In this document: positions 1-34,118 of the stretch, piece after piece
How positions within the stretch are numbered: the first letter of the stretch is position 1
Layout: each line of letters opens with the position of its first letter
Source: Micavibrio sp.
Lineage (GTDB): Bacteria; Pseudomonadota; Alphaproteobacteria; Micavibrionales; Micavibrionaceae
DNA: 34,118 nt
Direction of reading: 5' to 3'
Assembly: GCA_002695035.1 (NCBI GenBank)
Contig: NZNU01000063.1
Coordinates: 1-34,118, forward strand
The notes under the pieces: model-generated
The model's database searches: none
The model's input: only the letters and a program-made list of their open reading frames with translations
Told to the model about the DNA's origin: nothing
Position numbers and translations under genes: made by a program

Positions 1-2
1 CC

Positions 3-260
3 GGGGCAGTATCCTCATTTTTATATGTCCTTAGTTTTACAGCTAATCTGATATTTCAGGCAAATATTCAGGAAGACTCCCTGATAAGACATACAGCTCT
101 TGAAATTGAAAAGATCAAGGATTTTGCCTCCAGGCAGGCAAATGATGTTTTTTCAAACGGGTTGCCGGAAGATGAGGTTTCAGGAAAAGTCACTCCCCAG
201 CGTATTGAAAAATTATCTGGGAAGATCCCCGAGGTCGTTGAAAGACGCATCTTTGCATAA
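3..260 (+). CDS. C-terminal part of an unrecognised protein (5' end outside window)
   Basis: A reading frame is open from the window edge and stops at TAA 258-260, giving 86 residues. It begins with a hydrophobic stretch (about residues 3-18, SSFLYVLSFTANLIF) followed by a charged, probably helical tail ending in VVERRIFA. No in-frame Met lies in the visible part, so the start is outside the window. The tail contains no motif I recognise, and no function is assigned. The next gene follows 52 bases downstream on the same strand, so the two could be co-transcribed. The call rests only on the open frame and its protein-like composition. It could be a chance open frame, although the amphipathic charged tail makes that less likely. 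Confidence 0.5.
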   Translation, partial: GAVSSFLYVLSFTANLIFQANIQEDSLIRHTALEIEKIKDFASRQANDVFSNGLPEDEVSGKVTPQRIEKLSGKIPEVVERRIFA

Positions 261-312
261 TATTCATGCTTTGATTAAAGAACTTTAAACTATTTCCGGG
301 CGTTAGTATGTC

Positions 313-1380
313 ATGAAACATAAAAGGCGAAAAACCGGATATTTTGTAGTTACAATTGCCATTTTGCTTATTGCAGGTCGCATCTATCTGCCTTATTGGG
401 TGAAAGACTATGTGAACCGCGCGTTGGACAATATTGACGGGTATAGTGGTTCGATATCTGATATTGATTTGGCCCTTTGGCGCGGCGCATATCAGATTGA
501 TGATCTAATCCTTGTAAAAGATAACGGGCCCGAAGAAACGCCTTTTCTGACAATCAAAAAGACGGATCTTTCTGTTGAATGGCGTGCGCTTTTTAAGGGT
601 GAGGTCGTGGCAGAAGTTGACTTATACTCCCCTGAAATGAATATGGTTTTTGCTGGCACCAATGCGGTGCAAACAGGAACAGACACTGACTGGACGGTTG
701 CCATAAAAGATTTGATGCCGCTGGACATTAACAGAATTGGGATTCATGGTGGCCGTATTAATTACAAGGATTTCACTTCTTCGCCAGATATAAATCTTTA
801 CCTGTCCTCACTTGATGCAACAGTTACCAATCTGAGAAATGTTGAGGAGGAAAATGTTGCCTTGCCTTCCGATATTACGGCAACAGCCGGGACTATTGGC
901 AAAGGACGTTTTTCGCTGAACGGAAAACTTAATATTTTAAAGAAGACACCCGATTTTGATCTTAATATAAAGGCGGAAAGTGTTGCTTTACCTGCAATCA
1001 ATAACTTTACGAATAAATTAATTGGCGTAGATTTTGCAGGCGGCAATCTGGGTATATATTCTGAGATTGCCGCTAAAGATGCTCGGGTCAACGGATATGT
1101 TAAGCCTGTATTGACTGAGGTCAACATGGTTGATACTGAAACGCAGGATACAAACCCTTTCGATGTGATTTGGGAATCGATTGTATCGGTTTTCACGGAA
1201 GTCACCGAAAATCAGGAAGAAGACCAATTTGCCATGAGGATACCGCTGGAAGGTTCACTTGATAACCCCGAAAGCAATCCCTGGCAGGTGGTAGGCAGTA
1301 TTTTCCGCAATGGTTTTGTAAAAGCCTTCTCCCGCGATGTGGATGGCGATGTCAATTTCTTTGGTCAGCAAAGTGAGTGA
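313..1380 (+). CDS. AsmA/DUF748-like membrane-anchored protein
   Basis: The 355-residue product has a short basic N-terminus and one membrane segment (about residues 9-29) followed by a long periplasmic domain. The segment after the anchor (LPYWVKDYVNRALDNI, then GYSGSISDIDLALWRGAY) is typical of DUF748/AsmA-like proteins, whose beta-rich domains act in envelope or outer-membrane homeostasis. Later segments such as INRIGIHGGRINYKDF also fit the DUF748 repeat pattern. The usual family members are often much longer, so this is a small one. No good ribosome-binding site is visible before ATG 313, and an ATG five bases upstream is out of frame. It converges on flhB with a 13-base gap and no hairpin between them. 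A flagellar role is not indicated beyond position. Confidence 0.7.
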   Translation: MKHKRRKTGYFVVTIAILLIAGRIYLPYWVKDYVNRALDNIDGYSGSISDIDLALWRGAYQIDDLILVKDNGPEETPFLTIKKTDLSVEWRALFKGEVVAEVDLYSPEMNMVFAGTNAVQTGTDTDWTVAIKDLMPLDINRIGIHGGRINYKDFTSSPDINLYLSSLDATVTNLRNVEEENVALPSDITATAGTIGKGRFSLNGKLNILKKTPDFDLNIKAESVALPAINNFTNKLIGVDFAGGNLGIYSEIAAKDARVNGYVKPVLTEVNMVDTETQDTNPFDVIWESIVSVFTEVTENQEEDQFAMRIPLEGSLDNPESNPWQVVGSIFRNGFVKAFSRDVDGDVNFFGQQSE

Positions 1381-1393
1381 TATCTAATAGTAT

Positions 1394-2470
1394 TTAATTC
1401 AGCTTTTTGCCGCGCTTTTTGAAGACAAAAGAGATGACTTCCGCCACTGCTTTATAAAGTTCGGTCGGGATGGGTTCATCAAGCTCCACAGTCGCATAAA
1501 GCGTTCTGGCAAGGGGAGGATCGGGGTAAAGAGTTATATTATGTTCCTTTGCAACTTCCCTTATACGCATGGCGACATTGTCAACACCTTTCGCAATTAC
1601 GACAGGTGCCCCGCCACTTGCGGCATCATATTTTAAGGCTATAGAATAATGGGTCGGGTTAGTTATGATAACATCTGCTTCTGGAACGGCCTGCATCATG
1701 CGCTGGCGCGCTTTTTCGGCTCTTAATTGTTTAAGTTTCCCTTTCACATGCGGGTCACCTTCGGTCTGACGGTACTCATCCTTGACCTCCTGCTTGGTCA
1801 TGCGCATTTTTTTATAATGTTCATAACGCTGAAAAAGCAGATCGATCACGGCGATAATAAGAAGAACGATCAAAATTCCCGCCATCATGCGTAAAACAAG
1901 ACTTTTTATTTCCCCCAGCAGTTCAGGCATAGGCAAACCGATTGTGTGTTCAATGCCGCTGAAATAAGGAATGACAAGGATTGTCCCGACTGCGCCGATT
2001 GCGCCGAGTTTTAAAACCCCTTTTGCAAACTCAACAAGAGAGCGCGCAGAGAACAGCCTCTCAAATCCTTTTTTAAAAGATATTTTGCTGATATCAGGTT
2101 TGATGGATTCAGGAGCGAAGAGGGGACCGACTTGCGCAAATGGCCCGATAAACGCGGCCAGCATCAACACAAGGAACGGCAGCATTATAATACCCATGAT
2201 ATTCCACAAATTATCCGCCAGTAGAACTGTAAAACCACCCGGAATTGCCGGTAATTCGGCGGCACGCTCAAGGTAAGTCCTCAAATTGACAAAGAGTTTG
2301 GAAAAAACCGTTGGTATAAGAAGGGCAACTATGATGGTGGCGGCCAATAACATGATCCAGTTATTGACCTCACGGGATAGTGCAACTTGCCCTTTTTTAC
2401 GCGACTCCTCTAGTTTTTTCGGGGTCGGTTCCTCGGTTTTCTGGGCATCGTCCTGATTTTCATCACTCAT
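1394..2470 (-). CDS. flhB: Flagellar export switch protein FlhB
   Basis: FlhB is the inner-membrane export-gate subunit that switches the flagellar type III secretion system from rod/hook to filament substrates. The 358-residue length is normal. The N-terminus carries the family signature (EEPTPKKLEESRKKGQVALSR) and about four membrane segments follow between residues 40 and 215. The cytoplasmic C-domain has the autocleavage motif NPTH at about residues 271-274, then the expected PDPPLARTLY and PIPTELYKAVAEVI segments. The cleavage site is therefore intact. It is the last gene of the minus-strand flgB-flgC-fliE-fliQ-fliR-flhB run and lies 24 bases after fliR. No clear Shine-Dalgarno precedes ATG 2470, so translation may depend on the upstream genes. 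Confidence 0.97.
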   Translation of the reverse strand: MSDENQDDAQKTEEPTPKKLEESRKKGQVALSREVNNWIMLLAATIIVALLIPTVFSKLFVNLRTYLERAAELPAIPGGFTVLLADNLWNIMGIIMLPFLVLMLAAFIGPFAQVGPLFAPESIKPDISKISFKKGFERLFSARSLVEFAKGVLKLGAIGAVGTILVIPYFSGIEHTIGLPMPELLGEIKSLVLRMMAGILIVLLIIAVIDLLFQRYEHYKKMRMTKQEVKDEYRQTEGDPHVKGKLKQLRAEKARQRMMQAVPEADVIITNPTHYSIALKYDAASGGAPVVIAKGVDNVAMRIREVAKEHNITLYPDPPLARTLYATVELDEPIPTELYKAVAEVISFVFKKRGKKLN

Positions 2471-2494
2471 AAGGGGTTTAGTATACCATAAGCT

Positions 2495-3262
2495 TTATCC
2501 CATGAAGAAAAAGCGCATACCCTCCTCGTAAAATGATAACCAATAGGCCAGACCCGCTGCAACTGTGATCGCCATAACCAGAAAGGCCAGCATGATCTGA
2601 ACAGGAATGGCAAGAAGGAAAACCTGAACCTGGGGCATAAGGCGCGCCAGAACACCCATCCCGATATACAGAACTGTTGTAATCACCATAAACGGTGCCG
2701 CAATGCGAATACCGGTGTAAAAGGCGGCGGCCACAGCACGTGTGGTTAATTGTGCCATTGATGAACTGTCAGGCATGTCGCCAACGGGAAATATCTGGTA
2801 GGAGTTGACCAGCCCATAAATGAGAAGGTGGTGTAAATCTGTCACGAAAATAAGAAGCATTCCTATCATAAGGAAAAATGTACCAACGATAGAGGACTGG
2901 GAAGATAATGCCGGGTTAAAAAGCTGGGCGTTGGACAAGCTGGCTTGTAAGGAAATCACCATACCTGCCGTATCAAGCGCCATCATTAAAATTCTTGCGA
3001 TCATTCCTATAAAGGCGCCGACAACGAATTCTCCCATTAGCAACATAAAAAAAGTAAATGTTCCAGGCACTTCTGCGGGCATAAATCCGCGGGTTGCAGG
3101 GAAGAGTATGAGGGCTAGCCCCAACCCCATAAAAAGACGGACACGTGTGGGTGTATAAGAGTCTCCGATACCCGGAAAAAACATCATAGCTGTTCCAATG
3201 CGCACAAAGGTGAGCATGAAGAAAAAAACGCCCGTATCAAAAAATTCGGTAAGGTTTTCCAT
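2495..3262 (-). CDS. fliR: Flagellar export-gate protein FliR
   Basis: FliR is a polytopic inner-membrane component of the flagellar type III export gate, assembling with FliP and FliQ. The 255-residue protein is almost entirely hydrophobic with several membrane segments. It contains the FliR pattern: an N-terminal segment with FVRIGTAMMFFPGIGD, then RVRLFMGLGLALILFP, a central GEFVVGAFIGMIARI stretch, and AAPFMVITTVLYIGMGVLARLMPQ near residue 200. It follows fliQ after 23 bases and precedes flhB, the standard order in many flagellar operons. The start ATG at 3262 fits family length. Confidence 0.97.
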   Translation of the reverse strand: MENLTEFFDTGVFFFMLTFVRIGTAMMFFPGIGDSYTPTRVRLFMGLGLALILFPATRGFMPAEVPGTFTFFMLLMGEFVVGAFIGMIARILMMALDTAGMVISLQASLSNAQLFNPALSSQSSIVGTFFLMIGMLLIFVTDLHHLLIYGLVNSYQIFPVGDMPDSSSMAQLTTRAVAAAFYTGIRIAAPFMVITTVLYIGMGVLARLMPQVQVFLLAIPVQIMLAFLVMAITVAAGLAYWLSFYEEGMRFFFMG

Positions 3263-3285
3263 CGGAAAGTTTCAACCCCTTTTAA

Positions 3286-3552
3286 TCAGGGTATACCGAT
3301 AATGCGGTCGGATAGCCGCTGCATAAAGGAAATAAGTGTAACGGCAAAACCTGGAAGAAAAACAAAAATAGCCACGAAAATGGCTATAATCTTAGGCACG
3401 AAAACAAGTGTAATTTCCTGAATTTGCGTCAGTGCCTGCACAAGGGCAATAACCACACCGACGACTAGACCAATAAGCATTACCGGCAAAGATAGCCGGA
3501 TGGTTAACCAGATCGTTTCCTGAATAAGTGATATAACATCTGCCTGTGACAT
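3286..3552 (-). CDS. fliQ: Flagellar export-gate protein FliQ
   Basis: FliQ is a small two-helix inner-membrane subunit of the flagellar type III export gate. The 88-residue length is exact for the family. Two hydrophobic hairpin helices are evident, with the family segments ETIWLTIRLSLPVMLIGLVVG and ALTQIQEITLVFVPKI. It lies 53 bases downstream of fliE and 23 bases upstream of fliR on the minus strand, as expected for an export-gate operon. Confidence 0.97.
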   Translation of the reverse strand: MSQADVISLIQETIWLTIRLSLPVMLIGLVVGVVIALVQALTQIQEITLVFVPKIIAIFVAIFVFLPGFAVTLISFMQRLSDRIIGIP

Positions 3553-3605
3553 GAAAAACAGTCTATCCCTTTGGAGAACTCATGTCGAGCAGCGTTTTAA
3601 ATTTA

Positions 3606-3932
3606 TTAGATTGGCATTCTCAAGACTTCTTGAAGTGCACCAACCAAACGGTCACGCACTGCAACAACAGTCTGTAGAGTAATTTCAGCACTTGTTACAG
3701 CCTGAACAACATCATTGAGGTCGGCATTACCTACAACAGCCTCGGCGGATACTTTCTCTCCACTTTTCATGGTATCAACCACGTTTTCTGCTGTTGATTT
3801 CAAAATGTCTTCGAATGAGCTTCCGCCTTCAACTTTTGCAGGGGAGGCACCGGACATACCGCCACCGGCGCCACCGATTTTGGCAGTGTTTCCGTAGATA
3901 TTAGCAGCGACTTGTGAAGCGATTTTATCCAT
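3606..3932 (-). CDS. fliE: MS-ring/rod junction protein FliE
   Basis: FliE joins the FliF MS ring to the proximal rod and is an early substrate of the export gate. The product is 108 residues, the normal size. A Gly/Ala/Ser-rich N-terminal half (about residues 17-35) precedes the conserved FliE C-terminal helices: SFEDILKSTAENVVDTMKSGE, then NADLNDVVQAVTSAEITLQTVVAVRDRLVGALQEVLRMPI. It sits between flgC and fliQ on the minus strand. FlgB-FlgC-FliE is the standard proximal rod gene set. Confidence 0.95.
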   Translation of the reverse strand: MDKIASQVAANIYGNTAKIGGAGGGMSGASPAKVEGGSSFEDILKSTAENVVDTMKSGEKVSAEAVVGNADLNDVVQAVTSAEITLQTVVAVRDRLVGALQEVLRMPI

Positions 3933-4007
3933 AATTTAACCTTCTTTATTCCTTAAAGACATACTCATTATATCATAAAAAGTTCATATATACCAGTTTT
4001 GTAAGGT

Positions 4008-4421
4008 CTAGCGCAGCATATCGATGGTGCGCATCATCATATCACGGGACTGTTCGACCATACCAAGATTGGCCTCGTAAGAGCGTTGGGCCTCTCTCAT
4101 ATCGGTCATCTCAATCAGCATATTTACGTTTGGCATTTTAACATAGCCCTGATCGTCTGCAGCAGGGTGGTCAGGCATATATTTGGTAATAAACTGCTCT
4201 TTATCGACCTTTTTAACCTCATCAACCTGAACGAGCTTTTCTCCGGACGCTTTGTCCATCTCGTTTTTAAAGGTAATCACCTGGCGGACATAAGGGTCAT
4301 CACCGGGTTTAAGAGGTGCTGTATCGGCATTGGCCAGGTTCTGTGCAATTACTCTTACACGCTCGCCCTGCGCGCGCATACCATGTGTTGAAATTGTCAT
4401 TGTGCTGAACATGTTTGTCAT
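4008..4421 (-). CDS. flgC: Proximal rod protein FlgC
   Basis: FlgC is a proximal rod subunit of the flagellar basal body. The product from ATG 4421 is 137 residues. I prefer this start to an upstream in-frame one at 4445 because AAGGAGA sits just before ATG 4421 and the protein then begins MTNMFSTMTISTHGM, as FlgC should. The rod-family motif is present (RVRVIAQNLANADT) and so is the conserved C-terminal helix ending in ANLGMVEQSRDMMMRTIDMLR. The central loop (GDDPYVRQVITF and later MPNVNML) also fits FlgC. It follows flgB after 49 bases and precedes fliE. Confidence 0.97.
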   Translation of the reverse strand: MTNMFSTMTISTHGMRAQGERVRVIAQNLANADTAPLKPGDDPYVRQVITFKNEMDKASGEKLVQVDEVKKVDKEQFITKYMPDHPAADDQGYVKMPNVNMLIEMTDMREAQRSYEANLGMVEQSRDMMMRTIDMLR

Positions 4422-4470
4422 TTTTATCTCCTTATTTCTAATCAATCTCTATTCTTTAAAATATGGGCTT

Positions 4471-4887
4471 TTACTGACCGCCGCCCTGTCCAAGGGCCGT
4501 GCGGATCATGCCTATATTTTTACGCATGATATTCATCATTAATGTGTGGTCGATGCTGGTTTCGTTGGCACGCATCATCTGTTCTTCCAAAATGACCGAG
4601 TTTTCACTGGGTGCCACTTCGTAAGTTGTCTTTTGCTTGACGTTTTTACCTTTTGATACTTCCCCCGCAGCAGGCATGTGACCTGCGTTTGTAGATGCCA
4701 TACGGACTTTTTTGCTGCCTGTGACATCTGATAAAACGCGACCAAAATCAACATCAGAGATCTCACGTGCCCGGTAATTTGGTGTATCAGCATTTGAAAT
4801 GTTTTGGGCAATGACTTTCTGTTTTGTGTCCAGATAGTCCATTTTTGCTCCCAAAGCCTGAAATAATGCTATATTTTGAATTGTCAT
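4471..4887 (-). CDS. flgB: Proximal rod protein FlgB
   Basis: FlgB is a proximal rod protein of the flagellar basal body. The 138-residue product shows the axial-protein N-terminal signature (DTKQKVIAQNISNADTPNYRA) and a C-terminal helical segment with NETSIDHTLMMNIMRKNIGMIRTALG. It is the first gene of the minus-strand flgB-flgC-fliE-fliQ-fliR-flhB operon. A sigma-54-type promoter lies about 50 bases upstream (minus strand, 4955 to 4939), which predicts a leader of about 40 nucleotides. The upstream gene is divergent. Confidence 0.96.
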   Translation of the reverse strand: MTIQNIALFQALGAKMDYLDTKQKVIAQNISNADTPNYRAREISDVDFGRVLSDVTGSKKVRMASTNAGHMPAAGEVSKGKNVKQKTTYEVAPSENSVILEEQMMRANETSIDHTLMMNIMRKNIGMIRTALGQGGGQ

Positions 4888-4938
4888 GATTTTTGAACCC
4901 TTATTTCAAAAAAATTGTTTTTCCCTGCCCAATTTCGT

Positions 4939-4955
4939 TGCAGGATACGTGCCAA
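4939..4955 (-). promoter_or_regulatory. Sigma-54 promoter for the flgB-flhB operon
   Basis: Read on the minus strand this is TTGGCACGTATCCTGCA. It has the -24 GG, the -12 GC and exactly ten bases between them, as RpoN promoters require. It faces flgB with a predicted start about 12 bases beyond the GC, near 4928. It ends two bases before the preferred ATG (4957) of the divergent FlhB-like gene, so the two transcription units share this short region. Confidence 0.85.
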
Positions 4956-4956
4956 T

Positions 4957-5391
4957 ATGAGTAGAGATGATGAATTCAAAGACGGTTTACGGTCGGATGA
5001 CCCCCTAAAGCCTTTAAATATAAAGGAAAATAAGAAAAATCCGATTGCCGTTGCTGTGCAGTCCGGTGCAACACTTGAAGATATTCCGCGTATAATTGCC
5101 TCGGGACGGGGAAAAATTGCCGAGCAAATTTTGCAAATGGCCTATGAAAACGGCATGAAGGTGCGTTCAGATGAAGATCTGGCCGAAATACTTGCCAAAA
5201 TCGACCTTGATTCCCCTATACCATCAGAGGCGTTTTTAGCGATTGCAGAAGTGTTATCCTATGTATTTCGCGCAAATGGAGAACCTGACCCGTTCAATGC
5301 CGTTTTAAAAGATGTCTTAAGCAACTGGCAGGGGCAGGCAGATAATGCTATAGAAGATATATCCGGAACAGATAAAAAGAAAAAAGAGTAA
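4957..5391 (+). CDS. FlhB C-domain-like cytoplasmic protein (EscU/YscU/HrcU-like)
   Basis: From ATG 4957 the product is 144 residues with no membrane segment. Residues of about 30-115 match the cytoplasmic C-domain of FlhB: NPIAVAVQSG, then GRGKIAEQILQMAYENGMKV, then DSPIPSEAFLAIAEVLSYVF. The full FlhB in this window has the equivalent segments. The NPTH cleavage motif is absent, so it should not autocleave. Stand-alone FlhB_C proteins are known beside flagellar genes and can partly substitute for the FlhB C-domain in some species. An in-frame TTG at 4915 would add 14 residues but has no family support. It is followed directly by the next gene: the TAA stop ends at 5391 and the next ATG starts at 5392. 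Confidence 0.85.
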   Translation: MSRDDEFKDGLRSDDPLKPLNIKENKKNPIAVAVQSGATLEDIPRIIASGRGKIAEQILQMAYENGMKVRSDEDLAEILAKIDLDSPIPSEAFLAIAEVLSYVFRANGEPDPFNAVLKDVLSNWQGQADNAIEDISGTDKKKKE

Positions 5392-5676
5392 ATGGACGGG
5401 CCCCTATCAAAAAAACAGATTTATGTGCAATCTCTTCATAGCCAAAGAGAGCGGGTTGAACGTTTTCTGGAAACCTTGCGGGATGGACAGATACCTATGG
5501 TCGGGCCGCTAGAGCAGGATATATCGGTCTTATGTGAGAATATAAGTAAACTGAAACCTGATGAGGCAAGAGAAGTCGAGCAGGATTTACGCAGCCTTCT
5601 TTTACTGGTAGAAGAGTTCGTGAGAGAGCTTGAAGATACGCAGGCCTCTTTAAAGACAAAGCTGGAAAGCGAATAA
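5392..5676 (+). CDS. Small coiled-coil protein of unknown function
   Basis: The 94-residue product is soluble, charged and predicted to be largely helical, with heptad-like stretches such as SLHSQRERVERFLETLRDG and LVEEFVRELEDTQASLK. It starts at the base after the stop codon of the FlhB-like gene and ends 14 bases before fliO, so it is very likely translated in the same operon. Its size, acidity and helical character resemble FliT/FlgN-type export chaperones, but I see no diagnostic motif. A chaperone or export-apparatus accessory role is only inferred from context. Confidence 0.75.
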   Translation: MDGPLSKKQIYVQSLHSQRERVERFLETLRDGQIPMVGPLEQDISVLCENISKLKPDEAREVEQDLRSLLLLVEEFVRELEDTQASLKTKLESE

Positions 5677-5690
5677 CGGGCACAGGCTTC

Positions 5691-5999
5691 ATGGATACAC
5701 CTACAATTTTAAGATTTTTCTTTGCGCTGGTACTCGTCCTCATCATGATGGGCGGCCTTGGACTTATCCTGAAATATGTCAGCAACAGTCGCGTAATACG
5801 CGGAAATGGAACGAAGCGCCTATCTGTTACAGAGACACTCTCGATAGACCATAAAAGACGCGCTGTTATACTGCAATGCGATGAAAAAGAGCACCTTGTT
5901 ATTTTGGGTGCAAATAGCGAAACTGTAGTAGAGACACGCTCCATAAATAGTGAGAATGTAGATAAGACTAAAACAAAAAAGGCAAAGGCCGCCAAATGA
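5691..5999 (+). CDS. fliO: FliO-like export-gate assembly protein
   Basis: FliO is a single-pass membrane protein that helps FliP ring assembly. The 102-residue product has one membrane helix near the N-terminus (about residues 7-29) and then a small soluble domain with the FliO pattern: KRLSVTETLSIDHKRRAVILQCDEKEHLVILG. The C-terminus is Lys/Ala-rich. It overlaps fliP by four bases (ATGA at 5996-5999), implying translational coupling. FliO is poorly conserved, so the call leans on both this pattern and the position before fliP. Confidence 0.88.
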   Translation: MDTPTILRFFFALVLVLIMMGGLGLILKYVSNSRVIRGNGTKRLSVTETLSIDHKRRAVILQCDEKEHLVILGANSETVVETRSINSENVDKTKTKKAKAAK

Positions 6000-6769
6000 A
6001 AAAAATAGCCCTTCACAGTTCCTGCTTAATATTGCTGGCCGCAATTATCTTTATCGGCGGCCCCGCGCTCGCACAGACTGTGAGCCTTGATCTCGGCGGT
6101 GATAACCCGGGAACTGTGACAGGTCGTGTTATCCAACTTGTCGCGCTCCTGACTATATTGTCACTTGCCCCGTCCATCCTGGTCATGATGACCTCTTTTA
6201 CACGTATTATTGTTGTTTTGTCTTTCCTTAGAACAGCCATCGGTATTCAGCAGACACCGCCCAATACGGTAATGATCTCGTTGGCATTGTTCCTGACATT
6301 TTTCATCATGTCACCAACATTAGAGGCAGCTTATGATCAAGGGCTTCAGCCTTTAATTAACGAAGAAATTGACGAAGTTGAAGCATTTGAGCGCGCGACC
6401 GAGCCGTTCCACGAATTTATGATGTTTCATGTGCGTCCCTCGGATCTTGAGCTTTTCAGCGAACTAAGCGGAAGAGGCCCGTTTGAAACAGCAGAGGATG
6501 TACCTCTAACGGTTCTTGTGCCGTCATTTATGATTTCGGAGCTACGCCGCGCTTTCGAAATCGGCTTTATGATCTTCCTGCCATTTTTGATTATCGATAT
6601 GGTGACGGCTGCTATACTGATGTCCATGGGTATGATGATGCTGCCGCCAATTATGATATCACTACCGTTCAAGATCGTGTTTTTTGTGCTGGTTGATGGC
6701 TGGAATCTTATCGCGGGATCACTTATCCAAAGCTTCGATATAGTTCCGACACTACCGCCGGATCAGTAA
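5996..6769 (+). CDS. fliP: Flagellar export-gate protein FliP
   Basis: FliP forms the core of the flagellar type III export gate with FliQ and FliR. The 257-residue product has a cleavable signal peptide (about residues 1-26, ending PALAQ). Family segments are clear: SLAPSILVMMTSFTRIIVVLS, then GIQQTPPNTVMISLALFLTFF, LTVLVPSFMISELRRAFEIGF, and MVTAAILMSMGMMMLPP. It is the last gene of the plus-strand run from 4957 and stops eight bases before the converging TPR gene, with no terminator hairpin in the gap. Confidence 0.97.
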   Translation: MKKIALHSSCLILLAAIIFIGGPALAQTVSLDLGGDNPGTVTGRVIQLVALLTILSLAPSILVMMTSFTRIIVVLSFLRTAIGIQQTPPNTVMISLALFLTFFIMSPTLEAAYDQGLQPLINEEIDEVEAFERATEPFHEFMMFHVRPSDLELFSELSGRGPFETAEDVPLTVLVPSFMISELRRAFEIGFMIFLPFLIIDMVTAAILMSMGMMMLPPIMISLPFKIVFFVLVDGWNLIAGSLIQSFDIVPTLPPDQ

Positions 6770-6777
6770 GTTTGTAA

Positions 6778-9700
6778 TCAGTTCGTTTCGGTGGCTGAAG
6801 AGTTGGTTTCTGCCGGCTCGTCCAGAAATCCTTTAAAGATATCTACTTCTGAAATTATGCTCTTAATTGTTTCGCGGTCAGCCAGAAAAATATTCTGGCG
6901 CGGGCGGGTGATAACTTCAAACTGTTCGGCATAAGGTGTAACACTCATCATATCGCTGTAACGCTCCCTCACATTGGCGAGCACATAGCGGTTATTGGAA
7001 AGATTTAGCGTCACAGCCCAATTCAGCACCATTTCAGCCTGTTCATTTGTGAAGGGTCTTGTATCTGAAATGTCTTCGCGCATGACAAGCTCTTCCATTG
7101 CATCTGCCGCATCATCCCAGCGACCGGCACGCCAGGCAACATCGGCTCTCATACGGATAACAGGAGGTGTCTGGTTCAGCTTTGAAAGCGTATTGAGTGC
7201 CTCTTGAGTTTTATTTTCAAGTGTATAGGCACGGGCGCGAAGAAGAGAAATGTCTTCACGAAGATTTTCCAAAGTAGCCGGAGTATTATCTTCAGAACTG
7301 GCAACTTCTGCATAAAATTCATCGGCTTTCGCAAGCGTTTGCAATGCCTCGGTTGGTTTCCTGTCTGTTAACTGAATACGAGCAAGATCGAGGGCTGTTT
7401 GTAGCCCTTGCATGCCACCAAGGCGGTTATTTACCTGATCCTTTAATAGGTTGGCTGCACGATCAAGTAATTCAATATCAACGAGTCTGCCGGAAAGCTG
7501 TCTTGCCAAAGCATCTCCTTCATCACCAGTCGGTGCAAGTTCCTTGAAATCCTCGAAAAGTGTAACAGCCTCCAAAGGTCCCAGTTCAGACAAGTTCTCA
7601 GGCTGGAAAGCTGCCTCGAACTGATCTGTCATGGTTTGTGTGATTTCGCGGGCAAGTTCACGATCAATTGAACGGCTTGCTGCTATGCGCATGATGCTAA
7701 GGCCTTTTATAATATTGCCGTTTTCAATATAGATTTTACCAAGGTTATAATAAATTTGCGTCTCAATATCATCCCCGCGCCAGGCATAGCGCAGTCTCTC
7801 TAGGCGGTCAGTGGCTTCTTCTGCTGTTATCTGGTTATTATCATAAAGCAGTCTTGTATAAGCAAGGCCAGCCTTAGCTCTATGTAGGTCATCTGTTCCT
7901 GTGGTAAGCGGTTTCCAGATTTCAACCGCCTCATCCATGCGGCCTTCCTGGCGATACAGCTCACCCTGTAGGTAGTCATAATAGGCAGCATCATTGCCAG
8001 CCATCTCCTCACGATCCTGCTCGGCTATTTCGAGGAGGTCTGCTGCTTGCCCGCTTTTTCCGGCACGAAGGGCAATTTCAGACATAGCAAGTGCCTGGAT
8101 ATGACGAACAGGAAAGGGGTAATTTGCTACAAAATCTGTTTCGGGCGGCAGGGTTTCTCCCGCCTGATTCCAGTCTTCCAGTCCTGCCAGTGATACAGCC
8201 TGCCAAGCCTGTATCTCCGGATTTTGCATCAGCCCTGATTTGAGGAACGAGGAAAAGGCAGTGTCATAATGTTTTGCCAAAGTTGCTGCCGCACCGTGCA
8301 AAGCCTGATATTCGGGTGTGTCTTCCAGTTCAGGCATAATCTGATTCGCATAACGCAAAAGTCCCAATGCCTCTATGCCCCTGTTATTTGCCAGTTCAAG
8401 CTTTGCCATGGCCATAAGTTCATCCGGCCTGTTTTCGTTCTCTTCTCTTGACGTTGCTCTCAGTAATATGCGCTCATTTTCACGTAGCCTTGCGTCACCA
8501 CCTTTTTGCCAGCGATCAAAACGAAATATCGGCTTTGTGCCGTCACTTTCTATTTCTTCAGTAAGATCCCCTAAATCCACGTCATCATCCGAAGGTTGAA
8601 GGACAGGCGTGTCCAGACCCTGTAATGTATAATCTTCTATTGGAGAAAGTATTGTTTCTCCGTTTTCAACCCTTATCCAAACCTTGTCTTCAGTAATTCT
8701 TTTGGCGAGAGCATCGGCAAGCGAAAGTATACCCAATCCGGCAAAACTGTTATAAACATCCATCTGTACGAAGCTTTGAGCGGGTGTAACAGAATCCTCG
8801 GCGCTTCTAACGGTAACGACATAAAGCGGAAGACCTGTCTCAGGGTCATCAAAATTTAAAACCTTCGCAGCATTTTCGCTGGGCCATGTCAGGAAATCCT
8901 GACGATTATATTGTGCCCTTTGCAGAGCCAGATTTTCAACATCACGTGGTACATCGGTAACAATGAACCGCCAAACAAGGCCGCCACCCTCTGTATAAAT
9001 AAAGGTATTCATCAGACTTTCCGACATAGGAGCGACAAAAGCGGTGGCTTCCGGTAATTCTATCCGTCGAAAGTTTCCTAGCCCTGTGTTATTTTCCCTG
9101 CTGAGTTGTGGTGGAACAGCAAAATCCGGTTGGTCAATCACAAACCAAAGTTCATTCCCGCGTTTAAAACCGGCAACATTTATACTGGCTGTAGAGCTGA
9201 GCGTTATAACAAATGGATTAGTAAAATCCTCTATGGAGGATTGTGTTGTGGCGGTTGCTTCAGCCTGCTCACTCAAAGTGACATCTTGAGAAGGGCGGGC
9301 TTGTTCTTGCGTGTCGGCCGAACTCTCTGATGTATCTGGCGCAGTCTCTTGTCTGTCAGGATTTTGCCGCGAAGTGTCCGTTTCTGTAACGGAGTTACCG
9401 GCTTCTGATGCAGAGAGGTTTTCTCCATAAACATCAATAAAGATGCGCGATGATGTTGCAAAATGGCGGATATCAGCACCATTACTGACACGGAAGCCAA
9501 ATGTTGCTGTATCCCCCTCTATGTTTGACGATATCAGTCTGGCCTTGGATTGATTAAAAGCATCGAGGCCCGCAAGGTCTTCCGCGGATTGTATGGTTAA
9601 TGTAAATTCACCACCTTCAACAGCAGACACGTCATACGGCACAGAGGTACCGTAATCGAATACCATACGGGCAAATTCGCCTTTATCTTCCGCCCTGAAA

Positions 9701-9789
9701 TCAGCGGAATAAGATGATGTCGCAAAAAGTGCCGTTAAAACCGCGACAATAGAAGCGACCCATATATGATGTATTATCAATTTGACCAT
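6778..9789 (-). CDS. Large periplasmic AMIN-like / TPR protein in the motor operon
   Basis: The 1003-residue product has a signal peptide (about residues 1-28, cleavage after SSYSA) and should be exported. Residues of about 29-125 resemble an AMIN domain (GEFARMVFDYGTSVPYDVSA, ending SSRIFIDVYGE), a cell-wall-associated fold. A Ser/Thr/Gln-rich linker follows (about 130-190), then a second beta-rich region to about 410. From about 445 to 970 there are tandem helical TPR-type repeats (for example YYDYLQGELYRQEGRMDEAVE and TQIYYNLGKIYIENGNIIKG). It is the last gene of the fliL-fliM-motE-motB operon, 50 bases after motB. Its context suggests a stator- or motor-associated periplasmic scaffold, in the manner of the Campylobacter TPR proteins PflA/PflB. 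This is inference; I know of no demonstrated function. No clear ribosome-binding site precedes ATG 9789. Confidence 0.85.
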   Translation of the reverse strand: MVKLIIHHIWVASIVAVLTALFATSSYSADFRAEDKGEFARMVFDYGTSVPYDVSAVEGGEFTLTIQSAEDLAGLDAFNQSKARLISSNIEGDTATFGFRVSNGADIRHFATSSRIFIDVYGENLSASEAGNSVTETDTSRQNPDRQETAPDTSESSADTQEQARPSQDVTLSEQAEATATTQSSIEDFTNPFVITLSSTASINVAGFKRGNELWFVIDQPDFAVPPQLSRENNTGLGNFRRIELPEATAFVAPMSESLMNTFIYTEGGGLVWRFIVTDVPRDVENLALQRAQYNRQDFLTWPSENAAKVLNFDDPETGLPLYVVTVRSAEDSVTPAQSFVQMDVYNSFAGLGILSLADALAKRITEDKVWIRVENGETILSPIEDYTLQGLDTPVLQPSDDDVDLGDLTEEIESDGTKPIFRFDRWQKGGDARLRENERILLRATSREENENRPDELMAMAKLELANNRGIEALGLLRYANQIMPELEDTPEYQALHGAAATLAKHYDTAFSSFLKSGLMQNPEIQAWQAVSLAGLEDWNQAGETLPPETDFVANYPFPVRHIQALAMSEIALRAGKSGQAADLLEIAEQDREEMAGNDAAYYDYLQGELYRQEGRMDEAVEIWKPLTTGTDDLHRAKAGLAYTRLLYDNNQITAEEATDRLERLRYAWRGDDIETQIYYNLGKIYIENGNIIKGLSIMRIAASRSIDRELAREITQTMTDQFEAAFQPENLSELGPLEAVTLFEDFKELAPTGDEGDALARQLSGRLVDIELLDRAANLLKDQVNNRLGGMQGLQTALDLARIQLTDRKPTEALQTLAKADEFYAEVASSEDNTPATLENLREDISLLRARAYTLENKTQEALNTLSKLNQTPPVIRMRADVAWRAGRWDDAADAMEELVMREDISDTRPFTNEQAEMVLNWAVTLNLSNNRYVLANVRERYSDMMSVTPYAEQFEVITRPRQNIFLADRETIKSIISEVDIFKGFLDEPAETNSSATETN

Positions 9790-9839
9790 GGCAGATATGA
9801 CGATGCCATAGTTAAAGCCTGTCTACAAGCGGATCATAG

Positions 9840-10688
9840 CTATTGTTTTGAATCTATCCCAAGGCGTTCGATACGGCGTCCGTTATCAACCTGAACAAGA
9901 ATGTCGACGCGACGGGAAAGGGACTTTTTAAAGTCTTCATCCATATTTTCTGACAGTAAGGCATATTGAGCATCTGATTGACCCAGCATATCTATAGGCC
10001 TGTTATATCCCATGTTTTTTAAAACACCTGCGACAGAAATAGCCCGTTCAAGTGACAAATCCCAGTTAGACTGGATTTGCTCGTTACGCCATACAGGTTC
10101 CGGATCGGCATGCCCGCTGACATCGATAGCATTTCTTAACCTTGAAAACACCGGCGCGAGTTCTTCAAGGGCTGCGATACCATCAGGCGTGACATCAGCA
10201 GACCCAACGCTGAACAGAAGATGTTCAGGTAAAGAGATAACCAGTTGGTTATTCTGATTATCGCGCACGAGATTAAGGTCTGATGCGTATTTTGACTCGC
10301 TCAAACGGTCACTCAAAAGAGCCTCAAGATAATCCAGGTCAAGTGCGCTTCCCCATTGGGCGCGATTTAGAGATATAGTGTCTTCAGAGCCCTGCCAGGC
10401 GGGGTCTCCCAAAAACTGCTTTTCTTCCTGTGTCTTTTTAGAGGTAAGCTCTTCCCACAGCTCCATCTTTGGTTCACTCATCGCGTAAGTCATTACAAAA
10501 AAGGTAAGCATCAGGGCAACCATGTCGGTAAATGTGGTCAGCCATAAGTTGGACGAGGTTGAAGCCGGTAAAGGTTTTCGTCCTGTTGTCATCACGGATA
10601 AATCAAAGTTGTCAGGTGGAGCCTGGTCACTGCCACCGGATTCGTGACTGTTTTTTGATGTTTTGTCTATGTCGGTATCCATACTCAT
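9840..10688 (-). CDS. motB: Flagellar stator protein MotB (OmpA-like)
   Basis: MotB anchors the stator to peptidoglycan and carries the proton-binding Asp. From ATG 10688 the product is 282 residues. I prefer this start because ATGA at 10688-10685 overlaps the stop of the upstream gene, implying coupled translation; an in-frame TTG at 10700 would add four residues. The membrane helix follows LWLTTFTDMVALMLTFFVM, with the essential Asp at about residue 55. The C-terminal OmpA-like domain has LLFSVGSADVTPDGI, then VSGHADPEP and NWDLSLERAISVAGVL. It partners with MotA, encoded far away at 33 kb. The long acidic, Ser-rich N-terminus of about 45 residues before the helix is cytoplasmic. Confidence 0.93.
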   Translation of the reverse strand: MSMDTDIDKTSKNSHESGGSDQAPPDNFDLSVMTTGRKPLPASTSSNLWLTTFTDMVALMLTFFVMTYAMSEPKMELWEELTSKKTQEEKQFLGDPAWQGSEDTISLNRAQWGSALDLDYLEALLSDRLSESKYASDLNLVRDNQNNQLVISLPEHLLFSVGSADVTPDGIAALEELAPVFSRLRNAIDVSGHADPEPVWRNEQIQSNWDLSLERAISVAGVLKNMGYNRPIDMLGQSDAQYALLSENMDEDFKKSLSRRVDILVQVDNGRRIERLGIDSKQ

Positions 10689-11401
10689 TGGCGAATCCAA
10701 TCCGAGCTATCGGCAGGATTTTCCTGGACAATATTTTTTACCACCAAAAGAATGTTATTTGCCGTCCCTTGCTTTAGACCTATAGTCAGGCGCTTCGTTT
10801 CAACATTTGCATCTTCAAGTGTGGCTGCAACAATCGCAGCTGAGCGTCGCATATTTTCAAGTTCGGCGCGATTTGTGACAATCATTGAAGACGGGTCGTC
10901 TTCAGATAAAACATAAAGTTCCAGGCGGTAAGGGTTCTCAGTCTGGTTGGTGAGATTAGTAATATATTCAAAAAATCGGTTGGCTTGCCGTCCGGTAGAA
11001 GGAGGTGGGATTTCGTTCTCGTTATAGGCTTCAATTGCTGCCAGAAAATCTTCATAGGGCAACTCTGCATAAAATAGGCCTCGATTAACATTGTACTGCA
11101 CATCTTCAATGGCAGGAAATTCTGTTCTGAACAACGCATCAAGCCTTTTTAAATTACTGCGGCCTTCCTCAGTACCTTTAAAGGGGCTTGCTCTTTCTGA
11201 AGGACCTTCAAAGTTTTTTAAGACACGCCCTGTAAAGGCATCTTCTATGCTCATCATTATGGATGAGACTTTTTGCTCCTCAACGGTTGAGATGCTGTTC
11301 ATAATAATGAAAAAGGACAGCAGGATTATGAACAGCGCCAATGTCGTTATGACAGTGGAAACGGATTGTTGCTCATCTTTTTTCTTATAATCAAGGCGCA
11401 T
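10685..11401 (-). CDS. MotB-like protein lacking the membrane Asp
   Basis: The 238-residue product has a basic N-terminus, one membrane helix (about residues 14-35) and a periplasmic part, the layout of MotB. The helix VITTLALFIILLSFFIIM aligns with that of the neighbouring MotB through TT and the FF pair, but the position of the essential Asp is Ala22. The C-terminal part (about residues 165-232, LYVLSEDD, then NMRRSAAIVAATLEDANVETKRLTIGL) follows the strand-helix-strand order of OmpA-like domains but lacks the GHxD and N-x-x-L-S-x-x-R-A peptidoglycan motifs. It should therefore not conduct protons or bind the wall in the usual way. It is encoded directly upstream of motB, overlapping it by four bases, so roughly equal synthesis is expected. 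I infer a MotB paralogue with a structural role. AGAGA precedes ATG 11401. Confidence 0.7.
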   Translation of the reverse strand: MRLDYKKKDEQQSVSTVITTLALFIILLSFFIIMNSISTVEEQKVSSIMMSIEDAFTGRVLKNFEGPSERASPFKGTEEGRSNLKRLDALFRTEFPAIEDVQYNVNRGLFYAELPYEDFLAAIEAYNENEIPPPSTGRQANRFFEYITNLTNQTENPYRLELYVLSEDDPSSMIVTNRAELENMRRSAAIVAATLEDANVETKRLTIGLKQGTANNILLVVKNIVQENPADSSDWIRQ

Positions 11402-11416
11402 ATTTCTCTTATGGTA

Positions 11417-12208
11417 TTATGGACCTTGTAGCTGATTGGGGAGCGTAGGTAGGCTTTTCTGTTCTGCCAGAAATATAGTGACCGATCTTGCTCTGTCCGG
11501 GTTCATCTCAGCCAGAATCGGGGCAAGTTTCCGTTCTGACATACGGCCCATAACAGATATAAGTATATCCATATCCAGCGTATTAAAGATATTTGCCGCG
11601 TCTTTTGCTTTCATGCCTTCATAAACTTTAACAAGACTGACAATTCTTTCTTCTTCTTCTTCAGATTGTTGTTGAAGAAGTCCTTGAATTTCCTCTCGCA
11701 AGGATTCCATCTCATCATATTTCTGGTTTATCTCGGATTCCGCTGCTGCCAGCAAGGCCTCACGTTTTGTGATTTCAGCTTCACGTGCATCCAAAGAACG
11801 CCGTCTTTCTGCCAGAGCTTCAAATAACTCGGCACGAACTTCCGAATACTCCATATCGGCATCAATGGCATCAACCCATGGACGCCCGCCAGTTACAGCA
11901 GGGGGCGGGCTCATAGGCGGGGTATTATCTGCTTGTGCCTCATCACCGGTTTCGATGACTTCGGTTGTGGTAGTTGTGGTGGTTGTCTCTTCAACTTGGA
12001 CCAGAGGAGCATCATCAGACGGATTATTCGTGGTAATCGCATTCAAAAGAGATGGATCGGGTGGAAGTTGCGCATCCTGAGCTATCGCACCACCCATAGA
12101 GTGATTTACGGATACGATAACATCACCCAGACGAACGGCAAAAGCGACCATCGCCACAAAAATCAAAAGTGGCAAAAGGCGTAAATGTTTCAAAATTTTA
12201 TCAAACAT
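11417..12208 (-). CDS. motE: MotE-like motility protein with MgtE-N-type domain
   Basis: The 263-residue product has an N-terminal membrane anchor or signal (about residues 10-32), a low-complexity Thr/Pro-rich segment (about 70-110 with a run of seven Thr), a long coiled coil (about 125-190, rich in Glu and Arg), and a C-terminal MgtE-N/FliG-N-like domain: KDAANIFNTLDMDILISVMGRMSERKLAPILAEM. In Sinorhizobium, MotE of this type acts as a chaperone of the periplasmic motor protein MotC. Here it lies between a DUF6468 gene and the MotB-like pair. The name is given by family and context. A role in stator assembly is plausible but not shown for this organism. No clear Shine-Dalgarno precedes ATG 12208. 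Confidence 0.8.
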   Translation of the reverse strand: MFDKILKHLRLLPLLIFVAMVAFAVRLGDVIVSVNHSMGGAIAQDAQLPPDPSLLNAITTNNPSDDAPLVQVEETTTTTTTTEVIETGDEAQADNTPPMSPPPAVTGGRPWVDAIDADMEYSEVRAELFEALAERRRSLDAREAEITKREALLAAAESEINQKYDEMESLREEIQGLLQQQSEEEEERIVSLVKVYEGMKAKDAANIFNTLDMDILISVMGRMSERKLAPILAEMNPDRARSVTIFLAEQKSLPTLPNQLQGP

Positions 12209-12226
12209 TATATTTATGCTCTTTCA

Positions 12227-12913
12227 TCAGGCATCATATCCACGGCGACGCTTAAGCGCGCTGGCAAGGTCTTTTTCGGCTCGGCTGGTCAGTGCTTCAA
12301 ATTCCGCATCGACGCGTGCTTCAATTTCTTCATCGTCATCCTCACCATAGAATTCTTCATATTCACGGTCACGGATAGCAAAAGATGCCACATTTCCGGT
12401 ATCAGCAGTTTTTCCTGCGACAGTGCTTTCATTTTCTGCTGTTGCCTTATCGCTTTTGCGCCTTTGCGGGGTAGGGGGCTTTGCAGCGGCACGCCGATCA
12501 AATACATATTCGTCCTCAGCATCACTATCAACCACATCAATTTCGTAATCAGTATCCGATTGAAAAACCTTATTGTCAGGACGCGTTTTCTTTCCTGCTT
12601 CACCGGCAAGATTTTCAAGGCGGTTTGCAAGGCTGTCCCCAGCTTCAGTGATGATTTCAAGCTCTTCCGACAAACCTTGTGCTTTTTTCAATAAGCCGTG
12701 GAGCTGAGCGCCGGAATCATCTGCAACATCGTGCATTTCCTGAATAGCTTCCTGCGCGCGCGTAATATTAATAGCCAGATTTGAAACGAGTTGCTCCAAT
12801 TCGGCCTTACTATCCTTTAAAATCTTAAGCTGTGAAGACAGGCGCATGGCATAAAAGATCGTTGCTGCCAGAAACAGCAATATAACAACGTCGATAATTA
12901 ACCCTATTTCCAC
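12227..12913 (-). CDS. DUF6468 membrane-anchored coiled-coil protein
   Basis: The 228-residue product has an N-terminal membrane helix (about residues 5-22) followed by a long helical region: LSSQLKILKDSKAELEQLV, then LAINITRAQEAIQEMHDVADD. This matches the DUF6468 family found next to flagellar genes of Alphaproteobacteria. The C-terminal half is acidic and probably disordered, with DDDEEIEARVDAEFEALTSR near the end. Translation seems to start at GTG 12913, which is preceded by AAAGGGAG. It lies 32 bases after fliM and 18 bases before motE in the same operon. Its biochemical role is not known; the position suggests switch or stator assembly. Confidence 0.82.
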   Translation of the reverse strand: MEIGLIIDVVILLFLAATIFYAMRLSSQLKILKDSKAELEQLVSNLAINITRAQEAIQEMHDVADDSGAQLHGLLKKAQGLSEELEIITEAGDSLANRLENLAGEAGKKTRPDNKVFQSDTDYEIDVVDSDAEDEYVFDRRAAAKPPTPQRRKSDKATAENESTVAGKTADTGNVASFAIRDREYEEFYGEDDDEEIEARVDAEFEALTSRAEKDLASALKRRRGYDA

Positions 12914-12945
12914 CTTAATCTCCCTTTAAATACCCAGCCTGAATA

Positions 12946-14028
12946 TTAATCCTTTTTCGGCGGTATATAGTTTTCTATACGCACGGCAATCTGTGATTCC
13001 TTCTGACCCATCGGACCTTTGAATATAGGAAAGTCACCGCACCGAAGCTCGATTTTGTCGGCTGGCTTTGTGTTAAAATACAGGGTTTCCCCTATCTTCA
13101 TGTTTAATAAACGTGATAAAGGCATACTTAGTTCACCGAGTATTGCCTGTAAGTAGACATCCGTTTTCATCAACTCATGAGTTAAGTGGTTTTCCCAGAT
13201 GGAATCACGACCGAATTTTTCTCCCATAAACATCTGGAGAAGAAGTTCACGAATAGGCTCAAGCGTCGCATAAGGAATTATAACTTCCGCACGTCCTCCG
13301 CGATCCCCCATATCAATACGCATACGCGCAAGCACGCAGGCATTTCCGGCTTGCGTGATCGTTGCAAAACGCGGGTTTGTTTCCATGCGATCCAAATTGA
13401 AACTTACTGGAGATAACGGGTCAAAAGCAGAGGATAGATCTGCCAGTGCAACATTCACCATACGTTCAACCAGTTTTGTTTCGATGGTGGTGTAAGGGCG
13501 CCCCTCTACGCGAATGGCTGAGCTTCCTTTCCTACCACCAAGTAAAACGTCAACAATAGAATATATAAGTGAACTATCGGTCACCATAAGGCCGAAATTG
13601 TCCCACTCCTCGGCCTTGAACACTGAAAGCATGGCAGGCAAAGGAATTGAATTCATGTAATCGCCGAAACGAACAGTAGACACCTGATCAAGCGAAACTT
13701 CGACATTATCGGAAGTGAGGTTGCGCAGCGACGTTGACATCAAGCGGACAAGCCTATCAAAGACAATGTCTAGCATAGGCAGGCGTTCGTAATTGACAAG
13801 GGCGGCATTGATCAGTGCCATCACACCTGAATTTTCTTCCATGTCGGAAAAATCATCATCAAAACCAAGCAGGGAATCTATTTCCGCCTGATTAAGGATG
13901 CGCGCACCGGTATCACCTTCACCAATCATACCGTCATCGTCCATGGACGCATCTGCATCCATGTCATCGACCTGGTTATCCAGTTCGTCGGTCTGATCTT
14001 CCTTTTCTGCTGTTTGTGTGTCGCTCAT
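12946..14028 (-). CDS. fliM: Flagellar motor switch protein FliM
   Basis: FliM forms the C ring with FliG and FliN and binds phosphorylated CheY. The 360-residue length is close to normal. The CheY-binding motif LNQAEIDSLLGF is at about residues 45-56, not at the extreme N-terminus as usual; an acidic tail with many Asp and Glu precedes it. The middle domain has VFDRLVRLMSTSLRNLTS and DYMNSIPLPAMLSVFKAEEW, and the C-terminal SpoA-like domain has LNMKIGETLYFNTKPADKIELRCGD. It follows fliL by 72 bases. No clear Shine-Dalgarno precedes ATG 14028. Confidence 0.96.
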   Translation of the reverse strand: MSDTQTAEKEDQTDELDNQVDDMDADASMDDDGMIGEGDTGARILNQAEIDSLLGFDDDFSDMEENSGVMALINAALVNYERLPMLDIVFDRLVRLMSTSLRNLTSDNVEVSLDQVSTVRFGDYMNSIPLPAMLSVFKAEEWDNFGLMVTDSSLIYSIVDVLLGGRKGSSAIRVEGRPYTTIETKLVERMVNVALADLSSAFDPLSPVSFNLDRMETNPRFATITQAGNACVLARMRIDMGDRGGRAEVIIPYATLEPIRELLLQMFMGEKFGRDSIWENHLTHELMKTDVYLQAILGELSMPLSRLLNMKIGETLYFNTKPADKIELRCGDFPIFKGPMGQKESQIAVRIENYIPPKKD

Positions 14029-14100
14029 AATATTTGAATTGTGGTTTCTGCCAAATTTTGTTTCTGACTTATTATAATATCATATTACCCGGTCTCTTGA

Positions 14101-14685
14101 CTATTGTATAAGTATTTCCTGAAACAGAACATCCTTAACCTTTGTCGGGTAAGCTGCCGCATTAACCCTTGAGAGTAACTCCACCTGCAGGCGATAAATT
14201 CCTTTAGAACCGCGTAGATCTTCAACACGAAGCTCTCTTAAATAGGTTTGAAACTGGTCAATGACGCGCGGCAAAACGGCTTCCACAGCAGCGGCATCTT
14301 CCGGACTTTCCAGCTCAAGCTGAACACTTAATCTTAAAAAACGGGGCTGCCCGTTATCAGAACTAAGATTGACCACCATGTCCGGTATGGCAAGAAAAGC
14401 AACGGATCCGGGGTCGACCGGGCGTTCTTCTCGATCAGCCTGTTCCGATGTTTCATCAGCATTTTCGCTACTCCCCATGAAGCTATCCAGCATACCACTG
14501 AAATAAAGACCTGTTCCGATTGCTGTTATAAGGATCAGGGGAACCAGAAGATAAAGAATCTTTTTCTTGCCGCCTTTGCCATTGTCATCATCCAGGGATT
14601 TGACCTCTTCATTTTCCCTGCCTTCTAATGATTGCGGGCTGTCTGGTGCAGACATGTTTTGCTCATTATTAGGTTGTATGTCCAT
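14101..14685 (-). CDS. fliL: Flagellar basal-body-associated protein FliL
   Basis: FliL is a single-pass inner-membrane protein that surrounds or supports the stator. The 194-residue product has a cytoplasmic N-terminus, a membrane helix (about residues 44-62: LYLLVPLILITAIGTGLYF) and a periplasmic domain with the FliL pattern: FLAIPDMVVNLSS, then FLRLSVQLELESPEDAAAVEAVLPRVIDQFQTYL, then DVLFQEILIQ at the C-terminus. It is the first gene of the minus-strand motor operon. The 345-base gap upstream holds the divergent flgF promoter. I could not identify a promoter for fliL itself there: only a lone TTAA half-site at 14701-14704, no complete CtrA box. Confidence 0.95.
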   Translation of the reverse strand: MDIQPNNEQNMSAPDSPQSLEGRENEEVKSLDDDNGKGGKKKILYLLVPLILITAIGTGLYFSGMLDSFMGSSENADETSEQADREERPVDPGSVAFLAIPDMVVNLSSDNGQPRFLRLSVQLELESPEDAAAVEAVLPRVIDQFQTYLRELRVEDLRGSKGIYRLQVELLSRVNAAAYPTKVKDVLFQEILIQ

Positions 14686-14812
14686 CGGTAACGCTTTCCT
14701 TTAAGATTTCAGAGCTCATAAAAAACAGTTATGTACTCTTATCATATCACGGTTGATTTACGAAAAAAGGGCGCGTTTGAAATGACTCACAAGTCAGTTA
14801 TGCCATTTTTGA

Positions 14813-14828
14813 CCGGAAAAAAATGCCC
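14813..14828 (+). promoter_or_regulatory. Candidate FlbD-type activator site upstream of flgF
   Basis: The sequence CCGGAAAAAAATGCCC lies about 110 bases upstream of the -24 element of the flgF sigma-54 promoter. A nearly identical element (CCGGAAAAAATTGCCG) lies upstream of the flgI promoter. Both fit the position of an upstream activator site for an NtrC-type activator, and FlbD is encoded at the end of the window. A related CGAAAAAAGGGCG element is at 14761-14773. The rest of the 345-base gap 14686-15030 holds the flgF promoter and leader and nothing else I can name. Confidence 0.45.
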
Positions 14829-14923
14829 TGCACTGCATTTTTGTCACTGTGTTTCTTCCGCTATCAGTATAGCTGACGTCTTCTGAAATTATAAAAATTC
14901 ATATACATCAGTTACTTAGGTGT

Positions 14924-14940
14924 TTGGCACGCTACGTGCA
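14924..14940 (+). promoter_or_regulatory. Sigma-54 promoter for flgF-flgG
   Basis: The sequence TTGGCACGCTACGTGCA has GG at 14926-14927 and GC at 14938-14939 with ten bases between, the exact RpoN spacing. The predicted transcript starts near 14951, about 80 bases before flgF. A weak hairpin (14964-14968 with 14978-14982) lies early in the leader. The core also reads as the inverted repeat GCACG-CTA-CGTGC. Confidence 0.85.
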
Positions 14941-15030
14941 TATACAAATGGGTGAGGATTTAAGGGGTAGTTTAAAAACCTCCCGATACAAACAACAGAA
15001 TTTGAATAAATATTAAAAGGCAGGTCGTTC

Positions 15031-15756
15031 ATGGAAAATGGTGCATATATAGGATTATCGAGACAAATGGTTCTCCGCACAGGTATGGATCTTGTGGCAA
15101 ACAATATTGCCAACGCGTCCACGCCAGGTTACCGCACACAAACACCTTTATTTGCAGAGCATTTGGCTGACCCTAAAGGTGGCCGTGAGGCAATCTCAAT
15201 GGTAACTGATTACGGACAGTTCGACAGTACAAAAGAGGGCCCGATGCGGATGACCGGCGGAGAGCTGGATGTTGCATTAAATGGTCCGGGCTTTTTCGGG
15301 GTAAACGGGCCGGAAGGACTTCAATATACACGGGCCGGTAATTTCACAATGAATAATGAGCGTGAACTAATCACAGCATCAGGCTATCTGGTTGCAGATA
15401 CCGGAGGAGGGGCAATTAATATTCCCGAAGATGCAAAGGAAATCAAAATTGACCGTGAAGGGCGTGTCTCTACCGAGCAGGGCGAAGTTGGTCAGATCAT
15501 GGTCAGGGAATTTACCAATCCACAAATGCTCTCACCAAGTGGAAGCGGTCTTTACGCATCAGCAGATGAGGGTATACCGCCTGAGAACACACAAGTATTC
15601 CAAGGGCAGCTGGAAGGATCCAACGTACAGCCGGTCTTTGAAATGACCCGTATGATTGAGATTTCACGCGAATATCAGGCACTGCAACGCTTTATGCAGA
15701 GTGACCACGATTTACAAAGAACAGCCATTCAACGTCTGGGACGTCCGGCAGGATAA
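15031..15756 (+). CDS. flgF: Flagellar rod protein FlgF
   Basis: FlgF is a distal-side rod subunit. The 241-residue product has the N-terminal axial motif (RQMVLRTGMDLVANNIANASTPGYR), the central rod-family segment (LNGPGFFGVNGPEGLQYTRAGNFTMN) and the C-terminal helix motif (MIEISREYQALQRFMQSDHDLQRTAIQRLG). AAGGCAGG precedes ATG 15031. It is followed 62 bases downstream by flgG, and the sigma-54 promoter upstream should serve both. The size is normal for alphaproteobacterial FlgF. Confidence 0.96.
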   Translation: MENGAYIGLSRQMVLRTGMDLVANNIANASTPGYRTQTPLFAEHLADPKGGREAISMVTDYGQFDSTKEGPMRMTGGELDVALNGPGFFGVNGPEGLQYTRAGNFTMNNERELITASGYLVADTGGGAINIPEDAKEIKIDREGRVSTEQGEVGQIMVREFTNPQMLSPSGSGLYASADEGIPPENTQVFQGQLEGSNVQPVFEMTRMIEISREYQALQRFMQSDHDLQRTAIQRLGRPAG

Positions 15757-15818
15757 ACAGATATAAAAAACTGACGAAGTAACATAATTGACACAAGTTT
15801 AAACAAGGAGTGTAGACA

Positions 15819-16604
15819 ATGAGATCACTTAATATAGGCGCAACAGGAATGCTGGCTCAACAGATGAATGTTGACGTTATTTCCAATAACATTGCTAATA
15901 TGACAACAACCGGTTTTAAAAGACAGCGTATTGAGTTTCAGGACCTTATGTACCAGAACATGACACGCCCCGGTGCAACATCGTCTTCTGCCGACACAAT
16001 CGTCCCTTCCGGACTTCAGATTGGTCTTGGTGTGAAACCTGCGACAACATATCGTATTCACACACAAGGAACAGTAAACCTGACAGATAGTGAGCTGGAT
16101 CTTGCCATTGACGGGCAGGGCTTCTTCCAGATTGAACTGCCAAACGGTGATGCGGCATACACGAGGTCAGGTTCTTTCCAGCTTAACCAGGATGGTGAAA
16201 TCGTAACATCACAAGGATACCGTGTCGAACCCGGCATAACCATCCCAGATGATGCTGTTAACCTGGAAGTAAATGCCGAGGGACAGGTCTTTATTTCCCT
16301 GCGTGGACAAGCAGAAATGCAAAATGTTGGTCAGCTGGAGCTTGTAAACTTCATCAATCCGGCAGGTCTAGAAGCCATAGGCGACACGATGTTTGCCGAA
16401 ACCGAGGCGTCTGGTGATCCAATGGCCGGTAACCCGGGTGAAGAAAACATGGGAACCATCCTGCAAGGCGCGCTGGAGCAATCCAATGTCGATGTGGTGA
16501 AAGAAATCACCAACATGATTACAGCCCAGAGAGCCTATGAGATGAATTCTCAGGTGATTTCAACATCAGATGAGATGATGGGCACAATTACACAGCTTAG
16601 ATAA
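15819..16604 (+). CDS. flgG: Distal rod protein FlgG
   Basis: FlgG forms the distal rod of the flagellar basal body. The 261-residue length is exact for the family. The N-terminus (RSLNIGATGMLAQQMNVDVISNNIANMTTTGFKRQR), the central ELDLAIDGQGFFQIE segment and the C-terminus (VKEITNMITAQRAYEMNSQ, ending MMGTITQLR) are all canonical. AAGGAG precedes ATG 15819. No terminator follows; the next gene, flgA, has its own sigma-54 promoter in the 118-base gap. Confidence 0.98.
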   Translation: MRSLNIGATGMLAQQMNVDVISNNIANMTTTGFKRQRIEFQDLMYQNMTRPGATSSSADTIVPSGLQIGLGVKPATTYRIHTQGTVNLTDSELDLAIDGQGFFQIELPNGDAAYTRSGSFQLNQDGEIVTSQGYRVEPGITIPDDAVNLEVNAEGQVFISLRGQAEMQNVGQLELVNFINPAGLEAIGDTMFAETEASGDPMAGNPGEENMGTILQGALEQSNVDVVKEITNMITAQRAYEMNSQVISTSDEMMGTITQLR

Positions 16605-16618
16605 AAATAAATAAGAAG

Positions 16619-16635
16619 TTGGCACGGAGCTTGCA
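16619..16635 (+). promoter_or_regulatory. Sigma-54 promoter for flgA-flgH
   Basis: The sequence TTGGCACGGAGCTTGCA is a near-ideal RpoN promoter: GG at 16621-16622, GC at 16633-16634, ten bases between. Predicted transcription starts near 16646, giving a leader of about 77 nucleotides to flgA. Confidence 0.9.
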
Positions 16636-16648
16636 AAGATAAAAACAA

Positions 16649-16663
16649 CGGAAAAAAGTTCCG
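16649..16663 (+). promoter_or_regulatory. Perfect inverted repeat at the flgA transcript start
   Basis: CGGAAAAAAGTTCCG is a perfect palindrome (CGGAA, five-base centre, TTCCG) placed just after the predicted sigma-54 start. It resembles the CGGAAAAAA elements upstream of flgF and flgI and could be an FlbD-type site in a downstream position. It could equally act as an RNA hairpin, and a second small hairpin (GCCTT-AAAA-AAGGC, 16665-16678) follows it directly. Confidence 0.4.
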
Positions 16664-16722
16664 CGCCTTAAAAAAGGCAAGAAAGAATAGAAAGGTAATA
16701 ATTTAAAAGGGAGTTTGGAGTT

Positions 16723-17727
16723 ATGAACGTGTATGTAGCAAAATCAACACCGATCAGTACAGAAAATGGCATTGCCGCCATTGGTGTTCTAGCATTCAAG
16801 TCACTGATAATATCAATTATTGTAGGCGCCTTGTTTATTTATGCCATGCTGCATATTAAGCAGGCAACAGCTGCAGACCTGAAAATGGTCAGTGTCATTA
16901 ACGAAGATGTTTTAAGAGTAGGCGATATTTTTGAAAATGCCTCTGGTAAAGCAGATATTGTAATCGGACGCGCACCACTACCGGGTCAGGACATGACTTT
17001 AAATGCACGCACATTGATGCGCATTGCGAAATCTCTGAATATTTCATGGCAGCCACAATCAGTGCTTGATCAGGTTGTTATTCGCCGTGAAGCCACAATG
17101 ATCGGCTTTGACACAGTCAACACAAGTCTTAAGCAAGCCTTAAATGACAAGGCTGGTCTGAGTAATCTTGAATTGGTTGTTAATGAAAGCTTGGCAGGTA
17201 TGACGTTGCCTAAGGGCGAGCCTGCAACAGCCGATGTTCAGGATATCCGCTATAACCCACAAGATAACAGCTTTGTTGCGACCTTGCTGGCACCTTCTGC
17301 CGAGCGTCCTCTTAAGCGCTTTAAGGTCACAGGCTATGCCCATAAGCTGATAGAAGTGCCTACTTTGGCCTCATCTGTAAAACGTGGCGATATTATATCG
17401 GCCTCTGACATACAAATGGTGGAACTGCGCGAAAATATGCTTTCACGTAACGTAATAACCAATCTAGCTGACTTGCAGGGCATGGCCGCAGCCAAAGATA
17501 TCAGTTCCTCGCAGCCTATCCGCACAATGGATATAACACTGCCACAACTGGTCGATCGCGGCGGTGAACTGACTATCATATACAAGGCCGGAACAATGAG
17601 CCTTACTGCCAAGGGTAAAGCCTTACAAAACGGAGCCCGTGGAGAGCTGATAAGAGTGGTTAACCTGGCCAGTAACAAGAACCTTCAAGGTATGGTTACA
17701 GGCGATCACGAAGTCACAATTTACTAA
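16723..17727 (+). CDS. flgA: P-ring assembly chaperone FlgA
   Basis: FlgA is a periplasmic chaperone for P-ring (FlgI) assembly. The 334-residue product has a hydrophobic export segment (about residues 25-46, ending near KQATAADLK) and a C-terminal SAF-type domain: LIEVPTLASSVKRGDIISASDI, then QGMAAAKDISSSQPIRTMDI, and near the end LTIIYKAGTMSLTAKGKAL. It is longer than enterobacterial FlgA (about 220 residues), as is common in Alphaproteobacteria. GGGAG and GGAG precede ATG 16723. flgH follows after 59 bases. Confidence 0.94.
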   Translation: MNVYVAKSTPISTENGIAAIGVLAFKSLIISIIVGALFIYAMLHIKQATAADLKMVSVINEDVLRVGDIFENASGKADIVIGRAPLPGQDMTLNARTLMRIAKSLNISWQPQSVLDQVVIRREATMIGFDTVNTSLKQALNDKAGLSNLELVVNESLAGMTLPKGEPATADVQDIRYNPQDNSFVATLLAPSAERPLKRFKVTGYAHKLIEVPTLASSVKRGDIISASDIQMVELRENMLSRNVITNLADLQGMAAAKDISSSQPIRTMDITLPQLVDRGGELTIIYKAGTMSLTAKGKALQNGARGELIRVVNLASNKNLQGMVTGDHEVTIY

Positions 17728-17786
17728 TAACAATAATAAATAAGGTCATAAAAACACTAAAATTAAACCTAAAAAGGTGGGTCATT

Positions 17787-18560
17787 ATGAACAAGACAAT
17801 GAAGAAAAATTTGAAAAATACACTTAAAGGATTATCACTGGCACTGGTTACAACCACAATGCTTAGTGCCTGTGGGGCAGGGGAGCGCCTTGCCAATATC
17901 GGAGCGACACCGGATGTCAGCCAGATAGATAACCCTGCCAATTCAACAACGGCCAATGCGGTATCCATGCCGATGCCTGCACCGGTGACAGTAACACAGA
18001 AAGCAAATTCACTATGGTCATCTGATAAGCGGAGCTTCTTTAAAGACCAGCGCGCCTCTGATGTCGGTGACATCCTTACCGTTCTTATCAATATTGATGA
18101 TGAGGCAGAACTTGAAAACGAGACAAGCCGCTCACGCTCAAGCAATGAGAATGCAGGACTGAACAGCCTGCTTGGATATGAAACGCATTTGGACAAAGTC
18201 TTTCCCGAGGCCATCGATAATAACAGTCTTGTAGGACTTGGCGCAGACTCAGCCCATAGCGGTCAAGGTTCAACTGAGCGGGAAGAGCAGGTTGACCTGA
18301 AGCTCGCAGCGGTAGTTACACAACAATTACCAAATGGCAATATGGTTATCGTCGGCCGTCAGGAGGTGCGTGTGAACTTTGAGAAACGTATATTGGAGTT
18401 TGCAGGTGTTATCAGACCTGAAGACATTACAATTAACAATACAATCCCGTATGAAAAAGTTGCTGAGGCAAGAATTTCCTACGGAGGTAAGGGACAGATT
18501 ACAGATGTCCAGCAGCCTAGATACGGACAACAAGCTTATGACATATTGTTCCCATTCTAG
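17787..18560 (+). CDS. flgH: L-ring lipoprotein FlgH
   Basis: FlgH builds the outer-membrane L ring. The 257-residue product has a lipoprotein signal with lipobox LSAC (Cys29). The family segments follow: NSLWSSDKRSFFKDQRASDVGDILTVLI, then LAAVVTQQLPNGNMVIVGRQEVRVNFEKR, and VIRPEDITINNTIPYEKVAEARISYGGKG. AGGTGG precedes ATG 17787. A strong terminator lies about 90 bases after its stop codon, closing the flagellar transcription unit. Confidence 0.97.
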   Translation: MNKTMKKNLKNTLKGLSLALVTTTMLSACGAGERLANIGATPDVSQIDNPANSTTANAVSMPMPAPVTVTQKANSLWSSDKRSFFKDQRASDVGDILTVLINIDDEAELENETSRSRSSNENAGLNSLLGYETHLDKVFPEAIDNNSLVGLGADSAHSGQGSTEREEQVDLKLAAVVTQQLPNGNMVIVGRQEVRVNFEKRILEFAGVIRPEDITINNTIPYEKVAEARISYGGKGQITDVQQPRYGQQAYDILFPF

Positions 18561-18647
18561 ACTGACTTAAAAGAATTTGTTCCGGCTCGCAGACAAAGAA
18601 ATAAGAGCGCAGGAACATCACCAGTGACCCAACCACCCTACCTTGAA

Positions 18648-18683
18648 GCGCCGGGAATAAACCCCCGGCGCATTTTTTCTTTA
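18648..18683 (+). terminator. Rho-independent terminator after flgH
   Basis: An eight-base perfect stem, GCGCCGGG (18648-18655) with CCCGGCGC (18664-18671), and an eight-base loop are followed by ATTTTTTCTTT. It ends the flgA-flgH unit and separates it from the small-peptide island. Confidence 0.92.
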
Positions 18684-18799
18684 TTGCCGTTTACATAATG
18701 TATACAAATAGTCTTGAAATTAGCACAATCGGGAAATCATAAGATTGCACTAATAGGCTAAACTGAAATTATGGGTGGCAATTAACAAGAAAGATAAAA

Positions 18800-19006
18800 A
18801 TGATAAAACTCAGAAGAAAACAAAAGAAATATCTACAGGCAATCACATTTTCTTTTTTTCTCATGGCTTTTTTCGTAGGTAGTTTGAGTACGGCTTATAT
18901 GAGTTCCGGTCCCATCATTCTAGGCACTGAAATGAATGCAAATGGAACAGTGGAATATCTGTGTCTTGGGAATGGCTGCCACGACATGTTGGAAATGGAC
19001 TGGTAA
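18800..19006 (+). CDS. Small secreted Cys-containing peptide precursor (paralogue 1)
   Basis: The 68-residue product has a very basic N-terminus (KLRRKQKKY), one hydrophobic helix (about residues 14-30) and a likely signal-peptidase site around STA, leaving a mature peptide of roughly 35-40 residues. The mature part holds CLGNGC followed by HDMLEMDW. The helix and the SSG after it align without gaps with the second small gene at 19873, and both mature parts have two Cys separated by four residues with Asn at the third. It ends two bases before the converging response-regulator gene. The ribosome-binding site is weak. I do not recognise the family; function is unknown. Confidence 0.65.
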   Translation: MIKLRRKQKKYLQAITFSFFLMAFFVGSLSTAYMSSGPIILGTEMNANGTVEYLCLGNGCHDMLEMDW

Positions 19007-19008
19007 GG

Positions 19009-19701
19009 CTACCCTATAAATAAATAACCTATGCCCCGTATAGTTTTGATATATTCGGGGTTTTTGGGATCATCACCTAATTTTTTCCGAATACGTCCAA
19101 TTAAAATATCGATACTGCGGTCATAGCTGTCACTTTCGAGCTTATCCAGGTTTTGAAATATCTGATCACGTGACACTTTGCGCCCTTTTGCTGCTATAAG
19201 AATGGAGAGAATATCATACTCTGTTGCAGTCAGACCCGCGTCATGACCATCCACATGGATGACCTGATGTTGATTGTCATCAAGAAACCAAGGGCCGAAT
19301 TTTGTGTCTCTGGTCTCGTCTTCTGCCTGAATAACAGGCTGACAGCGCCTGAGTACAGCCTTGATGCGTGCAGCCAGTTCGCGGGGGAGAATTGGTTTTA
19401 GTAAGTAATCATCTGCGCCGGTTTCCAGACCGATAATTTTTTCAACATCTGTGCTGTTACCACTGAGCAGAATTATAGGCGCTTGGGATTGTTTACGAAT
19501 ATCCAGCACTAAATCAAGACCGTTCTTGCCGGGTAGCTCATAATCCAAAAGAAATAAATCAACTTTTTCGAGAATGCATTTCTCATCAATGTTCAGGCCA
19601 TCTGAGAAGGGTGTCACGTTATAACCTTCCGAGGATAAAAACTCTGTAAACATGGAGTTTATATTTTCATCGTCCTCAATAAAGACTATGTGTGCTCCCA
19701 T
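19009..19701 (-). CDS. OmpR/PhoB-family response regulator (orphan)
   Basis: From ATG 19701 the product is 230 residues: a receiver domain (about 1-120) and an OmpR-type winged helix (about 130-228). Phosphorylation residues are intact: acidic pair ED at 9-10, phosphoacceptor Asp53 (FLLDYELPG), Ser80 (LLSGN) and Lys102 (LLKP). The DNA-binding domain shows LTATEYDILSILIAAKGRKVSR and RSIDILIGRIRKKLGD. In-frame ATGs at 19788 and 19740 would add 29 or 16 residues of no receiver character, so 19701 is preferred, though its ribosome-binding site is poor. No histidine kinase gene is nearby. It lies between two related small secreted-peptide genes, one convergent and one divergent. Confidence 0.92.
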   Translation of the reverse strand: MGAHIVFIEDDENINSMFTEFLSSEGYNVTPFSDGLNIDEKCILEKVDLFLLDYELPGKNGLDLVLDIRKQSQAPIILLSGNSTDVEKIIGLETGADDYLLKPILPRELAARIKAVLRRCQPVIQAEDETRDTKFGPWFLDDNQHQVIHVDGHDAGLTATEYDILSILIAAKGRKVSRDQIFQNLDKLESDSYDRSIDILIGRIRKKLGDDPKNPEYIKTIRGIGYLFIG

Positions 19702-19872
19702 GGAAAACCTGTATTGTATAGCTTTAATTATCTGACTCATTAGAAGTTTATCATATACTTCGTTAACAAAATAGATACAAAATGCCATAAAATTACCGCT
19801 AAAACGAAAAACGGCTTTTACAAAGCTATGATAAATTTATGTAAATGAGATAATTTTATTATGGAGAGTTAA

Positions 19873-20070
19873 ATGTCAAAAACATTAAAATCAAAAGAAT
19901 TTCATGCCTTATGCTTTGCTTTTTTTCTGTTTTTAGCACTGGCTGCCTCCTTAAGTATGGCACTTGCGTCTTCCGGCCATGATTCTGATGATGGCTCGGG
20001 ACTGATTATCACAGAGAACGTGATCTGCCAGGATAATATATGTTTGCCAACCAGCATGTTTGGAGGATAG
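19873..20070 (+). CDS. Small secreted Cys-containing peptide precursor (paralogue 2)
   Basis: The 65-residue product has a signal peptide (basic start, helix at about residues 14-30, cleavage likely after SMALA) and a mature part of about 33 residues, Asp/Gly/Ser-rich and ending ICQDNICLPTSMFGG. The two Cys have the same spacing as in the 18800 gene (C-x-x-N-x-C). Over 21 aligned positions from FAFFL to SSG about half are identical with that gene, so they are paralogues. A good GGAGA precedes ATG 19873. It is divergent from the response regulator and followed by a terminator at 20135. Function unknown. Confidence 0.7.
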   Translation: MSKTLKSKEFHALCFAFFLFLALAASLSMALASSGHDSDDGSGLIITENVICQDNICLPTSMFGG

Positions 20071-20134
20071 CAGAATAAAATAATACCCTTATCTGGATAA
20101 CCTGATACCCTCAATACCTTTGCTATTCAGATAG

Positions 20135-20164
20135 AAAAAGCGCCGGTCAGCCCGGCGTTTTTTT
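20135..20164. terminator. Bidirectional terminator between peptide 2 and the HELHH protein gene
   Basis: The stem CGCCGG (20141-20146) / CCGGCG (20152-20157) with a five-base loop is flanked by AAAAAG and a run of seven T, so it can terminate from both sides. The stop codon of the minus-strand gene lies inside the T run. Confidence 0.88.
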
Positions 20165-21515
20165 ATGGTTGCTTTATGTCCGCATTGAGTTTGTTTATAG
20201 CGCGGGCCTTGGCATCATCGCCAAAGCAAAATCCAAAGATATTTCCCGCCGCCTCGGCGCCGTAGACTTTTACTTCGTTAGCGGCACCTTCAAAATCCTT
20301 TCGTGCCATAAGTGCTGTCGCTTTAAATGTGCCATCAACTAATGTGGAAACCGCACCCAGAATAGGTGTCCTTTTAGCTACAAAATCAAAGCCTTTGCTA
20401 AGTTTGCTTGCCAATGGTGCTCCTTTAATGTCCTCCCATTCGGCCTGGCGTAAATCATGACCTTCCAAATTGCTTAAATCTTTTCCTAAAATATCAACAT
20501 TATATTTATGTTGCCTAAGCTCACCCTGCAAAGCAGCTTTACGTGCAAGTTGTGCGTAAAGCTGAGTATTGCTGTCTACGGCAGGATTTGAGGCGATTTT
20601 TTCCAAACGGTCCGCTAGCGAACTAAGGTCAGGGTCGCGGTAATCTTTAATGCGTTCCCTGTCGTCTTCTGTGGCCAACAATTTATCGAGTACTGGGTCG
20701 ACGCATTTAAAACCATCATCAAAATATTTGCCGTGAATTTCTTTTTGCAGATATTCCGAGGGACAATGTGTGATTGCTTTATGCCCGATAAGTTCAGCAT
20801 AAAGCCTTACCCTTAATTCCATGACACGGGTAGAGGTTAGCGGATCAGGTGTTTCAGAATCATGACTGAAAAAATGCCTGTGCAAATTATGTGCAAAATC
20901 GTAGACGCCGACTTCACCAAATAAAGTAGTTAAAGCACGGTTTTGTACATGGGCTCTGACAACCTCAGTTGACCCGCCAGCGTCCAGATAATCCTGTAAT
21001 GCGCGTTTATCGCATTCAAATTCCTCCGCATTGATTTCGTCAGGCTGTTCGTTTTTTGCCCTTAATCTGGCGTGATGAAGTTCATGCCGCAATGTAATAT
21101 AATCGGAATCCTCCTTGGGAATAGGATTGTTTATTAGGTATCGCGTGTCGTTTAATTGGTATCGTAAGTTATCTGTAGGAGTACTGAGTTTCGATGCTTT
21201 TAAAAGCCCAAAAGCCAAATGTTTTTCCCTTGTCCCTAAAGTATTAAGAAGGCCACCAACATAATCAGCACTATCTTTAGCCACTTCAAACAGGGAAATA
21301 TGGTCTGAGGCAGGGCAGAATTCCAGCCAGCGGCGTTTTAAATTCGCCGCACGCTCTGATAATTCTGTATCAGAATAAAAATCGTAAAGTGTGTCTTTGA
21401 AAACGCCTAGATCTTCGGAGTAATAGGTCAAAACGGGTCGACCGATTTCGGCAGATAATTCCTCATCCGTATGAACGGGCGCAACAAAGCCGCTATCTAT
21501 TAAATTTCCACTCAT
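20163..21515 (-). CDS. Putative zincin-like protein with HELHH motif, unknown function
   Basis: The 450-residue product has no obvious signal peptide. Residues 144-148 read HELHH, a fit to the HExxH zinc-binding motif, followed 16 residues later by EFECD (Glu165, Asp169), matching an ExxxD pattern found in gluzincin-type metallopeptidases. Both lie in predicted helices. The rest is soluble and mostly helical. A late segment (about 380-440) is Ala/Gly-rich with possible amphipathic character (LGAVSTLVDGTFKATALM, then AAGNIFGFCFGDDAKARAI). I do not recognise the family and no flagellar link is evident. It lies between two terminators and appears to be transcribed alone. It could be a peptidase or a pseudoenzyme; only the motif supports this. 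Confidence 0.7.
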   Translation of the reverse strand: MSGNLIDSGFVAPVHTDEELSAEIGRPVLTYYSEDLGVFKDTLYDFYSDTELSERAANLKRRWLEFCPASDHISLFEVAKDSADYVGGLLNTLGTREKHLAFGLLKASKLSTPTDNLRYQLNDTRYLINNPIPKEDSDYITLRHELHHARLRAKNEQPDEINAEEFECDKRALQDYLDAGGSTEVVRAHVQNRALTTLFGEVGVYDFAHNLHRHFFSHDSETPDPLTSTRVMELRVRLYAELIGHKAITHCPSEYLQKEIHGKYFDDGFKCVDPVLDKLLATEDDRERIKDYRDPDLSSLADRLEKIASNPAVDSNTQLYAQLARKAALQGELRQHKYNVDILGKDLSNLEGHDLRQAEWEDIKGAPLASKLSKGFDFVAKRTPILGAVSTLVDGTFKATALMARKDFEGAANEVKVYGAEAAGNIFGFCFGDDAKARAINKLNADIKQP

Positions 21516-21531
21516 ATTTTAGTCCAAACAA

Positions 21532-21560
21532 AAACCACGCCCCTATTATAGGCGTGGTTT
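21532..21560 (-). terminator. Rho-independent terminator after dksA
   Basis: A ten-base perfect stem, AAACCACGCC (21532-21541) with GGCGTGGTTT (21551-21560), has a nine-base loop. On the minus strand it is followed by TTTTTG, so it ends the dksA transcript 35 bases after the stop codon. Confidence 0.85.
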
Positions 21561-21594
21561 ATGAAAAATTGGTAAAAAATTAAGTTTCTAAGCC

Positions 21595-22026
21595 TTAATC
21601 GTCGCGGTGTGTGCGCTCCATACGCTCGTGTCTTTCCTGAGCCTCAAGGCTGAGTGTCGCGATAGGACGTGCATCAAGACGCTTAACCGAGATTGGGTCG
21701 CCTGTTTCTTCACAATACCCGTAGGAATCATCATCAATACGCATCAGGGCTTCGTTGATTTTGTTAATTAACTTGCGTTCACGGTCGCGTGTACGAAGCT
21801 CAAGTGCGTGGTCTGTTTCGGCAGAGGCACGGTCAGTCATGTCTGGTTTGTTCAGCTCAACACCTTGAAGTGTTTCTTTAATTGTTTCTGAGGATTCACG
21901 AATAAGCTCAGAACGCCAGGCTATAAGCTTGTTTCTGAAATATTCCTGCATAACAGGATTCATAAACTCTTCGTCATCACTTGGTTGGTAATCCTGAGGA
22001 ACAATCGCGCTTGATGGGTTTGACAT
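21595..22026 (-). CDS. dksA: DksA-family RNA polymerase-binding regulator
   Basis: DksA binds the secondary channel of RNA polymerase and works with ppGpp. The preferred start is ATG 22026, with TTGGAGG eight bases upstream, giving 143 residues; an in-frame start at 22092 would add 22 residues without family match. The C-terminal zinc-finger region reads YGYCEETGDPISVKRLDARPI and has one Cys instead of four, as is typical of alphaproteobacterial DksA. The coiled-coil helices (RNKLIAWRSELIRESSETI, then DRASAETDHALELRTRDRERKLI) are intact. In Caulobacter, dksA is also next to fliX and the rod/ring genes, so the location is conserved. The order here matches that neighbourhood. Confidence 0.93.
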   Translation of the reverse strand: MSNPSSAIVPQDYQPSDDEEFMNPVMQEYFRNKLIAWRSELIRESSETIKETLQGVELNKPDMTDRASAETDHALELRTRDRERKLINKINEALMRIDDDSYGYCEETGDPISVKRLDARPIATLSLEAQERHERMERTHRDD

Positions 22027-22149
22027 TTTAAACCTCCAATAAAAATCATTTAAAAACCGCAAAACACTATTCAATACCCTTACAAAAGGCAAGCATTTTC
22101 GCGTAGCTTAAGGATATAGGCGGGGGATGAAAAAAAGCAAATAAATGTC

Positions 22150-22590
22150 TTAAACGACGTTATCCATAGAGATGCGCATTTTCGCGATCTCAATTTGAGC
22201 GCGCAGATCGATCTGATCCAATATTTCCGTCAGTCTGGGGTCGTTGATTTTTTCCCGATGGCTGGAGGCGATGTCGGCAAGGTTCAAAAGATGGCCTACT
22301 GTCATATTTCCGTTAAGAAGGCGCATGTGAAGTCCCTCAAGTTCGGCAAGAATATCATCTGCTCGCTCACGCATGCGGTTGCGCGCTGCGCGTTCGGTAG
22401 GGTCTTCGGCAGCCTGCGCTGCGAGAAGGGCCTCTACACTATTGATGCTTTGGCTCTGAGATGTAGAGGATGTGCCAGCAACATCGCTTTCTTTAAGAAA
22501 GACGCCGAAACCATCTCCGCTTGAGCCGGCTTTACCGCTTTTCTTGGAGCTGGAGGATTTCTGTGATCTGTCTGGGCCCTGAATTTTCAT
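22150..22590 (-). CDS. fliX: Flagellar assembly regulator FliX
   Basis: FliX couples basal-body assembly to FlbD activity in Caulobacter and related bacteria. The 146-residue product has a Ser/Lys/Gly-rich N-terminus (MKIQGPDRSQKSSSSKKSG) and the conserved helical C-terminus: DDILAELEGLHMRLLNGNM, then NDPRLTEILDQIDLRAQIEIAKMR. These fit FliX. It is divergent from flgI and downstream neighbours dksA, the same arrangement as in Caulobacter. The 327-base gap to flgI holds the flgI promoter region and no complete CtrA box. Confidence 0.9.
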   Translation of the reverse strand: MKIQGPDRSQKSSSSKKSGKAGSSGDGFGVFLKESDVAGTSSTSQSQSINSVEALLAAQAAEDPTERAARNRMRERADDILAELEGLHMRLLNGNMTVGHLLNLADIASSHREKINDPRLTEILDQIDLRAQIEIAKMRISMDNVV

Positions 22591-22724
22591 AGTTTTTTCC
22601 GTTTTCTTAGAAGAGAGGCAAACCCGTCTCTTATATATAAGTATATACTATATGGCGCTGACAATCCAATAAAAGCCACCACGAAAAAAACTAATCCGCC
22701 CATTTCGAAAAAAGTGCACTCTCA

Positions 22725-22740
22725 CCGGAAAAAATTGCCG
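22725..22740 (+). promoter_or_regulatory. Candidate FlbD-type activator site upstream of flgI
   Basis: CCGGAAAAAATTGCCG lies about 85 bases upstream of the flgI sigma-54 promoter and is nearly identical to the element before flgF. CGAAAAAAA (22682) and CGAAAAAAG (22706) precede it, so three A-tracts recur at 24 and about 20 bases. FlbD and FliX, which act together on sigma-54 promoters, are both encoded in the window. The rest of the gap 22591-22917 shows only the promoter, its leader and a weak hairpin at 22605-22630. Confidence 0.5.
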
Positions 22741-22810
22741 ATCTAAAGTTACTGTTTCCGTGAAATATTTATAAAATCGTTATATATCAATGATTTAAAT
22801 TACTTTGCGG

Positions 22811-22827
22811 TTGGCATGACTTTCGCA
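22811..22827 (+). promoter_or_regulatory. Sigma-54 promoter for flgI
   Basis: TTGGCATGACTTTCGCA has GG at 22813-22814 and GC at 22825-22826 with the required ten bases between. The predicted start is near 22838, giving a leader of about 80 bases with an early hairpin (TCTCCCT 22843-22849 with AGGGGGA 22861-22867). It probably serves flgI, flgJ and the following genes. Confidence 0.85.
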
Positions 22828-22917
22828 AGGTAATAACTGCGGTCTCCCTGTTTATTTAAGAGGGGGAAGCGAAGAAAAAGACAGATTGGGTCAAATATTA
22901 ACAAGGACTGTACAGAT

Positions 22918-24099
22918 ATGAGTACGATATTTAACGATAAAACACATTCAAAGGCAGGCATGACCTTGCGTCATAATGCGCTGGGAATTGCTTTCTGGCT
23001 GTTATTCCTTCTGGCTTTTGTCATACTGGGCACATCTTTCCGTGCCGAAGCCGCCACTACGCGTATTAAAGATATTGTCGATGTAGAAGGTGTTCGTGAC
23101 AACATGCTGGTTGGTTATGGTCTGGTTGTCGGTTTGAATGGCACAGGGGATTCCCTGAACAACTCGCCATTCACAAGACAGTCACTGACAGCCATGCTGG
23201 AGCGCCTGGGTGTTAACGTCCGTGAACAGAATTTAAATACCGGTAATGTTGCTGCCGTTATGGTGACTGCGACCTTGCCACCCTTTACCAATCAAGGTGC
23301 CAGAATAGATGTTACAGTGTCCACGATGGGTGATGCTGAATCACTTCGCGGCGGAACATTGCTGGTAACCCCTTTGATGGGTGCTGACGGCGAAGTTTAC
23401 GCCATAGGTCAGGGGCCGGTTATGATTAACGGTTTTCAGGCTCAAGGACAGGCAGCCTCAATTACACAGAACAATCCGGCCGCAGGACGTATCCCTGAGG
23501 GTGCGATTGTTGAAAAGGAAATAGAATTTGCGCTTGAGAATCTATCTCAAGTAAGGCTTGCACTAAGAAACCCTGATTTTACGACAGCACGCCGTGTGGC
23601 GGGTGCCATTAATGGATTTGTTCCAGGCAATGTGGCACGCAGTGAAAATCCTGCCAGTGTAACTTTGATAAAGCCTGCCAGCTATGCAGGAACCATAGTG
23701 GATCTTATAACAGACATTGAACAGCTTCCGGTCGAGCCAGATCAGGTTGCCAAGGTTGTGATTGATGAGAATACAGGAACAGTAGTAATGGGTGCGGATG
23801 TGCGTGTCAGCACAGTGGCCATTGCGCAAGGTAGCCTGACCATCAAAATCACTGAAACACCTCAAGTGTCCCAGCCCAACCCTTTTTCTGACGTAGGTGA
23901 GACTGTTGTGGTCCCAAGATCAGAAGTAGATGTTAATCAGGGTGAGGACGTGAGACTGGCCGTTATGGAAGAGGGTGTGTCCCTGCAGGATCTCGTCACT
24001 GGCCTGAATAGGCTTGGTGTAGGACCGCAGGATATTATAACCATCCTTCAGGCCATCAAGGCAGCGGGAGCCCTTCAGGCGGAGATTGAACTACTATGA
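22918..24099 (+). CDS. flgI: Flagellar P-ring protein FlgI
   Basis: FlgI builds the periplasmic P ring around the rod. The 393-residue product has a long N-terminal signal region (hydrophobic at about residues 22-41, cleavage near AEAAT). The mature protein starts TTRIKDIVDVEGVRDNMLVGYG, followed by LNGTGDSLNN and the family middle segments (LPPFTNQGARIDVTVSTMGDAESLRGGTLL). The C-terminus (LVTGLNRLGVGPQDIITILQAIKAAGALQAEIEL) is canonical. It overlaps flgJ by four bases. Confidence 0.98.
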   Translation: MSTIFNDKTHSKAGMTLRHNALGIAFWLLFLLAFVILGTSFRAEAATTRIKDIVDVEGVRDNMLVGYGLVVGLNGTGDSLNNSPFTRQSLTAMLERLGVNVREQNLNTGNVAAVMVTATLPPFTNQGARIDVTVSTMGDAESLRGGTLLVTPLMGADGEVYAIGQGPVMINGFQAQGQAASITQNNPAAGRIPEGAIVEKEIEFALENLSQVRLALRNPDFTTARRVAGAINGFVPGNVARSENPASVTLIKPASYAGTIVDLITDIEQLPVEPDQVAKVVIDENTGTVVMGADVRVSTVAIAQGSLTIKITETPQVSQPNPFSDVGETVVVPRSEVDVNQGEDVRLAVMEEGVSLQDLVTGLNRLGVGPQDIITILQAIKAAGALQAEIELL

Positions 24100-24461
24100 T
24101 GAATAATATGATGCTATCCCCCGATACGGCACTAAGCGCGATGCAGGCAGGACAGGTTAATAGTGATAAAACCTCCTCTCTGCAGGCCCAGGCAAAAGCA
24201 GCCGCCAAAGATGCAGAGCTAAGCCGCGTTGCCAAAGACTTTGAGGCCGTTTTCTTGACAGAAATGCTGAAGCCGATGTTTGAAGGTTTGGAAGTTGATG
24301 GCATGTTTGGTGGCGGTAAGGGGGAAGAAGTCTTCCGGGGCATGATGCTCGATGAGTACGGTAAGATATTGGCAGATAAAGGCGGTATAGGCCTTGCCGA
24401 TAATATAAAGGCCGAGCTGCTTAAGCTGCAGGAAGCGCAAGGCAAGGGAGAACCCAAATGA
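24096..24461 (+). CDS. flgJ: FlgJ-type rod-binding protein (N-terminal domain only)
   Basis: The 121-residue product has the rod-binding domain of FlgJ (VAKDFEAVFLTEMLKPMFEG, then EVFRGMMLDEYGKILADKGGIGLAD) and no C-terminal muramidase domain, which is usual in Alphaproteobacteria. In this group a separate peptidoglycan hydrolase cuts the wall for the rod. It overlaps flgI by four bases at its start and the next gene by four at its end. Confidence 0.93.
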   Translation: MMNNMMLSPDTALSAMQAGQVNSDKTSSLQAQAKAAAKDAELSRVAKDFEAVFLTEMLKPMFEGLEVDGMFGGGKGEEVFRGMMLDEYGKILADKGGIGLADNIKAELLKLQEAQGKGEPK

Positions 24462-24985
24462 TTACAGATAAAGGACGTAACATAATGAATAACAGGAAAG
24501 AGCATAAAGCCAAAACTAACGCTTCACATACGTCACATGCCGAGGGGGCTGTGAATATTGAAAAAAGTTTGACTGTTATAGAAAAGCTTACGGATCAGCT
24601 CCAAAGCATAATTGAACGTGAAACAAAAAGCCTTGAAGATCATGACATAGAAAAATTTGTTCAATATCAAATGGAAAAGGCACGTTTGGCAAAAAATTAT
24701 GAAATTGAAGCCCAAAAACTGCTTTCTGTGCGTGAAAAGTTAAGAGAGGCCGACGAAGATTTGCGTAAACGCGTCAAAAAAGCTCAGGAAAGCTTTTTGG
24801 AAAGTTCGGAGCAAAATGCGGCAATTCTTATGAGGCGACAAATTAGTGCCCAAAGATTGAATGAAAGAATTATGGGGGCTGCGCGACAGGCTTTAAGTGG
24901 AGAAGACATTGCGTATACAGCCGCAGGTAAAAAGACAAACAGCGTGAGGAAAACCCTCTCGTCAGGTGCGGGAAGCACAATTTAA
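24458..24985 (+). CDS. FlgN-like coiled-coil protein (probable export chaperone)
   Basis: The product is up to 175 residues, almost all helical and highly charged (VIEKLTDQLQSIIERETKSLEDHDIEKF, then REKLREADEDLRKRVKKAQESFLESSEQNAAILM), matching the FlgN-type fold of flagellar export chaperones. ATG 24458 overlaps the flgJ stop and has AGGGAG upstream. ATG 24485 is an alternative start with AAGGAC. FlgN homologues bind FlgK and FlgL, which are not in this window. The call rests on shape and context, with no short diagnostic motif. Confidence 0.7.
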   Translation: MITDKGRNIMNNRKEHKAKTNASHTSHAEGAVNIEKSLTVIEKLTDQLQSIIERETKSLEDHDIEKFVQYQMEKARLAKNYEIEAQKLLSVREKLREADEDLRKRVKKAQESFLESSEQNAAILMRRQISAQRLNERIMGAARQALSGEDIAYTAAGKKTNSVRKTLSSGAGSTI

Positions 24986-25015
24986 AAAAAGCAGAATAAA
25001 GAAGGATAAAAGATT

Positions 25016-26611
25016 ATGGTTTCACCGGCGATTTTCATGGCAGCGGTTCATTCAGGTGTATTTGGCTCGGCCCAGCAAGGTCAGTCCGGTACAAGTGGTG
25101 ATACGGCAAATCAGGCGTCACCTTTTGCAGCGCTTTTTGAGGCCCTGAACGCGCAAGTTGCCGGAAACCAGGCTCCTTCCGGGGAAGGTGGCACGCATTT
25201 AGCCTCATTTAATTCAAGGCAAACACATCCTTTGTTCAGTCAGCTTGAAAATATCAGTGATGAAGATTTTATAGCTGCTGTGAATGCGCTGGGCTATTCA
25301 GATTTCCCTCTACGCACTCCTGTTAATTTTAGCGGCTCACAAAATGAAATCTCCATGTCAAACCTCCTTCAAGGGCAGGCTGGTGATGCTCCGGCTGATA
25401 TGCAGGAGCAAATCCTGTCCTTTATGGAGAGGGTTAATGTTTCCAAACCGGAAGCTCAACAAGTCGCTCAATCTGCCAATCAGGGTGGGGCGGGCAACAG
25501 CATTTCATCTCACATGGCCGCTCTTATAAGCGCCAGTGAAGGCAATATAGCCATGTCCGAAGATTTAGCCATGGCGTTAAATGCCATGGATGTCGGGGCA
25601 GGTGATTCTGATATGAATTTCGATATAGAAGCCCTGAAGACAAGGGCTTCACAGGCAGCCTCTCCGGACGGTCAGGCAAAAGCACAAGCACAAATGCATT
25701 TGAATTCTCCGGCAACGGCAGTTCCTCAACAACAGGCAGCCGCATCTGCTATGCCGGGTAAATGGTTCGAGAATGCAATGAAAAATGGAAATTTCGGCTT
25801 TTCATCAGGTGAGAGTGCATCCGAATTTACAACAGGTGACCTTGCCAATATCGTAAAAACACAAAATGCTGGCAATGATACCGGTATGTCGATGTCTTAC
25901 AATCAATCCCCGCAACAGCCTCAAATGCTAGGTGGACCGGGTGCCAATAACAATCCGATGTTGAACGCGCAAGGCTTTTCCCTTTTTGCGGGTGAAGACG
26001 GACAGGCTTTTTCTTTACAAAGCTTTGACGGCAGTGATTTGGGCGGCGATATAGAGCTGGTCAGTGTTTCATCAACGCCTTTGAATACGCATTCTGCGAT
26101 TACCGGTGTAGGACAGGCCACTGCGTCCGCGCAGATGTCACAGCCCTCTCAGGTTCTGGCGGCTGCCTTGCAAAGAGGAGCGGCCAAAGACGGAGTGCAA
26201 AGGCTGGCTATTTCCTTAAACCCTTCAGAATTAGGACGGGTCGTTGTTGATATAGAAATGGACGCGAAGAAAAAGATGAAGGTAACAGTGGCTGTTGAGA
26301 AAGAATCAGCTCTACATATGTTCCAAAGAGATATGAACGCGCTGGAACAAACCCTTCAAAAAGCAGGAATTGATATAAACAAGGGTGATTTACAGTTCGC
26401 GCTTGATGATGGCAGCTTCAACTTTGACCAGGCCCTGCAACAGCATGGTGAAGGGCAGGGCGATAATAATAGTCGTGGTCAAGGGGGTGACGGAAGTGGT
26501 GCAGGAAATCACAATGAAGCGTCCGATGAGATAGAGCAGGCCAGAATGAATGCGCCGGGCCTTTACTCGGATCCATCAACGGGGCGCTTACGCTATAATG
26601 CTTTGGCCTGA
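25016..26611 (+). CDS. fliK: Flagellar hook-length control protein FliK
   Basis: FliK measures hook length and triggers the FlhB substrate switch. The 531-residue product has a long, Gln/Ser/Ala/Met-rich N-terminal part and a C-terminal Flg_hook domain at about residues 385-480: RLAISLNPSELGRVVVDIEM, then KVTVAVEKESALHMFQRDMNALEQTLQKAGI. The low-complexity, poorly conserved N-terminal half is normal for FliK. AAGGAT precedes ATG 25016. It lies 30 bases after the FlgN-like gene. Confidence 0.92.
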   Translation: MVSPAIFMAAVHSGVFGSAQQGQSGTSGDTANQASPFAALFEALNAQVAGNQAPSGEGGTHLASFNSRQTHPLFSQLENISDEDFIAAVNALGYSDFPLRTPVNFSGSQNEISMSNLLQGQAGDAPADMQEQILSFMERVNVSKPEAQQVAQSANQGGAGNSISSHMAALISASEGNIAMSEDLAMALNAMDVGAGDSDMNFDIEALKTRASQAASPDGQAKAQAQMHLNSPATAVPQQQAAASAMPGKWFENAMKNGNFGFSSGESASEFTTGDLANIVKTQNAGNDTGMSMSYNQSPQQPQMLGGPGANNNPMLNAQGFSLFAGEDGQAFSLQSFDGSDLGGDIELVSVSSTPLNTHSAITGVGQATASAQMSQPSQVLAAALQRGAAKDGVQRLAISLNPSELGRVVVDIEMDAKKKMKVTVAVEKESALHMFQRDMNALEQTLQKAGIDINKGDLQFALDDGSFNFDQALQQHGEGQGDNNSRGQGGDGSGAGNHNEASDEIEQARMNAPGLYSDPSTGRLRYNALA

Positions 26612-26737
26612 TTGAGTTCTTGACCCGACATTAACTTTTCCTTTACCATTAGCGGTATATATTAAATGTATATATGTGCGTTAGGACAAAACGCATAAAG
26701 GATAAATACTATCTGCCAACCTAGGAAAGGTAAGGCT

Positions 26738-27562
26738 TTGGATAAATTAACGCTAACATCATCGATGCTTAACAAGCCGCAGGTTGCTAAACCGACCTCG
26801 GAAACAGCTAATGCTCGCAAAAGCAATGATGTTAACGGCGCAGACAAAGCCTCGCAAAGTCGTCCCATTAAGGATGAGGTCAGCCTTTCTTCTACAAATA
26901 TTCTTGAAAAAGTCTCCGGCATTCAAAGCCTTCTGGAGAATGTTGAAAACATTTCCCGGACTTTGAACATGTCTATTGAAAGCGTTGATACAGTTTTAAA
27001 TAAACTGGAAGAGGCGGGCGGCACAGCAGTTCAGATTAAAAAGGCATTCTCAGGTGAGGTGCAACAAGATAATGTAGCTGCTTTGGAAGAGCGTTTTGCG
27101 GCACTTTTAAACGATATTGATAATCTGGCACAAAACACAGGTTTTGCTGGTGAAAATCTATTAAACGGTGATAACCTTGTATTTGAGGTCGGTAGCGGAG
27201 CAGGATCTAAATATGTAGTGGAAGGCTTTAAACTGTCGTCAGATGCTTTAAACTTGCGTCCTGAGCAGTTTTCTTCGGCAAGTGTTGCAGATTCAGCATA
27301 TGCGTCTGTAACGCAGGCAGTCGATGAGGTAAGGGTATTTCGTGCACAGCTCGTCGGGGACGTTAATGAAATGAATACACGTAAAGCTTTTTCGGAATCA
27401 ACTATTGAGGTTTTGATATCTTCTATACAAAACCCTGTGGAGCAAGAATCTGTTAGCGACGAAGGCGCTGCATTATTAGCATTGCAGACCAAGCAGATGC
27501 TGCAAAACAGTGAAGCGAGCCTGGCCGGTGAAGGTCAAAAATCCCTTCTTGACCAATTCTGA
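26738..27562 (+). CDS. Flagellin-like protein with shortened N-terminus
   Basis: The product is about 274 residues from TTG 26738 (preceded by GGAAAGGTAAGG); the next in-frame ATG is 26765. Residues of about 50-150 match the D1 domain of flagellin (SVDTVLNKLEEAGGTAVQI, then ERFAALLNDIDNLAQNTGFAGENLLNG). The C-terminus (GAALLALQTKQMLQNSEASLAGEGQKSLLDQF) matches the flagellin C-terminal D0/D1 pattern. The canonical N-terminal D0 start, with its SGxxVxxAxDxPA-type segment, is missing; about 45 Lys/Asn/Ser-rich residues stand in its place. It is upstream of flbT and flaF, which regulate flagellin in Alphaproteobacteria. It may be a minor or regulatory flagellin rather than the main filament subunit. 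A one-mismatch CtrA-like TTAA-N7-TTTA is at 26631. Confidence 0.75.
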   Translation: MDKLTLTSSMLNKPQVAKPTSETANARKSNDVNGADKASQSRPIKDEVSLSSTNILEKVSGIQSLLENVENISRTLNMSIESVDTVLNKLEEAGGTAVQIKKAFSGEVQQDNVAALEERFAALLNDIDNLAQNTGFAGENLLNGDNLVFEVGSGAGSKYVVEGFKLSSDALNLRPEQFSSASVADSAYASVTQAVDEVRVFRAQLVGDVNEMNTRKAFSESTIEVLISSIQNPVEQESVSDEGAALLALQTKQMLQNSEASLAGEGQKSLLDQF

Positions 27563-27646
27563 CTTGAACATCCGTATAACATCTTTATCATAAGAGGCTC
27601 TGGGGATTTCTTTCCCTCATAATGGACTCTTCGCAACGAGGTATGA

Positions 27647-28030
27647 ATGGCTCTTGTAATCGATTTAAAGCCCGGTGAAAAAATTCTGATAGGTACGGCC
27701 GTCATCACCAATGATAAGCAGCGCACACGCATCCATATCGCCGGAGAAGCCCCTATTTTAAGAGAAAAGGACGTATTGCAAGAAGAAGAGGCGGATACGC
27801 CTTGTAAAAAAATATATTTTTTAATTCAATGCATGTATCTGGCACGTAATCCAAGGGAGTATCACGCCAAATATTTTGCGATAGTCAAAGATATTCTACA
27901 GGCAGCGCCATCAACTTCGCCCATTTTTGTCAAGATCAACGAGCAAATTATTAAGGGGCATTATTATAAAGCCCTGAAGGAAGGTCAGTCACTGATCGAA
28001 TTTGAAGATAATTTGCTTAAGAACTCTTGA
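27647..28030 (+). CDS. flbT: Flagellin translation regulator FlbT
   Basis: FlbT binds the flagellin mRNA leader and controls its translation or stability in Alphaproteobacteria. The 127-residue product has the FlbT pattern: LVIDLKPGEKILIGTAVITN at the N-terminus, then KKIYFLIQCMYLARNPREYHAKYF and VKINEQIIKGHYYKALKEGQSLIEFE. ACGAGGT precedes ATG 27647. Its stop ends at 28030 and the preferred flaF start is at 28036. FlbT and FlaF are encoded side by side in many relatives. Confidence 0.95.
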   Translation: MALVIDLKPGEKILIGTAVITNDKQRTRIHIAGEAPILREKDVLQEEEADTPCKKIYFLIQCMYLARNPREYHAKYFAIVKDILQAAPSTSPIFVKINEQIIKGHYYKALKEGQSLIEFEDNLLKNS

Positions 28031-28035
28031 GGATA

Positions 28036-28446
28036 ATGGGTAACACATCACTAAAAACGATAAATCATCAGCATAATTTACCGCATTCAGGCTCTGACAT
28101 ATCAGAAACTGACAATCATTCTGATCTATTGGAACAGAGAGATGTTGAGGTGAAAGCCTTAATCTCACTGGCAGACAGAATTGAAAATGAAGTAAAAGAT
28201 GGTTCTTTTGAAGATGCATTGCGGTCAAATTCTCGCCTTTGGGGATTATTCTATGACAAGGCGATGACAGACCGTGCCTTGAGTAAAAGCATGGAATTTC
28301 AAGATTATAAGCTGAATGAAAATATTATAAAGCTTGCCAATTTTGTTTTTAAGAAAACGGCAGTGGTTCTGGATAAAAAAGATTATGGCCAGGCCGCTAT
28401 ACTGGCCCGTTTAAACCGCGAAATTGCCGATGGCTTGAAGAGTTAA
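28036..28446 (+). CDS. flaF: Flagellin regulator FlaF
   Basis: FlaF acts with FlbT in flagellin synthesis and secretion. From ATG 28036, preceded at five bases by TTGAGG, the product is 136 residues. An in-frame TTG at 28027 would overlap the flbT stop and add three residues. The family pattern is present: LISLADRIENEVKDGSFEDALRSN, then LWGLFYDKAM and NEIVADGLKS-type C-terminus (LNREIADGLKS). Its stop TAA shares the palindrome TTAA (28443-28446) with that of the converging FlaG-like gene. Confidence 0.94.
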   Translation: MGNTSLKTINHQHNLPHSGSDISETDNHSDLLEQRDVEVKALISLADRIENEVKDGSFEDALRSNSRLWGLFYDKAMTDRALSKSMEFQDYKLNENIIKLANFVFKKTAVVLDKKDYGQAAILARLNREIADGLKS

Positions 28447-28874
28447 GCGCTGATATTGACTGATGCGCTTGAACTGGACCCTTGCGCGCCATTTACCAAA
28501 GCCATATCAAGCGAGCTGTCGGAAGGGGCGGGTGAGAGATTTTGTTGTGTCTCAACTTTAGCCTCGGCGCGTATTTCAACGTCATTAAAATCAACACTCG
28601 GACTTTCCTTGGGCGGAGAAGAGATTTGCTTGTAAGCCTGTATCTGGCTTTCAGTCGGAAATTGTTTAACTGTATTTCCGGTGGATGTGTCCCTGATCTG
28701 TACAATCGCGCGGCTAAGGTCGTTTTGAAACTCGACATTGCGGCTCAAATAAGGATCCATTTTAAGTGATGAAAAATCGGCCTCTGGTATTTCTACTTTT
28801 TGCTGTGCCGCCTTTGAGGAGGCAACTTTCAAATTACCTGAGTTTAATAAAGTTGAATTTACAGCTTCTAACAT
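28443..28874 (-). CDS. flaG: FlaG-like protein
   Basis: The 143-residue product has a disordered N-terminus and an internal FlaG-type segment (about residues 45-85): PYLSRNVEFQNDLSRAIVQIRD, then TGNTVKQFPTESQIQAYKQI. This resembles the FlaG domain, known near filament genes and thought to affect filament length. The C-terminal third is Ser/Pro-rich and poorly conserved. It ends on the TTAA shared with flaF and is transcribed alone on the minus strand. The ribosome-binding site is weak. The call is moderate, as FlaG is a loose family. Confidence 0.65.
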   Translation of the reverse strand: MLEAVNSTLLNSGNLKVASSKAAQQKVEIPEADFSSLKMDPYLSRNVEFQNDLSRAIVQIRDTSTGNTVKQFPTESQIQAYKQISSPPKESPSVDFNDVEIRAEAKVETQQNLSPAPSDSSLDMALVNGAQGSSSSASVNISA

Positions 28875-28987
28875 GGTTGTTCTGACCCACTTTTTGTAAT
28901 GCTTATACTAAGCACATTATTATTCCCTACCTACAGTATACTTAATTCGTAAACCTGTGTCAACTATTTGATATATATGAAGAATAT

Positions 28988-29002
28988 TTAAGGGTTTGTT
29001 AA
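28988..29002 (+). promoter_or_regulatory. CtrA box 1 upstream of fliF
   Basis: TTAAGGGTTTGTTAA fits the full CtrA consensus TTAA-N7-TTAA. It lies about 190 bases upstream of fliF and 22 bases from box 2 (start to start), about two helical turns. CtrA activates early flagellar operons such as fliF in Caulobacter. The 320-base gap 28875-29194 holds these boxes; I see no other promoter in it with confidence. Confidence 0.78.
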
Positions 29003-29009
29003 TATGTTA

Positions 29010-29024
29010 TTAAGAATTTGTTAA
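29010..29024 (+). promoter_or_regulatory. CtrA box 2 upstream of fliF
   Basis: TTAAGAATTTGTTAA is a second exact TTAA-N7-TTAA, on the same face of the helix as box 1. Together they make direct CtrA control of the fliF-fliG-fliH-fliN-motA-flbD operon likely. The region is AT-rich, so some chance matching cannot be excluded. Confidence 0.78.
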
Positions 29025-29194
29025 TGATTTCCGTATGCTTGGAAAGTGCTATTTTCGTCTGCAAAACCGTGATTCTTAAGAATGATGTGGAACAAGTGGA
29101 AAAAGCAAAAAAAAACAGTTATACTAATAAAGTATAAATATAACGCCGACTCAATTTCTTTGAGGGGAATCTGGCGAAACTCACGGGACACAAA

Positions 29195-30895
29195 ATGGCT
29201 GATAGCACTACAAATGAGAATTCAATGGAGCCTGCCGATAACGGGATGATGGCCACCTTTCGAAGGTTAGGGCCCGCCCGACTTGGCGTAATGGGTGCGG
29301 TTGTCTTTATGTTGCTGCTCTTTTTCGTGTTTGTCAGCCTTCGCGTGGCCTCTCCTGATATGGAGATGCTTTATAATAACTTATCCTCCCAAGATACAAG
29401 TGCAATAGCAGTGAAGCTTGATGAGAATAACATTGCCTACACAATATCAGAGGATGGCACGCAAGTCTCTGTCGGTGAAGAAAATATGGCACAAGCCAGA
29501 TTGCTTCTTGCTCGTGAAGGCCTGCCTAGTACCGGGGCGTCAGGTTATGAGCTTTTCGATAACCAGTCCGGTTTCGGCACCACAAACTTTCAGGACATGA
29601 TGAATAAGCAGCGCGCACTGGAAGGTGAGCTTGCGAGAACAATTAGTGCGCTTGAGCCAGTCTCAACGGCTCGTGTTCATCTGGTGATTCCTGAGCGTGA
29701 ATTGTTTAGCCGTGAAACGCAGCCCCCGAGTGCCAGCGTGTTCGTTAATCTGAGAGGTAGCATTGAGCTTACCGCTAACCAGATACAAAGTATTCAGGCA
29801 CTTGTTGCCTCCGCCGTTCCAGGCCTTAAAGGTTCTACTGTTTCAGTTATGGACAGTGCAGGTAACCTTTTGGCTAAGGGCGGGACTGATGATGAAGGCC
29901 TCATGACGGTCAAGGCCGAGGAAATGCGTCGTAAGTATGAGCAACGCCTGACAAACTCAATCGAGAACCTTGTTGGTCGAACCGTCGGTTTTGGTAAAGT
30001 TCGTGCCATGGTGACTGCAGATCTTGATTTTGACCGCATCAGCCAGAACGAGGAAATTTTTGATCCCGAAAGCCAGGTTGTACGCTCATCCTCCCTTGTG
30101 GAAGAAAGTGGTTCTGAGCGCGAGCCAGCTAATGAAAATGTGGGTGTCGAAAACAACCTTCCTAATGTAGGTGGCGATTTGCTTCTTGATGACCAGCCGA
30201 CATCCCAACAAAACCGACTTGAAGAAACAACTAATTATGAGATCAGCAAAACCGTTAGAAATACTGTTCGTGAGGCAGGCGCGGTCAATCAGCTTTCGGT
30301 AGCGGTTATCGTTGACGGAACCTACACAACGACGGAAGCTGGTGAAAGGGTATATGAGCCGCGCAGTGAAGAACAACTTTCGAAGATTGAAAGCATCGTT
30401 CGCTCTGCAATTGGTTTTAGTGATTCTCGTGGAGACTCAATAACCGTTGAAAGTATGCAGTTTGCCGATATAGATGCGGGTCAGGACATGCTTGGCGATG
30501 ATCGGATTATGGGCTTTGAGCGTGAAGACCTTCTTGACGCAGCTGAAATTGTGGCTGTTGCTGTTATGATTATTTTGGTGGTGTTACTGGTTCTTCAGCC
30601 TATGGTGGGCCGCTTGTTGGAAGCATCATCACCTGCTAAAAAGGATGAGCCAACACCGCAACCTGACTTTTTGCCGGGGGCACAGCAAAATCCGGCATTG
30701 GCCGCACCTAGCGGGTCAGGCGATGCCGCAGGTTTTCAGCCTGATGAAGTTGACGAGGATGATGACAGCATGATTGACATGCAAAAGGTTCAGGGTCAGG
30801 TTAAGGCCTCCTCTATTAAAAAGGTTGAAGATATTGTTTCCAATTATCCAAATGAAACTGTCTCGGTCATTCGGAACTGGATGGGACAGGAATAG
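29195..30895 (+). CDS. fliF: Flagellar MS-ring protein FliF
   Basis: FliF forms the inner-membrane MS ring on which the motor is built. The 566-residue product has two membrane segments, at about residues 31-50 and 445-465, enclosing the periplasmic ring domains. Family segments are clear (LDENNIAYTISEDGTQVSVG, then FGTTNFQDMMNKQRALEGELARTI and ARVHLVIPERELFSRE). The cytoplasmic C-terminus ends with the FliG-binding motif (KKVEDIVSNYPNETVSVIRNWM). It is the first gene of the class II-type operon. The stop precedes fliG by eight bases. Confidence 0.98.
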   Translation: MADSTTNENSMEPADNGMMATFRRLGPARLGVMGAVVFMLLLFFVFVSLRVASPDMEMLYNNLSSQDTSAIAVKLDENNIAYTISEDGTQVSVGEENMAQARLLLAREGLPSTGASGYELFDNQSGFGTTNFQDMMNKQRALEGELARTISALEPVSTARVHLVIPERELFSRETQPPSASVFVNLRGSIELTANQIQSIQALVASAVPGLKGSTVSVMDSAGNLLAKGGTDDEGLMTVKAEEMRRKYEQRLTNSIENLVGRTVGFGKVRAMVTADLDFDRISQNEEIFDPESQVVRSSSLVEESGSEREPANENVGVENNLPNVGGDLLLDDQPTSQQNRLEETTNYEISKTVRNTVREAGAVNQLSVAVIVDGTYTTTEAGERVYEPRSEEQLSKIESIVRSAIGFSDSRGDSITVESMQFADIDAGQDMLGDDRIMGFEREDLLDAAEIVAVAVMIILVVLLVLQPMVGRLLEASSPAKKDEPTPQPDFLPGAQQNPALAAPSGSGDAAGFQPDEVDEDDDSMIDMQKVQGQVKASSIKKVEDIVSNYPNETVSVIRNWMGQE

Positions 30896-30903
30896 GTAGT
30901 TAG

Positions 30904-31926
30904 ATGAGTTTACGCGTCAGAGAAGATTACAGAACACTATCGGGTACGGAAAAAGCCGCCATTTTTCTTTTGTCTCTTGGTGAGGAAAATACAGCCAAAG
31001 TCATGGAACATATGGATGATGAAGAGATTATGGAATTGTCTCAAACTATGGCCAATCTGGGGCGCGTCAGTGCTAATGTCGTTGAAAGGCTATTCATAGA
31101 CTTTGCCGAGCAGATGAGCAGTACGAGCTCTCTCGTTGGAACCCTGGACAGTACAGAGCGCCTCTTGATGCGTGTTCTGGGTGAAGACAAGGTCGGCGCA
31201 ATCATGGAGGAGATCCGTGGGCCGGCGGGTCGGACAATGTGGGAAAAGCTTGGGAATGTGAATGAGGAAATTCTCGCCAACTTCCTTCAAAAGGAATACC
31301 CCCAGACTGTCGCAGTGGTCTTATCTAAAATCTCGACAGATCATGCGGCGCGCGTGCTCGCTATGCTGCCAGACAATTTCGCGCTGGAGGTTATCCACCG
31401 TATGCTGCGCATGGAATCTGTGCAAAAAGATATATTGGAAGATGTCGAAAAGACGCTTCGTACTGAATTTATGACGAACCTTGCTAGAACGCAAAGACGT
31501 GACTCTCATGAACTTGTAGCTGACATCTTTAACAATTTGGAAAGATCGGCTGAAAGCAAGTTTATGGACCAGCTTGAAGGCAGTATGCCGGATTCCGCTG
31601 AAAAGATCAGGTCTTTGATGTTCACATTCGATGATCTTATTAAGTTGGATTCGACAGCGATACAAACACTCATTCGTGCTGTTGACAAAGATAAAATGCC
31701 AACTGCCCTGAAAGGCGCGGCAGACACCATTAAAGACCTGTTCTTTAGCAATATGTCGGAACGTGCCGCCAAAATCATGAAAGAGGATATGGCTGCAATG
31801 GGGCCTGTTCGCCTGAAAGACGTTGAGGAAGCGCAACAATATGTTGTAAATGTTGCAAAAGACCTTGAAGATCGCGGCGAAATCATCATTGCCTCTGGTG
31901 ATGCCGAAGACGAACTGGTTTATTAG
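30904..31926 (+). CDS. fliG: Motor switch protein FliG
   Basis: FliG is the C-ring protein that takes torque from the stator. The 340-residue product has the N-terminal FliF-binding domain ([31 protein letters not shown]), a middle domain with the EHPQ-type motif written EYPQ ([17 protein letters not shown]), and the C-terminal torque domain ([29 protein letters not shown]). These are in the expected order. The final helix ([22 protein letters not shown]) is canonical. AGGTAG is close before ATG 30904. Confidence 0.98.
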
Positions 31927-31941
31927 AAAAAGTTTTGCACA

Positions 31942-32601
31942 ATGCCTACTAAAAAACCTTATTTATTTGATACGCACAGTTTCGACAGTGATGCGGTCGT
32001 AAAGCCGGAAGACACTGAGGAAGAAGATATGCCTGTGATTTTCTCGGAAGAGGAAGTTGAGGGCATGACAGCAGAATCTTACAAGCAAGGCAAGCAGGAC
32101 GGCTTCAGGGAATCCGAGGAAGGTTTTACAGGTCAGATTCATGCTGTTATCCAGAATATTGAAGGAAAGCTCGAAAGGCTTTTCGTGGATGAGCAGGATC
32201 GCGCAGAATTATTTGAAAAAGAGGTCATCTCTTTGACTTTCAAGATATTGCAGGCAGCATTTCCACATCTGAATAATGCCTATACGCTTGTAGAACTGCG
32301 TGAAGCTATCAGAACAAATTTGGATGAACATCTGGGCAAAGGGAAGGTTGTGATAAAGCTTCATTCCGATAATGTCGAGCCGATACAAAATTATATAGAT
32401 GCAAAATTTTCTGACCGCAGTGAATTTGTTGAGTTGAAAAAACAAAAAGATATGGGGCCGAAAGAGGTTGCAATGGAATGGTCGCATGGTGGTGCGATGG
32501 TCAATCTGGAGGATTTCCAGGGTAAAATTGAGAAACTTTTCATCGAAACGCTTGCAGGGGATGACCAAAACCCGCAAGATAGTGAAGGAAATCAGGAGTA
32601 A
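31942..32601 (+). CDS. fliH: Flagellar export ATPase regulator FliH
   Basis: FliH binds the export ATPase FliI and links it to the C ring through FliN. The 219-residue product has the FliH/YscL-type pattern: an acidic N-terminus, the SYKQGKQDGFRESEEGF stretch at about residues 48-64, and a C-terminal domain (SLTFKILQAAFPHLNNAYTL, then EWSHGGAMVNLEDFQGKIEKLFIETL). It lies between fliG and fliN, as in Caulobacter. FliI is not in the window. The Shine-Dalgarno is weak. Confidence 0.85.
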   Translation: MPTKKPYLFDTHSFDSDAVVKPEDTEEEDMPVIFSEEEVEGMTAESYKQGKQDGFRESEEGFTGQIHAVIQNIEGKLERLFVDEQDRAELFEKEVISLTFKILQAAFPHLNNAYTLVELREAIRTNLDEHLGKGKVVIKLHSDNVEPIQNYIDAKFSDRSEFVELKKQKDMGPKEVAMEWSHGGAMVNLEDFQGKIEKLFIETLAGDDQNPQDSEGNQE

Positions 32602-32604
32602 TTT

Positions 32605-33015
32605 ATGAGCGATGATAATACTGACGAGCAAATTGGAGAAGAGACTGTAGAAACAGGGGCGCCCGATACATCTGAAAGCAAAAAGGATTTTGATCTTGAT
32701 GAAATTCAGGAATCTTCCTCTGCTGTAGAAGAAGATGATTTTGAGGATGGGGAGGCGATGACCAAGGATGTCACTGCTATATATGACATTCCTGTTCAGG
32801 TCTCTGCCGTTTTAGGGCGATCTTCTATGCAGGTTTCACAATTGCTGAAACTTGGTCGTGGTGCTGTGGTCGAACTTGACCGCAAAGTTGGGGAAGCTAT
32901 TGATATATACGTCAATAATCGCCTCGTAGCACGTGGTGAGGTTGTCGTCGTTGAAGACAAGCTTGGTGTAACTATGACTGAAATTGTCAAGTCTGACCGC
33001 GGCGGGGAGCTGTAA
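32605..33015 (+). CDS. fliN: Motor switch protein FliN
   Basis: FliN forms the lower C ring with FliM. The 136-residue product has an acidic N-terminus of about 48 residues and a SpoA domain (about residues 50-130): AIYDIPVQVSAVLGRSSMQVSQLLKLGRGAVVEL, then GEAIDIYVNNRLVARGEVVVVEDKLGVTMTEI. All conserved positions are present. AGGAG precedes ATG 32605, three bases after the fliH stop. Confidence 0.97.
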   Translation: MSDDNTDEQIGEETVETGAPDTSESKKDFDLDEIQESSSAVEEDDFEDGEAMTKDVTAIYDIPVQVSAVLGRSSMQVSQLLKLGRGAVVELDRKVGEAIDIYVNNRLVARGEVVVVEDKLGVTMTEIVKSDRGGEL

Positions 33016-33021
33016 GCCAAG

Positions 33022-33888
33022 ATGGCAAAAGCAAAAACAGATCCACAATTGAGTTCGGAAGCGGCTGACACTGGCGGCGGCGCTAAATTACCTGTTGATA
33101 TTCCTTCATCAGATAAAATTTTAGATTTAACTACGATTATTGGCCTTTTTGTAGCTGTGGGACTTATATTTGCGGCTGCGTATCTTGGGCAAACAGGTGC
33201 TGACTTTTTCCAGCTTTCTGCAGTATTAATCGTTGTTTGCGGAACTTTGGCAGTAACGGCCATTTCTTATTCGGCAGGAGAGCTAAAGCATATTTATTCA
33301 GCGCTTGACCGCGTTTTTGTGCGTAAAATCCCCAAAGATAAACAAATGGCCGAACAGCTTGTTAATCTGGCTGTGCGTGTTAGAAAACACGGGCCTTTAT
33401 CTCTCACAAAAATCGAAGGTGAGCTCAGTAAAGAGCCGATGCTTGCCAAATCAATGGCAATGGTTGCAGATGGAACAGCACCTGAATCTATTGAAATTAT
33501 TCTCAAGACCGAAAGTGAGACTTTTCAGGAGAGTGCTTTTTTTGCAGCATCCGCCTTGCGCAAGGCGGGTGAGGTGGCTCCTGCCATGGGACTGATTGGG
33601 ACATTGGTGGGACTTGTGCAAATGTTGGCGCAGCTTGAAGACCCGTCAAGCATTGGGCCTGCCATGGCGCTTGCGCTTCTTACTACGTTTTACGGTGCCA
33701 TTTTAGGTACTGTTTTGCTAACACCTTTGTCTGTTAAGATGGAGCGTGCAGCCGAGCAGGAGTTATTGACCATGACTATGATAAGACTATCTGCTTTATC
33801 AATGGCAAAGCAGGAAAATCCAAGACATCTGGAAACAGTTCTGAACTCGCTTTTACCTGTAAAAGACCATATAAACTATTTTAGATAG
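33022..33888 (+). CDS. motA: Flagellar stator protein MotA
   Basis: MotA is the proton-channel stator subunit and engages FliG. The 288-residue product has four membrane segments. Family segments include TTIIGLFVAVGLIFAAAYL and LSAVLIVVCGTLAVTAIS near the start, then PESIEIILKTESETFQESAFF, and the conserved pore part KAGEVAPAMGLIGTLVGLVQML and TTFYGAILGTVLLTPLSVKM. Its partner MotB is encoded at 10 kb in another operon. It follows fliN by six bases and precedes flbD. The N-terminus has an extra 30 or so Ser/Ala/Gly-rich residues before the first helix. Confidence 0.95.
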   Translation: MAKAKTDPQLSSEAADTGGGAKLPVDIPSSDKILDLTTIIGLFVAVGLIFAAAYLGQTGADFFQLSAVLIVVCGTLAVTAISYSAGELKHIYSALDRVFVRKIPKDKQMAEQLVNLAVRVRKHGPLSLTKIEGELSKEPMLAKSMAMVADGTAPESIEIILKTESETFQESAFFAASALRKAGEVAPAMGLIGTLVGLVQMLAQLEDPSSIGPAMALALLTTFYGAILGTVLLTPLSVKMERAAEQELLTMTMIRLSALSMAKQENPRHLETVLNSLLPVKDHINYFR

Positions 33889-33912
33889 AACGAACGAAAA
33901 GATTAAATCATT

Positions 33913-34118
33913 ATGAGATTAATGTTAGTCGGACAATTAGAAGGCTATATTTCCACAGCGGGCAAAATCGCCTTGCAGCGCGGAGCAAAGGTTGTGCATT
34001 GCGAGGATACTATTGAAGCTTTAGGTGCCTTACGTAACGGAAAAGGTGCTGATGTTGCCATGGTTGATGTGAAACTCAAAATTGGCGAGTTTATTAAAAA
34101 GCTTGAAGAAGAGCGTAT
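33913..34118 (+). CDS. flbD: FlbD, NtrC-family flagellar regulator (N-terminal part only)
   Basis: The frame runs from ATG 33913 to the window edge, about 68 codons of a longer gene. It starts MRLMLVGQLEGYISTAGKIALQ, continues GAKVVHCEDTIEALGALRNG, and has GADVAMVDVKLKIGEF, matching the FlbD N-terminal receiver-like domain. FlbD activates sigma-54 flagellar promoters and represses early ones in Caulobacter, under FliX control. Its place after motA and in the CtrA-preceded fliF operon is as expected. The remaining AAA+ and DNA-binding domains lie beyond the window. Confidence 0.9.
   Translation, partial: MRLMLVGQLEGYISTAGKIALQRGAKVVHCEDTIEALGALRNGKGADVAMVDVKLKIGEFIKKLEEER

Follow-up and report, generated by a model that had tools for sequence, protein, structure and literature searches.

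A conserved family of two-cysteine membrane micropeptides in Micavibrionales and its possible link to two-component signalling

Genes between flgH and dksA

The window, a 34,118-nucleotide stretch of Micavibrio sp. DNA (contig NZNU01000063.1), carries an insertion of about 3 kb between flgH and dksA. The insertion consists of two small genes, here called P1 and P2, the gene of a response regulator (RR) and an ORF of 450 amino acids with an HExxH motif. In many relatives flgH is closely followed by dksA and fliX. The flgH and dksA matches in a genome of the same genus (G001) are 262 bp apart, and P1, RR and P2 are absent there.

P1 (18800-19006, plus strand) encodes a peptide of 68 amino acids and P2 (19873-20070, plus strand) a peptide of 65 amino acids. 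Both reading frames were found exactly where the initial annotation had placed them, and the motif C-x-x-N-x-C that it had described is indeed present near the end of both peptides. An RBS-like sequence (GGAGAG) is located upstream of P2. The RR gene (19009-19701, minus strand, 230 amino acids) is convergent with P1, the two stops being 2-3 bp apart, and divergent from P2. Its start is most likely the ATG at 19701 and not the longest possible start at 19788. A terminator-like hairpin (18648-18671, plus strand) separates flgH from P1 and directly precedes the repeat element described below, and a second one (20141-20157, minus strand) lies between P2 and the HExxH ORF; here a T run follows on the plus strand too. 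The HExxH ORF itself (20163-21515, minus strand) gave a weak match to Lit (NCBIfam NF007238, E 0.0046), which at 16.2 bits is far below the cut-off of 274 and leaves the HExxH motif as the only shared feature. Of 134 other genomes in the order, 5 gave weak or partial matches to this ORF.

RR had been described as an OmpR-family regulator, and the Pfam search agreed. Both Response_reg (PF00072, 7e-21) and Trans_reg_C (PF00486, 1e-21) scored above their cut-offs, and this combination of a receiver domain and a winged helix places the protein in the OmpR/PhoB family. The phospho-acceptor Asp and the Ser and Lys positions are present (LLDYELP, LLSG and LLKP). RR also appears to be an orphan, as proposed: no histidine kinase gene was recognised adjoining it. 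A kinase-like gene precedes many of its relatives but not RR of the window. The closest relatives are 42-47% identical, so that a close orthologue is lacking (best 47%), and in a tree RR forms a very long branch that is not sister to the other P1-linked regulator (L117). Among the 29 nearest other relatives of RR, a single one is adjoined by a P1-type peptide. The expected co-occurrence of such peptide genes with orthologues of RR consequently failed, given also the empty flgH-dksA locus in the same genus. An orthologous P1-RR-P2 unit was rejected for the same absence and because RR did not accompany P1 in the other loci of a first comparison.

The P1 peptide family

Homologues of P1 were found in 13 of 58 genomes with a single-sequence search and in 26 of 142 Micavibrionales genomes with a profile search. 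Nothing convincing was obtained outside this order when 385 genomes of the class were searched. As far as searched, the family is restricted to Micavibrionales. The genome under study holds a second full member (contig C7, 349-516), which is not linked to any response regulator. Searches of Pfam, NCBIfam, PHROGs, PADLOC, PDB sequences and Foldseek yielded no credible match; the best Foldseek hit among PDB folds had a meaningless E of 2.4, and the PDB sequence search was negative. The initial annotation knew of no described family with this layout, and the P1 family is in fact absent from every library searched (Pfam, NCBIfam, PHROGs and PDB sequences). Weak partial matches to the hairpin of P1 occurred in frames of about 508-511 amino acids in two genomes, G109 and G104 (E 0.003-0.01), and were not accepted as larger hairpin-bearing proteins. 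These two frames of about 510 amino acids (L152, G109:C38, and L153, G104:C18) could nevertheless represent a larger protein that has this hairpin too.

An alignment of 30 family members revealed a conserved extracytoplasmic core and a variable transmembrane part. The C-terminal part follows the consensus LGTE-N-NG-VEYLCLG-GC, in which G, E, N, E, Y and the last C are common to all 30 sequences and L, C and G nearly so. A basic N-terminus is found in most members, a Trp near the C-terminus in 14 of 30, and a predicted single-transmembrane architecture together with the cysteine pair in all 30. Between near homologues of P1 dN/dS was 0.06-0.14. Such values point to purifying selection and are far from the value near 1 that would have spoken against P1 as a gene. 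Judged from these comparisons, P1 is under purifying selection and belongs to a strongly conserved peptide family that had not been described before.

Exactly two cysteines are present on the C-terminal side in 30 of 30 members, and 27 of them show the C-x4-C arrangement. In the remaining three (family f7) the first cysteine is gone and a cysteine is found before LGTE instead, on the other strand. An AF2 model of P1 (pLDDT 82.7) consists of a helix at residues 2-35 and two strands at 39-45 and 51-56, and in this model both cysteine arrangements could form a disulfide across the hairpin. Since three members moved one cysteine to the other strand, a disulfide is implied for the family, and we regard this compensation as the best evidence for it.

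The initial annotation considered both peptides to be secreted by means of signal peptides. The basic N-terminus and the following hydrophobic segment agree with this proposal, but the cleavage was found to be insecure. No signal-peptidase site (A-x-A) is shared among the 30 aligned members, and the AF2 model shows a single continuous helix from residue 2 to 35. For these two reasons a membrane anchor appears at least as likely as a cleaved signal peptide. Release or surface exposure of P1 and P2 after cleavage, as a signal or as a factor against competitors or prey whose production is controlled by RR, would suit the conserved short C-terminal part with its two cysteines and a lineage to which the epibiotic predator Micavibrio aeruginosavorus belongs (PMC3189940). 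Set against this, besides the missing cleavage site, is that no exporter or immunity gene was recognised nearby, and that a receiver gene coupled to a P1-type gene and followed by a kinase gene in another genome (see below) fits an accessory role better. We consider secretion quite improbable. The further suggestions of a diffusible peptide signal and of metal binding found no specific support.

P2 and the shared upstream element

P1 and P2 can be aligned without gaps over 30 residues, 13 of which are identical by eye (BLOSUM62 score 56). The similarity is thus better than the 21 positions originally claimed. As a null, 69 other N-terminal signal or transmembrane segments from the fetched loci were scored against P1 (mean 21.7, sd 4.7, best 35). 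Because none of these exceeded 35, the paralogy of P1 and P2 is better than chance, and on the strength of this alignment P2 is a diverged paralogue of P1.

A search for direct repeats uncovered a 35-bp element, overlooked by the initial annotation, whose two copies are 1073 bp apart, which is the distance between the start codons of P1 and P2. Each copy occupies positions -112 to -78 of its start codon, at 18688-18722 for P1 (plus strand, TTTACAT-AATG-TATACAA-ATAG-TCTTGAA) and at 19761-19795 for P2 (plus strand, TTAACAA-AATA-GATACAA-AATG-CCATAAA). The element consists of three 7-bp units repeated directly with a spacing of 11 bp. The copies agree at 26 of 35 positions, compared with 21 of 58 just upstream and 33 of 77 from the element to the start codon. 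Under a single-register Markov null this similarity had a P of about 5e-5, and among 340 real upstream regions none was as similar. The 26-bp core, searched with up to 3 mismatches, matched exactly twice in the 2.14-Mb genome; the control gave zero matches. Upstream of other P1 family members the element was not found; it is confined to the P1/P2 pair of this genome. The only upstream motifs common to the family were A/T-rich words, and CtrA-like site pairs occurred upstream of 4 of 30 P1 genes against a background of 3%, which is a weak signal.

Units of 7 bp every 11 bp are the layout known for sites of the PhoB/OmpR family. Since the element is unique in the genome, shared by P1 and P2 and spaced like an OmpR/PhoB-type repeat, binding by RR is likely, and both peptide genes are probably under its control. 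The P2 copy also precedes the RR start, by about 60-95 bp. RR would thereby probably bind its own promoter too, which overlaps the P2 element. The shared element could also be a leftover of the duplication of P1 and P2.

P2 might be a decaying, functionless duplicate, with P1 as the only peptide that matters. Its hairpin sequence is lost and no confident homologue was detected in 58 genomes. On the other hand, the frame is intact, and the RBS-like sequence, the cysteine pair and the promoter element have all been retained. Decay of P2 therefore appears rather unlikely to us.

Genomic neighbours and possible function

Besides the window, 17 independent P1 loci were distinguished by grouping them by hand according to synteny; the window was left out of the count. 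A receiver-domain gene was the immediate neighbour in 4 of these 17 loci, compared with about 0.033 expected per locus from about 36 REC domains per 2.05 Mb (P about 0.002, in a test that was suggested by the finding itself). The neighbouring receivers vary in kind and comprise OmpR-type, CheY-like and larger REC proteins. An OmpR-type regulator gene is divergent from the P1 homologue in G089, and the gene of a REC protein in G035 and G116, which count as one locus. In G087 a CheY-like gene is divergent from a P1-like ORF of unusual sequence and is followed by a CHASE-PAS hybrid kinase gene. In two species that again count as one locus (G049 and G127) the gene of a REC protein lies upstream of the P1-type gene, and the two overlap by stop and start in ATGA. 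In G127 the gene of a MHYT-HisKA-HATPase-REC-Hpt kinase starts 87 bp downstream of the peptide gene. Locus L098 (1974-6318) shows this succession: a REC protein gene, the gene of a 53-residue P1-type peptide (ATGA overlap) and that of a MHYT hybrid kinase, with an NtrC-type regulator gene diverging from them.

The initial annotation took the peptides and RR for a dedicated unit. The paralogous peptides, their shared upstream element and the excess of receiver neighbours elsewhere are in favour of this proposal, but the orthologous P1-RR-P2 layout is not conserved. P1 might instead have a job of its own in the envelope, for example in stabilising an inner-membrane complex, with P1 and P2 duplicated around an inserted RR and with incidental neighbours of a gene that relocates often. 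P1 loci differ between genera and usually contain the peptide gene singly among housekeeping genes. Each of the holin, TrmJ/GltX, MnmA and gyrA neighbourhoods is shared by a few genomes, and 13 of the 17 loci have no receiver neighbour; the absence of a conserved upstream motif across the family points in the same direction. The REC gene that shares ATGA with the peptide gene in two species, the receiver-neighbour excess and the preservation of the promoter element between otherwise diverged upstream regions argue against such an independent job. It seems unlikely, yet deserves to be taken seriously.

RI-type antiholins are small membrane proteins whose N-terminus is cytoplasmic and whose periplasmic end carries a disulfide. 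A holin gene does precede some P1 genes. P1 stands directly after a GTA_holin_3TM gene in four loci (L022, 5448-6250; L024, 1-522; L027, 6295-7083, minus strand; L030, 6019-6848, minus strand), with a Hydrolase_2-type gene and a terminase gene nearby in L022, L027 and L030. These observations would suit an antiholin-like accessory of phage- or GTA-type lysis that has spread from lysis cassettes. However, the four loci look like one conserved neighbourhood and most P1 loci lack a holin gene. Moreover, holin genes occur widely (91 of 135 genomes), whether P1 is present or not, and lie elsewhere in most genomes that have P1; their co-occurrence was discarded as uninformative. Searches of viral contigs, phages and PHROGs gave no relative of P1. 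A lysis function is therefore very improbable.

Close to an even chance is given to the interpretation which we prefer, namely that P1 and P2 are small inner-membrane proteins that serve two-component signalling, are controlled by the adjacent RR and act on a sensor kinase. Both would span the membrane once with the N-terminus inside and would expose a short extracytoplasmic C-terminus with a disulfide, which in P1 would lock a beta-hairpin. After binding of RR to the 11-bp repeats common to the two promoters, the peptides would act on the extracytoplasmic or transmembrane part of a kinase encoded elsewhere, in the way MgrB or SafA act on PhoQ. The outcome would be feedback or cross-talk. The computations established the genes, the family with its two-cysteine rule, the paralogy, the element unique in the genome, the adjacency to receiver genes and the ATGA overlap; the binding of RR, the disulfide, the topology, the kinase as target and the sign of the effect are inferred. 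Points that tell against the model are the 13 loci that lack a receiver neighbour, the mixed kinds of receiver elsewhere, the unlinked C7 copy and an element confined to the pair of this genome.

SafA and other small two-component connectors likewise act on a kinase by way of its periplasmic part, a comparison which draws partly on general knowledge. The P1 family differs from them in its restriction to one lineage and in its predicted disulfide hairpin, and the likeness drawn here is one of description. Kinase-tuning small membrane proteins such as MgrB and SafA are known from few bacteria. MgrB, a very small single-pass membrane protein with a basic N-terminus and a short periplasmic end containing two cysteines, resembles what is predicted for P1. 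These cysteines and a C-terminal Trp matter for the inhibition of PhoQ, and MgrB belongs to the regulon of the response regulator whose kinase it regulates (PMC8404706). The periplasmic region of SafA activates PhoQ (cited in PMC8404706). The sequences of MgrB and P1 do not match: P1 has the LGTE/VEYLCLG hairpin with C-x4-C, MgrB has C28 and C39, and none of the 30 P1 members matched the MgrB Pfam profile at E up to 1. The best reading is that P1 may be functionally like MgrB and SafA without being homologous.

With the P1 family, bacterial sensing may have a new type of helper. A more specific proposal is possible but distinctly tentative: the family would be a novel class of membrane micropeptides with a disulfide hairpin, acting in Micavibrionales two-component systems as exchangeable sensor or feedback subunits on the extracytoplasmic side. 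Its genes would sometimes be ATGA-coupled to those of receiver proteins and adjoin those of MHYT-type hybrid kinases, and in the window the peptide gene would have been duplicated around an RR that drives both copies. Whether other small membrane proteins evolved for other kinases was posed as an open question in PMC8404706. The conserved, hitherto undescribed P1 family belongs to an order with predatory bacteria among its members, and together with a mapped candidate element for RR and a naturally occurring REC-peptide-kinase cluster it would allow this question to be tested directly.

Elsewhere in the window, three TTAA-N7-TTAA (CtrA-like) sites were observed in a row at 28988-29024, upstream of a fliF-like gene at 29195.
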